This document shows, piece after piece, positions 1-56,240 of a stretch of 56,240 nt of DNA. Origin of the DNA: Nitrospirota bacterium (GTDB lineage Bacteria; Nitrospirota; Thermodesulfovibrionia; UBA6902); the NCBI GenBank assembly GCA_016222915.1, contig JACRQA010000085.1:1-56240 (forward strand). Reading direction: 5' to 3'. A model generated the notes under the pieces. That model ran no database searches, had not been told where the DNA came from, and saw only the letters and a program-made list of their open reading frames with translations. How positions within the stretch are numbered: position 1 is the first letter of the stretch; each line of letters opens with the position of its first letter. A program made the translations under genes and the position numbers.

Positions 1-759
1 GTCGATGGCTATCTGGAGACGCTTTACCGCCAGTGGATATTCGGCCCGCACGTAGATGTAGCCCTTATGTGATTCAGTCGCAACGCCGCAGATGATCATC
101 CCTTCGATTACAGCGTGGGGGTCCGCTTCCATCACAGACCTGTCCATGAATGCCCCGGGGTCTCCTTCATCGCCGTTGCATACGACGAATTTCTCATCAG
201 CCTTGATCTTCAGTCCGAGTTCCCATTTTTTTCCCGTGGGGAAACCCGCGCCTCCTCTTCCTCTCAGGCCGGAGTCTGAAACCACCTTCACTATCTCTTC
301 CGGCTTCATCAGGGTCAGGGCCTTTGAGAGCGCCTTGTAACCATCCATCATGATGTAGTCTTCGACCCTCTCCGGGTCAATAAGTCCCTTGTTTTTGAGC
401 ACCACCAAGACCTGATGTTTGAAAAAAGGGATATCGTGTATTGAAGGTATCGCGATTTTTTTGTCCTGCTCTTTGAACGCTAATTTCTGGTAAGGTCTCC
501 CTTTAATAAAATGCTCTTCAACCAGGGCAGGGACGTCTTCAGCCTTTATGTCCTGATAAAATGTCTCATCCGGATATACGGCCATAACAGGCCCTTTAGC
601 GCAAAAGCCGTTGCAGCCCGAAAGGACCACCTTCGCCTCGCCCTGGATACCCTTCTTCTTAAATTCCTCTTCCATAGCGGCCTTGACCTTCATAGTGCCG
701 CTTGCCATACAACCTGTGCCTCCGCAAAGCATTGCATGTGAACGGACCGCGGTTTCCAT
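1..759 (-). CDS. HydB/NuoF-like flavoprotein subunit, 3' end outside window
   Basis: The first 253 codons are visible; the gene runs off the left edge. Residues 1-100 form a thioredoxin-like [2Fe-2S] ferredoxin domain with Cys12, Cys17, Cys49 and Cys53 (CGGTGC and GCNGFC). From about residue 165 the NuoF fold begins, with the glycine-rich GLRGRGGAGFPTGKKW motif and NGDEGDPGAFMDR, the FMN/NAD(H) site of the complex I 51-kDa family. Members oxidise or reduce NAD(P)(H) and pass electrons through FMN to Fe-S clusters, in bifurcating hydrogenases (HydB), formate dehydrogenases or complex I. The fused N-terminal ferredoxin favours the HydB-type soluble complex. It is last in the visible nfnA-nfnB-REC/NuoE-[2Fe-2S] order. 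The ATG at 759 follows AGGAGGAAG. The partner catalytic subunit, which would fix the function, is not in the window. Confidence 0.9.
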   Translation of the reverse strand, partial: METAVRSHAMLCGGTGCMASGTMKVKAAMEEEFKKKGIQGEAKVVLSGCNGFCAKGPVMAVYPDETFYQDIKAEDVPALVEEHFIKGRPYQKLAFKEQDKKIAIPSIHDIPFFKHQVLVVLKNKGLIDPERVEDYIMMDGYKALSKALTLMKPEEIVKVVSDSGLRGRGGAGFPTGKKWELGLKIKADEKFVVCNGDEGDPGAFMDRSVMEADPHAVIEGMIICGVATESHKGYIYVRAEYPLAVKRLQIAID

Positions 760-775
760 GTCTTCCTCCTTCTAA

Positions 776-839
776 GGGATTAGGGATTGGGGGGGTAGGG
801 GTTAGTAAAAAACCAATCTCCAATCCCTGACCCCTAAAC
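776..839. repeat. G-rich intergenic inverted repeat
   Basis: Between the HydB-like gene and the upstream [2Fe-2S] gene. The plus strand has four close G-runs at 776-801 (GGGATTAGGG, then a longer G-run, then GGGG), followed by a C-rich strand (CCAATC, CAATCCC, ACCCCTAAACCC) that can fold back on it. Either a long imperfect hairpin or a G-quadruplex could form. It lies within the operon, so it may tune downstream expression. Function unknown. Confidence 0.5.
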
Positions 840-846
840 CCTGTTT

Positions 847-1230
847 TTAGAATATTGTTTCGCCTCCGAGAGCTATCGCATATTTCCCCGCGGGATTGCC
901 GCTTAAAATGTGCTCTCTGAATATCTCCTTTATCTTCTCTTCGTTGAGGTCGCCGTATATGACAGGGGGCTGCCCCTCCAATTCAATGACTGCCATGGGC
1001 TCGCGGGAACAGAGCCCGCCGCAACCCGTGGTCTTCACCAGGATGTCTTCCCTCCCGGCAAGGGCGATCTCATTCATCAGGGCCGTCATGACATTCCTTG
1101 CGCCCGCCGCGATGCCGCAGGTCCCCATGTGCACAGTGACTTTCGCCTTGCACTCGCCTTTTCTGAGGGTGAACGTTGCCTTGTTTTGGTCCCGGATTGT
1201 CTGAAGCTCGGCTATGGTCAGCTTAGTCAT
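847..1230 (-). CDS. [2Fe-2S] thioredoxin-like ferredoxin protein
   Basis: 127 residues. The protein carries a thioredoxin-like [2Fe-2S] domain: VTVHMGTCGIAAGARNV in the first half and TTGCGGLCSREP in the second. These are the signatures of the stand-alone ferredoxin family related to the C-terminal half of NuoE/HydC. The ATG at 1230 overlaps the stop of the receiver-NuoE gene (TGATG) and follows GGAGGAGGT; a GTG one codon upstream is less likely. NuoE normally has a helical half and a [2Fe-2S] half in one chain. Here the helical half is in the preceding gene and this protein supplies the cluster, so the two probably act together as a split NuoE/HydC subunit feeding the flavoprotein encoded next. 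Confidence 0.85.
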   Translation of the reverse strand: MTKLTIAELQTIRDQNKATFTLRKGECKAKVTVHMGTCGIAAGARNVMTALMNEIALAGREDILVKTTGCGGLCSREPMAVIELEGQPPVIYGDLNEEKIKEIFREHILSGNPAGKYAIALGGETIF

Positions 1231-1994
1231 CACGCACCTCCTCCCGCCTCCTCCATCTGTCTCATCCTGATAAACTCATTGACCGCGGTCTCTACCTTTT
1301 TGCCTCTCTTTAAAGGCATGCCCCTCCAGACCTTCTGGCTCCCCATTATTTGCAAAGGAACACGCTCGTCATCGGCCTTTGTCCTGAAGTAGGGGTAGAA
1401 TGAAACGATGCTGTGAATTTCAGATGGATACATGTCCAGGCCGCGCGCAATGCGTTTCTGTATCGCAGCAGGGAGATATCCCAAAATGTCCTGGGCGTGC
1501 AGCAATGCCCTTATCGTCTGACTGGAATTTCCCTTGTACTGGCTGATCACCTTGTCCACCGTCTCAAGCATTTCCGCCGGGAATTCCTCATTCGTAACAG
1601 GCTCAAGGGCGCATTCTTTTAACCATGCGAGGGTCTCCTTAACAACGTCTTTCAGCATTGCGGGGGTAAAAGGCTTCCTCATGTGGGTGATGATGCCAAG
1701 TTTGTGTGCCTCCTTTATGGTCTCCATCTCCTGGATCAGGTGGCCTGTGACGACCACAATCCCTACAGCGGGACGGAATTGTCTCAACCACCTTATAAAA
1801 GTTATGCCGTCTATCCCCGGCATCATGAGGTCCGTGACAACAAGGTCATAATTATTGTGTTCTATTTTGTCCATCGCCTCTCTGCCGCTGAGCACTCCTT
1901 CAACGTTATACCCTTCGGGCTCAAGAGACCTCCATGCGCTCTTGATGATGATAGGGTCGTCGTCTACGACTAAAATGTTGATATGGTCTTTCAT
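1230..1994 (-). CDS. Response-regulator receiver domain fused to NuoE-like domain
   Basis: 254 residues. Residues 1-125 are a complete CheY-like receiver: acidic pocket Asp11-Asp13, phospho-acceptor Asp55 in VVTDLMMPG, Thr83 and Lys107. Residues about 133-215 match the helical N-terminal half of the complex I 24-kDa subunit (NuoE/HydC), including ALLHAQDILGYLP and EIHSIVSFYPYF. The Cys-bearing part that normally follows is absent (QIMGSQKVWRGM sits in its place), and the cluster domain is the next gene. RBS AAGGAGG precedes the ATG. Seen: the fusion in one uninterrupted frame, inside an nfn/hyd operon. Inferred: phosphorylation might control assembly or activity of the flavin/NAD module. No kinase is adjacent. 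Confidence 0.85.
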   Translation of the reverse strand: MKDHINILVVDDDPIIIKSAWRSLEPEGYNVEGVLSGREAMDKIEHNNYDLVVTDLMMPGIDGITFIRWLRQFRPAVGIVVVTGHLIQEMETIKEAHKLGIITHMRKPFTPAMLKDVVKETLAWLKECALEPVTNEEFPAEMLETVDKVISQYKGNSSQTIRALLHAQDILGYLPAAIQKRIARGLDMYPSEIHSIVSFYPYFRTKADDERVPLQIMGSQKVWRGMPLKRGKKVETAVNEFIRMRQMEEAGGGA

Positions 1995-2013
1995 TGCCGT
2001 TCCTCCTTTACGC

Positions 2014-2039
2014 AGGGGGCGGGTTTAGAACCCGCCCCT
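2014..2039. repeat. Palindromic repeat (taggggc family)
   Basis: Short intergenic palindrome, arms GGGGGCGGGTT and AACCCGCCCC around TAG, between nfnB and the receiver-NuoE gene. It belongs to the family of 20-28 bp palindromes bounded by TAGGGGC/GCCCCTA seen several times in the window. It lies inside an operon and may act as an mRNA processing or stability hairpin. Confidence 0.6.
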
Positions 2040-2044
2040 ACAAA

Positions 2045-3487
2045 TCATTTAAACTCCCAGTGCTTCCATTTGAGGTACTCGTTGACTGCATTCGCTGCCC
2101 TCCTTCCTGCCCCCATGGCGAGAATGACCGTTGCGGAACCTGTGACAATGTCTCCGCCGGCAAAGACACCTGGCTTCGACGTCATGCCTGTGCCTTCTTC
2201 AGCAACGATATAGCCGCTCCTGTTGACCATCAAGTCCGGAACGGTCTTTGTTAAGATCGGGTTGGCCCTGGTCCCAAGCGCGGGGATTGCCACGTCGATT
2301 TCAATCTGGAATTCGCTGCCCTTTATCGGGACCGGCCTTCTCCTGCCTGATTGATCAGGCTCTCCGAGTTCCATCTTTATGCATTCAACCGCGCAGACGT
2401 TCCCCTTGCCGTCATCAATGAATCTCGTCGGGTTGGTCAGCAGTGTGAATTCTATTCCTTCCTCATGCGCGTGGTGGACTTCCGCCTTCCTTGCAGGCAT
2501 CTCTTCCAGGGAACGCCTGTATATGCGATAGACCTTTTCAGCGCCGAGCCTTAACGCCACCCGTGCAGAATCCATTGCCACGTTTCCGCCGCCCAATACC
2601 GCCACCCTTTTGCCTACCTTTATAGGTGTGTCATATTCGGGGAAGAGATACGCCTTCATCAGGTTGGCCCTTGTAAGATATTCATTCGCGGAGCAGACAC
2701 CGTTGAGATTTTCACCCGGAATCCCCAGGAACATGGGCAGGCCCGCGCCTATGCAGATAAAACACGCGTCATATCCCCGCCCGTTCATCAGCTCATCAAT
2801 TGTGAAGAGCTTCCCGATCACCGCGTTCGGCACGAATTCAACACCGAGCTTCGTGATATACGCGACCTCCCGTTCCACAATTGCCTTGGGGAGCCTGAAC
2901 TCCGGTATCCCGTAGCTAAGGACGCCGCCGGCTTTGTGCAGGGCCTCAAACAATGTGACCTGGTGCCCGGCCTTTGCAAGGTCTACCGCGCAGGTCAGCC
3001 CTCCAGGGCCTGAGCCTATAACAGCTACTTTTCTCCCCGTAGACTTCGGCATATCCGGGACCTTCATATCACCGTTTGCGGCCTCATAATCGGCGACGAA
3101 TTTTTCGAGGTTCCCGATTGCAACGGGCATGCCCTTCTTCCCTGCAAGGCAGCGTGATTCACACTGGACCTCCTGGGGACAGACCCTTCCACAGACAGCG
3201 GGCAGGGCGTTTCTTTCCTTGACCTTGTAACAGGCGTCTATGAACCTTTTCTCTTTTATCAGGCTGATGAATGCGGGGATGTCCACCTCTACCGGGCAGC
3301 CCTGCCTGCAAGGTCCGTTCTTGCACGTCAAGCATCTGCCTGCTTCCTCAACCGCTTCTTCAGGCGAATACCCATAAGGGACTTCCAGGAAATTCCTCGC
3401 CCTCACGAGTGGCGGCTGCTCCCTCATCTCAACTCTGAGTTTTGCTTTTTTCTCCTCTATCTTCATCTCCATGTCATTTACCCCCAT
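2045..3487 (-). CDS. nfnB: NADH-dependent ferredoxin:NADP+ oxidoreductase, large subunit (NfnB/GltA-like)
   Basis: 480 residues. This is the NADPH-binding flavoprotein of the bifurcating transhydrogenase NfnAB, in the glutamate synthase small-subunit family. The N-terminal region has the two-cluster [4Fe-4S] pattern CLTCKNGPCRQGCP and CGRVCPQEVQCESRC. It is followed by an FAD Rossmann site (VIGSGPGGLTCAVDLAKAG), an NADPH site (VAVLGGGNVAMDSARVA) and the C-terminal FAD closing motif GVFAGGDIVTG. It overlaps the end of nfnA by 14 bp, the usual arrangement. ATGs at 3472 and 3466 are alternative starts; the one at 3472 has a well-placed GGGGG. NfnAB couples NADPH to NADH plus reduced ferredoxin. 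A homotetrameric glutamate synthase or sulfide dehydrogenase role is the alternative. Confidence 0.92.
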   Translation of the reverse strand: MGVNDMEMKIEEKKAKLRVEMREQPPLVRARNFLEVPYGYSPEEAVEEAGRCLTCKNGPCRQGCPVEVDIPAFISLIKEKRFIDACYKVKERNALPAVCGRVCPQEVQCESRCLAGKKGMPVAIGNLEKFVADYEAANGDMKVPDMPKSTGRKVAVIGSGPGGLTCAVDLAKAGHQVTLFEALHKAGGVLSYGIPEFRLPKAIVEREVAYITKLGVEFVPNAVIGKLFTIDELMNGRGYDACFICIGAGLPMFLGIPGENLNGVCSANEYLTRANLMKAYLFPEYDTPIKVGKRVAVLGGGNVAMDSARVALRLGAEKVYRIYRRSLEEMPARKAEVHHAHEEGIEFTLLTNPTRFIDDGKGNVCAVECIKMELGEPDQSGRRRPVPIKGSEFQIEIDVAIPALGTRANPILTKTVPDLMVNRSGYIVAEEGTGMTSKPGVFAGGDIVTGSATVILAMGAGRRAANAVNEYLKWKHWEFK

Positions 3488-4304
3488 TCCCTTTCCCGCC
3501 GCACCTGGCCGTATGCTCCTCGGGGATATACGCCTGGAGCCTTTTCATAAGCAGATCAAAATCGACCTGATGACCGTCAAATTCAGGACCGTCCACGCAG
3601 GTGTATTTTGTCTCTCCACCGATTTCCACCCTGCACCCGCCGCACATCCCTGTTGCATCAATCATGATCGAATTCAGGCTTACGACAGTCTTCACATTGT
3701 ATTTTTCCGTTGTCTTGCAAACGAACTTCATCATGATCGCCGGACCTATGGCCACCACAAGATCGACCTTCTCATTCATCATGATCTCTTCGAGGGGAAC
3801 AGTCACCAATGCCTTTGTGCCGTAAGAGCCGTCATCCGTGGTGACGATCAGATCATCCGATACGCCGCGCATCTTTTCTTCCCAGAACAGTATTGATTTT
3901 GAACGCGCGCCGATAATCGACGTGACCTTATTACCCGCCTCCTTGAGCGCCCTTGCTATCGGATAAACAGGGGCTATTCCCACCCCGCCACCCACGCACA
4001 CGACCCTGCCGAAATTTTCAATATGCGAATGATTGCCGAGAGGGCCGATAACATCGGTCAGAAAATCGCCCTCATTAAAAGTGCCAAGGTGATTGGTCGT
4101 CTTGCCGACCTTCTGAAAGACAGTGGTTATGGTCCCTCTGCCGCTGTCGAAGTCGGCGATAGTCAGCGGTATCCTCTCCCCCTGTTCATGGGTCCTGAGT
4201 ATGAAAAAATTTCCCGCCCTCGCCTTTCGCGCAATGTCCCCTGCCTCGATATCGAACAGGGTTATCTGCTCCGAAAGGTCCTCCTTCTTCAAGATTTTAT
4301 ACAT
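3474..4304 (-). CDS. nfnA: NADH-dependent ferredoxin:NADP+ oxidoreductase, small subunit (NfnA/SudB-like)
   Basis: 276 residues from the ATG at 4304, which follows AGGAGGCATAAGGGA; a longer frame upstream has no RBS. Ferredoxin-NADP reductase fold. FAD-binding RIPLTIADFD and GTITTVFQKVGKTT lie near residues 55-80, and the NAD site VGGGVGIAPVYPIARALKEAG near 105-125. C-terminal [2Fe-2S] cysteines sit in MCGGCRVEIGG and YTCVDGPEFDGHQVDF. This is the NAD(H)-side subunit that carries the bifurcating FAD with NfnB. It is the first gene of the minus-strand electron-transfer operon. The upstream region (4305-4510) has direct repeats shared with the upstream region of the response regulator at 4563-5231. 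Confidence 0.92.
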   Translation of the reverse strand: MYKILKKEDLSEQITLFDIEAGDIARKARAGNFFILRTHEQGERIPLTIADFDSGRGTITTVFQKVGKTTNHLGTFNEGDFLTDVIGPLGNHSHIENFGRVVCVGGGVGIAPVYPIARALKEAGNKVTSIIGARSKSILFWEEKMRGVSDDLIVTTDDGSYGTKALVTVPLEEIMMNEKVDLVVAIGPAIMMKFVCKTTEKYNVKTVVSLNSIMIDATGMCGGCRVEIGGETKYTCVDGPEFDGHQVDFDLLMKRLQAYIPEEHTARCGGKGNGGK

Positions 4305-4398
4305 TCCCTTATGCCTCCTCTCTCGCTTAAATTCGCCCACATTATTAACATCTCTCCTGGATACATTCCTTAGCTTGATTGTCAGATAATTACTCAGT

Positions 4399-4458
4399 CC
4401 TGTAAATCGAAGGATAAATGAAGGTTTTGATGAAGAGATTTCTTATAGCGGCTTAAGT
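4399..4458 (-). promoter_or_regulatory. Conserved upstream element, copy A (before nfnA)
   Basis: A 60-bp segment ending 95 bp before nfnA that aligns without gaps to 5315-5374 upstream of the next regulator gene (41 of 60 identical by eye). The match is concentrated in two blocks: ACTTAAnCCGnnATAAGAAA at the left and TCGATTTACA at the right. In copy A the pentamer ATAAG occurs three times at an exact 24-bp period (starting at minus-strand positions 4494, 4470 and 4446). Likely operator/promoter for a shared regulator. Confidence 0.55.
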
Positions 4459-4536
4459 TGATTTTCTTATGGAAGGTATCGGGAATTTACTTATGGTGGG
4501 AATTTGCCTTTTTGAATCTTAACCCGTGAATCATGT

Positions 4537-4560
4537 GGGCGGGGGGGGACCCCGCCCCTA
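4537..4560. repeat. Palindromic repeat (taggggc family)
   Basis: GGGCGGGG and CCCCGCCCCTA arms just beyond the 3' end of the response-regulator gene. Same family as 2014-2039. Being directly after a stop codon and before another promoter, it could act as a terminator-like hairpin, although no T-run follows on the minus strand. Confidence 0.55.
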
Positions 4561-4562
4561 CA

Positions 4563-5231
4563 TCAGTAAATGGCCTTGACCGCGTGAATGAAGACATCGC
4601 GCGTGTCCTTTAACTGCAGCTTGATCTTGATGTGCTCTATGTAAGTCTCAACGGTCTTGACACTGAGGTTCAGCCGCTCCGCTATTTCATGCTTCTTCAT
4701 CCCCTGGCCGATTAGCTGGTACACCTCCAGCTCGCGGTTGCTGAGCGGCTTTGCAGGGGCGTCAAGGCCTTCAAACCTGTTTTTGGCAAATTTGTGCAGG
4801 AGCTGAACATTTAATTTATCGCTTACATAAATATCTCCGTTCAGGACCGTCCTTATTGCCGATATCAATTCCCTGGAAGACTCCTGCTTCATTATATAGC
4901 CCCTGGCCCCCGCCTTCAGGCAGCGCTCGGCATATGTGGCTTCGTCATGCATGGAGAGCACCAGGACCAATATCCCGGGATTGGAATAAGTAAGGTTCTC
5001 TATAAGCCTGATGCCGCTGCCGTCTCCAAGGCTGATATCCACTATCGCGATATCAGGCTTACTGTCTGAAATAGCGTGAAATGCGTCTGTAACATTGTCC
5101 GCCTCTCCGCATATGACAAGGTCTTCTTCACTTTCAAGAAGGCGTGAAAGCCCTTCGCGCAAAATGGCGTGGTCATCAACAATAAAGACATTCTTCTTTT
5201 GGACCTTATTTTCGATCTCCATCGTTATCAT
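4563..5231 (-). CDS. NarL/FixJ-family response regulator (orphan)
   Basis: 222 residues. Receiver domain at 13-130: FIVDDHAILREGL, phospho-acceptor Asp in IAIVDISLGDGSG, Lys in GYIMKQE. LuxR-type HTH at 155-222: LSNRELEVYQLIGQGMKKHEIAERLNLSVKTVETYIEHI. It closely resembles the regulator at 12237-12908, a clear paralogue, but no histidine kinase lies next to it, so its input may come from a kinase elsewhere. The start may be the ATG at 5231 or 5222. Its promoter region shares a 60-bp element with that of nfnA, which suggests co-regulation of the two units, possibly by this protein itself (inference). Confidence 0.93.
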   Translation of the reverse strand: MITMEIENKVQKKNVFIVDDHAILREGLSRLLESEEDLVICGEADNVTDAFHAISDSKPDIAIVDISLGDGSGIRLIENLTYSNPGILVLVLSMHDEATYAERCLKAGARGYIMKQESSRELISAIRTVLNGDIYVSDKLNVQLLHKFAKNRFEGLDAPAKPLSNRELEVYQLIGQGMKKHEIAERLNLSVKTVETYIEHIKIKLQLKDTRDVFIHAVKAIY

Positions 5232-5314
5232 GTTTTATTCCCCTTGCGTTCCCTTTCACTCATGCATATCTGATGGGCGCTTTCCATAGTAAAATTGTGA
5301 GACAAATCCGTTGC

Positions 5315-5374
5315 CTTGTAAATCGATAGAAGATGGTAGGATTGATATAAGAATTTTCTTATGCCGGATTAAGT
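5315..5374 (-). promoter_or_regulatory. Conserved upstream element, copy B (before response regulator)
   Basis: Aligns without gaps to 4399-4458. It contains the 16-bp inverted repeat ATAAGAAAATTCTTAT and the right-hand block ATCGATTTACA, and ends 84 bp before the ATG. A weaker ATAGG lies 24 bp before ATAAG, matching the 24-bp spacing of copy A. Probably a regulator-binding region plus promoter. Confidence 0.55.
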
Positions 5375-5407
5375 AATATTCCCTATCTTCGGAGGTCCGG
5401 CATTTAA

Positions 5408-5794
5408 CTATATAAATGTTACCTTATTGGTTGCGGTAACCACTACAAAAAAGCGCTCATTATTGCTTTTTCTGTCTGCAGGTATTACAAAGAAGCCCTG
5501 GCGGTTCGGGGAGTATCCCTGTGAAAACCCGATGACCGTCTCCCCGTCATTAAACTCTATCCGGACCTTACGCCCGCCTCCGGGAACAACGTCGGAATAT
5601 TCTTCCTTGTGGTCCTTATTGCCCTCCAGGTCCTTAACGAAAAACAGCGCCTTCAACCTTTCAACATCGATCTGCACTATTTCTCCACTCATAAGCGTAA
5701 GATGGAACTCCTTCTTGGTGGGGAAAAAATCAGCGGTTGTCCCTTTCATTAAGGTACCGTCTTTAAACCTGGCCACTACTTTATTGAGAATCAT
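5408..5794 (-). CDS. Conserved hypothetical protein (DUF6982-like)
   Basis: 128 residues, no signal peptide or membrane segment. Two similar beta-rich halves can be seen: VARFKDGTLMKGTTADFFPTKKEFHL near the start and VRIEFNDGETVIGFSQGYSPNRQGFFVIP near residues 75-103. Each has the pattern FxDG..hxG(x)~8P...F.h, like a small SH3-type barrel repeated twice. I recall similar proteins in Nitrospirota and Desulfobacterota but cannot name a function. It stands between the efflux operon and the orphan regulator, on the same strand as both, with its own spacing, so it is probably monocistronic. Confidence 0.7.
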   Translation of the reverse strand: MILNKVVARFKDGTLMKGTTADFFPTKKEFHLTLMSGEIVQIDVERLKALFFVKDLEGNKDHKEEYSDVVPGGGRKVRIEFNDGETVIGFSQGYSPNRQGFFVIPADRKSNNERFFVVVTATNKVTFI

Positions 5795-5939
5795 ATCGAC
5801 CCTTTGTTGTCAATTAACATTAATATTTTTCTCCTCCATGTTATTTTTTATATTTTCGGAAGAGAAAATAATTTCTTTAGAAATAATACCATGCGGATCA
5901 GGCATAGATAAAGTTGCGATGGAACTGGAAAGGGGAACG

Positions 5940-7247
5940 TTACTGATATGCGCTCTCTCCCAGTACGCCCATCACCCACAGGAGGTTTACCTTTGCAGTC
6001 AAATAATCCCGCCAGGCGCGGGTAAGATTGCCTTTTGCCTGCTGGAGGTTTAGCTCCGCGTCTTCGACCTCAAGCCTGATCTTCACTCCCAGTTCATATC
6101 CCTTCTCAGACAGGGACAACAGTTTCTCAGCCTGTTCCACCGTGCCTGAAAGCGCGTCCACTATCTGCTTTGATTCCTGCACGTCATTCAGCGCTTCACG
6201 GGCCTGCAGTGCAATGGAATCTGAGAGCTTTTCCTCGTCTATCTTAATACTGCTGAGGTCGCTCCTGGCCTGGGCCACCCTTCCCCTGGTGCGCATCCCG
6301 TCAAAGAAGGGAAACGACAGGTACATCCCGGCGCTCCATGCCCTGCCGTCCAGGTCCATGTCTATGCTATCGACATCTTTCCATCCGTATCCACCCCTGA
6401 ACTCAAGACGCGGCTTGTCATCGGCGTTTGCTATTGTGACCAGCTCGCCCGCAATATTGATTCGGTAACGAAGGTCCCGCACCTCAGGTCTCTTCTCAAG
6501 GGCGGTCTTATATATCAGGGCATAATCCTGGACCGCCGCGAAATCACCCGCTTCCAGACTGCCGGTCACCTCAATGCTGTCATCAATAGCAAGCAGAAAA
6601 CGCAGCCTGTCAAGGGAATCGCGTATCCGGTTTTCCGTGCGTATGACCTCAGGCCGCGCATTCTTGACAGCCACCTCAGCGGCCAGTATCTCATAGTCTG
6701 TAGCAATACCCGCACTGTATTTGCGACGGGCCTCATCAAGGTGCCGTTCCTTCTGGCCGAGGTCCTGAAGGGCAATCGCATGTAATTCCCTTGAGAGAAG
6801 CACATTATAAAAGGCAATGGAGACGTCCCGGTAAGCCGCCTGCCGGTAAAACCTGAGCCGCTCCTCCGCGGTTTTAAGCCCCTCCTCTGCCGCCCTTATC
6901 GCGGCGCCGACCTTGCCCCATGTAAACAACGTCTGGGTAAGGCCGATCTCCCCGGAATATATCTCCTGCCTGTCAGGGAGCAGACTGGTCTCGTCCCTGC
7001 TGGTGATCGCAGAGCCGTTCAGGGAAAGTTGTGGAAATGCCGCAGCCCTCTCTTCAACATATTTCCCCTGCACCCAGCGGAAGTATTCCCTGGCCTTTTG
7101 GATATCGCGGTTTTTTTCTGCGGCTATATCAAGGGCCTGCTGCATGGTCAAGACCTGTACTTCCCCGGCTGTTGCGGGAAGGGGCAGCAAAAGGGCCATG
7201 AGCAATAATGCAAGTGTGAAATAAAATAATGATGCTGACCTCTTCAC
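5940..7247 (-). CDS. TolC-family outer-membrane efflux protein
   Basis: 435 residues with an N-terminal signal peptide (hydrophobic core near 9-22, cleavage near PATAG). The rest consists of the two tandem heptad-rich coiled-coil repeats of outer membrane efflux proteins, with signatures ALDIAAEKNRDIQKAREYF near the start and ELGVKIRLEVEDAELNLQQAKGNL near the end. It forms the trimeric outer-membrane tunnel for the RND pump. It overlaps the pump gene by 4 bp (ATGA), so it is translationally coupled and is the last gene of the tetR-MFP-RND-tolC operon. Confidence 0.92.
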   Translation of the reverse strand: MKRSASLFYFTLALLLMALLLPLPATAGEVQVLTMQQALDIAAEKNRDIQKAREYFRWVQGKYVEERAAAFPQLSLNGSAITSRDETSLLPDRQEIYSGEIGLTQTLFTWGKVGAAIRAAEEGLKTAEERLRFYRQAAYRDVSIAFYNVLLSRELHAIALQDLGQKERHLDEARRKYSAGIATDYEILAAEVAVKNARPEVIRTENRIRDSLDRLRFLLAIDDSIEVTGSLEAGDFAAVQDYALIYKTALEKRPEVRDLRYRINIAGELVTIANADDKPRLEFRGGYGWKDVDSIDMDLDGRAWSAGMYLSFPFFDGMRTRGRVAQARSDLSSIKIDEEKLSDSIALQAREALNDVQESKQIVDALSGTVEQAEKLLSLSEKGYELGVKIRLEVEDAELNLQQAKGNLTRAWRDYLTAKVNLLWVMGVLGESAYQ

Positions 7248-10200
7248 GTCGTCACCGCCTTTTTAACTCCAAAGCGTTTCCTTGCCCGGACGCTGAAATC
7301 ATCCAACAGCGTGTACACCACCGGGACGACAAGCAGTGTAAGTACAGTCGATGTCAGGAGTCCGCCGATTACGGCGCGGGCCATAGGCGCGCGCATCTCA
7401 GCGCCGGAGCCGAGGGCAAAGGCAAGGGGCATCATGCCGAAGATCATTGCAAGTGTTGTCATTAATATGGGCCTCAGCCTCGTCCTTCCGGCTGTTATGA
7501 CCGCCTCGTTCCTCTCCATGCCGCGTCCCTGCAGCACCTTTGCGTAGTCCACAAGGAGGATGGCATTTTTTGTGACTAAGCCCATGAGCATTATCAGGCC
7601 GATGAGCGACATGATGTTTATCGTGTCGCCTGTGAGGAACAACATCGCCGCCATGCCTACAATGGAAAGCGGCAAAGAAAGCATAATGGCCATGGGTTCG
7701 AGAAACGATTCAAACTGCGCCGCAAGTATGAGATAAACGAGTACTATCGCAAGGAGAAGAGACTCTCCCATGTATCCGAAGGACTCTGCCATGTCCTCTG
7801 CCTCTCCTGAAAAAACTATCTTATACCCAGGCTCCATCGTGATCCCCTCCACGGCCTTCTGCACCTTGCTCACCGCAGTGCCGATAGGCACCCCATCAAG
7901 GTTAGCGGTTATCACGACCTCACGGGTGAGGGCCTGCCGGTTGATCTCCGAGGGAGAATTGCTGACCTCATAAGATGCAATATTGGAAAGGGGCATAAGG
8001 ACGGACGGCCCGTTTCCCCTCTGTACAGTAAGCCTCAGGTTCTGCACCTGAGCAGGGTCCTGGCGCAGGTGTTCGGGTAGCCGGACCCGCACATCTACTG
8101 AATCTCCGTCTTCATCTTCATAGGTTGTGACCGCTTCTCCGCCTACAAGCGCGCCCACAGTACGTACAATGCGGTCGGTCATGATCCCGGCATTCACCGC
8201 CTTTTCCCTGTCAACCGTAAGCTGATATTCCGGGATGTCATTCTCCAGTGTAGCTTCAATATCGACAATACCGGGGATTGCATACATTTTGTCCTTCAGC
8301 TCAGCAGAATACTTTTTCAACAATGCAATATCTTCTCCCCTCACATTTACAACAAGGGGTTTAATGCTGCTTCCCACACCGCCTGCTTCCTCAATGGAAA
8401 TCTTTATCCCCGGTATGCGCTGAAGTCTGCTGCGGACGTCACGCTGAATATCGTCCTGTATCCTTTCCCTCTCAGATCTTTCCTTGAGCTTTACATAGAG
8501 CACGCCGCTTTGCACTGTCCCGCTGTCGCCTGCGCCTACTGTAGAATAGGTGTGATCGATCTCGGGAATATCTTTAAGCGCTGCGAGCATCGCGTTAAGG
8601 CGGCCTCGGCTTTCGCTGATAGATGCGTCCGGGGCTGTCTTGAAAGTCACCTGGAATTCACCCTTGTCAAAATTGGTCATGAAGGCGGATTCAAGCATTC
8701 CGAATATCATGATCCCTCCGACAAAGGCCGCCAACGCGGAGAACAGGATTGTCTTGCGATGTCCCAGCGCCCAGGCGATCAGGCCACGATAACGTTCAGC
8801 CATTCGTTCAAACATGTCATTGAATCTGTCGAGCATACGTGAGATGAAGCCACGCCGCCCTCCCCTGTGAATGGCCGGATCATGCCAGCGCGAAGACAGC
8901 ATGGGGTCAAGCGTAAAGGACACAAGAAGAGATACGGAGACTGCAAAAGCCACAGTGATGCCGAAGGAGAAGAAGAACCTGCCGACGATGCCTTTCATAA
9001 AAGCCACCGGAACAAATACGGCAAGTATGGACATGGTCGTGGCAAAGACCGCAAGCCCTATCTCGCTCGTGCCGCTGCGCGCTGCTGCGAAATGGTCTTC
9101 TCCTTTTTCGAGATGACGGACTATATTTTCCCGCACGACAATGGCGTCGTCTATCAGGAGACCTATTGCAAGCGAGAGCGCCATAAGCGTCATGATGTTG
9201 AGCGTCATGCCGAGCGCGTTCATGATGATAAATGATGAGATGACGGATATAGGCAGCGTGATCCCGGTTATGACCGTAGAGCGCCACGAGTTTATAAAGC
9301 AGAAGACTATGAGGACTGTGAGAAAGCCGCCGATGATCATAGTCTCCTGCACATCCTTAAGAGAATCAAGCGTCATGATCGATGCATCGCGGACTATCTC
9401 CAGCGTGACGGTCTCCGGAAGTTCGGACTGCAATTGGTCCACGCGCTTTTTGATCGCGTTTACTACATCAACCATGTTCGCACCGGACTGCTTTTGAATG
9501 TCAAGCGCCACCGCCGGGATGCCGTTTACAAGAGCAAGTGAGCGCTCCTCTTCAATCCCGTCAACCACCTCCGCGACTTCTGAAAGCCTGATAGGCCTGC
9601 CGTCACGTTCAGCAATTACCATAGAGCGGAACTGGTCAACCCGGTCAGGCTTTCCAGCCACGCGAAGCGGGTATTCCGTATTGCCCCGGTTCAGCCTTCC
9701 AAGCGGGGTATTCACATTTTCCGACCTCAATCCGTTTATCACAGTGTCAACACCAATGCCGAGGGACTCGACACGGACCGGGTCTATGACAACATTGACC
9801 TCCCTCTTTGCAGAGCCGACAAGATCGACCTTACCCACCCCGGCAACGGTTTCAAGCCGGCGCTTTATCTTCTTTTCAACCAGAAGAGTAAGGTCCCGGC
9901 TTGATAAGGACGATGAGCGCACGGCAACCGATATGACCGGCAGGGCGTTGAAATCGAGCTTCTGTATAATGGGGTCTTCGATTCCGAGGGGCAGCTCGCC
10001 CCGGACAGCGTTGATCTTGGCACGTGTCTCCTGCGCCACTTCATTGATCTTTTCTTCAAGACGATATTCCACCACAACAGTGGAGACGCCTTCGCGTGAA
10101 TATGAGATGACGCGCTTAACCCCGGCAACAGGGTTTACCGCCTCCTCGATCTTCTTTGTCAATTCCCTCTCAACGCTCTCAGGAGATGCGCCCGGGAATT

Positions 10201-10348
10201 TCGTCACAATCGATACCACGGGGATCTCGACGTTGGGATACATTTCAACAGAAAGGCGGCGGTACGAGAATATGCCCAGTACAACAAGGGTCAGCATCAT
10301 GACCGCTGCAAGCACAGGTCTTTTTATGGAAAGGTCGGAAAGAAGCAT
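7244..10348 (-). CDS. RND efflux permease, HAE1 (AcrB/MexB-like) family
   Basis: 1,034 residues, the usual family length, with 12 membrane segments and two large periplasmic loops. TM4 carries the paired aspartates of the proton relay ([19 protein letters not shown]). TM10 has the conserved lysine in [34 protein letters not shown] is the RND signature near the C terminus. It is the inner-membrane proton/drug antiporter, working with the upstream periplasmic adaptor and the downstream TolC-like channel. The substrate cannot be read from the sequence; HAE1 pumps export hydrophobic or amphiphilic compounds. TetR control is suggested by the first gene of the operon. Confidence 0.95.
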
Positions 10349-10350
10349 CC

Positions 10351-11508
10351 CTACTTCTCCTTGCCGCCGGACATAACGACCTTGTCGTTGTCCTTCAGAT
10401 TAAAGCCGCCGCGCACTACCAGCAGCTCCCCGGAATTTATTCCTGAAACAATCTCCACCTGGTCCCCTGCGACTGCCCCTGTGGCCACTTCCCTGTAATG
10501 CGCCTGGTCGGCTTCCACCGTATACAGGCCCGCCTTCTTTTCCGCCACATTTAAACCAATCAGGGATGAACGCGGGACCTGAATGATATTTCTCCTGGTC
10601 CCTGTCTCGATCCTCCCCTTTGCAAAGAGTCCACCTTTTAATTCACCAGAGGTATTGATTACCTCGGCAATGACCTTTACCGACCTGTCGGCTTCGTCCA
10701 CAGACGGGTTTATATACATCACCTTTCCTGAAAAGGTCCTGCCCGGAATCGCGTCAACAGTAAATGTGAGCGAATCCCCCACCTTTATGGAGGCCATATC
10801 TACGGATGGGACCGAGGCGGTGAGTTTGAGGGTCCTGTTGTCCACTATCTTAAAAAGCGTCTTGTTGGCCCCGGTTTCGCCGGCAAGATCTCCCACATTG
10901 ACATCGCGCATCGAAACGATGCCATCCATAGGCGAAAGGACCATGCCCTTGGAAAGACGCGCCTGAAGCGAGCGCAGTTCTTCCTCTGCAGCGCCGATCT
11001 GGGCCATCGCCGCCTCGACTCCGGCCTTTGCAGCCTCTGCCTCTGATTCCGTATCTTCATAATTCTGCTGTGTTGCAAGGCCGAATTCCCTGAGCTTCTG
11101 CATCCGCGCCTTTTCACGCTCCGCGCGCTGTGCATTTACCTGCGCCTGGAGATGTCCCGCCCTTGCGGACTCAACCGAGGCCGCCGCCTTTTTCACTAGC
11201 GCCTCAGTCTCACTCAGGTCTATTCTGGCAAGCGGCCCATTCTTCTTGACCCTCACCCACTCGGTAACAAACACTTCGCTTACGAGGCCGGAAACCTGGG
11301 CCTTCACCTCCGCCTCGAATTCCGGCGCGAGGGTACCGACCACATCGACCCCTTCCGTAAGTTCCGAGGGAGAGACGGTCATTGTTTCCACCGCAACCGG
11401 CGGACGGCCGCTGCCGTCGTCTTTTTTGCCGTCGGCGTTTTTTGAAGAACAGCCTGAGGTCCAGAGTATAGAAAGTAAAATGACACTTAATAGTATGTTC
11501 CTGTTCAT
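10351..11508 (-). CDS. RND efflux periplasmic adaptor (membrane fusion protein), lipoprotein
   Basis: 385 residues. The N terminus is a lipoprotein signal with lipobox TSGC (Cys20). Downstream come a split biotinyl-lipoyl domain (VKAQVSGLVSEVFV early, VLSPMDGIVSMRDVNVGDLA later), a helical hairpin rich in Ala/Glu/Gln between them, a beta-barrel, and a membrane-proximal domain ending GFNLKDNDKVVMSGG. It bridges the RND pump and the TolC-like channel. It is separated by 2 bp from the pump gene and 5 bp from the tetR gene, so all four are one transcription unit. Confidence 0.93.
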   Translation of the reverse strand: MNRNILLSVILLSILWTSGCSSKNADGKKDDGSGRPPVAVETMTVSPSELTEGVDVVGTLAPEFEAEVKAQVSGLVSEVFVTEWVRVKKNGPLARIDLSETEALVKKAAASVESARAGHLQAQVNAQRAEREKARMQKLREFGLATQQNYEDTESEAEAAKAGVEAAMAQIGAAEEELRSLQARLSKGMVLSPMDGIVSMRDVNVGDLAGETGANKTLFKIVDNRTLKLTASVPSVDMASIKVGDSLTFTVDAIPGRTFSGKVMYINPSVDEADRSVKVIAEVINTSGELKGGLFAKGRIETGTRRNIIQVPRSSLIGLNVAEKKAGLYTVEADQAHYREVATGAVAGDQVEIVSGINSGELLVVRGGFNLKDNDKVVMSGGKEK

Positions 11509-11513
11509 GGCAG

Positions 11514-12140
11514 TTACCTTTTCCTTTTTGATTTTGAAGGAGCCACCCCGTCAAAGATAAAAGCGATCATGGAGGCCAGTCCTTTTTTATCCACCATAGG
11601 CGCGCGGTGGCAGAGCTGCTCCTCAAGCACGAAGTTCAGCGCCCCAATCAAAACGCAGGTCAGCGTGTCCGCATTCACCTTCCGGATTTCGCCGCTCCTG
11701 GTCCCGTCCTTCACAATGAATTCCGTTACCTCTCTTATCTTAAGGTGGTAGCCCTCGAAGTCAATGAAAGGCGCGCCCTGCGGGGGGCCGTAATAGATTG
11801 AATACATAAGTCTCGCTGCCTTGAGGTTCTTCATGAATAGGAGAAATATCCCTTCATACAGCCGCAGCACGCGTTGACGCGAGCTTAATTTTTCGTGCGC
11901 GGTCTCCACTAACATCTTTTCAAGTATCCCGAAGGGCTTTGTCATCAGCTCGGTGTAGATGCCTTCCTTGCTCCCGAAATAGTAATAGAGGGACGGCTTT
12001 GTTACTCCCGCGGCCTCGACGATCTCCCGAACAGACGTTGTTGCATATCCCTTTTCATTGAAAATATCAAGGGCTGACTGCAGAAGACGCTCCCGTACCG
12101 CCTGCTCATCAGGCTTTATAGAGCGTTTTTTTTCCGTCAT
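11514..12140 (-). CDS. TetR/AcrR-family transcriptional regulator
   Basis: 208 residues. N-terminal HTH at about 14-60: ALDIFNEKGYATTSVREIVEAAGVTKPSLYYYFGSKEGI, a textbook TetR helix-turn-helix. The C-terminal ligand-binding part is alpha-helical and family-variable. As the first gene of the efflux operon it probably represses its own promoter and is released by a pump substrate. A strong sigma70-like promoter with an imperfect palindrome at the expected start site lies directly upstream. Start ATG 12140 is preceded by AAGGAG. Confidence 0.93.
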   Translation of the reverse strand: MTEKKRSIKPDEQAVRERLLQSALDIFNEKGYATTSVREIVEAAGVTKPSLYYYFGSKEGIYTELMTKPFGILEKMLVETAHEKLSSRQRVLRLYEGIFLLFMKNLKAARLMYSIYYGPPQGAPFIDFEGYHLKIREVTEFIVKDGTRSGEIRKVNADTLTCVLIGALNFVLEEQLCHRAPMVDKKGLASMIAFIFDGVAPSKSKRKR

Positions 12141-12162
12141 AATAAAACTCCTTTTCGGTGCG

Positions 12163-12211
12163 GGTTAATTTACCTACCGGAAAGTATAATTTTCGAACTG
12201 AAATATGTCAA
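12163..12211 (-). promoter_or_regulatory. Promoter and probable TetR operator of the efflux operon
   Basis: On the minus strand TTGACA (12206-12211) and TATACT (12183-12188) are separated by exactly 17 bp, a near-consensus sigma70 promoter. The imperfect palindrome GGTTAATTTACC (12163-12174) covers the predicted transcription start, a common position for a TetR-family operator. The operator assignment is inference from position and symmetry. Confidence 0.7.
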
Positions 12212-12236
12212 TAGATTTTATCGCAGGGCAATCTGA

Positions 12237-12908
12237 CTATTGATTAACGGACTTTACCGCGTGCATGAGGACCTCATGAGTGCCCTTTAACTGCAGCTTG
12301 ATCTTGATATGCTCTATGTAGGTCTCGACCGTCTTGACGCTGAGGTTTAGTTTTTCGGCTATCTCGTGTTTCTTCAGCCCCTGGCCGAGAAGCTGATAGA
12401 CCTCCAGTTCTCGGTTGCTGAGGGCCTTTGTCGGGGAACCGGAGTCATCGAATTTGTCTTTAACGAACCGGTGCAGGAGCTTTACATTTAATTTATCACT
12501 GACATAGATCTCTCCGCCAAGGACCTTCCTTATGGCCGACAGTAATTCCTTAGAGGGCTCCTGCTTCATTATATAACCTCTGGCCCCTGCCTTGAGACAG
12601 CGCTCGGCGTACGCGGATTCATCGTGCATGGAAAGGACGAGGGCCGGCAAATCCGGGCGCGCGTAAGCAAGGTTTTCTATCAGCCTGATGCCGCTGCCGT
12701 CCCCGAGGGTAATGTCTACCAATATGATATCAGGTTTACTGTTTGCAACTGCATGCATGGCGTCTGAGGCATTGTCGGCCTCCCCGCAAACCGTTAGGTC
12801 TTCCTCGCTGTTGATGAGACGCGAAAGCCCCTCGCGTAATATGGCATGGTCATCGACAATAAATACATTTTTCTTTTGTATTTTATTCCCGGACTTAACA
12901 GTTTTCAT
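12237..12908 (-). CDS. NarL/FixJ-family response regulator
   Basis: 223 residues: receiver (FIVDDHAILREGL, phospho-Asp in IILVDITLGDGSG, Lys in GYIMKQE) and C-terminal LuxR-type HTH (LSNRELEVYQLLGQGLKKHEIAEKLNLSVKTVETYIEHI). It lies 17 bp downstream of a NarX-type kinase gene on the same strand and is its evident partner. It is very similar to the orphan regulator at 4563-5231 over the whole length, so one probably arose by duplication, and the kinase may talk to both. Target genes are not evident here. Confidence 0.93.
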   Translation of the reverse strand: MKTVKSGNKIQKKNVFIVDDHAILREGLSRLINSEEDLTVCGEADNASDAMHAVANSKPDIILVDITLGDGSGIRLIENLAYARPDLPALVLSMHDESAYAERCLKAGARGYIMKQEPSKELLSAIRKVLGGEIYVSDKLNVKLLHRFVKDKFDDSGSPTKALSNRELEVYQLLGQGLKKHEIAEKLNLSVKTVETYIEHIKIKLQLKGTHEVLMHAVKSVNQ

Positions 12909-12925
12909 TTTTCATCTCCTTTGTC

Positions 12926-14755
12926 TCATATGTGTCTGATAGAACCGGCCGGTGATTTGCCTTCTCCGGCCATATTGATCTCACTTTCTCTTTTATCAAA
13001 GAAGATACAGGTGACAAGTGTGCCTTCCCCGATTACCGACCTGATGTCAAGCGAGGCGTTGATTATGCTCGCCCGGAATTTCATAATTTCCAGGCCCATG
13101 CTGCTCATCTGCTTCGGCATGATAAAACCCCGGCCGTCATCTTTTATTGTCATGGTAATTTTATTATTTTCCTTTGTGAGCCGGAGTTCAATATGTTTGG
13201 CCTTTGAGTGTCTCGCTGCGTTTGTAATGGCCTCCTGAGCAATGCGGTATAAATGCGTCAACGCAGTCTCATCATACAGCATTACGAACGGCTTGCATCT
13301 CAGATCACACGGTATCCCGAACAGTCTTTCGGAATTGGACGCAAGCTCCACCAGGGCCGTCATCAGACTGTATTCGCCCTTCTCCAATATGGGAGAGAGG
13401 CCCGATGAAAGGGTCCTGACCTGCGACTTCGACATCTCAACAAGATGCGTGATCCTGGCCGCGTCCTCAGCCTCCGGAAGCGCTTTCTTCCTCAATAGAT
13501 TCTCAAGCCCCTGGGTCATAAAGGAGATGGCGGTAAGCTGCTGTCCCAGGTTATCGTGCAGGTCATGCCCGATACGCCGCTGTTCATGCTCCCTTATTTC
13601 AAGCAGCATCTTTTCCAGGTGCTTGCGTTCGGTCATCTCCCTGTTCAGGTCTTCCCAGGAAGCGGTATAACTCCTCAGGTTCTCGATCATCTGATCAAAT
13701 ATCCTGGACAACTGGCCGATTTCATCTTTTGCGTCAGTGCCTACTCTATAATCAAGGTTACCCTGCCCGATTATTTCACTCCCTTTATGCAGCGCCTTGA
13801 TCGGATTGGAGATCGTCTTTGCAACACGAAAGGCGACTATTACCACTCCCAATACAGTCGCTACAAAGATAGCTATCATCCATATCCTGAGCCTGTCGAT
13901 GGGCGCGTAGACTTCTTTCAGGTCCTGCTTTGCAATAAAGCCCCAGCGGGTCTGCGGGATGTACGTATAGGCCGCCAATACCTTTTCACCCCTGTAATCC
14001 GAAGTCTCCGCAATCCCGGGTTCTCCCCTGGACGCCTCTGCGGCCTGCCCCTCGATCTTCACCTTGAGCGGGGAATTCCCGTGACCGCGCAGATTGCTTA
14101 CAACAACGGCGTCCTTATTGACAATAAAGGTCTCACCGGTCTCACCCATCCCTGTGCGATTTGACAAATGCTTATAGAGAGAGGCCTCAAGGTTGAACCT
14201 GGCCACAAGCACGCCGATGGGGCGGCCGCGGTCCTCCCTGCTGAATATGGGGATGGAAATGGCCATGCAGGGCCTGTTCACCGTAGACGAATAATGTATG
14301 TCCTCAATGAACAGGTCCCCGCTTTTCAAGGCCCCTTCAAAGTGAAAGGCATGCACGGGCCGGTGCCCCTCACGGTCTTTAATGGTCGAGATCATGATCG
14401 TTTTAGTGTCGGGATCGACAATAAATATTTCATAAAAGTCGTCATAATGCTCCAGGTATTTTGTGAGAAAGCTCCGCGCCTCTGAAGCAATGGCCGCTTT
14501 ACGACCGATGTCACCTTCATCCCGTTGACTGGTCCCCTCCAACGCCCGCATCCCGCTGTCGTCGGCTATGGTGCGGATGTCCACGGTCCTTTCTTCAAGC
14601 CAGTGGTCCAATTCAGCGACCTTCATATCCCGGACTGCCTCAAGCCGGTTGAAGATTGAGGACTTTATTGAGCTCACCATATGAAAATAAATCGCCACAT
14701 TGACCATAATCAGCGGCAGCATGGCTATAATGAAAAACCAGGCGGTGAGGCGCAT
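12926..14755 (-). CDS. NarX-type sensor histidine kinase with extracytoplasmic Cache domain
   Basis: 609 residues from ATG. TM1 is at 1-25. A long periplasmic Cache-type sensor follows (about 26-285; FYEIFIVDPDTKTIMIST and FIVNKDAVVVSN are typical), then TM2 (RIWMIAIFVATVLGVVIVAF), HAMP (ISNPIKALHKGSEIIGQGNLDYRVG), HisKA_3 with the phospho-His in RRIGHDLHDNLGQQL, and HATPase (EAITNAARHSKAKHIELRL, DDGRGF). It feeds the NarL-type regulator just downstream. The ATG at 14755 has no RBS. In the same frame a CTG at 14788, six bases after AGGAG, would add LRDRISFNSIG, a normal start for such kinases, so a CTG start is likely. A structured leader lies upstream. Confidence 0.92.
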   Translation of the reverse strand: MRLTAWFFIIAMLPLIMVNVAIYFHMVSSIKSSIFNRLEAVRDMKVAELDHWLEERTVDIRTIADDSGMRALEGTSQRDEGDIGRKAAIASEARSFLTKYLEHYDDFYEIFIVDPDTKTIMISTIKDREGHRPVHAFHFEGALKSGDLFIEDIHYSSTVNRPCMAISIPIFSREDRGRPIGVLVARFNLEASLYKHLSNRTGMGETGETFIVNKDAVVVSNLRGHGNSPLKVKIEGQAAEASRGEPGIAETSDYRGEKVLAAYTYIPQTRWGFIAKQDLKEVYAPIDRLRIWMIAIFVATVLGVVIVAFRVAKTISNPIKALHKGSEIIGQGNLDYRVGTDAKDEIGQLSRIFDQMIENLRSYTASWEDLNREMTERKHLEKMLLEIREHEQRRIGHDLHDNLGQQLTAISFMTQGLENLLRKKALPEAEDAARITHLVEMSKSQVRTLSSGLSPILEKGEYSLMTALVELASNSERLFGIPCDLRCKPFVMLYDETALTHLYRIAQEAITNAARHSKAKHIELRLTKENNKITMTIKDDGRGFIMPKQMSSMGLEIMKFRASIINASLDIRSVIGEGTLVTCIFFDKRESEINMAGEGKSPAGSIRHI

Positions 14756-14820
14756 CCCGATGCTGTTGAATGAGATCCTGTCTCTCAGAGGTTTCTCCTG
14801 TTATGTCATCCCTGACGTTT

Positions 14821-14952
14821 GCAAAAGCCCCGTTTTGCCACTAACATTAAAACCGGACCGACCGAAGGTGTGTTCTTCGGCAGTCCGGCCATTACACATA
14901 GGTCAGTCATGTCACTTTACCCCCTTAATTCAAAGGGCACGGCTTTATCCGG
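14821..14952 (-). ncRNA. Possible structured leader RNA upstream of the Cache kinase (GEMM-like, unproven)
   Basis: Minus-strand leader between the DsrC-like gene and the kinase. It holds GATAAAGCC, a CCCTTTGAATTAAGGGG hairpin, GTAAAG, CCTATG, then GCCGGACTGCCGAAG followed by a fold-back CTTCGGTCGGTCC. A GCAAAA-CGGGGC-TTTTGC hairpin (14821-14838) precedes the RBS. The order GATAAAG / hairpin / nnAAAG / CCTATG / GCCGGnCTGCCGAAG recalls c-di-GMP-I (GEMM) riboswitches, but the diagnostic GCAAAGCC is not intact and the match is only by eye. Confidence 0.3.
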
Positions 14953-15081
14953 TCAAATATTCTATACCTCCGTTTTATCATCAACCGTCTTGCAATACAA
15001 GTAAATTTATTTAATTAACCTATAAGCATCCTGCTTAAATGCGGCCCAGGGGAATATTCTTCGGGACAACCGAAAAATATC
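14953..15081. other. Intergenic region with no recognised gene
   Basis: AT-rich stretch between the DsrC-like gene and the kinase leader, both on the minus strand. Probably holds the kinase promoter and the end of the DsrC-like transcript. A TTCGGGACAACCGAA hairpin sits at 15059-15073, close to the DsrC-like stop codon. I see no ORF with an RBS. Confidence 0.5.
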
Positions 15082-15426
15082 TCAGACCCCGAGAGGCTCC
15101 CACGATTTAAACATTATGACTTCCTCCCCTGGATTGGGGAGCCCGGCGATTTTCCACGCCTGTACCGGGTCAAGGAATTTCTCGGTCATACAATTGCTGG
15201 GCTGGTGTACATTTTTACATACGGCCCGGAGGATCGGGAAAAATTTATATTTCTTGTAGTAATCCCTGATGAACTTAAGAATATCGATCCTGTCCTGCGT
15301 CAGCTCCTCCAGACCTTCGCTCTCAGCAAGTGCGCAGGCCACGCGGTCGTTCCAATCATCATAATTAAGGAGAAAGCCGTCATCGTCCGTGCTGATTTTC
15401 AGTTGTCCATACTCGATTGTTTTCAT
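15082..15426 (-). CDS. TusE/DsrC/DsvC-family protein lacking the C-terminal redox cysteines
   Basis: 114 residues, the family's usual length. The DsrC fold is recognisable: LNYDDWNDRVACALAESEG, LTQDRIDILKFIRDYYKKYKFFPILRAVCKN and WKIAGLPNPG. In true DsrC the C-terminal arm reads like ACKxAGLPKPTGCV and its two cysteines carry the sulfur. Here the first is Trp (QAWKIAGLP), and the penultimate Cys is replaced by a longer tail ending EPLGV. Two other cysteines (RAVCKNVHQPSNC) remain. It is therefore probably a regulatory or structural homologue, not a sulfur carrier. It is divergent from the oxidase operon; ATG preceded by AGAGGTG. Confidence 0.85.
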   Translation of the reverse strand: MKTIEYGQLKISTDDDGFLLNYDDWNDRVACALAESEGLEELTQDRIDILKFIRDYYKKYKFFPILRAVCKNVHQPSNCMTEKFLDPVQAWKIAGLPNPGEEVIMFKSWEPLGV

Positions 15427-15500
15427 GTTGCACCTCTTGTTTCGCTTTATGTTTATATAGAATCTTTATCACAAATCAGGCCGCTCGTCAACCGTGCGCA

Positions 15501-15522
15501 GGGGCATGGCACGCCATGCCCC
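15501..15522. repeat. Palindromic repeat (GGGGCATGGC family)
   Basis: Arms GGGGCATGGC and GCCATGCCCC around AC. It is one base different at the centre from the copies at 21234, 22172 and 39973. Located in the divergent region between the DsrC-like gene and the oxidase operon, just upstream of the oxidase promoter. Confidence 0.8.
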
Positions 15523-15537
15523 AACAGATAACTGAAT

Positions 15538-15566
15538 TTGTCACAGTACCATTCATCTGATAGAAT
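15538..15566 (+). promoter_or_regulatory. Sigma70-like promoter of the oxidase operon
   Basis: TTGTCA (15538-15543), a 17-bp spacer and TAGAAT (15561-15566). Transcription would begin near 15573, which rules out the TTG at 15538 as the start of subunit I and leaves a leader of about 37 nt. The -10 context ATCTGATAGAATCTTT is almost repeated before the thioredoxin reductase gene (28415-28430). Confidence 0.65.
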
Positions 15567-15609
15567 CTTTTTAATTGGGAGTCCATTTTTCATTTCCGGT
15601 ATTTCAACT

Positions 15610-17208
15610 ATGGGAACAGATTTTTATATGAATACGGAAGGGCGCAAAGGGGTTCTGTCCTGGATATTGTCAACGGACCATAAAAGGATCGGCCTTCTAT
15701 ACCTGTACGCGGTCCTCGGGTTCTTCCTGATCGGCGTTATAATCGGATTACTGATGAGGCTTGAGCTCATGGCGCCCGGCAGGACAATTGTAAACGCGAG
15801 GGCATACGATTCCCTGTTTACGCTGCACGGCATCATCATGATTTTTTTCTTCATCATCCCGGGGGTCCCTTCCTCACTCGGCAATTTCTTTCTCCCTCTG
15901 CAGATCGGGGCCAGGGATGTGGCCTTCCCCCGGCTCAATCTGCTTTCATGGTGGCTCTATGTCATTGCAGGCCTGACCGCCATTTCGACCATATTCCTCC
16001 CGGGCGGACCGCCTGACACGGGATGGACGCTATATCCTCCGTACAGCATTAAGACACCGACCAACGTGTCGGGTACGGCCCTTGCCGCGTTTATCGTCGG
16101 CTTCTCATCCATTCTGACCGGGCTTAATTTTATTACCACGATCCACAGGCTCAGGGCGCCGGGAATGACATGGTTCCGGATGCCGCTATTTACATGGACA
16201 CTCTACTCAACTGCGTGGGTCCAGGTACTGGCTACGCCGGTGCTCGCAATCACCCTGCTTCTGCTCATCCTTGAAAGGGCCTTCGGCACCGGGTTCTTTG
16301 ACCCTGCTAAGGGCGGAGATCCCCTGATGTTTGAACACCTCTTCTGGATTTACTCGCACCCGGCCGTGTATGTAATGATACTCCCGGCCATGGGAATCAT
16401 AAGCGAGATCGTCCCCACCTTCTCGCGCAAGACGGTATTCGGTTACAAGGCTATCGTTTTTTCCGGCCTCAGCATAGCGACCCTGGGCTATGTCGTCTGG
16501 GGACACCACATGTTTACAAGCGGCATGAGCGATGTGTCGAGCATGGTCTTTTCATTTATTACGTTCGCTGTTGCCGTGCCGAGCGGGATCAAGGTATTTA
16601 ACTGGATCGCAACGATGTATAAGGGGTCCGTAGAAATAAAACCGCCGCTGCTCTACGCCTTTGCCTTCATCTTCCTCTTTTCCATAGGCGGGTTGACAGG
16701 CCTTGTGAATTCTGCGGTGGCAACGAACGTCCATATCCACGGGACCTTTTTTATTGTGGCCCATTTCCATTACACAATGTTCGGTGGCGCAGGCTTCGCA
16801 TTTTTCACCGGACTCCATTACAGGTTACCAAAGATGACGGGCAGGATGTATAACTTCAGGGCCTCGACCGTCGCCTGCATTGTCCTGTTCATAGGATTCA
16901 ATATCCTGTACTTCCCGATGTTTTTGCTTGGCTGGCAGGGCATGCCGAGGCGCTACTACGATTATCCCCCTGAGTTTCACGGAAACAACTTTATATCAAC
17001 CATCGGTTCCTGGATACTCGCCGCGGGTCTCCTGATCATGTTCATTAATCTCGCCAGGTCGCTCTTTAAAGGAGAGAAGGCCGGCAACAATCCGTGGGAC
17101 GGGACAACACTCGAATGGCAGGTGTCTTCTCCACCACCCCAGGAAAATTTTGAGAAAATTCCGCACATAACCAGGGGGCCGTACTCAAGAGAGAAAAATA
17201 TTTTATGA
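15610..17208 (+). CDS. ctaD: Cytochrome c oxidase subunit I (aa3 type)
   Basis: 532 residues from the ATG at 15610; an ATG at 15628 is also possible, and the open frame continues upstream into the promoter. Twelve-helix heme-copper oxidase core. Heme a ligand in LFTLHGIIMIFF; CuB His and cross-linked Tyr in YSHPAVYVMILPAMG; CuB His pair in VWGHHMFTSGM; heme a3 and heme a ligands in VAHFHYTMFGG. It reduces O2 to water and pumps protons in the inner membrane. First gene of the subunit I-III-IV-II-ctaB operon. With the cytochrome c domain on subunit II this is a caa3-type oxidase. The YSHPAVY motif places it in the A-type oxidases. Confidence 0.96.
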   Translation: MGTDFYMNTEGRKGVLSWILSTDHKRIGLLYLYAVLGFFLIGVIIGLLMRLELMAPGRTIVNARAYDSLFTLHGIIMIFFFIIPGVPSSLGNFFLPLQIGARDVAFPRLNLLSWWLYVIAGLTAISTIFLPGGPPDTGWTLYPPYSIKTPTNVSGTALAAFIVGFSSILTGLNFITTIHRLRAPGMTWFRMPLFTWTLYSTAWVQVLATPVLAITLLLLILERAFGTGFFDPAKGGDPLMFEHLFWIYSHPAVYVMILPAMGIISEIVPTFSRKTVFGYKAIVFSGLSIATLGYVVWGHHMFTSGMSDVSSMVFSFITFAVAVPSGIKVFNWIATMYKGSVEIKPPLLYAFAFIFLFSIGGLTGLVNSAVATNVHIHGTFFIVAHFHYTMFGGAGFAFFTGLHYRLPKMTGRMYNFRASTVACIVLFIGFNILYFPMFLLGWQGMPRRYYDYPPEFHGNNFISTIGSWILAAGLLIMFINLARSLFKGEKAGNNPWDGTTLEWQVSSPPPQENFEKIPHITRGPYSREKNIL

Positions 17209-17230
17209 ATAAGGATATTGAATAAGAATA

Positions 17231-17836
17231 ATGCAGGCATTGGTAAAGTATACTGATGACGTCGACGCAAAGATGGGAATGTGGCTTTTCCTCTTCACGG
17301 AAATGCTGTTCTTCGGCGGGATGTTTCTCCTCTACGCGGTTTACAGCACGAAATACTCAGCCGACTTTTCCGGCTCGTCCTCTGAGTTAAACAGGGTGAT
17401 CGGCACATTCAATACACTGATACTTATAACAAGCAGCTTTACCGCGGCCCTGTCTTTGTCGGAAATAAAAAAGGGTGCGCTTCAGTCAGCAAGTATATGC
17501 CTCGGCATTACGGCGTTGATCGGTATAGTATTTTTGATAATGAAATATATTGAATGGAGCGCCAAGATCGGGCACGGGATATATCCGGGCAGCGCTTATT
17601 TAAATGAAATGGCCCATGGGAAGGTGCTCTTCTACAGCCTTTATTTCGTGATGACCGGGATACACGCGTTCCATGTCCTTATCGGGATCGCCGTATTCAT
17701 AGTCATCCTGTTTATGCTCCGTAACGGGACAGTCCGTGAAAACAACTCTATCAAACTTGAAAACGCCGCTCTTTACTGGCACTTTGTGGACATCGCGTGG
17801 ATATACCTTTTCCCGCTTTTGTATCTGCTGCGATGA
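17231..17836 (+). CDS. ctaE: Cytochrome c oxidase subunit III
   Basis: 201 residues, five membrane segments, the short bacterial form of subunit III. Starts MQALVKYTDDVDAKMGMWLFLFTEMLFFGGMF, with the conserved acidic residue in TM1, and includes FYSLYFVMTGIHAFHVLIG and the C-terminal ALYWHFVDIAWIYLFPLLYL. It stabilises subunit I and its proton uptake. The gene starts 22 bp after ctaD; the RBS is weak, which suggests translation coupled to the preceding gene. Confidence 0.95.
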   Translation: MQALVKYTDDVDAKMGMWLFLFTEMLFFGGMFLLYAVYSTKYSADFSGSSSELNRVIGTFNTLILITSSFTAALSLSEIKKGALQSASICLGITALIGIVFLIMKYIEWSAKIGHGIYPGSAYLNEMAHGKVLFYSLYFVMTGIHAFHVLIGIAVFIVILFMLRNGTVRENNSIKLENAALYWHFVDIAWIYLFPLLYLLR

Positions 17837-17846
17837 GGGCCTGTTT

Positions 17847-18143
17847 ATGTTATCGATGAAACAGAAAGAAGACACCCGCTCAACCGGTAATGGGACACTT
17901 ATTTTCACCTGGATTGCCCTGCTGCTCCTGACGGGATTGACGGTGTGGATAGCAGGTGTGAACACCGACCGGCACGGTGTAGCAGTTAATATCATTATCG
18001 CGTCCGTGAAGGCTGGCCTGGTTTTGTTCGTATTTATGAGACTGAAATATGAGTCGCTCTTTTTCAGGCTCATCCTTTTGTTAATAGTGATCACGCTGAC
18101 CGCCATTATGGCGCTCACGTTTCTTGATGTTTTATACAGGTAG
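17847..18143 (+). CDS. ctaF: Cytochrome c oxidase subunit IV (CtaF/CoxD-like)
   Basis: 98 residues from the ATG at 17847, preceded by GAGGG; a longer upstream frame overlaps ctaE out of frame and is not used. Three hydrophobic helices and the subunit IV signature VNIIIASVKAGLVLFVFMRLKYESLFFRLIL, ending in ALTFLDVLYR. A small accessory subunit of the oxidase, assigned by pattern and by position between subunits III and II. Confidence 0.88.
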   Translation: MLSMKQKEDTRSTGNGTLIFTWIALLLLTGLTVWIAGVNTDRHGVAVNIIIASVKAGLVLFVFMRLKYESLFFRLILLLIVITLTAIMALTFLDVLYR

Positions 18144-18183
18144 GGCGTATGCGCTACGCCGCCGAGATAACGGTTTATAAATT

Positions 18184-19083
18184 ATGACAGACAAGGTCAA
18201 TGAAGCGTTCCTGGTAATCATGGTCATCTGCCTGGCACTCCTCGGTCTTGTGACCTTCTTCATGATATTTCTGGCGGTACGCTACAGAAGGGGAAAAAAC
18301 CCCAACCCGGAAGACATATCCGGGTCTCTTCCGCTGGAGATCACTTGGACAGTGGTGCCGGCCATACTTGTCTTCATCATGTTCTGGTACGGGTGGGTAA
18401 ATTTCAAGGCCATGCGGACCGTGCCGGAAAAAGCTTTCAATGTAAATGTCACTGCGCGCATGTGGTCCTGGAGCTTCGAATATCCGGACGGATTTAAGAC
18501 CACTACCCTTATGGTCCCGGCAGGCAGGCCGGTAAATCTGGATATTATTTCCGAAGACGTACTGCACAGCCTGTTCATTCCAGCTTTCAAAATAAAAGAG
18601 GACGCTGTACCGGGCATGCATACCCGGCTCTGGTTTACCGCCCCGGCGCCCGGTGAATATACTATCTTCTGCTCGGAATACTGCGGCCAGGGCCATTCTT
18701 CGATGATCTCGAAGGTCGTAGCTATGACGGAAAAGGATTTCTCAACATGGTATCAAACACACGGAGATAAGGAGGCGGTGGGAAAGGCCGTCCCTGATGT
18801 GCCAAAGCTCCTCGATGAACACGGCTGCCTCGATTGCCACACCACTGACGGCTCCGAACTGACCGGGCCGTCTTTCAAGGGCATCTACGGGAGAAAGATC
18901 GTGGTAATTTCCAGAGGGAAAGAGAGGGCGTTGACTGTAGATGACGCGTATCTCCTCAGCTCGGTCCTTTATCCTGACAAGGACATTGTAAAAGGGTATG
19001 AGGACATTATGCCCTCATTTAAGGATGAGCTTTCAGAAAAAGAGCTGGCGGCCATCATTAATTATTTAAAGGAGCTGAAGTGA
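18184..19083 (+). CDS. ctaC: Cytochrome c oxidase subunit II with C-terminal cytochrome c domain (caa3 type)
   Basis: 299 residues. Two N-terminal membrane helices, then the cupredoxin domain with the CuA site: His in DVLHSLFIP and the set CSEYCGQGHSSM. A C-terminal class I cytochrome c carries heme in CLDCH (near residue 217) with axial Met in DIMPSFKDELSEKE. Electrons pass cytochrome c heme to CuA to heme a. It is unusual that subunit II lies fourth, after I, III and IV. The first helix is uncleaved, with no lipobox. The stop overlaps the GTG of ctaB. Confidence 0.95.
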   Translation: MTDKVNEAFLVIMVICLALLGLVTFFMIFLAVRYRRGKNPNPEDISGSLPLEITWTVVPAILVFIMFWYGWVNFKAMRTVPEKAFNVNVTARMWSWSFEYPDGFKTTTLMVPAGRPVNLDIISEDVLHSLFIPAFKIKEDAVPGMHTRLWFTAPAPGEYTIFCSEYCGQGHSSMISKVVAMTEKDFSTWYQTHGDKEAVGKAVPDVPKLLDEHGCLDCHTTDGSELTGPSFKGIYGRKIVVISRGKERALTVDDAYLLSSVLYPDKDIVKGYEDIMPSFKDELSEKELAAIINYLKELK

Positions 19084-19943
19084 CATCAGTTAAATATTGG
19101 CCCGGACTCTGCAAGATAAAGATATCGCTCTTATCGGCTTTCTCGGCAGCTACAGGGGCCATACTCTCAGGCGCGGGATTAGATGTTAATTTTACCATCA
19201 TGGTCACAGGGGTCTTTCTCCTTGCATCAGGGGCGTCCGCACTGAACCAGTATCAGGAGCGGGAGATTGATGCACTGATGGAAAGAACAAAATCAAGGCC
19301 GCTGCCCTCAGGTAACATAAGTCCCAGGGAGGCGCTTTATTTGTCGGCAGCGCTTATTTTGTCAGGCACGCTACTGCTGCTTGCGAGATCGTACTTCACT
19401 GCCGCTGCGCTTGGTGTATTCGCAGTGGTCTGGTATAACGGCGTTTATACGGACCTTAAACGCCTATCGGCCTTTGCGCCCGTCCCTGGGGCCCTCGTAG
19501 GCGCAATACCCCCTGCGATAGGATGGTCCTCCGCAGGCGGAGATCTTCTTGATCCCATGCTCCCGGCCCTCTGTGTGTTCTTCTTTATCTGGCAGGTCCC
19601 CCATTTCCTGTTTCTGTCCCTCTCTAATGCTAAAGACTATAAAAAGGCGGGGCTGCCGACGATCAGCGGGATATTCAGTAACGGGCAGATTGCAAGGATT
19701 AATTCTGTCTGGATACTGTCCATGGCAGTGGCCGGCCTGGCCCTGCAGCTATATATTATCTCTTCTTATCATATTTTCAACTCCGGGCTTTTTGCGGCCT
19801 GCCTGTTTCTTTTCATAGGGGGATTCACTTGTATAAGCCGGCATTCAACACGCATTCCCTTCAGGACGGCCTTCAACAGGATCAACATGTACATGCTCTT
19901 ATCAATGCTTATCCTCACAGGAGAAAGATTATTTCTATTGTAA
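19080..19943 (+). CDS. ctaB: Protoheme IX farnesyltransferase (heme O synthase)
   Basis: 287 residues, UbiA prenyltransferase superfamily, about nine membrane helices. The first conserved loop is ALNQYQEREIDALMERTKSRPLPSG, with the acidic residues that bind Mg-farnesyl diphosphate; a second loop, WYNGVYTDLKRLSAFAPVPGALVGAIPPAIGW, is typical of CtaB. It adds the farnesyl group to heme B to make heme O. GTG start, overlapping the subunit II stop by 4 bp. A heme A synthase (ctaA) gene is not in the window. Operon end is marked by hairpins at 20013 and 20053. Confidence 0.93.
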   Translation: MTSVKYWPGLCKIKISLLSAFSAATGAILSGAGLDVNFTIMVTGVFLLASGASALNQYQEREIDALMERTKSRPLPSGNISPREALYLSAALILSGTLLLLARSYFTAAALGVFAVVWYNGVYTDLKRLSAFAPVPGALVGAIPPAIGWSSAGGDLLDPMLPALCVFFFIWQVPHFLFLSLSNAKDYKKAGLPTISGIFSNGQIARINSVWILSMAVAGLALQLYIISSYHIFNSGLFAACLFLFIGGFTCISRHSTRIPFRTAFNRINMYMLLSMLILTGERLFLL

Positions 19944-20012
19944 TTCTCTGCACGGATGAAGACGTCGAAAAAATTAAGGACAATATTATGGAGTTAAACA
20001 CAAGGGGACACT

Positions 20013-20035
20013 GACAGACGTCCGTCAGTCTGTTT
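20013..20035 (+). terminator. Probable terminator after ctaB
   Basis: ACAGAC and GTCTGT arms with an 8-nt loop followed by TTT. A second pairing (ACTGAC/GTCAGT) competes. It lies about 70 bp after the ctaB stop. Confidence 0.5.
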
Positions 20036-20052
20036 TGATGCAGGACTGCTTA

Positions 20053-20089
20053 CCGGAAAACACAGCCGGGAACCTGCCGTGTTTTCCGG
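20053..20089. terminator. Strong hairpin between ctaB and the YtxH gene
   Basis: Perfect 11-bp arms CCGGAAAACAC and GTGTTTTCCGG with a 15-nt loop, located between two convergent genes, 10 bp beyond the YtxH stop. The A and T tracts in the arms fit a bidirectional terminator, though no extra T-run follows. Confidence 0.6.
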
Positions 20090-20098
20090 GTAATCCGA

Positions 20099-20431
20099 TC
20101 AGCCGAATCTTGCTTTCTGCTTTTCGACTACTTTCTGTACATTATCCAGGGCATAGACAATCTTCTTCTTTGCGCCTTCTGCTATGTCAGTTCGTGATGA
20201 CGCCAGGTGCGTCAGCTTATCGCTCACATTGTCCATTAAATCATGTATGGACTTTGTCGCGTCTTCTATAGCGTCCTTTGCCTCATCAGCCGTATTTCTT
20301 GCGAACCTGACTATGTCTCTCCTGGTCCTTCTGCCGGACTGTGGCGCATAAAGCAAAGAGATCCCGGCGCCTACGAGTCCTCCAATGATAAAGGCACCTG
20401 CTACTTTTTTTTCTGTGGTGTAATCGCTCAT
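20099..20431 (-). CDS. YtxH domain-containing protein
   Basis: 110 residues. One glycine-rich membrane segment near the start (VAGAFIIGGLVGAGISLLYAP), then the YtxH/DUF883-like motif APQSGRRTRRDIVRFA and a long amphipathic helix with regular heptads. General stress-type small membrane proteins of this family associate with the envelope, but the molecular function is unknown. AAAGGAGGG precedes the ATG. It has its own near-consensus promoter and an FNR-like palindrome upstream. Confidence 0.85.
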   Translation of the reverse strand: MSDYTTEKKVAGAFIIGGLVGAGISLLYAPQSGRRTRRDIVRFARNTADEAKDAIEDATKSIHDLMDNVSDKLTHLASSRTDIAEGAKKKIVYALDNVQKVVEKQKARFG

Positions 20432-20461
20432 GTTGACCCTCCTTTCACTCTCTATATAATT

Positions 20462-20490
20462 TTAATAACACATAGCAGACGGGTTGTCAA
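20462..20490 (-). promoter_or_regulatory. Sigma70-like promoter of the YtxH gene
   Basis: Minus strand TTGACA (20485-20490), 17-bp spacer, TATTAA (20462-20467). Predicted start near 20455. Confidence 0.65.
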
Positions 20491-20506
20491 TGAGCAACAC
20501 GATGAC

Positions 20507-20544
20507 CTTCTCGGTATATGATCCAAATCATATACCGTGAGAAG
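20507..20544. promoter_or_regulatory. Long palindrome with CRP/FNR-like core
   Basis: Perfect 10-bp arms GGTATATGAT and ATCATATACC around CCAA (20513-20536), extended by CTTCTC and GAGAAG with a 2-nt bulge. The core ATGAT-N4-ATCAT is one base per side from the FNR consensus TTGAT-N4-ATCAA. Its centre is about 70 bp upstream of the predicted YtxH start, a class I activator distance, and about 110 bp upstream of the selenoprotein start codon. No T-run follows, so an operator is more likely than a terminator. Confidence 0.55.
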
Positions 20545-20634
20545 AAGACGGGTTACAGTTTAATATCAGCAATCGCCCGGACCCTTAAATTTTGAGGTAC
20601 GGCGCCAACAATAGAAACCAATGGAGGAACAGTC

Positions 20635-21210
20635 ATGAAAGACAAAATAGTTTGGGAAACTGTGATGAACAATGCCCTGGGAAGGGCGGAACGGGAAGAC
20701 AAATTCATATTGCTCGACTTCTATAACCCCGGCTGAATAGGCTGTCAACAGATGGATGCAGTTACGTATCCTGATCCTAAGGTCGTCAGTTTCATAAATC
20801 AGCATTTCATTCCGCTAAGGCTGCCGCATGATGCGAAACCATATGCCCAGGAGTTCAACATTCACTGGACGCCGAGCATACTTGTACTGGACAAAAAGCG
20901 GAACGAGCACCACCGGACAATGGGCTTTCTGGCCCCGGATGATTTTATTCCATCGCTTTATATCGCCATTGGGAAGGCCTCGTTCGATTCCGAGAATGTC
21001 GACAAGGCCCTCGTATATTTTGACAATCTGCTTACCGAGTATCCGAAGAGCGATTTCGTGCCCCAGGTTATTTATCTCCAGGGCGTCAGCAGGTATAAAA
21101 GCACCCATGATCCGAAGCCTCTCAGAGAGGCCTATGACAAACTCAGCGCAAATTATCCCGCAAACTACTGGACCAAAAGAGCGTATCCGTACCGGCTGAT
21201 AAATGCATGA
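20635..21210 (+). CDS. Thioredoxin-like selenoprotein (UxxC), in-frame UGA read as selenocysteine
   Basis: 191 residues if UGA at 20734-20736 is read as Sec. From ATG 20635 (RBS GGAGGA) the frame reads LLDFYNPG-U-IGCQQMDAVTYPDPKVVSFI, so Sec34 takes the first position of a thioredoxin CxxC motif (U-I-G-C). The thioredoxin fold continues with the cis-Pro loop HWTPSILVLD near residue 85. A C-terminal TPR-like segment (residues 120-185) contains ALVYFDNLLTEYPKS and PQVIYLQGVSRYK. The downstream ATG at 20752 would delete the active site and has no RBS. Probable thiol or peroxide redox enzyme. A bacterial SECIS hairpin is expected just after the UGA; I see only a weak candidate (GCTGT/GCAGT arms at 20741-20764). 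Confidence 0.85.
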
Positions 21211-21230
21211 AATATTGTGTGTGAATGTGA

Positions 21231-21258
21231 GCAGGGGCATGGCGCGCCATGCCCCTGC
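21231..21258. repeat. Palindromic repeat (GGGGCATGGC family), right side of selenoprotein gene
   Basis: Outer GCA/TGC plus arms GGGGCATGGC and GCCATGCCCC around GC, a perfect 28-bp palindrome. It sits in the convergent gap between the selenoprotein gene and the NmrA-like gene and is identical in its central 22 bp to 22172-22193 and 39973-39994. Confidence 0.9.
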
Positions 21259-21260
21259 AT

Positions 21261-22148
21261 CTATTGGGACTGATAGATTTTTGCAAACGTGTCTGCAAAT
21301 TCCTCAATTGACGTAGCAGTGGAATTTTCCTTCGTCCGGGGGACATTGGATGCAAAGACGCTGTTGTTCAATGCCCTGCTCATCTCGATGAATAACCTGC
21401 TGACATCCGGACTCAAACCGGCCTGCACCATACCTTTCTCCGCATCTTCATAGGAGAACTGAACGTATTTCAGGTCAGGCTTGCCGATCTTGCGGCCGAT
21501 GAGCGCAAAGGCCTCGTTCATGGAGACGTCCCTCTGACCCAGGAGGTCCCTGACGGACTTCCCTGTAAAATCTTTCTTTATCAGACGCTCGGCGACAAAT
21601 GCTGCAATGTCCCGGGTGGCTATCATGGCGAATTTCCTGTCTCCACTGATAGCAGAGCCCGCCATGTTACTGCCTTTTATCATAGGGATGTTCATAAGGA
21701 GGTTTTCCATAAAGTAAGTGGCGCGCACGTGAAGGACATTGATGTCCTGGAGTTTATTCAATCTCACTTCCTGGTCATGCAGACCCTTGATAGGGCCTGT
21801 GCCGTCAGGCAGGTCCGCCCCCTGGCTGCTCAGGTTGACAACATATCTTACCCCTGCGTTTTGAAGCGCCATTGCTATACTCGCACCGGCCTCATTCTGG
21901 TACGCCCGGAAATCTGCGGCAGTATAATGAGGGGGGACCAATGCAAATACCGCAGACGATCCTGAAAAGGCCCTGGTCAAAAATGCCGTGTCTTTTATGT
22001 CCCCCGCGGCGGCCTCAGCGCCTTTCTTCACAAACCCCTGCAGCTTTTCGGCCTTCCTTCCGGCGACCCTTACTTTTTCCCCTTCCGACAGAAGAATTTC
22101 AGTCACTTTGCTGCCTACATTACCTGATGCGCCAAGGACTACAATCAT
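21261..22148 (-). CDS. NmrA-like NAD(P)-binding protein
   Basis: 295 residues. Rossmann start IVVLGASGNVGSKVTEILLSEGEKVRVAGR with the GxxGxxG motif, then NLSSQGADLPDGTG and LHVRATYFMENLL, typical of NmrA/QOR2-type atypical short-chain reductases that lack the YxxxK catalytic pair. These proteins sense the NAD(P) ratio or act as quinone or azo reductases; the substrate is unknown here. The gene is bracketed by two copies of the same 22-bp palindrome (21234 and 22172), an arrangement worth noting for gene movement. Confidence 0.88.
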   Translation of the reverse strand: MIVVLGASGNVGSKVTEILLSEGEKVRVAGRKAEKLQGFVKKGAEAAAGDIKDTAFLTRAFSGSSAVFALVPPHYTAADFRAYQNEAGASIAMALQNAGVRYVVNLSSQGADLPDGTGPIKGLHDQEVRLNKLQDINVLHVRATYFMENLLMNIPMIKGSNMAGSAISGDRKFAMIATRDIAAFVAERLIKKDFTGKSVRDLLGQRDVSMNEAFALIGRKIGKPDLKYVQFSYEDAEKGMVQAGLSPDVSRLFIEMSRALNNSVFASNVPRTKENSTATSIEEFADTFAKIYQSQ

Positions 22149-22171
22149 TGTTTATTCCTTTTCGTATCGTA

Positions 22172-22193
22172 GGGGCATGGCGCGCCATGCCCC
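22172..22193. repeat. Palindromic repeat (GGGGCATGGC family), upstream of NmrA-like gene
   Basis: Perfect 22-bp palindrome, identical to those at 21234-21255 and 39973-39994, lying 23 bp before the NmrA-like start codon on the minus strand and after the ferritin-like gene. Confidence 0.9.
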
Positions 22194-22236
22194 TGCTGTT
22201 TATGCAACATACGGTTTAACATTCCTCACTTGCCGG

Positions 22237-22662
22237 TCATTTGCCCAAGGCCTGTTCAAGGTCCATCGCGTGCTCCTGCTCTACGGCGAGTATATTCCTC
22301 AACTGCTGGGCCAGGTGATACAGGTCCAGTTCTTCAGCCTGTCTTATCCTGGCGATATAACGGGTAATGGCATCGTTCTCGCCGTCCAGGTCCTGCTGGA
22401 GCATGGTCACATTGTCCCCGGATATTTTGGCATGAGGCATGTCCACTGTCGGCACGCCGCCCAGATAACTGATCTGCCCCGCCAGGATAGTCGCATGCTG
22501 AAGCTCTTCCTGCGCGTGAATTATCAGCTCCTTTTGCATGCTCTGATACATGGCGCCCTTCAATACTCCCTGATGCTGGGTGTATTGGACCATCGCCGTA
22601 TATTCAAGGCCGAGGTCCTTGTTTAACAGCTCAACCAGCTTCTCTTTTGTAATATGTGCCAT
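22237..22662 (-). CDS. Ferritin-like protein (bacterioferritin/Dps-type fold)
   Basis: 141 residues from the ATG at 22662, preceded by GGGGGAG. Four-helix diiron protein: helix 1 LLNKDLGLEYTAMVQYTQHQG, helix 2 IIHAQEELQHATILAGQI, helix 3 DLDGENDAITRYIARIRQAEE, helix 4 RNILAVEQEHAMDLEQAL. The Glu/ExxH ligands are present in all four helices. It is close to bacterioferritin-like proteins, but length and lack of an obvious heme Met leave the subtype open. Likely role: iron storage or oxidative protection. Last gene of a tight minus-strand operon whose first gene encodes another ferritin-like protein. Confidence 0.85.
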   Translation of the reverse strand: MAHITKEKLVELLNKDLGLEYTAMVQYTQHQGVLKGAMYQSMQKELIIHAQEELQHATILAGQISYLGGVPTVDMPHAKISGDNVTMLQQDLDGENDAITRYIARIRQAEELDLYHLAQQLRNILAVEQEHAMDLEQALGK

Positions 22663-22663
22663 T

Positions 22664-22918
22664 TCACTCTCCCCCTTCAAAATTCTTGATAAATTCTCCG
22701 ATCTTTACACCAAGATGGACACATTTAACATCGTTCATACACTCATCCGCGTCACTTTTATCAAGATACGTTTGCAGCTCGTGCGAGTTCTTCCCGAATT
22801 GAATTACATAAGCATTCTTGTCTTCGCTGAAATCCAGGCTGACAGAGATATTGTGCTGCATAATCTCCGGGTACATCATCGCAATTTTGTCTTTCAATGC
22901 CACATTTGTGTAACCCAT
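22664..22918 (-). CDS. Small conserved hypothetical protein
   Basis: 84 residues, soluble. Begins ALKDKIAMMYPEIMQHNISVSLDFSEDKNAYVIQFGKNSHELQTYL and ends ECMNDVKCVHLGVKIGEFIKNFEGG. Two cysteines (ECMNDVKC) could be metal or redox active. I recall similar short proteins in Nitrospirota but no function. Clear RBS GGGGAGGCAGT. One base separates it from the ferritin-like gene, so the two are co-translated. Confidence 0.75.
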   Translation of the reverse strand: MGYTNVALKDKIAMMYPEIMQHNISVSLDFSEDKNAYVIQFGKNSHELQTYLDKSDADECMNDVKCVHLGVKIGEFIKNFEGGE

Positions 22919-22946
22919 ACTGCCTCCCCGTCCTGTTTATGTACCG

Positions 22947-23351
22947 TTAAGGTCCATTCATGCTGATATCATAGAGCGCCTTGCCTATAAAAAAATCCCC
23001 CCACGCGATGCCTATGTCCGGCAAGGTCGATTTTATTATCCAGTCTGCGGCCGGCGCGGACCTGGCGGTCAATTCGGCAATGCTGAAGTGAGACATAAAC
23101 ACAGTCCCGTAAATTACAATCAGCCCGTTCAAAAGGTACCCGTATACCGAGGTCTTTCCCGACATAAAGAGCAGTGTAACAACTACCACATCTATCAGTG
23201 GAAACAGAAATGCAAGGAACTTCGTGGCATTGAAATGCATAATGCCCGGGTCCAATGCGTCCTTCACCATGAAATTATGTATCCTGTAATGAAGCAGCAG
23301 ATTGGACACTGCCAGCAGAAAGAGCGCTGTTAATAATGCCTTTCTTGTCAT
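22947..23351 (-). CDS. Four-helix membrane protein, unknown function
   Basis: 134 residues with about four membrane helices (6-24, 45-65, 70-88, and a weaker one near the C terminus). Histidines sit near the ends of the helices (LLLHYRIHNFM, IMHFNATKF, FMSHFSIAEL), compatible with b-type heme but not diagnostic. It follows the two single-helix paralogues by 7 bp in the same operon and could be their membrane partner. Not a family I can name. Confidence 0.7.
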   Translation of the reverse strand: MTRKALLTALFLLAVSNLLLHYRIHNFMVKDALDPGIMHFNATKFLAFLFPLIDVVVVTLLFMSGKTSVYGYLLNGLIVIYGTVFMSHFSIAELTARSAPAADWIIKSTLPDIGIAWGDFFIGKALYDISMNGP

Positions 23352-23358
23352 AGCGTAT

Positions 23359-23463
23359 TTAAAAAGGGAACTCCGCGATATGTCCCAGATAAAATGTCAG
23401 GCTTATCACTATCGCATGAAGTATCCACCAGCCTGTTTTGTATCTCATAAAATGTTTAAGCAT
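23359..23463 (-). CDS. Single-helix small membrane protein, copy 2
   Basis: 34 residues, one membrane helix: KTGWWILHAIVISLTFYLGH then IAEFPF. His16 and His28 lie 12 residues apart inside or at the edges of the helix. The pattern GWWxxH-x11-H is exactly that of the preceding gene, so the two are tandem paralogues. No Shine-Dalgarno is seen; the ATG is 4 bp after the previous stop, so translation is probably coupled. The paired histidines suggest binding of heme b or metal between helices (inference). Found by translating the strand directly and by comparison with its neighbour. Confidence 0.7.
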   Translation of the reverse strand: MLKHFMRYKTGWWILHAIVISLTFYLGHIAEFPF

Positions 23464-23467
23464 TTCA

Positions 23468-23578
23468 TTACCACAGCAGATGCCCGGCGGTATATACCGC
23501 AGCGATCCCCAGGAGATGGACCAACCACCACCCCGCCCTGAGGAAACTGATCTTTGCGGAAAAAGTCTTTTGCGCCAT
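23468..23578 (-). CDS. Single-helix small membrane protein, copy 1
   Basis: 36 residues: a basic N terminus (MAQKTFSAKISFLR) then one helix, AGWWLVHLLGIAAVYTAGH, ending LLW. His21 and His33 are 12 residues apart, in the pattern GWWxxH-x11-H shared with the next gene. RBS AAAGGGG is placed correctly before the ATG. It lies 35 bp after the coiled-coil gene in the operon. Its size is below most annotation cut-offs. The shared pattern in two adjacent frames, both with sensible starts, is the evidence that both are real. Confidence 0.72.
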   Translation of the reverse strand: MAQKTFSAKISFLRAGWWLVHLLGIAAVYTAGHLLW

Positions 23579-23613
23579 ATGACCACCCCTTTCTTACGGC
23601 CGGCATCTCATAT

Positions 23614-23982
23614 TCAATGGTCCCATTCATCCTCATCTCCGGGCACACTAGCATCATCCTCCGAAGAAGCACCCCGTATCATTTTTCTTATGTCTCCGGA
23701 CACTTTCCTGAAAGTGTCTTCCAGAGAGTAGAACGCATTATAGGCATCTGTGCGCTGTGCCTCCCATTTCCGGTCATCGGCTTCTTCTATCTTCCTCATC
23801 TTCGCCTGAAAGTCCTCAAGCGCCTCCCGGAAATCCGCTATGCGCATTTCACTTCCGATCCTGGCGGCCTCACCGGCCTCCCTGGCCTCCGTGTGGAGGA
23901 GGGCAAGCCTGGATACCCACTCATCTATCCTGGTCATGACCCTCCTCACATGCTCTTTTTTGGGAAGCACGTCAACAGCCAT
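23614..23982 (-). CDS. Coiled-coil protein, unknown function
   Basis: 122 residues, almost entirely helical with heptads (MTRIDEWVSRLALLHTEAREAGEAARIGSEMRIADF, then FREALEDFQAKMRKIEEADDRKWEAQRTDAYNAF). The tail is strongly acidic (SSEDDASVPGDEDEWDH). It resembles small coiled-coil proteins of unknown function seen in Proteobacteria. A structural or scaffold role with the neighbouring ferritin-like and membrane proteins is possible. It follows the ferritin-like gene by 17 bp. Confidence 0.75.
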   Translation of the reverse strand: MAVDVLPKKEHVRRVMTRIDEWVSRLALLHTEAREAGEAARIGSEMRIADFREALEDFQAKMRKIEEADDRKWEAQRTDAYNAFYSLEDTFRKVSGDIRKMIRGASSEDDASVPGDEDEWDH

Positions 23983-23999
23983 AAAGCGCCCTCTTTCCT

Positions 24000-24428
24000 T
24001 TAATCGGTGTCCTTCGCCATATAACCTTTGATATCATTCAGCTCCGACATATATGCGTCATGGCTCTTTTCGTCCTCCAGTAAATGTGACAGCAGCAGTC
24101 TCGGTATGGGCAGGCTGCTCATTTCAAGGGCCTGCTCGGCTGTTTCTATGGCGTTCTTCTCCAGCGTCATGTGTTTCTCGACAAACGTATCAACGACCTT
24201 CAAATCATCAGTGCTGAACGTGACCGTGGAATGCATGCTCTTCTGGATGGTCTGAAGAATATGTTTATGTTTTTCCGAGTCCATTCTCAGCAGATCGATA
24301 ATTGCCCTGACCATGGGATTCCTGCTGTTCCCCGTCAAATTTTTCGCTTCATTGATAGTGCTCTCCTCAAGGACTATCCACCTGTTGACCAGATCATCGA
24401 ATTTTTTTCTGTTCTCCGGTAATGTCAT
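24000..24428 (-). CDS. Ferritin-like helical-bundle protein, first gene of small-protein operon
   Basis: 142 residues from the ATG at 24428 (RBS AAAGGAGA). Helical bundle with repeated acidic/His motifs: WIVLEESTINEAKNLTG, LLRMDSEKHKHILQTIQ, FVEKHMTLEKNAIETAEQAL, LLEDEKSHDAYMSELNDI. The spacing E...ExxH in two halves fits a ferritin/rubrerythrin-like diiron site. No rubredoxin domain. Longer upstream frames have no RBS. It heads the operon that continues through the coiled-coil, two tiny membrane proteins, the four-helix membrane protein, the 84-residue protein and the second ferritin-like protein. Confidence 0.78.
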   Translation of the reverse strand: MTLPENRKKFDDLVNRWIVLEESTINEAKNLTGNSRNPMVRAIIDLLRMDSEKHKHILQTIQKSMHSTVTFSTDDLKVVDTFVEKHMTLEKNAIETAEQALEMSSLPIPRLLLSHLLEDEKSHDAYMSELNDIKGYMAKDTD

Positions 24429-24535
24429 GTTATTATCTCCTTTCTCATTGAAAATTGAATGCTGTTTAAGAAGAAGCATATCACTTTTCCCCCGATTGTC
24501 AATACGTGTTTTAAAGGCCGGAAGTGGACAAACAG

Positions 24536-26497
24536 TCAGGCGGTATGAGAATTTATTTTGCCTCGGGCAGGGACCGAAAAGAAAAAGGTTGAACCCCTCC
24601 CCGGCACTGACTCGACCCATATCCTTCCTCCAAGGCGTTCGACGATTTTTTTGCAGGTGGCCAGCCCGATACCGGTCCCGGGGTATTTGTCTTTTTCGAG
24701 GCGGTAAAACATTTCAAATACTTTTTCCGATTCCTCCGCGGGTATGCCGATGCCGTTATCTCTGACGGAAAAGATATACCCTCCCGCCCCTCTGCGGGCC
24801 TCGACGTGGACCAGGATTTCTCCGCTGCCGCGGAATTTGATGGCATTTGAAATCAGGTTCTGAAAAAGCTGTCCTAACTGCACGGGGTCCGCAGTCACCC
24901 TGGGGAGCTCTCCATGAGTGACGACCGCCCCGCTTTCCCTGATGGGGCCTCCAAGGTCATCCAGGGCATGCTTGAGCGCCTGGGCGCTGTCCGTATCTTC
25001 AAACCGTACCTCATGCGTGCCGGCGCGTGAAAATATCAACAGGTCATTTACGAGGTCCTGCATTCGCGCCAGTTTGTTCGAAGCGTCCGATATTAGGCCG
25101 TCCACCTCGTCCAGTTGTCCGCTTTTCAACCGGCGGTTGATAAGCTTCAACGCGCTGGCTGCGGAAATAAGCGGGGACTTCAGATCGTGTGAGGCAATAA
25201 AGGCAAAGTTCTGGAACTCCTCATTTGAATGTCTGAGGTCCTTCATTGCATTGTTGAGGCTCTTTGACATCTCATTGAAACTCTGCGCCACAATCCCCAT
25301 TTCATCCCTGGTCTCCAGTGACACCTGTATGTCCAGATTGCCTTTCCTTATGCTATCCGAGGCATACATGAGCCGCCTCAGTGAATTCGTCATGGAAAAA
25401 TAATACCCTGCAAAAAGCCAGGAAAGCGCTGCAATGGCAAATATGGCAAACCCGACGATCATATATTTTGCTTTTTTCAGCCTGCTTTTCCGCCCGTCCA
25501 GGACCTCTTTAAGCGATGATGTTATTTCGCTGTGAAGCCGTAAAGATGAACCAATGGCCTTTGTGAATACACTGAAATATTCCTCTGTGGATACAGAGAC
25601 CGCGGAAGTGTTTAGTATGCCGCTTTTCAGCACCCCGATCGCTTCTGAAAGGAACTTATCGAAGTCATCTATTCGCGGGGCAAGCCGAGGCCTGAGGGAA
25701 GGATTTTTTCTGAAGACCTTAAGCATATTTTCTTTTACGACGGCAATCGTTGACCTGTTTATTCCCGACAGCAGGATAAGGTATGCCCTTTCCTGTTCAC
25801 CGATGCTCTGCTGCGCAGCTACCCCCGCCCCGATCCCTCTTAACTGACCCGCGTATTCCGCCGCCATCGGGAGCTTGTTTATTATCGTATCCATCATGTA
25901 AAAACTGTCGATCTCCGGATCGAGCGTCAGGTTGGAGGTGTCCGCGACAAGGACCAGCAGGGAAAGGATGTCTTTAGTAAGGGACGTATGGGCTTCGTAG
26001 CTTTCAAACGGGGTCATATATAATACCCCTTCACTGACGGCGCGCCAGCCTTCTTTTATGGAAGTCCATTTATCTGCCGTATTGATCGTCCCTACAGAAT
26101 ATATGTCGACAAGCAGCCCGTTCCCAGGGCCCTCTTTCTGAATGTTCCGAAGTGATTTCCTGAAAATTTCTCCGGCCTTGTCCAGCATCTTGATGTCTGA
26201 TTCGACCTGCGCCTGTTTTTCCAGAAGCGGCGACCTGAAGGCTTCATCACCTTTAAGCAGGGCGTTCGCCATTCCCCGGTGCTGCTGAACATGAATAAAA
26301 AGTCCCATAACGGATTGGCTGTAATCAACGCCTGATCTTTCCTTCTCCGTAAACGCAATGTCCATGTTTATCTCCCTTACCAGCAGATAAAGAAGGGCAA
26401 GGAGCGCTGATGAAAATACAATGGCCATAAGGACCATCTTCTGCGGGATCATGAGACGGTCCATAAGGACAATGGCAGGTCTGAATAGCTTTTTCAT
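24536..26497 (-). CDS. Membrane sensor histidine kinase with NIT-like periplasmic domain
   Basis: 653 residues from ATG 26497; the frame opens earlier at a TTG without RBS. TM1 near 20-40, then a long helical periplasmic sensor (IHVQQHRGMANALLKGDEAF resembles the nitrate/nitrite-sensing NIT fold), TM2 (KAKYMIVGFAIFAIAALSWLFAG), HAMP (SDSIRKGNLDIQVS), HisKA with phospho-His in ASHDLKSPLISAA, and HATPase (NLISNAIKF, DNGIGIP, GTGIGLATCKKIVERLGG). No response regulator adjoins it. The ligand is not established; the NIT assignment is by pattern only. Confidence 0.88.
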   Translation of the reverse strand: MKKLFRPAIVLMDRLMIPQKMVLMAIVFSSALLALLYLLVREINMDIAFTEKERSGVDYSQSVMGLFIHVQQHRGMANALLKGDEAFRSPLLEKQAQVESDIKMLDKAGEIFRKSLRNIQKEGPGNGLLVDIYSVGTINTADKWTSIKEGWRAVSEGVLYMTPFESYEAHTSLTKDILSLLVLVADTSNLTLDPEIDSFYMMDTIINKLPMAAEYAGQLRGIGAGVAAQQSIGEQERAYLILLSGINRSTIAVVKENMLKVFRKNPSLRPRLAPRIDDFDKFLSEAIGVLKSGILNTSAVSVSTEEYFSVFTKAIGSSLRLHSEITSSLKEVLDGRKSRLKKAKYMIVGFAIFAIAALSWLFAGYYFSMTNSLRRLMYASDSIRKGNLDIQVSLETRDEMGIVAQSFNEMSKSLNNAMKDLRHSNEEFQNFAFIASHDLKSPLISAASALKLINRRLKSGQLDEVDGLISDASNKLARMQDLVNDLLIFSRAGTHEVRFEDTDSAQALKHALDDLGGPIRESGAVVTHGELPRVTADPVQLGQLFQNLISNAIKFRGSGEILVHVEARRGAGGYIFSVRDNGIGIPAEESEKVFEMFYRLEKDKYPGTGIGLATCKKIVERLGGRIWVESVPGRGSTFFFSVPARGKINSHTA

Positions 26498-26662
26498 TAC
26501 CCAAATGCTATCAGTGAACTTCCATTGAGTCAAGGAGCAGACCCGGGCCTGTCATGGTCCTTGCTTGACATTTGGCAAAGACATGTTAATCTTTCCATAT
26601 GGGCATGATATTACTGTCGCTCAAATCAACGGTATCGATAAGTGAAGAGTGATTAAAACTGA

Positions 26663-27430
26663 ATGTCAATATACTTATTTAAGTCAATACTGTCCGTTGT
26701 CATAATTTTATTGACTATTATTTCCATGTATACAATGCTTGAAATGCTAGGTAGAAGCCAGGTAAAAGTTGATGTGAGAAAATATAAGAAAATCCATAAA
26801 GCCGCAGGTTTTCTTTATATCGGCATCTTCATGATCGCCTCATATTTCTGCCTGTATTATATCTATATATCAAGGGCGGAACTAACACCGAGAAGCAATC
26901 TGCACAGCATTTTGTCCCTGAGCATACTGGTGCTTTTCGGGATGAAACTGTTGATTACGAGAGTGTATAAGCAGTTCCACAATTACGTTAATATCTACGG
27001 TCTCCTGATAGCCTTGATTACATTCGGGATGGTCGGTTCATCTGCCGGCTACTACCTCATTGTCTCAAGGTTGGGTACGGACATCTCGTTCGATAAGATC
27101 GCGCAATACAAACACTGGGCCTCTACGCAAAAAAGGGGGGGAGCGCCTGAAGAAAGCGCGTTTGCCGCAGGGCCTGAAAGCATAAGCAGGGGGGAAGTTA
27201 TTTTTAAGTCAAAATGCAGTTTTTGCCACGACACTAAAAGCACAGAGACCATTGTCGGTCCGGGACTGAAAGGTATTTTGAAAAACCGGGAGCTGCCGTT
27301 CAGCAGAAAACCGGCGACACCCGACAACTTAAGAAACCAACTGGTAAAGCCTTTCGGCAGGATGCCGTCTTTTGATTATCTTACCAAAGAAGAGATGGAT
27401 GATGTGATCGCCTTTTTAAGCACCTTGTGA
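26663..27430 (+). CDS. Membrane protein with C-terminal cytochrome c domain
   Basis: 255 residues. Residues 1-150 hold four membrane helices with paired histidines (YKKIHKAAGFLY, NLHSILSLSILVLFGMKLL, YKQFHNYVNIYG), a layout suggesting b-type heme. Residues 170-255 form a class I cytochrome c with CSFCH and distal Met in FGRMPSFDYLTKEEMDDVIAFLS. It probably moves electrons between the quinone pool or a membrane heme and periplasmic partners; the cytochrome c oxidase at 15.6-19.9 kb is a possible acceptor (inference). It is divergent from the sensor kinase. Confidence 0.85.
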   Translation: MSIYLFKSILSVVIILLTIISMYTMLEMLGRSQVKVDVRKYKKIHKAAGFLYIGIFMIASYFCLYYIYISRAELTPRSNLHSILSLSILVLFGMKLLITRVYKQFHNYVNIYGLLIALITFGMVGSSAGYYLIVSRLGTDISFDKIAQYKHWASTQKRGGAPEESAFAAGPESISRGEVIFKSKCSFCHDTKSTETIVGPGLKGILKNRELPFSRKPATPDNLRNQLVKPFGRMPSFDYLTKEEMDDVIAFLSTL

Positions 27431-27436
27431 GGGCGC

Positions 27437-27652
27437 TTACGGTTGTTCTTCAGGGTCAATGCGTGAAGCTTCAGCCTGGCCTTTATCAGTCAGCATGCGC
27501 ATGAGAGTTTCCGCGTCCTTGGGGGGCAGATCAAATTTCAGACAGGCATCAGCTATTAATTTTGAAAGACCGGTCCCGGTATTTTCCATACGCGCATCCG
27601 ATATCCATTTGACGGCCCTTCTCAGTTGCTCACCTTCAGGAAGAATAGTCAT
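27437..27652 (-). CDS. Small conserved hypothetical protein
   Basis: 71 residues, soluble, helical: LPEGEQLRRAVKWISDARMENTG, LSKLIADACLKFDLPPKDAETLMRML. I recall short proteins with the LPxGExLRxAVKWIS start in Desulfobacterota and Nitrospirota, function unknown. It is convergent with the membrane cytochrome gene, 6 bp apart. RBS AAAAGGAAAG lies before the ATG. Confidence 0.7.
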   Translation of the reverse strand: MTILPEGEQLRRAVKWISDARMENTGTGLSKLIADACLKFDLPPKDAETLMRMLTDKGQAEASRIDPEEQP

Positions 27653-27783
27653 ATCTTTCCTTTTGTAAGGCTGCCTTCATAAAATCCCGTATGGGAAATT
27701 TCCTTTTCATATGCATCCGGTCAAAACAGGACCGCATCTTTATAGCCCCATTATATCAGTTTAGCCTGACTATGCAAGTATGG

Positions 27784-27811
27784 TTGACATCAGAGGTTGA
27801 CCTGATATAAT
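27784..27811 (+). promoter_or_regulatory. Sigma70-like promoter
   Basis: TTGACA (27784-27789), 16-bp spacer, TATAAT (27806-27811), both hexamers at consensus. Drives the ferritin-like gene at 27860 and perhaps the thioredoxin reductase after it. A direct repeat GGTTGAC (27782 and 27797) overlaps it. Confidence 0.75.
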
Positions 27812-27859
27812 TTGCATACAGGGAGCAATAAGTATTTTATTAAGGAGACCATAAACAAG

Positions 27860-28357
27860 ATGATGACAGGAAAGGAAGACTTACTTACCGCACTCGGAGA
27901 AGCATTTCTGATGGAAAAGGGGACGAAGATATTTTATGCCGAGGCTGCCGGGAAGGCGGCAAACGCAGACGCCAGGAAGACATTCGATTATCTATCGGAA
28001 TGGGAAGGACAGCACATGGATTATATCCTGGCCCTCTATAAGGGGATAACGGAGGACTGGGGCATTGTGACTTTTGAAGAATTTAAACACAAGGCCGTGA
28101 CCCATTCTACGGAAGCCGGCGTCCCGTTGAAAGAACTCGAAGGGAAGATAGACAGTTACTGTTTCACCGATGAAATGGGGGCGCTGACCCTGGCGATGGA
28201 AATAGAGGGAAAAGCATATAATTTATACCGCAAGCTTTCGCAAAGCGCCTCTGATGCAAACGCTCAGATTGTGTTCAGGGAAATGATGGAGCAGGAAGTG
28301 AAACATGTCGAACATCTGAAAAAGCTGAGAGTAAAACTTGCGGACGTTTACAAGTAG
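27860..28357 (+). CDS. Ferritin-like (rubrerythrin-fold) protein
   Basis: 165 residues from the first of two adjacent ATGs. The GGAG is rather far (12 nt) from it, so the start is not certain. Two-fold helical bundle: EAFLMEKGTKIFYAEAAGKAA with LSEWEGQHMDYILALYKG, and LAMEIEGKAYNLYRKLSQ with MEQEVKHVEHLKKLRVKL. The E...ExxH pattern in each half fits a diiron rubrerythrin-type site. No rubredoxin domain. Probably peroxide protection or iron handling. It is the third ferritin-like gene within 6 kb and is followed by a thioredoxin reductase. Confidence 0.85.
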   Translation: MMTGKEDLLTALGEAFLMEKGTKIFYAEAAGKAANADARKTFDYLSEWEGQHMDYILALYKGITEDWGIVTFEEFKHKAVTHSTEAGVPLKELEGKIDSYCFTDEMGALTLAMEIEGKAYNLYRKLSQSASDANAQIVFREMMEQEVKHVEHLKKLRVKLADVYK

Positions 28358-28382
28358 GGGTGTACTGCAATACGCCCCTGCG
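28355..28382. repeat. Palindromic repeat (taggggc family, variant)
   Basis: TAGGGGTGTA and TACGCCCCTG arms starting on the stop codon of the ferritin-like gene. Related in its ends, not its centre, to the GGGGCATGGC palindromes. Confidence 0.6.
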
Positions 28383-28433
28383 GCAATTCCCGCCTGATCT
28401 TCATGCAACAAATTATCTGATAGAATATTTACT

Positions 28434-30041
28434 ATGAAGGAACAAATCATTTCGGAAGATGTGCGAAACTCGCTGAGAAAGGCCTTTAAACAACTGGGCG
28501 GGACCGTTGCCATCGAGGTCTATACACAGACCGGCATAAACGATCTGTTCAATGACACGACGGTAAGTTTCATGAAGGCGCTGCCGGAGCTTACGGACAA
28601 AATCAAGGTCGGTTTTTTCAGTCTGAAAGACGAACAGGCAAAAAGACGCGGCGTAAAGCGGTCTCCGACAATCCTGATAGGGCCGGACAAATACAATATC
28701 CGTTACACAGGCTCGCCGGCCGGTGAAGAGGCGGCGTCATTCATACTCGCTGTTATCATGGCCTCCACCGGCAAGACTTACCTTTCCGGAGACTCGCGCA
28801 AAAGGCTGGAAAGACTGAAGGAGAAAAGGCACGTGCGCGTCTTTGTAAGCCCTACATGTCCATATTGCCCGCAGCAGGTCATATATGCCGTCTCCGCAGC
28901 AGTCGAGAAAAACGAGTTCATCTCTGTGGAGGTCATAGAGATTTATGAGAACCCCGACCTTGCGGAAAAATACGGCGCCATGTCCGTGCCTACAACCTAT
29001 ATAGGAGAAAACCTCCTGTCCGCCGGTCTCCAGCCGGAGGACCCTTTTATTGAATCCATTGTCGAGGGGAAGCCGGTTGAATTTGTAATGCCCATAGGAC
29101 GGGAGGAGATGAGGGATTACGATATAGTCGTAGTCGGCGGAGGCCCCGCCGGTCTTACGGCCGCAATATACGGAGAGAGAAGCGGATTAAAGTGCATAGT
29201 GCTGGAAAAGGCCAATGTAGGGGGACAGATATCCATAACCCCTGTCGTTGAGAACTATCCCGGCTTTGTACAGATAGCCGGTAAAACACTGGTCGATATG
29301 ATGGCAAAGCAGACACTGGAATACTCCGCGTTGCTTCAGGGTGTGGGAGTTAACGACTTGAAAAAGAAAAACGGTAAACTCGAAATAAGCACAGGCAGGG
29401 GGACTTACAATGCAAAGGCGGTCATCATCGCAACGGGCGCATACAACCGGAAGCTGAACACGCCGGGTGAGGACAAGCTTGCGGGAAGAGGCGTCAGTTA
29501 CTGCGCAACATGCGACGGGTATCTCTTTAAGGACGGTAAAAACGTCCTGGTCGTCGGAGGGGGCAACAGCGCGCTGACGGACGCCCTCTATCTGGACAGC
29601 CTCGGGGCGCATGTCACGATTGTGCACAGACGAGACGCCTTCAGGGCTGAAGAAAGGCTCCAGCAGAGCGTGTTCCAGCGGAATGTCCCTGTCGAATGGG
29701 ACAGTGTGATAGAGGAAATTACGGGTGATAAAAGGGTCGAAAAGGTATCAGTCAAAAACACGAAGACGGGAAAGAAAAAGACCCTCGCGGCACAGGGCGT
29801 TTTTATTGCAATAGGATATGAACCGAACAACGGCATCGCAAAAAAGCTGGGGCTGGAAATGGATGAAGAGGGGTACATCAAAGTAGACTCGCAAATGAGG
29901 ACCTCCATGCCCTTTGTTTACGCGGCGGGGGACATAACAGGCGGTATAAAACAGATAGTCACTGCCGTGTCCCAGGGCGCGGCAGCGGCGCTGACCGTGT
30001 TTGAAGATATTTCAAATCCCTACTGGAAAAAGTCCCTTTAG
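28434..30041 (+). CDS. AhpF-like thioredoxin reductase with N-terminal double glutaredoxin domain
   Basis: 535 residues. Residues 1-115: a thioredoxin-fold domain without CxxC. Residues 120-210: second thioredoxin-fold domain with active site SPTCPYCPQQ and cis-Pro in SVPTTYIGE. Residues 225-535: thioredoxin reductase with FAD site (VVVGGGPAGLTAAIYGERSG), redox pair CATC, NAD(P)H site (VVGGGNSALTDALYL) and C-terminal YAAGDITGG. This is the layout of AhpF, where the N-terminal pair passes electrons to a peroxiredoxin. No ahpC is adjacent, so the partner may be a thioredoxin or the UxxC selenoprotein at 20.6 kb (inference). A -10-like TAGAAT only 8 bp before the ATG and no RBS suggest a nearly leaderless mRNA. 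Confidence 0.93.
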   Translation: MKEQIISEDVRNSLRKAFKQLGGTVAIEVYTQTGINDLFNDTTVSFMKALPELTDKIKVGFFSLKDEQAKRRGVKRSPTILIGPDKYNIRYTGSPAGEEAASFILAVIMASTGKTYLSGDSRKRLERLKEKRHVRVFVSPTCPYCPQQVIYAVSAAVEKNEFISVEVIEIYENPDLAEKYGAMSVPTTYIGENLLSAGLQPEDPFIESIVEGKPVEFVMPIGREEMRDYDIVVVGGGPAGLTAAIYGERSGLKCIVLEKANVGGQISITPVVENYPGFVQIAGKTLVDMMAKQTLEYSALLQGVGVNDLKKKNGKLEISTGRGTYNAKAVIIATGAYNRKLNTPGEDKLAGRGVSYCATCDGYLFKDGKNVLVVGGGNSALTDALYLDSLGAHVTIVHRRDAFRAEERLQQSVFQRNVPVEWDSVIEEITGDKRVEKVSVKNTKTGKKKTLAAQGVFIAIGYEPNNGIAKKLGLEMDEEGYIKVDSQMRTSMPFVYAAGDITGGIKQIVTAVSQGAAAALTVFEDISNPYWKKSL

Positions 30042-30052
30042 CCGGCCAGCGA

Positions 30053-30487
30053 TCAGGAGGCCGCATTTTCCGGGGCAAGATAACCAAGATAATCCAGCTC
30101 CTCAAGCACCCATTCGTCTTCCGATATCTCCCCGCCGTCGACCTTCTGCAAGGCCCTGGCATATTCCTTGAGAAAACAATATGCCAAACGCTTCCTGGTG
30201 GTATCAAGTTTCTTTTCCATGTCAACGGTATTGTCCCTCACGGACCACCTGACGCTGAGGTTTTTGATCACGTCCGAGATCATCGATTCCTTTACCTCGG
30301 ATTGTAAAACCATTGTAAGATCATCATCAGACTCAACGACAAGCTTCATCGGCAAATGGGGCTCCCCAAGCATCTGATTATTTTCAACCGCCCACTCCAT
30401 AATGTCCGGGACATATTTGATATTGAAGATAAGATAATCAAGGCTCAGTTTTTCCAGGTCTTTTTTATATTTTTTTAATGAAACCAC
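30053..30487 (-). CDS. Hypothetical protein
   Basis: 144 residues, soluble, mainly helical, acidic. Notable segments: LSLDYLIFNIKYVPDIMEWAVENNQ, LPMKLVVESDDDLTMVLQSE, KRLAYCFLKEYARALQKV, ISEDEWVLEELDYLG. No family recognised. Convergent with the thioredoxin reductase gene, 11 bp apart. Upstream is a long AT-rich stretch that presumably holds its promoter. Confidence 0.65.
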   Translation of the reverse strand: MVSLKKYKKDLEKLSLDYLIFNIKYVPDIMEWAVENNQMLGEPHLPMKLVVESDDDLTMVLQSEVKESMISDVIKNLSVRWSVRDNTVDMEKKLDTTRKRLAYCFLKEYARALQKVDGGEISEDEWVLEELDYLGYLAPENAAS

Positions 30488-30870
30488 TTCCGTCCTCCAA
30501 TTCTTTTTCAGCCGTTATCATTAATATATTCATTTCTCAGCAACTCAATTAGCGTCACAAAATTTCTTCCTTACTCCTTCAATTGATATTGCAATCTTAA
30601 AAAACCCTTCCATCATATCATATTAAGAAGAGATGTTCCATTATAAACAGATTTTTTGATCTTGCTGTTGCCACTTGTCGATGCAACAATGCTTTGCAAC
30701 ACTTAGCTGCCATAATTGCATTATATCAAATCTTCTGCCCGCCCCCGGCAATTAATTGAATAGTGTTATTAGAAAATGGTCTCCGGCAAAATTAAAATGG
30801 ACCCATGGAGTTGCCTCCCACAGATCCATAAAAAATCAACTCAGCAGATGGTTCTGCCGAGAGTAATGAC
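30488..30870. other. AT-rich intergenic stretch without recognised gene
   Basis: Between the hypothetical gene and the tRNA (both minus strand). I see no ORF with an RBS and no strong hairpin. It should contain the hypothetical gene's promoter. Confidence 0.5.
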
Positions 30871-30946
30871 TGGCTCCCGGGGAGGGATTCGAACCCCCGA
30901 CATGGTGGTTAACAGCCACCCGCTCTGCCGGCTGAGCTACCCGGGA
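30871..30946 (-). tRNA. tRNA-Asn (GTT)
   Basis: 76 nt including encoded CCA (30871-30873). Acceptor TCCCGGG pairs with CCCGGGA, discriminator G; D-arm AGCTCAGCCGGCAGAGC; anticodon stem GGTGG/CCACC with loop CTGTTAA, so anticodon GTT; T-arm GGGGGTTCGAATCCCTC. All stems close. Confidence 0.97.
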
Positions 30947-31070
30947 AACCTGATAATGATTTTATCCGTTAGGACTATCCATTATAAAGAATACCTGCCG
31001 GTAAATTCAATAGACCCGCTTCCCTGCTTTATCATTGCCATGCGCCTTATTGCAGGTTACAATAACTCAA

Positions 31071-31769
31071 ATGTTTGATGCTCAATCTGATTTCATTTGC
31101 GTTGCCCATCGGGTGGCTAGCGGGCACAAGCCGGGGAATACGATTGCGGCCATAAAGAAGGCCCTGGAGCTGGGGGCGAAGGCGATAGAGATAGATATTC
31201 ATAAAATCGGGGATGAACTGCTGGTCACGCATGACACGCTCATATGCGATCCTTTGCAAGGGACAATTGATATCACCAAATGTTCTATGGAACGGACAAG
31301 GGCCATAGACGTCGGGAAGGGATTGACAATCCCCACACTGGAGGAGGTCCTTAACGTTGTAAATGCAAGCGTCTATGTCAACCTGGAATTGAAAGGCAAG
31401 GGGACCGCAAGACCGGTATGTGATCTGATCAGTAGATATATAGAAGAGAAGGATTGGCCGGAAGACCACTTTGCCTTATCGTCATTCGATATCCGGGAAC
31501 TGGAGATTGCCCGTTCAGTACGTCCCGATATAACTCTTGGCTTATTGATCGACCGCAAGGATATCGATTTTGTCCAACTTACCGCTCGTGTCAGGGCGCG
31601 GTCCATCGGAGCGTCGCTGGGAATCACCGGACCGGAGCTGATACGTGCGGCTCATGCTAATGATTTAAAGGTATTCGTATTTACAGTCAACGGCATTGCA
31701 AATATCAAACAGCTAAAATCCATGGGCGCTGACGGGGTCTTCACAGACTTCCCTGAGCAGTGCATTTAA
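31071..31769 (+). CDS. Glycerophosphodiester phosphodiesterase-family protein, altered active site
   Basis: 232 residues from the ATG at 31071, in keeping with UgpQ-like GDPD proteins. TIM-barrel family motifs are present: AIEIDIHKIGDELLVTHD, VYVNLELKGKG, FALSSFD and a C-terminal VFTVNGIANIKQLKSMGADGVFTDFP. The usual start AHRG...PENT reads AHRVASGHKPGNT here, so the HRG Gly is Val and the metal-binding Glu of ENT is Gly. This may weaken or abolish phosphodiesterase activity. The glycine (GGG codon) differs from a glutamate codon (GAG) by one base. RBS weak. It stands alone between the tRNA and the next kinase. Confidence 0.85.
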   Translation: MFDAQSDFICVAHRVASGHKPGNTIAAIKKALELGAKAIEIDIHKIGDELLVTHDTLICDPLQGTIDITKCSMERTRAIDVGKGLTIPTLEEVLNVVNASVYVNLELKGKGTARPVCDLISRYIEEKDWPEDHFALSSFDIRELEIARSVRPDITLGLLIDRKDIDFVQLTARVRARSIGASLGITGPELIRAAHANDLKVFVFTVNGIANIKQLKSMGADGVFTDFPEQCI

Positions 31770-32006
31770 TCCGGCTGGCTACGAGAATCGAGCTAATCCC
31801 ACTAGATATAAAATAGGCTGCACAGACCACCCATCCCAGAAATTTCCTTAAGTATATTTTCAATATGCCGATTATTAAATAAGATTATTGACTACTATAA
31901 TCACTGTCATAATACAGGGCCGAAAGTTGAACACTTAAATTCTATCGGCCTGAGACATTAATCCGGTTGTATATAACGCAGTTTCATTATGAGATAAGAC
32001 GGCTTT

Positions 32007-33071
32007 ATGAAAATTGGTCCGGAAACAACTCACATCAGAGCGGGTTATTTTTTTCTGGTCGCTGCTCTGTTATCGGCCCTCTTCTGGCTTTTCGAATCCG
32101 CCTTACATGCGACAATGTTTCATGGAAACAGCTTGTATAATGACCATAGATTTATTGACTATGTATTCTCACCGGACAAACATGAACTCTGGATGCGGTT
32201 ACTTGTTGTTTCATCTGTCTTTTTATTATCAGCTTATGCCCATTCGTTTTACAGATCAAGAAGGGTCGAGAAAGAATTAATTAATTATCAGGCACACCTA
32301 GGGGAACTCGTTGAAGAACGCACTTCTGAACTACAGGCCTCAAATGAGCTTCTGATCGAAGAAATCAAAGACCGCCAGGCCCTGGAAAAATCTCTTATCG
32401 ACATAGAAGACCGGGAACGCCGCCTCATCGGACATGACCTGCATGACGGCCTGGGTCAGCTCCTTACCGGCCTTGCCTTTAAAATACGCGGGCTGGGCCG
32501 CAAACTGGAAATAGGCCATTTCGAGGGAGCGGAAGAGGCGGCTGAACTTTCGGTACTTATTGATGAAGCAAAAGAGCAGGCGAGTTATTTATCAAGAGGG
32601 CTTTCTCCGATTGAAATGAATGAGGAAGGCCTCATGACCGCCTTAAAGGCGCTTTCCTCTAATACAAGTAAAATGTTTAACATCCCATGCGCCTTCACCT
32701 GCGAGGGACCTGTAACGATACATAATGAGACGGCATTAACACAGCTTTATCGCATTGCACAGGAGGCAGTGACCAATGCCTTGAAATATGCGCAATGCGA
32801 TCATATCGAAATCAGTCTCAGGAAAAATCACGATAGAATTATTATGACAATAAAAGATAACGGTATCGGCATCCCGGAACATGCCGCCAGGAAAGGCGGA
32901 ATGGGGCTGAAAATCATGAACTACCGGGCCGGCCTTATCAATGCTTCGCTTGATATACGACATGATACTGACGGGGGGACAATAATCACATGCGCCCATG
33001 CCTGCGCTTCAGAAATAAACGAGTTGGTATCATATAGCGGACGGGTAACGACTTCGATAAAAACAAATTGA
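32007..33071 (+). CDS. NarX-type membrane histidine kinase
   Basis: 354 residues. Two membrane helices (near 14-32 and 66-83) with a short periplasmic loop (ESALHATMFHGNSLYNDHRFIDYVFSPDKHELW), then a coiled-coil linker, HisKA_3 with the phospho-His in RRLIGHDLHDGLGQLLTGL, and HATPase (RIAQEAVTNALKYAQCDHIEISL, DNGIGIPEHAARKGGMGLKIM). The small loop with four His residues could bind a ligand or metal. Its stop abuts the frame of the NarL-type regulator that follows, its evident partner. Confidence 0.92.
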   Translation: MKIGPETTHIRAGYFFLVAALLSALFWLFESALHATMFHGNSLYNDHRFIDYVFSPDKHELWMRLLVVSSVFLLSAYAHSFYRSRRVEKELINYQAHLGELVEERTSELQASNELLIEEIKDRQALEKSLIDIEDRERRLIGHDLHDGLGQLLTGLAFKIRGLGRKLEIGHFEGAEEAAELSVLIDEAKEQASYLSRGLSPIEMNEEGLMTALKALSSNTSKMFNIPCAFTCEGPVTIHNETALTQLYRIAQEAVTNALKYAQCDHIEISLRKNHDRIIMTIKDNGIGIPEHAARKGGMGLKIMNYRAGLINASLDIRHDTDGGTIITCAHACASEINELVSYSGRVTTSIKTN

Positions 33072-33097
33072 ACAGTGACGGGACCGGGACCAATAAA

Positions 33098-33766
33098 ATG
33101 AAACATAAAGTGACCATAGTCGATGACCACCCCATCGTACGCCAGGGACTTGCGCAGTTAATTAACCAGGACAATGAGCTCGGGGTATGCGGCGAGGCCA
33201 GTGACATTCCTTCAGCGTTGCAGTCTGTGAAAGAGTGCCTGCCGGACATTGCGGTCGTTGATATTTCCCTTGGTCAGAGCAGCGGGCTCAGCCTGATAGA
33301 GGAGCTCTCCCGGCAATATCCCGACCTGACAATCCTCGCACTCTCCATGCATGACGAGGCACTGTATGCCGAGCGTTGTCTAAGGGCAGGGGCAAAGGGC
33401 TATATCATGAAAAAAGAACCGCCTGAAGAGGTCATAAAAGCGATAAAAGATGTACTCAATGGAGAAATATACGTCAGTGACAACCTTGGCTCCAGGCTCC
33501 TTCATAAACTTGTAGCTAATAAATCAGGGGCGCTGAGTTCGGACCTTGACGTTCTCAGTAATCGTGAGCTTGAGGTATTCCGGCTTATAGGCCAGGGAGT
33601 TAAAACAGGCAAAATCGCTGAACAGTTAAACCTGAGCATAAAGACAATCGAAACGTATATTGATCATATTAAAAAGAAGATGCACTTCAAGGATTCCAGG
33701 GATTTATTTTTGCACGCGGTCCAGTGGCGCATAAATGAAAGCGATCCGGCTGGTCCCCTCAAGTAA
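33098..33766 (+). CDS. NarL/FixJ-family response regulator
   Basis: 222 residues from ATG 33098; a TTG at 33068 overlapping the kinase stop is an alternative. Receiver with VTIVDDHPIVRQGL, phospho-Asp in IAVVDISLGQSSG, Lys in GYIMKKE. LuxR HTH with LSNRELEVFRLIGQGVKTGKIAEQLNLSIKTIETYIDHI. Partner of the upstream kinase. It is the third member of the same regulator family in the window (others at 4563 and 12237) and the most divergent of the three. Confidence 0.93.
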   Translation: MKHKVTIVDDHPIVRQGLAQLINQDNELGVCGEASDIPSALQSVKECLPDIAVVDISLGQSSGLSLIEELSRQYPDLTILALSMHDEALYAERCLRAGAKGYIMKKEPPEEVIKAIKDVLNGEIYVSDNLGSRLLHKLVANKSGALSSDLDVLSNRELEVFRLIGQGVKTGKIAEQLNLSIKTIETYIDHIKKKMHFKDSRDLFLHAVQWRINESDPAGPLK

Positions 33767-33942
33767 TCCTTATAGCCATTCTGCAAAACCAATTCTCTAA
33801 AATATTTTCGACGTAACGCATCGGGGTTTCCACTATGCCGTATAGTAATTTCTCCTATTAAAAAAACATAGGTCTCCCTCTACAGAGAATTTATCAGAAT
33901 CCGACTAGAAATCTACGCAGCAGAATTTACCGGGGCAAAGGT

Positions 33943-35211
33943 GTGGCTGACAATAAAAATTGTCACGAACACAGCACGCTTATTGAACTGCGAGAAGATA
34001 AAATGAGAAAGATATGGATGACATCTTTGAAAATAATCGCCATCATCCTCCTGCTTTCAGTCCCTTCATTCATAGATAATGACTTTATCCGGACTATTGT
34101 TAGCTTTACAGTTTCTTCAATCGTCATCGCTGTCTGTTTTATATTATTGAAAAGATACTCAAGCCTTATGGAGCGCAGCAAGGACGAGGACAGAAAGACG
34201 CATATATCAGATATTGAAACGCTGATAAAGACGATCAAATCGCCGCTGAATGAAAAGTCCCAGCTCATTCCCGTTCTCGTCAATCAGCTCCAAGAAGTGA
34301 CGCAGCAGACTGAATCAGCTGCCCTGGACATCGGAGATCGTTTCATGAGCATTGTGGAAAGGGCGAGAAAAAATACCGAAGATGCCTCTGTTGTTCTGAA
34401 ACAACTTGCCGGCGAGGGACAGGACAGCGGCCTTAATACAATTGAGATGAGCAAAAGGGCCCTCACAGACGTTGTCCAGAGCCTCCAGAACGGGATAATC
34501 TTCGCAAGCCAGACCATGGAAGAATTGAAGACAATCATTGAAGACACAGGGAACATCAAAAAAGTAGTTGATGAAATTGAGTTTATCGCCGGGCAGACAA
34601 ACCTGCTCGCGCTCAATGCGGCGATTGAGGCCGCGCGCGCCGGAGAACACGGCAGGGGGTTTGCGATTGTCGCCGAGGAGGTCAGAAAGCTCTCCGACAG
34701 GTCCAATAAGGCAGCAGAGGGAATCAGGAAGCTCGTATCAAAGATCGAGCTTGACAGCAGGGAGATATACACCCGATCAGAAGAAAATGTTACAGCAAAC
34801 ATGACCATATCAATGGAGGCCGCTACAGTAGTTGATGATACGATGCTCAAGATAGACGGTACGGTCAGCTCTATCAGGGGGCAGCTCAATTTTCTCACTG
34901 ATGAAACAGGGTCTCTTGCAAAAGATATCAGCAGCGTCGTCATCTCAATGCAGTTCCAGGACATCACCAGACAGCGGATTGAACATGTCATCGGCCCCCT
35001 TCAGGCATTTAAATCAGAGCTTGAAAATATGGCAAGAAACACAGAGAACATGGACAAAAAGCTACACGAAGCAGAAGGCAGCGGAAGCGGCAAATGGCTT
35101 GAAGGCCTGTACACAATGGAATCGGAAAGGAAGGTACTAAAAGAAACATTGTCGATAAATGATACGTCAAACAAAGGTCAGGAGTGTGAGATATGGGACG
35201 GACCATCTTAA
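33943..35211 (+). CDS. Methyl-accepting chemotaxis-type protein without sensor domain
   Basis: 422 residues from GTG 33943 (ATG at 34003 is the alternative). Two closely spaced membrane helices (near residues 25-40 and 48-66) leave almost no periplasmic part. A long cytoplasmic coiled coil holds the MCP hairpin tip: [43 protein letters not shown]. The C-terminal half is shorter than usual and includes [14 protein letters not shown], a motif of membrane-bound cytoplasmic-sensing transducers. First gene of the chemotaxis cluster; overlaps cheY by 19 bp. Confidence 0.9.
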
Positions 35212-35558
35212 TCGTAGATGATTCAGCCTCCATGAGGCAGCTTGTGAGCTTTGCCTTAAAAGACGCGGGATATGATGTTATAGCCGCAGTAGACGGCAAG
35301 GACGCATTGGGTAAAGTGAATGGAACGAAAGTCGACATGGTGGTGACTGATCTTAATATGCCGAACATGGACGGCATAACCCTGATAAAAAATCTGCGTT
35401 CTGCCGCTGCAACAAGATTTACACCCGTTGTGATGCTCACAACCGAATCCCAGGACTCAAAGAAACAGGAAGGCAGGGCAGCCGGGGCAAGCGGCTGGAT
35501 AGTCAAACCCTTTACGCCTGATAAACTGATCGACGTTATAAAAAAATTTGTGAAATGA
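35193..35558 (+). CDS. cheY: CheY-like response regulator
   Basis: 121 residues, a single receiver domain. Acidic pair in [12 protein letters not shown], phospho-Asp in [13 protein letters not shown], Thr in VVMLTTES, Lys in [19 protein letters not shown] 8 bp before ATG, inside the end of the MCP gene. Output regulator of the cheA pathway of this cluster. No cheZ, cheC or cheX is seen to dephosphorylate it. Confidence 0.93.
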
Positions 35559-35562
35559 CTGT

Positions 35563-35674
35563 GTAGGGGCATGGTCATCCTGCCCTTTATTAATAATGTC
35601 ATTCCCGCAGTCTGTTGAGCGGGAATCTAATAAACACAAGGATAGATTCCCGATTAAAACCTCGGGAATGACAG
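35563..35674. repeat. Two dispersed repeats: partial GGGGCATGG element and a GTCATTCCCG fold-back element
   Basis: 35563-35585 begins like the GGGGCATGGC palindrome (GTAGGGGCATGG) but degenerates (TCATCCTGCCC). 35598-35674 is bounded by GTCATTCCCG and CGGGAATGAC with an inner GCGGGAATC/GATTCCCG pair, so the whole 77 bp can form a cruciform, like a small MITE. It lies between cheY and the STAS gene. A related hairpin is at 44795-44831. Confidence 0.7.
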
Positions 35675-35691
35675 ACAACCGGAGGACTACA

Positions 35692-36060
35692 ATGATCGAC
35701 TTCAAGGCGGAATAAGCTGGCAATAATACGACCCTTACAATCAGCGGTGAATTGACCATACAAAACGCTTCTGCCCTGCAGGGCATATTTATCAGGTCGC
35801 TGGAAAGCTCCTCTAATCTGACTATTGATCTTAAAGACGTTACAGACCTCGATCTTTCATTCCTGCAGTTGCTCTGCTCTCTCCACAGGACATCAACAGA
35901 CCTGAAGATGAATCTGACCCTCTCAGGTCCCTGTCCCGAAATATTCAGGGATGCTGTTAAGAGCGCCGGATTTTTAAGGCGCACCGGCTGCAAATTTGAC
36001 TGCAAGAAAAATTGTCTCTGGGCAGAGATGAATAAGGCCGCAGAGAAGGAGATAAACTGA
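35692..36060 (+). pseudogene. STAS-domain protein interrupted by TAA at codon 8
   Basis: From ATG 35692, which follows GGAGGACTAC, the frame reads MIDFKAE, then TAA (35713-35715), then AGNNTTLTISGELTIQNASALQG and on to the normal end. The rest is an anti-anti-sigma/SpoIIAA-like STAS domain (LTIDLKDVTDLDLSFLQLLCSLHRTS) with a C-terminal Cys pair (CKFDCKKNC). One base change from GAA would restore it. The only later start is TTG 35752, without RBS, which would lose the first strand. The cheA ATG overlaps its stop, so it belongs to the che operon. Either inactivated, translated from an internal start, or a sequence error. Confidence 0.75.
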
Positions 36061-38174
36061 TGTCAAACGCGGAACAGCATAAGGCCGTATATATGGAAGA
36101 AGCTTCCGAACTTCTCGCAGAACTTGAAACCTCCCTGCTTGAGCTGGAAGAAAATGCCGGTGACGCGGAGCTTATCGGACGCATATTCCGGGCGCTGCAC
36201 ACGATTAAAGGTTCCGGGGCCATGTTCGGGTTTGATGATATAGCCGCGTTTACCCATGAAGTTGAGACATCTTTTGATATGGTGCGAAACGGTTTGCTTC
36301 CGGTCACTAAAAAACTTATAGACCTGACTCTCTCATCCCGCGATTACATCAAGACATTGCTGGATGAGCCTGAATCATCAGATAAGCAAAGAGCCGGGGA
36401 AATAATATACTCCCTCAAGAAATTGTCCCCGAAAACAATTATGCCCGATGACGTAAAAAACTCCCCGGCCCCCCCCTCTCCTAAAGGGAATGAATCAGAA
36501 AAAAGTGTCACTTACAGGATCAGGTTCCGCCCCCCTGTCGACATATTCATGAGGGGAATAAACCCCGTTCTTTTAATAAATGAATTATACGGCCTCGGTG
36601 AATGCAGCATTACAGCCCAGACAGACGCAATACCACAGATAGTCGATATTGATCCCGAGTCCTGCTACACATATTGGGACATTGTCCTGACAACCGACCT
36701 GGGGACCAATGCGATAAGGGACGTATTTATTTTCATTGAAGACGATAGTGAAATAAACATTACTGTCCTGAATGACAGCAGCACTTCCGAGGCAGAGGCC
36801 GGACACAAAAAGATCGGGGAGATACTTGTAGAACGTGGAGACCTGACTGAAAAGGACATCCAGAAGGCGCTTCGTAAACAAAAGCCTCTCGGTGAATTCC
36901 TTATCAACGACCGGATGGTTGATGCCGGGAAAATAGAGTCCGCTCTTGCCGAACAAAAGCATGTTAAAGAAATAAAACAGAGAGAACAGCAGAAAGAGCA
37001 GCCCGCGGATACGGCTTCAAGCATCAGGGTGGCCTCTGATAAACTCGACAGCCTCGTAAATCTCGTTGGTGAGATGGTCACGGTGCAGGCGCGCCTGAGC
37101 CAGTTGTCTTCTTTCAGGAATGACCCTGATCTCCTAGCCGTTGCAGAGGAAGTGGAGCGTCTCACCGGAGAGCTGAGAGATCAGACAATGAGCATACGCA
37201 TGCTGCCGATTGGGACGACATTCAGCAAATTCAAACGCCTTGTACGCGACCTTTCAAAAGAACTTGGCAAGCGGATTGAGCTGACAACCGAGGGCGCTGA
37301 AACAGAACTGGACAAGACAGTAATTGAGAAGTTAAACGATCCTATGGTGCACCTTATAAGAAACTGCATAGACCACGGGATTGAGACCCCTGATGTAAGA
37401 AGCGATATTGGGAAGCCTGCACAGGGGATGGTCCGTCTCTCAGCCAAACATTCGGGGGCTTATGTGTTAATCGAGATCATGGATGATGGAGCAGGGCTCG
37501 ATGCTGACGCAATACGCGCCAAGGCAGTTGAGAAGGGGATGATCTCACTCGATGCTGAACTGACAGAAAAAGAAATATATTCATTGGTCCTTGCCCCGGG
37601 GTTCTCAACGGCAAAAACGGTCACGAATGTGTCCGGCCGTGGGGTAGGAATGGATGTGGTAAAGAGGGCGATTGACAACCTTAGGGGTTCAATAGGCATA
37701 ACCAGTCAGAAAGGGATAGGTACGACGATCACATTAAAGCTGCCGCTGACACTTGCGATCATAGAGGGTCTGCTTGTGCAAATCGGGATTGAGTATTTTG
37801 TACTGCCTCTTTCAGCCGTAGAGGAGTGTGTCGAGCTTACCCGTCAGGATATTGCTAATGCGCACGGCAGGCATCTGGCGAATGTGCGGGGACAGATCGT
37901 GCCGTATATACGCCTGCGCGGGCAGTTTGTAATGGATGGGAGACCGCCCGACATAGAGCAGATTGTAATTGTCGGCATCGAAGGCCGCAGGGTCGGTTTT
38001 GTCGTGGATAATGTTGTCGGAGAACACCAGACGGTAATAAAGACACTTGGCCGTGTTTATAAAGACATTGAAGGAATATCAGGCGCGACCATTTTAGGTG
38101 ACGGGACAGTTGCGCTTATTCTTGATATACAAAAACTGGTCCAGACTGCTGAACGTGAGGAGGTGAGGGGATAG
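36060..38174 (+). CDS. cheA: Chemotaxis histidine kinase CheA
   Basis: 704 residues. Hpt domain at 1-110 with phospho-His in IFRALHTIKGSGAMFGF. An unusual middle follows (150-305), including a duplicated unit IGEILVERGDLTEKDIQKALRKQK / LGEFLINDRMVDAGKIESALAEQK that resembles the N-terminal domain of GspE/MshE-type ATPases. Then dimerisation helices (SIRVASDKLDSLVNLVGEMV), ATPase (LIRNCIDHGIETP, DDGAGLDADAI, GRGVGMDVV) and the CheW-like C terminus (YFVLPLSAVEECVEL). It phosphorylates CheY and CheB on signals from the MCPs. Start ATG overlaps the STAS stop. Confidence 0.95.
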   Translation: MSNAEQHKAVYMEEASELLAELETSLLELEENAGDAELIGRIFRALHTIKGSGAMFGFDDIAAFTHEVETSFDMVRNGLLPVTKKLIDLTLSSRDYIKTLLDEPESSDKQRAGEIIYSLKKLSPKTIMPDDVKNSPAPPSPKGNESEKSVTYRIRFRPPVDIFMRGINPVLLINELYGLGECSITAQTDAIPQIVDIDPESCYTYWDIVLTTDLGTNAIRDVFIFIEDDSEINITVLNDSSTSEAEAGHKKIGEILVERGDLTEKDIQKALRKQKPLGEFLINDRMVDAGKIESALAEQKHVKEIKQREQQKEQPADTASSIRVASDKLDSLVNLVGEMVTVQARLSQLSSFRNDPDLLAVAEEVERLTGELRDQTMSIRMLPIGTTFSKFKRLVRDLSKELGKRIELTTEGAETELDKTVIEKLNDPMVHLIRNCIDHGIETPDVRSDIGKPAQGMVRLSAKHSGAYVLIEIMDDGAGLDADAIRAKAVEKGMISLDAELTEKEIYSLVLAPGFSTAKTVTNVSGRGVGMDVVKRAIDNLRGSIGITSQKGIGTTITLKLPLTLAIIEGLLVQIGIEYFVLPLSAVEECVELTRQDIANAHGRHLANVRGQIVPYIRLRGQFVMDGRPPDIEQIVIVGIEGRRVGFVVDNVVGEHQTVIKTLGRVYKDIEGISGATILGDGTVALILDIQKLVQTAEREEVRG

Positions 38175-38248
38175 CAGGGGCAATTACAGGTTTACTTATT
38201 GGTGAGAGTATCAAAACAAATTAAATGATTTTCAAGGAGGGAAACTAA

Positions 38249-39955
38249 ATGTTAAAGAACATGAAGATAGGAACGCGTCTGATGCTGGGATTCGGAATCG
38301 TACTGGCGCTGCTGCTCATAATAGCAGGATCCGGATACTGGGGAGTCAGCACGCTCCACGATAAAGCAATGACTATATTGGAGGGGGAGGCAAAGATCCA
38401 GGAGTATGCCGGCCGGGCGCGTGCTAATGCTCAGGGTATGCGCAAATACGAAAAGGATGTATTCCTGAATATGGGCTCATCCGAAAAGCAGGCGGAATAC
38501 ATGACTAAATGGAAAGACCAATATGAGAGGTTCAATGAAAGATTGGTAGCTCTCGAAAAAATTGCAGTTATGGATGATGATAAGCAGGATGTTAAAAATA
38601 TGAAGGAAAACGTCGCTGCTTATGCAAGCGGCTTTAACAAAGTATATGGAATGATACAGGCCGGAAAAATCAATGCAGGTGATGAGGCCAACGTCGCAAT
38701 GAAGGATGTAAAAGACGAGGTCCACAAGGTTGAAGCTATTTCAAAAGAAATGGCTGACAGGGGCTCCAAGGAAATGGAGGAGCAATTGCCGGCTATGGAG
38801 AGCTTTGAAGGCCGCATTGTTACTATCATGATGGTTTTTGCAGGGATAGCAATAGCAATGGGCATAGGTATCACGATTTTCATCGCCCGCAGCATTATCA
38901 ATCCATTAAACGTTGGCGTTAATGTTGCGAATAAATTAGCGGAGGGCGACCTGAAGGTTAATATTGAAGCAACCGGCAAGGACGAGACAGGCCAGTTGCT
39001 AGCAGCAATGAAGGGCATGGTTGAAAAGCTCCAGATGATCGTAACGGAGGTCAAATCTTCAGCGGACAATGTGGCTTCAGGCAGCCAGGAGTTGAACGCC
39101 AGCTCAGAGCAGATGTCGCAGGGCGCCACAGAGCAGGCAAGCTCGGTTGAAGAAGTGTCATCCTCCATGGAGCAGATGGTCTCCAACATCAGGCAGAACG
39201 CGGATAACGCGCAGCAGACAGAGAAGATCGCACTTAAGTCTGCCACTGATGCAAAGGAAAGCGGCAAATCCGTTACCGAGACAGTCTCCGCCATGAAGGA
39301 AATAGCAGGCAAGATATCGATAATCGAAGAGATTGCAAGACAGACGAATTTGCTGGCATTAAACGCCGCCATTGAAGCGGCACGCGCAGGAGAACACGGC
39401 AAGGGCTTTGCAGTAGTTGCATCAGAGGTCAGGAAACTTGCAGAAAGAAGCCAGGCCGCCGCAGGCGAGATCAGCCAGCTTTCATCATCCAGCGTAGAAG
39501 TGGCAGAGAAAGCGGGCGAGATGCTTGCCAAGCTTGTACCCGACATTCAGAAAACAGCAGAGCTTGTGCAGGAGATAAGTGTCGCCAGTAATGAGCAGAA
39601 TACCGGGGCTGAACAGATAAACAAGGCGATACAGCAGCTTGATCAGGTCATACAGCAGAATGCAGGGGCATCCGAAGAGATGGCTTCGACTTCGGAAGAA
39701 CTGTCGTCGCAGGCAGAACAACTGCAGAGCGCCATTGCATTCTTTAAAGTGGACGATAAAGGCACGGGCCTCAACAGGACACAGGCAGGAATGTCTGTTG
39801 CGCACAAGCCTGTAATCAAAGCAGCTATAGCTCACATGCAGAAGCCCATTGCCAAACCTGTCAAGGCAGCTGTTGCAGCGGGTCCTGCAGGGATTGCAAT
39901 AGACATGGGTAACGGCGGTCACGACAAACTGGATGATGAGTTTGAGAAGTTTTAA
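38249..39955 (+). CDS. Methyl-accepting chemotaxis protein
   Basis: 568 residues. TM1 at 12-32, a four-helix-bundle periplasmic domain (30-190: [27 protein letters not shown] and following), TM2 ([26 protein letters not shown]), HAMP ([27 protein letters not shown]), and the signalling hairpin with [44 protein letters not shown]. Flanking Glu/Gln-rich stretches ([20 protein letters not shown]) are likely methylation regions. RBS AAGGAGG. The C-terminal 40 residues are Ala/Lys-rich, without a CheR-docking pentapeptide. Ligand unknown. Confidence 0.94.
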
Positions 39956-39969
39956 AAAAGCGATCAGCA

Positions 39970-39997
39970 GTAGGGGCATGGCGCGCCATGCCCCTAC
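39970..39997. repeat. Palindromic repeat (GGGGCATGGC family)
   Basis: Outer GTA/TAC and arms GGGGCATGGC and GCCATGCCCC around GC, a perfect 28-bp palindrome between the MCP and cheW genes. The central 22 bp are identical to 21234 and 22172. Confidence 0.9.
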
Positions 39998-40019
39998 ATA
40001 AAAAAGAAAGGAGAGAACA

Positions 40020-40532
40020 ATGAGCATAGCTGAAATTATAGAGACAACGCAGTGCCTGACCTTTAAGCTTGAGGACGAGGTATTTGCTCTTGATATAGCA
40101 AAGGTGCGGGAAGTTCTTGAGTTCACGACTGTCACAAAGGTGCCGAGGACGCCTGACTTCATGTGCGGGGTCATAAACCTCAGGGGCGGGGTCGTGCCGG
40201 TAGTCAACATGCGTCTCAAGTTCGGGATGAAGGACGCAGAGAAGACGGTAAACACCTGCATCATTATAGTGGAGGTGACGATAGACGGAGAGACAACCGT
40301 ACTTGGGGCGCTTGCCGATTCCGTGCAGGAGGTCATGGACCTTGAACCCGACCAGATAGAGCCTGCTCCCAAGATAGGCACAAGGTTAAATACGGATTTC
40401 ATCAAAGGCATGGGAAAGCACGACAATAAGTTCATCATGATACTGGATATCGATAAAGTGTTTTCCGCAGACGAACTGGCGCTGGTGCAGGGCACTGGAG
40501 GCAGCCGAACAACATTAGATAATGAAATATGA
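40020..40532 (+). CDS. cheW: Chemotaxis coupling protein CheW
   Basis: 170 residues. CheW fold with CLTFKLEDEVFALDIAKVREVLEF, VPRTPDFMCGVINLRGGVVPVVNMRLKFGM and VLGALADSVQEVMDLEPDQIEP. It links the MCPs to CheA. AAAGGAGAG precedes the ATG. The stop overlaps the cheR start (ATGA). Confidence 0.95.
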   Translation: MSIAEIIETTQCLTFKLEDEVFALDIAKVREVLEFTTVTKVPRTPDFMCGVINLRGGVVPVVNMRLKFGMKDAEKTVNTCIIIVEVTIDGETTVLGALADSVQEVMDLEPDQIEPAPKIGTRLNTDFIKGMGKHDNKFIMILDIDKVFSADELALVQGTGGSRTTLDNEI

Positions 40533-41407
40533 CAACTGCTATTCATGACAGCATTCAAGCAACAGCATTTAAGGCGTCCCTTTCCGAAAAAGATTTCCGC
40601 CGCTTAAGCGAGTTTATTCATAAAGAGTGCGGCATCAAAATGCCGGAGGTCAAGAAAGTGCTCCTTGAGGCCAGGCTCAGGAAGAGGCTCCGCGCCCTGG
40701 GAATGCATTCATATACTGAATACTGTGACTATCTGTTCAGCCCTGAAGGCACCCGAGATGAGCTCATACACATGATCGACGTGGTCACGACCAACAAGAC
40801 CGATTTCTTCCGCGAGGCGGGGCACTTCGATTATCTGGTGCAAACAGCCTTACCCGAACTGATCAGGCTTTATGGGGCAAATATCAGGAGGACGTATACC
40901 CTCTGGAGCGCAGGCTGTTCCACCGGGGAAGAGCCTCATACCCTTGCAATGGTATTAAGTGAGTTTGCGCAGCGGCAGCACGGATTTTATTTTTCAATCC
41001 TTGCAACGGATATTTCTACAAAAGTGCTTGAGCATGCCAGACGCGGCATCTACAAGGAAGAAGTCACAGAGCCTGTGCCTATGGCGATGAAAATGAAATA
41101 TTTATTGAAAGGCAAAGACAATAATAAAGGACTGGTCAGGGTCGGCCCCCAGCTCAGGTCTCTGATAACATTCAGGAGGCTTAATTTCATGGCAGGCGAC
41201 TTCGGCATGAGCGGACCGGTGGACATAATATTCTGCAGAAACGTCATTATCTATTTCGACAGGCCTACTCAGGAAAAACTGCTGAACAGGTTTGCCCGTC
41301 ATTTAATCCCGGGGGGATACCTCTTTATGGGACACTCGGAGACATTGAATGGTCTGGCTGTCCCACTGGTATGCGCCGGCCCGATGGTCTACAGGAAACC
41401 ATTATGA
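40529..41407 (+). CDS. cheR: Chemotaxis protein methyltransferase CheR
   Basis: 292 residues. N-terminal helical domain (LSEFIHKECGIKMPEVKKVLLEARLRKRLRALG), then the SAM-binding domain with TNKTDFFREAGHFDYL, LWSAGCSTGEEPHTLAM, ILATDISTKVLEHARRG, DIIFCRNVIIYFD and GGYLFMGHSETL. It methylates MCP glutamates. The C terminus ends normally (VYRKPL), immediately followed by the cheD remnant. Confidence 0.95.
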   Translation: MTTAIHDSIQATAFKASLSEKDFRRLSEFIHKECGIKMPEVKKVLLEARLRKRLRALGMHSYTEYCDYLFSPEGTRDELIHMIDVVTTNKTDFFREAGHFDYLVQTALPELIRLYGANIRRTYTLWSAGCSTGEEPHTLAMVLSEFAQRQHGFYFSILATDISTKVLEHARRGIYKEEVTEPVPMAMKMKYLLKGKDNNKGLVRVGPQLRSLITFRRLNFMAGDFGMSGPVDIIFCRNVIIYFDRPTQEKLLNRFARHLIPGGYLFMGHSETLNGLAVPLVCAGPMVYRKPL

Positions 41408-41408
41408 C

Positions 41409-41618
41409 ATGTTCAATGCAAAGGGCGATAGTTCAAATAGCATGGCCATAGGAAAACAGAATATTGAGACAGTGTTAAAGATTATTAAGACAGAGCGGCT
41501 CAGCCTGGTCGCCTCTGATGTCGGCGGGACAGATGGCCGCAAGATTATTTTCAACACTAATACCGGTGAGGTCCTCTTGAAACGGCTTAAAAAGACGGTG
41601 CAGCCATTAAATGAATAA
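41409..41618 (+). pseudogene. cheD: CheD remnant (C-terminal part only)
   Basis: 69 residues starting at an ATG 1 bp after cheR. MFNAKGDSSNSMAIGKQNIETVLKII and VASDVGGTDGRKIIFNTNTGEVLLKRL match the last third of CheD (usual motifs GAxMF, IGxRN, DVGGxxGRxxxFxxxTGxVxxKxL). The first 90 or so residues, with the catalytic Cys and His of the MCP glutamine deamidase, are missing, and no matching frame lies upstream because cheR ends there. It has no RBS of its own; the stop overlaps cheB. Probably a non-catalytic relic, though a retained binding role cannot be excluded. Confidence 0.8.
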
Positions 41619-42678
41619 GAAAATTAAAGTCCTGATCGTTGATGATTCCGCCGTAGTCAGGCAGACGATGGAAGAGATAATCTCTTCTGATCCGGCTCTT
41701 GAAGTATTGGCTACTGCCGGTGATCCGTTTATTGCAGCAGACAAGATCAGGGAAAAGGTGCCCGACGTTATCACCCTGGATGTGGAAATGCCCCGGATGG
41801 ACGGTGTTACATTCCTTCATAAAATTATGAGCCAGCACCCGATACCTGTAGTGATCTGCTCCAGCCTGACCGGCGATGGCGCAGAAACCACACTTAAGGC
41901 GCTGGAATACGGGGCAGTGGAAATTATAACTAAGCCGCGCCTGGGAACAAAGCAGTTCCTTGAGGAATCCAGGGTGAGAATATGCGACGCGATAAAGGCC
42001 GCTGCATTGACGCATGTAAAACGTATTTCTTTAGCCGGCCGTAAGGTAGAGCCGAAACTGACCGCGGATGCGGTCATTGCAAAGCCGACTTCAAAGGCGA
42101 TGGTCCGGACAACGGAGAAGGTCGTAGTTGTCGGGGCATCAACCGGCGGGACAGAGGCGCTGAGGACATTTCTTGAGACCCTGCCTCCGGACGCTCCGGG
42201 GATCGTAATAGTGCAGCACATGCCTGAAAACTTCACAAAGGCCTTCGCAAACAGGCTGAACGGTTTGTGCAAGATAACGGTCAAAGAGGCATCGGACAAT
42301 GATACGGTGATCAGGGGCCAGGCGCTGATAGCTCCGGGCAACCGGCACACGCTGCTTAAACGGAGCGGATCGAGATACTACGTCGAGATCAAAGACGGCC
42401 CGTTGGTAAGCCGTCATCGTCCTTCCGTAGATGTATTGTTCCGTTCGGCAGCGCGTTACGCTGGTAAAAACGCAGTCGGCGTCATCATGACCGGGATGGG
42501 AGATGACGGGGCGAGGGGCATGCTTGAAATGAAAGAGGCAGGAGCTTCAAATATCGCGCAGGATGAAGCGACCTCCGTCGTTTTTGGTATGCCGAACGAA
42601 GCAATCAAGAAAGGTTGCGTAGACAAAATTCTACCTCTGGATAGGATTGCTGATGAAGTCATCAGAGAGTGTCGATAA
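41611..42678 (+). CDS. cheB: Chemotaxis response regulator/glutamate methylesterase CheB
   Basis: 355 residues. Receiver ([14 protein letters not shown], phospho-Asp in [13 protein letters not shown], Lys in IITKPRL), linker, and methylesterase domain with catalytic Ser in [12 protein letters not shown], His in [17 protein letters not shown] and Asp in [13 protein letters not shown]. It demethylates MCPs and can also deamidate glutamines, which may compensate for the broken cheD. The start overlaps the cheD stop by 8 bp. Confidence 0.95.
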
Positions 42679-42845
42679 TTTTATTAAAATACAAAGGTAC
42701 TCACAAGTACGATTTCTCAGCTTGCCCGGAAAAAATAGTCCATATTTAAATCGGAATATGATATTATAATGTCATTCCGTCTTACACTCCTGGCATTAAA
42801 TGTCTAATTGCATTACACTGGCTCTATTGGGGGGACAAGGCAGCG

Positions 42846-43874
42846 GTGATTAATAAAAGACCAAATATACTTGTTATTGATGACGCTTTTTGCGTTAGAC
42901 AATCATTACAATTTATTCTCAGGGACAAATATAACGTTTTATTAGCTCCGGGCGCACTGGAAGGTCAGTTTCATCTCTCTTCTCACCATATCGATATTGT
43001 TCTACTGGATATAAGATTACGGGGAACAGACGGACTGAAATTACTTGCCGACATCAAGCAGCGGTTCCCGTACATCGAGATCATCATGGTTACAGCCTTT
43101 GCAAGCCTGGAAACCATAAGAAAGGCCATCCGCTTCGGGGCCTGCGATTATCTCATCAAGCCATTCGATAAAAATGAACTGATCTCGGTAGTACACAATG
43201 CTTTAATGCAAAGAGAAAATAAATTAGGGATAAAGAATGAACTTGATATGCTCAAAGAATCGACACTATACCTGGAGCACCTTATAAGAAACGCGAAAGA
43301 CACCTTAATGAACAGCAGCGAAAATAATCTGACTGCCATGCTTCTGAATATTGACTCAAAAGACGGCTACACTTGGTCGCATGTAAAACGGGTGACAAAA
43401 TTATCGTTGTTGATCGCAGAAAAAATGCGGGTGTCCGATGAACAAAAGCAGTGGTTGAAATGTTCAGCCTCGCTCCATGACATAGGAAAATTAAATATAG
43501 ATACGACTATCCTCAGGAAAGAAAGCAAATTATCAGACAAAGAATATGAGGTCATGAAAAAGCATCCTGAGGAAGGAGTAAAAATCATCCACCCCCTCCC
43601 CTTTCTTAAAAATGCCGTCCCCGCAATAAAGCACCACCATGAACGGTACGATGGAGAAGGATACCCCTCCGGCCTTAAGGGCAAAGAGATACCGTATATG
43701 GCAAGGATACTGTCTGTTGCCGATGCAGTGGACTCAATGATGAATTCACCTGTCCGGCAAAGCCCTTGTGAGGTCGGGAGGGTTGAAAGAGAGCTTCTGT
43801 CAAACGCCGGCCTGCAGTTTGATCCTGAGATAGTTGATATCGTGATCAGGGGGAGGTTACTGTCTTTTGTTTAA
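42846..43874 (+). CDS. Response regulator with HD-GYP c-di-GMP phosphodiesterase domain
   Basis: 342 residues from GTG. Receiver (ILVIDDAFCVRQSL, phospho-Asp in IVLLDIRLRGTDG, Lys in YLIKPFDKNEL) and a short linker. The HD-GYP domain has the HD pair in ASLHDIGKLNIDT, KHPEEGVKII, and the signature HHHERYDGEGYPSGLKG. The C-terminal part after RILSVADAVDSMMN is shorter than usual. It hydrolyses c-di-GMP to GMP, linking phosphorylation to motility or attachment. It lies 167 bp after cheB and may be co-regulated. The 3' end overlaps the convergent gene by 18 bp. Confidence 0.92.
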   Translation: MINKRPNILVIDDAFCVRQSLQFILRDKYNVLLAPGALEGQFHLSSHHIDIVLLDIRLRGTDGLKLLADIKQRFPYIEIIMVTAFASLETIRKAIRFGACDYLIKPFDKNELISVVHNALMQRENKLGIKNELDMLKESTLYLEHLIRNAKDTLMNSSENNLTAMLLNIDSKDGYTWSHVKRVTKLSLLIAEKMRVSDEQKQWLKCSASLHDIGKLNIDTTILRKESKLSDKEYEVMKKHPEEGVKIIHPLPFLKNAVPAIKHHHERYDGEGYPSGLKGKEIPYMARILSVADAVDSMMNSPVRQSPCEVGRVERELLSNAGLQFDPEIVDIVIRGRLLSFV

Positions 43875-44297
43875 CTTGCCGAGTTCTTCCGCACAGTCGA
43901 TTTCTGCACAATTGCACAGGGCCTCAAATATATTTATCAGTGATGCAACCACGGCAGGCCTGCTGCGATGTAATTTCCTGAAAAGGGAAAGGAATGCCTC
44001 CTCTTCACTGGTCAGCTGTATTCCGTGATGGTCTCCAATGAGATGGACAAAATCCGCATACCCGTATTCTTGCAGGACGTCTTTAATCTCGTTCGGCGTG
44101 AAGCCAAGGGCCTCCGCAATTTTTATGAAGATCGGCTCTACAACTTTTTTCTGATGGAGGATAAGCTGCCTGCATGTCTCACGCGACACCACCTGGTTTA
44201 CAGAAGAATTATTGTAGAATTGTTCAACCGTCTCCCATCCCTGCTGATTCATTTTCCTTGTGAGCGTATTGTCCGGGTACATTATTTTTTTCTTCAT
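43857..44297 (-). CDS. XRE-like HTH protein, unknown function
   Basis: 146 residues. The middle (residues 30-80) looks like a Cro/C1-type HTH: VVSRETCRQLILHQKKVVEPIFIKIAEALGFTPNEIKDVLQEYG. The C-terminal part is helical with FEALCNCAEIDCAEELGKL, three cysteines that could bind a metal or cluster. No operon partner. Convergent overlap of 18 bp with the HD-GYP gene raises the chance of antisense interference between the two mRNAs. The HTH assignment is by pattern. Confidence 0.65.
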   Translation of the reverse strand: MKKKIMYPDNTLTRKMNQQGWETVEQFYNNSSVNQVVSRETCRQLILHQKKVVEPIFIKIAEALGFTPNEIKDVLQEYGYADFVHLIGDHHGIQLTSEEEAFLSLFRKLHRSRPAVVASLINIFEALCNCAEIDCAEELGKLNKRQ

Positions 44298-44434
44298 GAC
44301 TCATATAATAGCACTTTTATGGGAAGCTTGGCAAACAACTTGGTAATTAATAGCAACCCACTTGACAAGCCATGAATAATTGTTTAAAATAAATCGGGTT
44401 CTAAATATATCTCTCATCAAGACGAGGTTTATCG

Positions 44435-44674
44435 ATGTTTTCAGAGAATGAAATAGCTATGCAGTGCAGTCAGTGCAAGGGACATTGTGATGAGCTAAAA
44501 AAATGTCCGCTGAAAATCGAATGGACGGCTGTGAGGGAAAGCAGGATGTTCCCTTTTATGCCCAGCGGATGGAAATTATCAGACACAGGTAATTGCACAT
44601 ACCTGCCTGAAAGTGACAACTATACGACCGAGGAGCTTATCAAAGGACTTAGCAAGCTGAGCGGCCACTTGTAG
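44435..44674 (+). CDS. Small Cys-rich protein, possibly truncated by TAG
   Basis: 79 residues with CSQCKGHCDELKKCP near the N terminus (C-x2-C-x3-C-x5-C) and one more Cys in DTGNCTYLP, resembling a small zinc- or cluster-binding domain. Function unknown. After the TAG at 44672 the same frame stays open for 33 codons (LILEDHDRTVSDSIHADMET and onward), protein-like in composition. The gene may therefore have lost its C-terminal third, or the extension may be chance. ATG start without a strong RBS (ACGAGG). Confidence 0.55.
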   Translation: MFSENEIAMQCSQCKGHCDELKKCPLKIEWTAVRESRMFPFMPSGWKLSDTGNCTYLPESDNYTTEELIKGLSKLSGHL

Positions 44675-44794
44675 TTAATACTTGAGGACCATGATAGAAC
44701 AGTCAGCGACTCAATTCATGCCGATATGGAGACGCTGGGTTCAGGGGACATGGTTGAAGTGAAGAAGTCATAATCGCTTCTTCCCTGATCATAA

Positions 44795-44831
44795 CGTCAT
44801 TCCGGCTTGTTTTATCCAAGCCGGGATGACG
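44795..44831. repeat. Dispersed hairpin repeat (GTCATTCCGG family)
   Basis: Arms CGTCATTCCGGCTTG and CAAGCCGGGATGACG around a 7-nt loop with a single mismatch. This is a common type of intergenic fold-back element in environmental genomes. Related to 35598-35674. Confidence 0.8.
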
Positions 44832-44883
44832 ACTGATCATATTATCCGAATCATTGCACTATATAAAACATACGGGGGACAAC

Positions 44884-45108
44884 ATGAACAAAGAACTTGA
44901 TTCAACACCGAATTTATCAAAGAGAGAAATAGAAGTGCTTACATGGTCAAAAAGAGGAAAAAGCTCCTGGGAAATATCAGCCATACTTAATATAAGCGAG
45001 AGAACAGTAAATTTTCATGTAAACAATGTCATGCAGAAACTCAATACTGTAAGCAGGACCCAGGCTGTTGCAGTTGCGATCGAAAGGGGGCTTATCAATA
45101 CGGATTGA
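44884..45108 (+). CDS. Stand-alone LuxR-type HTH protein
   Basis: 74 residues from ATG 44884 (RBS GGGGGAC). It consists only of a GerE/LuxR HTH: LSKREIEVLTWSKRGKSSWEISAILNISERTVNFHVNNVMQKLNTVSRTQAVAVAIERGLINTD. The same domain, almost residue for residue, ends the regulator at 51828-52421 (KGKSSWEISSILNI, MQKLNAVSRTQAVAVAIEQGLIN). The receiver domain is missing, so it would bind DNA without phosphorylation control, as a constitutive activator or a competitor. It flanks the peptide/TonB locus on the left, its paralogue on the right. Confidence 0.88.
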   Translation: MNKELDSTPNLSKREIEVLTWSKRGKSSWEISAILNISERTVNFHVNNVMQKLNTVSRTQAVAVAIERGLINTD

Positions 45109-45193
45109 TTATCCTCTGCCGCGTTAGCTATGGGTTACAACCATAGGTTGTACATGGTTTGGTTTGGCAGGCCCGCCAAGCTGTCTCTTGTTA

Positions 45194-45212
45194 CCCTGAG
45201 CTTGTCGATGGG
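45194..45212. repeat. Fragment of a dispersed repeat (CCCTGAGCTTGTCGA)
   Basis: CCCTGAGCTTGTCGATGGG matches the widespread CCTGAGCTTGTCGAAGG repeat of environmental bacteria. Single copy here, just outside the 3' end of the hybrid kinase gene. Confidence 0.5.
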
Positions 45213-45222
45213 TCTGCTGACG

Positions 45223-47223
45223 TCATTCGGAGTGCTTGTCCAACATTTCTCTTATCCTTCCGAGAATCTCATCCGGAACCAGGGGCTTAAACAACAGTTC
45301 CGTCCCCTCTTCCGGCAGCAGCGGTTTATCAGATATCCCCTCCCGCTTTTCCGTATCCTCAGCGGCATAGCCACTCATAAAAAGGACTTTGGTCCCGGGG
45401 GCCATTCTGCTGATTTCTTTATATACGACTTTGCCGTTCTTTTTGGGCATTTTTACGTCTAATAAAAGTAAGTCGATGCGGTCCTTATTTTGAATAAATT
45501 TCTCCACTGCTTCATCACCGTCTCCGGCCGCAATGACGGTGTAACCGGCAAGTGTAAGAATATCGGTAATAAGCGTTCTCACATCACTGTCGTCTTCGGC
45601 CAGGAGGATTGTTTCCGTCCCACCCTTCACTTCATGCATGCCTTCAGTTCTTTCTTCCTCAGGCGCCGACTCGTCCAGGGGCAGGAGTATGTCAAATGCC
45701 GTTCCCTTGCCCGGCTCGCTCCTGACATCTATATATCCCTTATGCTGATTTATAATTCCGTATACAATGGACATCCCGAGTCCCGTCCCTTTCCCGACGT
45801 CTTTAGTAGTAAAGAAGGGATCAAATATCCTCTCTTTTGTCTGCAGGTCCATACCGGTGCCTGTATCTGAGATGGACAATAGTGCATACCTGCCGGGGGT
45901 GCGCGCATCGACTGCTCCGGAATACCGGGCATTCACATCAATTGTCCCCGTAGATATCACGAGTCGCCCTCCTTCAGGCATTGCATCTCTGGCATTTGTG
46001 ACAAGATTGATCAGAACATGTTCCATCTGGAGTTTATCGGCGAGCACGATTAAATCCTCTTTTGTGGTATCAACTTCAAGTTCTATGCTTTCATCGATAA
46101 TCCTTCTCAGCATGTCTTCAATGTCCGCAATGAGAAGATTAAGGTTTACCGGATGGGGATTTATGGTCTGTTTCCTGCTGAAGGTCAGAAGCCCCCTTGT
46201 CAGGGCCGATGCCTTATGGGTAGATGACAATATCTGGTCCAGAAAACGCCTTTCATCCTCTTTCTTCAGGCCTGTCTTCTGAAGCATTTGTCCATAGCTC
46301 TTTATTACCGTCAGTATGTTATTGAAGTCATGGGCGATACCTCCTGCTAACGTCCCCACTGCCTCCATCTTCTGTGAATGCCTGAGTTGTTCTTCAAGCT
46401 GCTGTTTTTCCTCTTCTCTCTGTTTAAGTGTATCGGCCATATCATTGAAGGCGGACGCGAGCTTGCCGATTTCATCATTGGTCTCAAGCGGCACCTTTTC
46501 AAACGCCCCTGTCGCTTCAAGGGACTTTACCCCTGTCATAAGCTTTTTGAGCGGGCTTATTATTCCCCTGATGATAAAATATGAAATTATCCAGCCGGCT
46601 ATCAGGAATAGCACTGGGACAATGATACTCTGCTTCACAACTTCCCTCATCATTTTCTGCATTTCTTCCTTGGTCAGGACAATCCGCACATACCCGATGA
46701 TGTCCCCCCCGGTACCGGGCCCTTGATCATAAAAGAGGGACTCTTCCGTATACTTGTCACCGGAAACAACCGGTGCCCAGAAATCAATATTTTCACTTTG
46801 TTCAATACTAATAATGGACCCTGAGCCTTTCACTTCCGTCATCGCCTTCATACGCACGTCCGGATGTTCATTTATCAAGTCAATAAGATGCTCCCTTCCA
46901 GGCTTTGCCAGGGCCTGAAGAAGTTTACCGTCAGGTGCATAGACCTGTACATAAATTGTCTCTTTATACTGAAGGATGCTCTCAATCGGGCCTTTCAGTA
47001 GTTCCTTATTCTCGGCAAATACGCCAAGTCTTAAACTGTGAGCTGTAAGGCCGGCAAGCTGCCTGCCTTCGTACAGTAAATGCTCTTTCAGCACCCGGTT
47101 TTGATAATAGACAATAAAGAAGGAAAATGACACATACATGACCATAATGAAAAGGGTGGTGATAAGCAGTATCTTTGCACCTAAGCTCTCGCGTTTTGCT
47201 TTCAGAAAGTCCGTTAATCGCAT
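45223..47223 (-). CDS. Hybrid sensor histidine kinase with C-terminal receiver
   Basis: 666 residues. TM1 near 18-40, periplasmic region 40-200, TM2 (QSIIVPVLFLIAGWIISYFIIRGI), HAMP (ISPLKKLMTGVKSLEATGAFEKV), HisKA with phospho-His in GTLAGGIAHDFNNILTV, HATPase (NLVTNARDAMPEGG, ISDTGTGM, GKGTGLGMSIVYGI) and a receiver (ILLAEDDSDVRTLI, phospho-Asp in LLLLDVKMPKKNG, KPLVPDE). It lies 3 bp after the ABC-type binding-protein gene and probably senses that protein's ligand. The genes to the right (TonB receptor, peptide maturase) may be its targets. Confidence 0.93.
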   Translation of the reverse strand: MRLTDFLKAKRESLGAKILLITTLFIMVMYVSFSFFIVYYQNRVLKEHLLYEGRQLAGLTAHSLRLGVFAENKELLKGPIESILQYKETIYVQVYAPDGKLLQALAKPGREHLIDLINEHPDVRMKAMTEVKGSGSIISIEQSENIDFWAPVVSGDKYTEESLFYDQGPGTGGDIIGYVRIVLTKEEMQKMMREVVKQSIIVPVLFLIAGWIISYFIIRGIISPLKKLMTGVKSLEATGAFEKVPLETNDEIGKLASAFNDMADTLKQREEEKQQLEEQLRHSQKMEAVGTLAGGIAHDFNNILTVIKSYGQMLQKTGLKKEDERRFLDQILSSTHKASALTRGLLTFSRKQTINPHPVNLNLLIADIEDMLRRIIDESIELEVDTTKEDLIVLADKLQMEHVLINLVTNARDAMPEGGRLVISTGTIDVNARYSGAVDARTPGRYALLSISDTGTGMDLQTKERIFDPFFTTKDVGKGTGLGMSIVYGIINQHKGYIDVRSEPGKGTAFDILLPLDESAPEEERTEGMHEVKGGTETILLAEDDSDVRTLITDILTLAGYTVIAAGDGDEAVEKFIQNKDRIDLLLLDVKMPKKNGKVVYKEISRMAPGTKVLFMSGYAAEDTEKREGISDKPLLPEEGTELLFKPLVPDEILGRIREMLDKHSE

Positions 47224-47226
47224 ATG

Positions 47227-48141
47227 TTAATCTCTGTTAATTACCCTTGCCTTGTTTAGTATTTCATTACTGATCGTAAGCCCTAATTTCTTGGCTGTCC
47301 TGTCATTGATCGTTATATTTATCTTTCTCGCGTTGGTATCAGGAATTTGGTTTACATCCGCGCCGGAGAGAATCCTGGAGATAATTTCAGCCGCCTGCAC
47401 CCCCATGTCATTAGGGTCCACTTCAAAAGACATAAGTGCGCCCATCTCAAGAAACTTGCTGGAAAAAGTGATTACCGGCAGCTTGTTTTTCAGAGTGTAA
47501 AGAAAAAGGATCTCAACGGTTTCAGGCGTGATGACACTTACATCCGGCAGCATCCAGAAGGCCTTTATCTTCCCTGTCATCAGATTCAACTGATCAGAGA
47601 CCTTCCTTGGATTTCCGACTGCATTCGCTGTCAGCCCGATACCCGCTGATGCCGCGGCGGCCTTTGCCTTTTCAATAAAACCGCCCTGCTGCACTGGATT
47701 GTAAAGGAGCCCGATATCACCGACTTCAGGAAGGGCCTGCCGGACAATATCCAGTTGCATGTCCGGGGGGATATCCATATTGACCCCCGTCATATTAGAT
47801 TTACCGGTAATATCGGATTGAGTGTCGGGGACCATCAAATAAACAATCGGTATGTTCTTAATTGCCTTGATTTTTTCAACCGCCCCGCTGCCGATGGCGA
47901 CAATTACCTGAGGTCTTTCTCTTTGCAATTCTTTTACAACATCGTATCTCTGCATTTCGGAAAGGAGAAATTGCTTCAGGTCACAGTTGCAGGCACCTTT
48001 CAGCCCTTTGAAGGCTTCATTATACGGCATGATACTAATGCTCTGGACAGAAATGACACTGGCGGAGTACACAGGAGTGGGGGCAAGGCAAGACAACACG
48101 ATAAAAAAAGCATAGCATAAATACCCTAATCCGGATTTCAT
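47227..48141 (-). CDS. ABC transporter substrate-binding protein-like (PF04392 type), probable sensor partner
   Basis: 304 residues with an N-terminal signal peptide (GYLCYAFFIVLSCLAPTPVYS). Periplasmic binding fold of the ABC_sub_bind family: PQVIVAIGSGAVEKIKAIKNIPIVYLMV, GVNMDIPPDMQLDIVRQALPEVGDIGLLYNP, MGALMSFEVDPNDMGVQAAEIISRIL. No ABC permease or ATPase gene is near. It is coupled to the hybrid kinase (3 bp apart) and divergent from a TonB receptor gene. It therefore more likely presents a ligand to the kinase than serves a transporter (inference). Ligand unknown. Confidence 0.88.
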   Translation of the reverse strand: MKSGLGYLCYAFFIVLSCLAPTPVYSASVISVQSISIMPYNEAFKGLKGACNCDLKQFLLSEMQRYDVVKELQRERPQVIVAIGSGAVEKIKAIKNIPIVYLMVPDTQSDITGKSNMTGVNMDIPPDMQLDIVRQALPEVGDIGLLYNPVQQGGFIEKAKAAAASAGIGLTANAVGNPRKVSDQLNLMTGKIKAFWMLPDVSVITPETVEILFLYTLKNKLPVITFSSKFLEMGALMSFEVDPNDMGVQAAEIISRILSGADVNQIPDTNARKINITINDRTAKKLGLTISNEILNKARVINRD

Positions 48142-48263
48142 TCTTCTCTTGTGGTACAGTCCGTCCCCTTGATTAAAATATCGGGAGACCGTCTATTCTA
48201 ACATTTTGACGATATGCTGACAGGCAAGTGTCCCCGATCAATAACCCTTGGAATTTTATAATT

Positions 48264-48297
48264 AAATTGCAATTTATACACTTGTCAATTATAATTG
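48264..48297 (+). promoter_or_regulatory. Two AT-rich palindromes upstream of the TonB receptor gene
   Basis: AAATTGCAATTT (48264-48275) and CAATTATAATTG (48286-48297), both perfect 12-bp palindromes with centres exactly 22 bp apart, about two helical turns. They lie 74-107 bp before the ATG in the divergent region between the binding-protein and TonB-receptor genes. Candidate tandem operator for one of the flanking regulators. TTGTCA at 48282 overlaps the second and may be a -35. Confidence 0.45.
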
Positions 48298-48370
48298 TAC
48301 ATTCATTTTAAATAATGCAGCGCTATAAAACACCTGTAAGAACTTATAGCTACAAAAGGAGAATAACTTA

Positions 48371-50182
48371 ATGCGAAGAAATAACCTTAAAGGATTAAAA
48401 TATCCACTTCATCTTTCATTCTTAAAAAAATTATTTTTTTTAAGCGCCATCCTGTTTTTCCCGGCCGTTGCCTCTGCGCAGACAGAAGATGAGATGAAGA
48501 TGCTCCGGATGTATTTCAAGGAGGATGAACTCGTTGTGGCCCCCACCAGGTCACTGAAGCCCATTTCCCAGGTTGCAGAAAACATGAGCATTGTCACCGC
48601 TGATGAAATACAGGCGATGAACGCGCATACGCTCCTGGAAGTGCTTGAACATGTGCCAGGCATATATATCAATTATGCGGCAAATGATTTTTTCAAAAAC
48701 GGCTCTCTCTTCATCCAGCCGGCTTCATCAGCATGGGGATCTTCCCTCGGGGGCGTGATCAATATCGTGACAAAGGACATAGGGGACACTCTCACGCCGT
48801 CCGGGATGGTAAGCGCGTCATATGGGGAAAGGCAATCGCAGGATTACAACGCTGAGTTATCGGGTAAGGCAGGGATTGTCGGGTACTATCTTTACGCAGG
48901 AAGACAGGACTCCGACGGCTTAAGGTATAACAGGTTTTTTGAGAGAGACAGCCTTTATGGAAAGATCGATGTACAATTTCATCAGGATGTAAGATTCATG
49001 TTGACTGCCGGTTACAACGACGAACGCCATAACGAGGGAGACAGCAGTGACGATGACACTCACGGTCCAACAACAGATCGTGCCTCTTTTACGACCGGGA
49101 CTCTATTCGCCTCTATTACTGATAATCTCGCAATTGAAGCGTCATTGTATGAATTCAGACAGAAATTCGTTTTGGACCTTGAGACACTATCAACCGGGGA
49201 ATTACTTTACGAGGCAAACCTGACCGAAAATAAAAAGGGAGGCAGCGTCAAGCTTGTATATATTAATCACATGCATAATGCAGTCCTGGGATGGGACGTA
49301 AGCCACGGCGAACTCGATCAGACAGATGATTATCCCGGCCTGGGGACTTTCAAAAGCCAGCCGGGTATCAGTAAATGGGCGTTGTTTGTCAATGACACAT
49401 TGTCCATCGGCAAGTTAGCCGTTACCCCGGGGCTGAGATATGACGAGAACAATATCAGCGGCGACTTTACAAGCCCAAGCCTCGGCGCGACTTATAAACT
49501 CGGTAAAAAAACAATTCTCAGGGCCTCTGTGGCAAAGGGCTTCAATATACCGCCGCTCTCCTATACATCCGGCGCAAGTTTAGGTTATGAGCCGAATCCG
49601 TCACTCAAGCCGGAGACTGTGTGGTCATATCAGACAGGAGCAGAGTCTTTGATAGGAGATTATTTAAATTCCAGGATCGTATTTTTCCAGCACAACGTGA
49701 AGGACGAGATGCAATTGGAGACGGACGAAACTACGCAGATAAGTCACCATGTCAATACGGGAAAAACCAGGCGCACGGGCATGGAGCTTGATATGGAGAC
49801 TATTCCTTTTTACAATTTATCCCTGAAAGCCGGCTTCTCCTATTTACAGAGAAAGCTTCTCTCTGATGATAGCGACAACCCTGTCAATACAATTTATGAC
49901 TATAACATTGCAGTTAAATACGATGACATGAAATCCCTTTCCGCACAGCTTTCAGGTAATTATACGTGGTGGGACGTTACTGAAGATGCTGAATTTTACG
50001 ACCCAGCCTATAAAACAATGATATGGGACTTGGACCTCGTCCAAAAAATATTCTCAACGGACAGATTCAGTTCCAAGATTTTCCTCACGGCCCACAACTT
50101 ATTTAACGGCTCTTACTACACATGGGACATAAGCAAGAACCCGCGCAGGTGGGTCGAGGCAGGGGTGAGATTGGAATTCTAG
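48371..50182 (+). CDS. TonB-dependent outer-membrane receptor with shortened plug
   Basis: 603 residues. Signal peptide ending VASAQ, a TonB-box-like DELVVAPTRS, plug start VAENMSIVTADEIQAMNAHTLLEVLEHVPGIYI, then a 22-stranded-type beta barrel ending in NLFNGSYYTWDISKNPRRWVEAGVRLEF with a C-terminal Phe. In this family the plug normally carries a segment such as vLvLiDGvpxN...ierIEVikG before PASSAWGSSLGGVINIVTKD. Here the text jumps from NGSLFIQ straight to PASSAWG, a loss of roughly 40-50 residues in frame. RBS AAAAGGAG. It lies 73 bp before the precursor peptide gene, so it may import or bind that product or its metal complex. Confidence 0.88.
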   Translation: MRRNNLKGLKYPLHLSFLKKLFFLSAILFFPAVASAQTEDEMKMLRMYFKEDELVVAPTRSLKPISQVAENMSIVTADEIQAMNAHTLLEVLEHVPGIYINYAANDFFKNGSLFIQPASSAWGSSLGGVINIVTKDIGDTLTPSGMVSASYGERQSQDYNAELSGKAGIVGYYLYAGRQDSDGLRYNRFFERDSLYGKIDVQFHQDVRFMLTAGYNDERHNEGDSSDDDTHGPTTDRASFTTGTLFASITDNLAIEASLYEFRQKFVLDLETLSTGELLYEANLTENKKGGSVKLVYINHMHNAVLGWDVSHGELDQTDDYPGLGTFKSQPGISKWALFVNDTLSIGKLAVTPGLRYDENNISGDFTSPSLGATYKLGKKTILRASVAKGFNIPPLSYTSGASLGYEPNPSLKPETVWSYQTGAESLIGDYLNSRIVFFQHNVKDEMQLETDETTQISHHVNTGKTRRTGMELDMETIPFYNLSLKAGFSYLQRKLLSDDSDNPVNTIYDYNIAVKYDDMKSLSAQLSGNYTWWDVTEDAEFYDPAYKTMIWDLDLVQKIFSTDRFSSKIFLTAHNLFNGSYYTWDISKNPRRWVEAGVRLEF

Positions 50183-50255
50183 TTTGTTTCTCCTGAATAT
50201 TATGCTGTATCCTGTCATTGGCAGGTATTTATAAAGCAATAAAAGGAGGGAAGAC

Positions 50256-50357
50256 ATGGAAAGAGAAGAAATCATTGTGCTGGATAAGGGGGTCAGCCTC
50301 GATGAACTGGCTGACGAAATGCCTTGCTGTAGACCAATGCCGCAGGCGCTGAAATAA
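50256..50357 (+). CDS. Candidate RiPP precursor peptide (geopeptide-like)
   Basis: 33 residues. ATG is preceded by a very strong RBS, AAAAGGAGGGAAGAC. The N-terminal part is acidic and leader-like (MEREEIIVLDKGVSLDELAD); the C-terminal part, EMPCCRPMPQALK, holds an adjacent Cys pair as likely core. A terminator-like hairpin follows, then a radical SAM/SPASM gene 61 bp downstream. Small peptide, strong RBS, terminator and maturase in this order are the usual layout of ribosomally made, radical SAM-modified peptides. The comparison with Haft's geopeptide systems of Geobacter is from memory. Modification type and final function unknown. Confidence 0.75.
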   Translation: MEREEIIVLDKGVSLDELADEMPCCRPMPQALK

Positions 50358-50368
50358 CGATTGATTAA

Positions 50369-50397
50369 GGGGGGGGCATCGGCCCTCCCCTGATTTT
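50369..50397 (+). terminator. Terminator/attenuator between precursor and maturase genes
   Basis: GGGGGGGG and CCCTCCCC arms (one G-T pair) with loop CATCGG, followed by TGATTTTTT. It would let far more precursor than maturase mRNA be made. Confidence 0.8.
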
Positions 50398-50418
50398 TTG
50401 CATTTCTATAAATAAGAA

Positions 50419-51726
50419 ATGAAACTCTCCAAGTATGTAAAAATTTATCCATATAACGAAAGACCCGGTTACCTCCTCCTTTACTCCACAAAACAATCAT
50501 CTAAAATTCTGGTGAAAGAAGAGACAGTCAAGTCAATACTCAAGGGCTCCCTTCCTGCTGAACATGCGGCCTCCCTTTCAAATCTTGGCATGATCGTCAC
50601 CGACCCTGATGCTGAAAAAAATGAAATGCTCGGTTTTCTCGATGTATTAAACAAAAAGAATGAGACCATTAACATTATCGCTGTGCTCAACCTCGACTGC
50701 AATTTCAAATGTGTTTACTGTTACGAGGGAGAGCTAAAGGGCGCTCATTACATGACAGATGAAACTGCAGGACTGCTGGTTGACTTCATCCGGGACAGGA
50801 TGACCCCAAAGAAACAGACCATCAATATTGATTTCTTCGGCGGAGAACCTATGCTAAGCATTGACATGATCAAAACCATCTCCGGAGAATTGAAATCTTT
50901 TGCCGAAGAGAGGGGTGTTATATATACGTTTACCCTCATTACAAACGGCTCGCTTTTCAAAAGGCGTTATGCAGAAGAACTCACAACATTAGGGCTGACA
51001 GGCATCAAGACGACCATTGACGGACCTCCTGAGACTCATAATATCACCAGGCCCTTCAAATCAGGCGCGGGCAGTTTTAACAACATCATTGAAAACCTCA
51101 AACAGACCTGGGACCTAGTAACGACAATAATCGGAGGAAATTACACGAGAGAAAATTACCATAGATTTCCCCTGCTCTTTGATTATCTCTCACATGAAGG
51201 TCTCACTCCGGACAGGATACATGAGGTGAGGTTCACGCCGGTCATACAAACGTCGGGAGGTCTCAATTCTCCGGCAGATTTTTCAGACGGTATGATGTCA
51301 ATAAATGAGCCATGGGTGGTTCATGCGGGCTCTCTGTTAAGAGAAGAAATATTGAAAAGGGGTTACTTTTCATCAAAGATTTCACCTTCGCCGTGTCAGA
51401 TAGATATCGATGATTATTATGTGGTGAATCATGATGGGGGCATCTACAAATGCCACTCATTCATAGGCAACAAGGCGTTCCAGATAGGACACCTTCGGAA
51501 GCAGCCGTCCGACTGGACCCTATCTCATAAGACATGTATGTGGAAGAACAGCGAATGCATGGACTGCGTCTACCTTCCACTCTGCTTCGGAGGATGTCAG
51601 TACATGACATATGTGAGGGACGGATGCGTTGATAAAATTGACTGCAGGAGACCCTACCTTGAAGCCTCCCTCGAAACAATGATCAGGCAGGACATCATCT
51701 ATGCAGGGAAACCGAAAAATTCATAA
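50419..51726 (+). CDS. Radical SAM/SPASM peptide maturase
   Basis: 435 residues. N-terminal 85 residues (KYVKIYPYNERPGYLLLYST...) look like a peptide-binding or RRE-type region. The radical SAM cluster motif is CNFKCVYC (Cys94, Cys98, Cys101), followed by DFFGGEPMLSIDMIKTI, LITNGSLF and IKTTIDGPPETHNITRPF. The C-terminal SPASM domain has a Cys set from CHSFIGNKAFQIGHL through CMWKNSECMDCVYLPLCFGGCQYM to CVDKIDCRRPYLE for auxiliary [4Fe-4S] clusters. Such enzymes make thioether or carbon-carbon crosslinks, or epimerise or decarboxylate peptides. The Cys-Cys peptide just upstream is the probable substrate. A geopeptide maturase type is suggested; anaerobic sulfatase maturase is the less likely alternative. 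Confidence 0.9.
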   Translation: MKLSKYVKIYPYNERPGYLLLYSTKQSSKILVKEETVKSILKGSLPAEHAASLSNLGMIVTDPDAEKNEMLGFLDVLNKKNETINIIAVLNLDCNFKCVYCYEGELKGAHYMTDETAGLLVDFIRDRMTPKKQTINIDFFGGEPMLSIDMIKTISGELKSFAEERGVIYTFTLITNGSLFKRRYAEELTTLGLTGIKTTIDGPPETHNITRPFKSGAGSFNNIIENLKQTWDLVTTIIGGNYTRENYHRFPLLFDYLSHEGLTPDRIHEVRFTPVIQTSGGLNSPADFSDGMMSINEPWVVHAGSLLREEILKRGYFSSKISPSPCQIDIDDYYVVNHDGGIYKCHSFIGNKAFQIGHLRKQPSDWTLSHKTCMWKNSECMDCVYLPLCFGGCQYMTYVRDGCVDKIDCRRPYLEASLETMIRQDIIYAGKPKNS

Positions 51727-51827
51727 ATCAATCTCTCAGTTCACATCGCAAAAAATAATCCCTTGAATTAATCCCCTGCTTTCCTAATAATAAAAAAACT
51801 AACGATAACTGGTAGACCGTTAATGAA

Positions 51828-52421
51828 ATGCATAAAATCCTGATCATCGACGATGACAAAGACATGAGGTCCGTGCTTTCCGATCTTGTCAGGTCTGGAG
51901 GATACGAGGTTTTTTCGGCAGGCAACGGAAAAATCGCACTGAAAGAGGTCAGCATCCATTCTCCGGATTTGATCCTTTTGGACATCAGGCTGCCCGGCAT
52001 AGACGGGATGACCCTCCTGGAGAGGATCAAGGGAATAGACAGGAGCATAATCATTATCATGCTGACCGGTCATGGAGATATCAAAGATGCTGTAAAAGCC
52101 ATTAAGCTAGGGGCCTTCGATTATATAACCAAGCCTTTTAACAACGATGAAATAATAGCAGCCATCAAAAAGGCCCTGCAGGCCAGGCCTCACACCGGCA
52201 GTTCTCAATCAGCCGCTCTTTCGCTCAGGGAAAAAGAGGTGCTCAACTGGTTAAAAAAGGGCAAGAGCTCCTGGGAAATTTCATCGATACTCAATATTGG
52301 TGAGAGTACGGTAAATTTCCACATTACCAACATCATGCAAAAGCTGAATGCCGTAAGCAGGACCCAGGCCGTAGCTGTTGCCATCGAGCAGGGGCTCATC
52401 AATTCTGATGGACCATCCTGA
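51828..52421 (+). CDS. FixJ-like response regulator
   Basis: 197 residues. Receiver at 1-118: ILIIDDDKDMRSVL, phospho-Asp in LILLDIRLPGIDG, Thr in IIIMLTGHG, Lys in YITKPFNNDEI. LuxR-type HTH at 130-195, nearly identical to the stand-alone HTH protein at 44884-45108. It lies 101 bp after the maturase gene on the same strand and may control the locus, with the hybrid kinase at 45223 a possible phosphate source. No kinase adjoins it directly. Confidence 0.93.
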   Translation: MHKILIIDDDKDMRSVLSDLVRSGGYEVFSAGNGKIALKEVSIHSPDLILLDIRLPGIDGMTLLERIKGIDRSIIIIMLTGHGDIKDAVKAIKLGAFDYITKPFNNDEIIAAIKKALQARPHTGSSQSAALSLREKEVLNWLKKGKSSWEISSILNIGESTVNFHITNIMQKLNAVSRTQAVAVAIEQGLINSDGPS

Positions 52422-52682
52422 GTCAGCTTTTCAAGTCTTTCCCGCATTATAATTTATGTCAAAAAACAGGTCAGTTAAGGGTACCTATAATTTCTTACAG
52501 GTGACCATGAGTGGTAATATCTGTTAAAACATAGATACAAATCCATAATCAACACCGGAATGCCGGGATTACTTTAAGGCTGTTGGCAGGAACCAAAGAC
52601 CTTTTTAATCTTGTTAAGGGACATGGCTGACTAGGGCTCACCGGTTTGTGTTGAATTTTTTTTACTGTTTTATCAGGCATGC

Positions 52683-52928
52683 ATGAAAACGGCGATGAAA
52701 TTCGATATTAATTCAGACACCTTAAACAAGACCGATCGGTGCAGGGACAACTATTCGTGTTTGACAGGCGAAGGTAAATGTCTTTGCGAAGTTGAATCAC
52801 ACTTCGATAAAAATATACTATTTATCAAGACCCCTAAAATATTATGCAACTACTACATGTCGTTTGGATATTCCCATATCTGCAAGTGCCCCGCCAGGAA
52901 AGAAATTTTTTATCGTTATAACCAGTAA
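52683..52928 (+). CDS. Small Cys-rich protein
   Basis: 81 residues with eight cysteines: DRCRDNYSCLTGEGKCLCEVE (C-x5-C-x6-C-x-C), TPKILCNYYMSFGYSHICKCPARKEIF (C...C-x-C). Similar patterns (CPxxxSC...CEVE...VLFI...C.Y..SFGYS.IC.CP.RKEI) recur in proteins I recall from Desulfobacterota and Nitrospirota, without known function. Could bind zinc or an Fe-S cluster. Monocistronic in an 806-bp gap between two signalling genes. A weak RBS leaves the exact start open. Confidence 0.7.
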   Translation: MKTAMKFDINSDTLNKTDRCRDNYSCLTGEGKCLCEVESHFDKNILFIKTPKILCNYYMSFGYSHICKCPARKEIFYRYNQ

Positions 52929-53227
52929 ATTTTCCCCCTGTTTATTAATGCCGACGCACTGTCTTTAAACCACCCCCCCCAGCACGAGTCGATTCCGTCC
53001 TTGCCCTCCCCCGGCCAAGGACTTATGTACATATTACTTTTTATGATAACGGGACCGGGACACTGATGATATAATTAGAGTAGCGCCCGGATTGTTTCTG
53101 CCGGGCAAAGCAGGACCGGCGTAGGGTCCCGCTAATTATTTCGTGGATTACGGACTACACCTTTGCGAATATTACATCCAAAGAAATGACGGAAGGACCA
53201 TATTAAAAGATAACTAATAGACGCGCT
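52929..53227 (+). other. Leader region of the multi-PAS kinase with a closed-stem structure
   Basis: No ORF seen. CGGGACC (53050-53056) can pair with GGTCCCG (53125-53131), enclosing an inner hairpin GCCCGG/CCGGGC (53085-53106) and GCAAAGC. The structure ends about 97 bp before the kinase ATG. It is not a family I can name. Confidence 0.4.
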
Positions 53228-55654
53228 ATGGACGAAATAAACCTCATGAAATCATCCAGCCAACTGTCTTCCCGCGAGGACGAAAACAGTTTCTTCAAGG
53301 CAAATGTACTGATAGTTGAAGACGAAGCGATTATAGCTATAGAATTGCAAAAGCATCTGGAGAGCATGGGATACAGAGTCACCTCAAAAGCGGCTTCAGG
53401 GGAAGATGCTGTTCTGATGGCACGGGAGGAGAACCCGGATTTAGTGCTGATGGACATCACATTGTCAGGAAAGATAAGCGGTATTGAGGCAGCCAGGCAG
53501 ATCCGGACTAGCCGCAATATCCCGGTCATTTATCTCACGGCACATTCAAATGAAGAGACACTGAAGCAGGCGACACAGACAGAACCATACGGATATCTGA
53601 TAAAACCGGTCGGGGACAAAGAACTTCATACCGCTATCGAGATCGCCCTTATCAAACACAGGACAGAAAAGCAGCTACGCTCCGCCGTTTCAAAGGCGCA
53701 GGAAGAAGAAGCCAAGACAAAAGCGATTATTGCGGGTATAGGCGACGGGATCATCCTGCAGGATACCGATTATAAAATAATCTATGAAAATCAGATCCAA
53801 AAAGACTTGTCCGGCTCCCATCTCGGCGACTACTGCTACAAGGCGTATACGGGCAGAAATACCATTTGCGAAAGTTGTCCTGTTGAAATGTCCTTCAGCG
53901 ACGGGCAAATTCACAAGGGAGAAAGAAGCTTGGCCACCTCAAAAGGGACCAGGCATTACGAGCTGACCTCATCTCCCATCAGAGATACGGCAGGGAAAAT
54001 CATAGCAGCGGTCAAGGTCCTCAGGGACATCACCGAGCGTAAGCTGATAGAGGAGGAACTGCTGAAACACAGGGAGAAACTTACCCTCCTGGTGGAAGAC
54101 AGGACCTCTGAGCTTACTTCAGCCGTCGATCTTCTCAAGAATGAAATTATGGAACGCCGGAAGACTGAAGACGCCCTGCGGGAAAGCGAAAGACGGTACA
54201 GAGAGCTATTCAATTATATGAGCAGCGGCATAACAGTGTATGAGTCCCTTGAAAACGGGGATGATTTTATCATCAAGGACTTCAACCATGCAGGTGAGGC
54301 CATTGATAAAATCAGAAAACAGGATATAATCGGGGAAAGGTTGACCAAGGTATTTCCCGGAGTCAAAGAATCCGGTCTCTTTGAAGTATTTAAGAGAGTT
54401 TGGAGGACCGGGGAAACCGAGCATCATGCCATCTGGTATTACGATGACAAGAGGATAAGCGGCTGGAGGGACAATCACATCTACAGGTTGTCAACCGGCG
54501 AGCTGATATCGGTTTATAACGATATCACGGACCAGGTAATCTCGGCAGAAAGGGAATCAGCCCTTCTCCGGCAGCTTAAAACCATATTCGAGAACTTTCC
54601 TGTCGGCATTGTCTATCTCGATGATAAATTCAGGATCATCAGCTCAAATAAATTTTTTGATGATTTTGCAGGATTCCGTGAGGGAGAGTTGAACGGGAAA
54701 ATATGTTACGAAGCAGTGGGTGAATATGCTGATGATCCGGCAAGAAAGGGAACAGACAAAATCTGCTCTTTTTGCAGGAAGGCTGAGTGTGCCGGAAGTA
54801 AAAAACCCGTGACAATGGAGCGGCCCATAAAAGACAAATTTATCAGGGTCACCACTATCCCTGAACTGAATGAAAAGGGCAATATCCACCGCTTTATGGA
54901 AATAGTTGAAGATATCACCGACCGCAAGCGGGCCGAAGCAGAGGCCGTTCGAGCCAGCCACCTGGCAGCGCTCGGCGAGCTGGCTGCCGGGGTGGCGCAT
55001 GAAATCAACAACCCCATAAACGGCATTATCAACTACACACAGATATTGCTGAACAGCGGCACAGAGGGGAACAGGGAACATGATATCGCCAGGAGAATCA
55101 TAAAAGAAGGCGACCGGATAGCTAATATTGTAAGAAGCCTCCTTTCTTTTGCGCGGGACAACACAGGGGACAGGGTCCCGGCAAATATTGCGGACATAAT
55201 TTCAGAGACCCTGGGACTTATCGAAATCCAATTGAAAAAAGACGGGATCAGGCTCGTCCTCGATATGCCCCGGACACTGCCTGCGGTTTTTGTTCAGCCC
55301 CAGCAGATAGAGCAGGTATTTTTAAATATAATAAGCAATGCCCGTTATGCGCTGAACAGTAAGTACGACGGGACGCATGATGATAAAATACTTGGGATCT
55401 TCGGTCAGGAGTCAAAGAACGGACCGCGCCCGTGCATCCAGGTCGTATTTCATGACCGGGGTCCGGGCATTCGTCCGGACATCCTTGATAAAATAATGAA
55501 CCCGTTTTTTTCCACCAAGCCCGGCGGTATCGGCACAGGCCTTGGATTAAGCATCAGTCACGGTATAATAAGTGATCATGGAGGCAGACTTTTAATTGAT
55601 AGCGTTGAGGGCAAGTTCGCTAAAGTAACAGTAGAGCTGCCGGTCAGGCATTAA
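53228..55654 (+). CDS. Soluble multi-PAS histidine kinase with N-terminal receiver
   Basis: 808 residues, no membrane helix. Receiver at 18-140 (VLIVEDEAIIAIEL, phospho-Asp in LVLMDITLSGKISG, YLIKPVGDKEL). PAS 1 at 160-275 with Cys motif YCYKAYTGRNTICESCPVE, coiled coil, PAS 2 at 320-430, PAS 3 at 440-570 with a second Cys set (ICYEAVGEY...ICSFCRKAECAG). HisKA with phospho-His in GELAAGVAHEINNPINGI, HATPase ending GTGLGLSISHGIISDHGG. The Cys-rich PAS domains suggest redox, metal or heme sensing. A response regulator gene follows 7 bp later, the likely partner. Confidence 0.92.
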   Translation: MDEINLMKSSSQLSSREDENSFFKANVLIVEDEAIIAIELQKHLESMGYRVTSKAASGEDAVLMAREENPDLVLMDITLSGKISGIEAARQIRTSRNIPVIYLTAHSNEETLKQATQTEPYGYLIKPVGDKELHTAIEIALIKHRTEKQLRSAVSKAQEEEAKTKAIIAGIGDGIILQDTDYKIIYENQIQKDLSGSHLGDYCYKAYTGRNTICESCPVEMSFSDGQIHKGERSLATSKGTRHYELTSSPIRDTAGKIIAAVKVLRDITERKLIEEELLKHREKLTLLVEDRTSELTSAVDLLKNEIMERRKTEDALRESERRYRELFNYMSSGITVYESLENGDDFIIKDFNHAGEAIDKIRKQDIIGERLTKVFPGVKESGLFEVFKRVWRTGETEHHAIWYYDDKRISGWRDNHIYRLSTGELISVYNDITDQVISAERESALLRQLKTIFENFPVGIVYLDDKFRIISSNKFFDDFAGFREGELNGKICYEAVGEYADDPARKGTDKICSFCRKAECAGSKKPVTMERPIKDKFIRVTTIPELNEKGNIHRFMEIVEDITDRKRAEAEAVRASHLAALGELAAGVAHEINNPINGIINYTQILLNSGTEGNREHDIARRIIKEGDRIANIVRSLLSFARDNTGDRVPANIADIISETLGLIEIQLKKDGIRLVLDMPRTLPAVFVQPQQIEQVFLNIISNARYALNSKYDGTHDDKILGIFGQESKNGPRPCIQVVFHDRGPGIRPDILDKIMNPFFSTKPGGIGTGLGLSISHGIISDHGGRLLIDSVEGKFAKVTVELPVRH

Positions 55655-55661
55655 TATTATT

Positions 55662-56240
55662 ATGGCAAAGATCCTTATAGTCGACGACGAAGAAAGTATA
55701 CGTTTCACCTTTGACAGCTTCCTGTCGGACGAGGGGCATGAAGTGACCACCGCGGGAGAATACAATGAGGCCCTCGATATTATTTCCCGGGATGAGTTTG
55801 ATCTCATATTCATGGACATCGTTTTAGGCGGCAAGACCGGGATCGACCTTCTGAAGGAAGTCAAAAAAATGGGCCTTCACTGTCACGTTGTAATGATCAC
55901 CGGATACCCCAATGTCGAGACAGCGTCCGCAGCCCTCCGGTTAGGGGCTTTCGATTATATTTTCAAACCGGTCAAGCAGGAGATACTACTTCATATAACC
56001 GGCATGGCCCTGCAGAACAAGGCCCTCAGGGACGAAAATGAGAAATACCGGGCCAACCTTGAGGCGATCTTCAAGAGTGTAAAGGACGCTATAATTACCG
56101 TAGACAAAGACATGGCCGTACTTCAGGCAAATGAGGCCGCAGAAAAGATCTGTGGATTGACCAGCGGGTCTTCAGGCGGGAACTTTGGCGCAATACAGAC
56201 AGACTGCAACAGCAAGTGTCTTGAGGCGCTGAAAAAAACC
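55662..56240 (+). CDS. Response regulator (receiver plus PAS), 3' end outside window
   Basis: 193 codons visible. Receiver at 1-120: ILIVDDEESIRFTF, phospho-Asp in LIFMDIVLGGKTG, Thr in VVMITGYP, Lys in YIFKPVKQEIL. Then a coiled segment and the start of a PAS domain (LEAIFKSVKDAIITVDKDMAVLQANEAAEKICGL) with CNSKC. This order is typical of NtrC-type sigma54 activators with an internal PAS, so an AAA+ domain probably follows outside the window (inference). Translationally close to the preceding kinase, with which it forms a two-component pair. Confidence 0.9.
   Translation, partial: MAKILIVDDEESIRFTFDSFLSDEGHEVTTAGEYNEALDIISRDEFDLIFMDIVLGGKTGIDLLKEVKKMGLHCHVVMITGYPNVETASAALRLGAFDYIFKPVKQEILLHITGMALQNKALRDENEKYRANLEAIFKSVKDAIITVDKDMAVLQANEAAEKICGLTSGSSGGNFGAIQTDCNSKCLEALKKT

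Follow-up and report, generated by a model that had tools for sequence, protein, structure and literature searches.

The stretch of DNA analysed here, hereafter the window, is 56,240 nucleotides long and belongs to a Nitrospirota bacterium (assembly GCA_016222915.1, contig JACRQA010000085.1). On its forward strand lies a gene for a protein of 191 residues whose reading frame contains one internal UGA. The features of this gene are as follows:

20623..20627, + strand: Shine-Dalgarno-like GGAGG, read directly, with a 7 nt spacer to the ATG at 20635
20635..21210, + strand: predicted selenoprotein coding sequence, complete, 191 aa with Sec at 34, translated with TGA as U
20689..20949, + strand: Thioredoxin_2-like domain, residues 19-105 (PF13098 at 45.7 bits, cut-off 27)
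20734..20736, + strand: in-frame UGA, the predicted Sec codon, residue 34 and first position of UxxC; a conserved TGA among homologues, with Cys in the rest
20754..20771, + strand: SECIS-like hairpin GGAUGC-AGUUAC-GUAUCC, 23 nt from UGA to loop, marked by pairing conservation, covariation and synonymous-codon conservation
20953..21207, + strand: helical, TPR-like C-terminal tail, approximately residues 107-191 (weak PF13174 and PF13525 matches below cut-off; CpoB 6g5s at 7.6e-5)

An earlier note on this DNA had placed the start at ATG 20635 behind a clean ribosome-binding site, and a single UGA at codon 34 in the first position of a CxxC motif; the ribosome-binding site was found as described and the coordinates were exact. 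With the UGA read as U, the motif is NPG-U-IGC-QQM, and C37 is encoded by TGT at 20743-20745. The terminal codon of the predicted coding sequence is itself a UGA (21208-21210). Shortly after it, at positions 21218-21259 of the window, there is a strong GC-rich inverted repeat, possibly a transcription terminator, where 54 nt folded reach -27.7 kcal/mol. A mechanical scan of the rest of the window, judged by eye, revealed no in-frame-UGA candidate that was equally convincing.

PF13098 was the best Pfam match of the N-terminal part, and PF13899 and PF03190 likewise scored over their cut-offs for a thioredoxin-like domain. Solved structures matched by sequence included 2kuc and DsbD gamma domains. 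In the alignments U34 and C37 take the position of the CxxC of 2kuc and DsbD gamma, and U34 is aligned with the first Cys of the CxxC in 2kuc, DsbD gamma and 3f9u. The full thioredoxin fold claimed by the earlier note is borne out by these matches; for the helical tail claimed alongside it, the resemblance to TPR was weak, PF13174 scoring 20.6 bits where the cut-off is 26.3. AlphaFold2 run on five sequences gave a mean pLDDT of 41.5, a model too poor for use. No signal peptide was evident by eye at the N-terminus (MKDKIVWETVM), suggesting that the protein is probably cytosolic. The gene is flanked by cytochrome-oxidase genes upstream and by NmrA and ferritin genes downstream. This gene order is shared with the homologous locus L017 of the same genus and almost nothing of it is kept in L018-L020, and since it is kept only within the genus, the context points to no functional partner.

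A contig search found four other Nitrospirota MAG contigs matching over near full length (DeMMO3_26, SURF_66, SURF_11 and SURF_45; L017-L020), whose frames are 93, 84, 65 and 61% identical in protein sequence, respectively, and each contain the same single TGA. A search of the phylum returned matches in 107 of 396 genomes, many of the weaker ones covering only part of other thioredoxin-domain proteins. The UGA was conserved together with the whole frame in approximately 20 further Nitrospirota genomes, at protein identities of 29-94%, and the homologues also cover the stretch that precedes and surrounds the UxxC motif. The 30 best-placed homologous loci were then inspected codon by codon. The Sec column was TGA in 23 of them and TGC or TGT in the other 7, with no other residue at any locus. 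Five of the seven Cys forms are full-length homologues of one family, f24, from genomes without a selA match. The remaining two (G130 and G048) come from genomes in which selA is present, indicating that loss of the machinery is not required for the Cys form. A shorter group of homologues (L052, L053 and L055), which is without the TPR-like tail, also has a UGA at UxxC and a similar hairpin.

The hairpin starts 17 nt past the UGA. According to published bSECIS criteria (PMC13188914), the loop should be 3-9 nt with a G in its first two positions, the stem 4-16 bp, the UGA-to-loop distance 16-37 nt and the MFE -7.5 or lower. All of these values were within range here, with a loop of 6 nt (G at position 2), a stem of 6 bp, a spacing of 23 nt and a folding energy of -8.6 to -11.1 kcal/mol, depending on the segment folded. 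An Rfam search of the local region gave no match. In a control on the single sequence, 6% of synonymous recodings formed all six pairs and 30% folded at least as stably. A lone hairpin, its energy included, is thus not exceptional, and the case for a SECIS element rests on conservation and covariation across sequences.

Across an alignment of 20 UGA-bearing sequences, from which three homologues of family f18 (L047-L049) were left out, 98.3% of the pair cells were kept, compared to 90.0 +/- 1.4 in shuffles. The covariation score was 0.363 against 0.201 +/- 0.026 for shuffled alignments, and none of 500 shuffles scored as high. Sliding the partner strand along the alignment lowered the pairing to 21-60%. 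Compensatory double changes were observed at two pairs, with G22-C37 (alignment columns) becoming A-U in 8 sequences and U24-A35 becoming A-U in 3, although such changes probably reflect few independent events; one pair was broken in 2 of the 20 sequences. The Cys homologues kept 1-4 of the 6 pairs in the same columns. Codon usage was constrained at the same place. Among the nine closest homologues, synonymous codon identity was 0.66 in codons 35-48 compared to 0.45 over the gene, the codons of V43, T44 and Y45 were invariant, and the 14-codon window with the highest synonymous conservation began at codon 36, placing the gene's peak at the hairpin. The earlier note had proposed a bSECIS check of the 60 nt after the UGA, and a hairpin that follows the published rules and covaries was found there. 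The hairpin was absent from the three f18 homologues, which have a different predicted fold with a loop beginning with G approximately 17 nt past the UGA. This hairpin, nearer to the UGA, suggests that the shape of the SECIS changed within the family.

Genes for selenocysteine synthesis and insertion were found in the same genome. selA (582 bits) and selB (329 bits), both over cut-off, lie in tandem on a 5-kb contig (C4) that terminates within the selB frame. selD (327 bits, over cut-off; G000:C90:13920-14828, minus strand, L023) has one in-frame UGA of its own, in GGUAAK, and is thereby itself a predicted selenoprotein gene. A formate dehydrogenase (1394 bits; G000:C132:4782-7967) carries its UGA in ARI-U-HSPT, the canonical U-H-x-P site, and two formate-dehydrogenase-like genes contain one in-frame TGA each (C46:3833-4558 and C178:2208-2933); judged by sequence, these three are probable further selenoproteins. 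Hence, of the Sec genes that the earlier note proposed to look for, selA, selB and selD were present. selC was not found in the genome's own 227-contig, 94%-complete bin, either with a tRNA-Sec model or with a same-genus selC sequence as the query, and the eight best places for RF01852 in this genome were other tRNAs (identified by ARAGORN as Leu, Ser, Trp, Asp and others). The same-genus query did find selC in three genomes of the genus (G366, G209 and G368), and its absence from the bin is likely to be an assembly or binning loss. The selC of G209 is at a contig end. That of G366 adjoins what is probably an integrated element, and assemblies could break there. In this region of G366 (G366:C8:46900-58400, L070) the last 31 nt of selC occur a second time at a distance of approximately 10.8 kb from the complete gene, and between the copies is an ORF (L070:6598-7599, minus strand) that by eye resembles a tyrosine recombinase, which suggests an element integrated at the selC 3' end. 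Shorter selC fragments were also observed in G368 and G209.

Co-occurrence of the UGA with the machinery is a blunt test, as most genomes of the class gave a selA match. There was none in four genomes that have the UGA (G326, G352, G142 and G211); selB was found in two of them and selC in one. G352 had no match to selA, selB or selC, yet contains a formate-dehydrogenase-like gene with one TGA. We read these selA gaps as assembly gaps.

Collectively, the Cys homologues, the hairpin and the presence of selA, selB and selD support the selenoprotein interpretation advanced in the earlier note. That note had also named two observations that would speak against it, a genome without Sec machinery and homologues lacking the segment around the UxxC, and neither was seen. 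From the sequence evidence we regard it as highly probable that this is a real selenoprotein gene. The UGA at codon 34 would be decoded by SelB-carried Sec-tRNA(Sec), with the hairpin at 20754-20771 directing the predicted Sec insertion. The product would be a thiol/disulfide oxidoreductase of the thioredoxin-like type; in its U-x-x-C active site, Sec34 would be the attacking residue and Cys37 the resolving residue. It probably acts as a reductase in the cytosol, a location and redox direction that we infer, and its TPR-like tail is likely to hold a putative partner protein. It is rather unlikely, but deserves weight, that the main role of the selenoprotein lies beyond general disulfide reduction, for example in reducing peroxides, selenite or metals, or in acting as a chaperone reductase guided by its TPR-like part. 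Room for such a role is left by the tail, for which there is no explanation, and by the lack of any gene neighbourhood conserved beyond the genus that would indicate a partner, but a UxxC in a DsbD-gamma/Thioredoxin_2 domain suits thiol/disulfide exchange.

It is very improbable that the UGA is a real stop, leaving either a decaying or truncated thioredoxin or a functional product made from ATG 20752. A table-11 ORF caller does open the gene at 20752, 15 nt past the UGA, in agreement with the claim that standard calling would begin there and lose the active site. However, direct reading of the sequence upstream of this ATG revealed no Shine-Dalgarno-like sequence, and a product starting there would miss both active-site residues. 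The UGA with intact flanking frames also recurs in approximately 20 other genomes, down to ~30% identity. In addition, the coding constraint on codons 2-33 is the same as that on the remainder. Over codons 1-33, substitutions at codon positions 1, 2 and 3 numbered 1, 2 and 13 relative to L017, and 2, 2 and 16 relative to L018, and on either side of the UGA the differences from both fall mostly at third positions. This shared bias, like the conservation of the UGA, shows that the frame across it is not due to chance.

DNA shows a frame and not the residue inserted, so the UGA could in principle be decoded as another amino acid, through a reassigned code or Trp or Gly readthrough. We consider this more improbable still, because the gene itself terminates in UGA, Cys is the only other residue at the column, and a Sec-specific hairpin is accompanied by selA, selB and selD. 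A sequencing error, or a mutation that altered a Cys codon (TGC/TGT) in one strain, conceivable for contigs from metagenome assemblies, is refuted for practical purposes by the TGA at this codon in independent assemblies from many genera.

The selenoprotein reading places the gene near several known systems. A predicted selenoprotein with a UxxC in PF13098 (Thioredoxin_2), termed a 'thiol:disulfide interchange protein' with WP_011366075.1 as its representative, is listed in Table 1 of a 2026 review (PMC13188914). The Nitrospirota protein has the same Pfam domain as its best match, the U-x-x-C motif and a predicted bacterial SECIS mechanism; it has in addition a TPR-like C-terminal tail, the likeness being one of domain and motif. 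It resembles the gamma domain of DsbD, the C-terminal thioredoxin domain of this protein-disulfide reductase, over residues 9-105 with the CxxC in the same place. In contrast to DsbD, it is without the membrane part, scores far under the cut-off of the DsbD model (37 against 330 bits) and has Sec instead of the first Cys. The best NCBIfam match was TsoB, a rhodanese/DsbD fusion-like selenoprotein (NF045694), to whose DsbD-gamma-like end (the C-terminal part only) the similarity is confined; with 39.3 bits against a cut-off of 805 and no rhodanese part, the protein is not TsoB. Weak N-terminal similarity was found to other thioredoxin-like selenoproteins, VPGUxxT (NF041382 and NF041383) and Trx7/PDZ (NF041199), all with scores an order of magnitude under their cut-offs. 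The motif here is NPGUxxC rather than VPGUxxT, and the scores of 23.2 against 275 bits (NF041382) and 13.6 against 350 bits (NF041383) likewise place it outside that group.

None of the curated NCBIfam selenoprotein models fits the lineage of this protein, those for TsoB, VPGUxxT and Trx7/PDZ being far below cut-off. As PF13098 UxxC selenoproteins are already catalogued, the protein appears to be an unlisted representative of a known type. A limited search of open-licence papers found no published report of a Nitrospirota UxxC selenoprotein family. We propose, only tentatively, that the protein and its relatives form a Nitrospirota selenoprotein family not yet catalogued, which would be defined by a cytosolic UxxC thioredoxin-like domain with a TPR-like tail, a SECIS under strong conservation, the replacement of Sec by Cys in relatives that lack selA, and a shorter tail-less group with the UGA.

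The finding leaves the understanding of selenocysteine decoding unchanged. Its homologue set, in which the Cys forms of f24 belong to genomes without selA, offers a clear example from nature of Sec/Cys exchange. In many Nitrospirota genomes the gene has probably been mis-annotated, truncated at the position equivalent to 20752 with its active site lost, and the redox proteins of this Nitrospirota subsurface lineage are in that case undercounted. If the relatives do form an uncatalogued family, these bacteria may have a dedicated selenium-dependent reductase that recognises particular partners via its tail.
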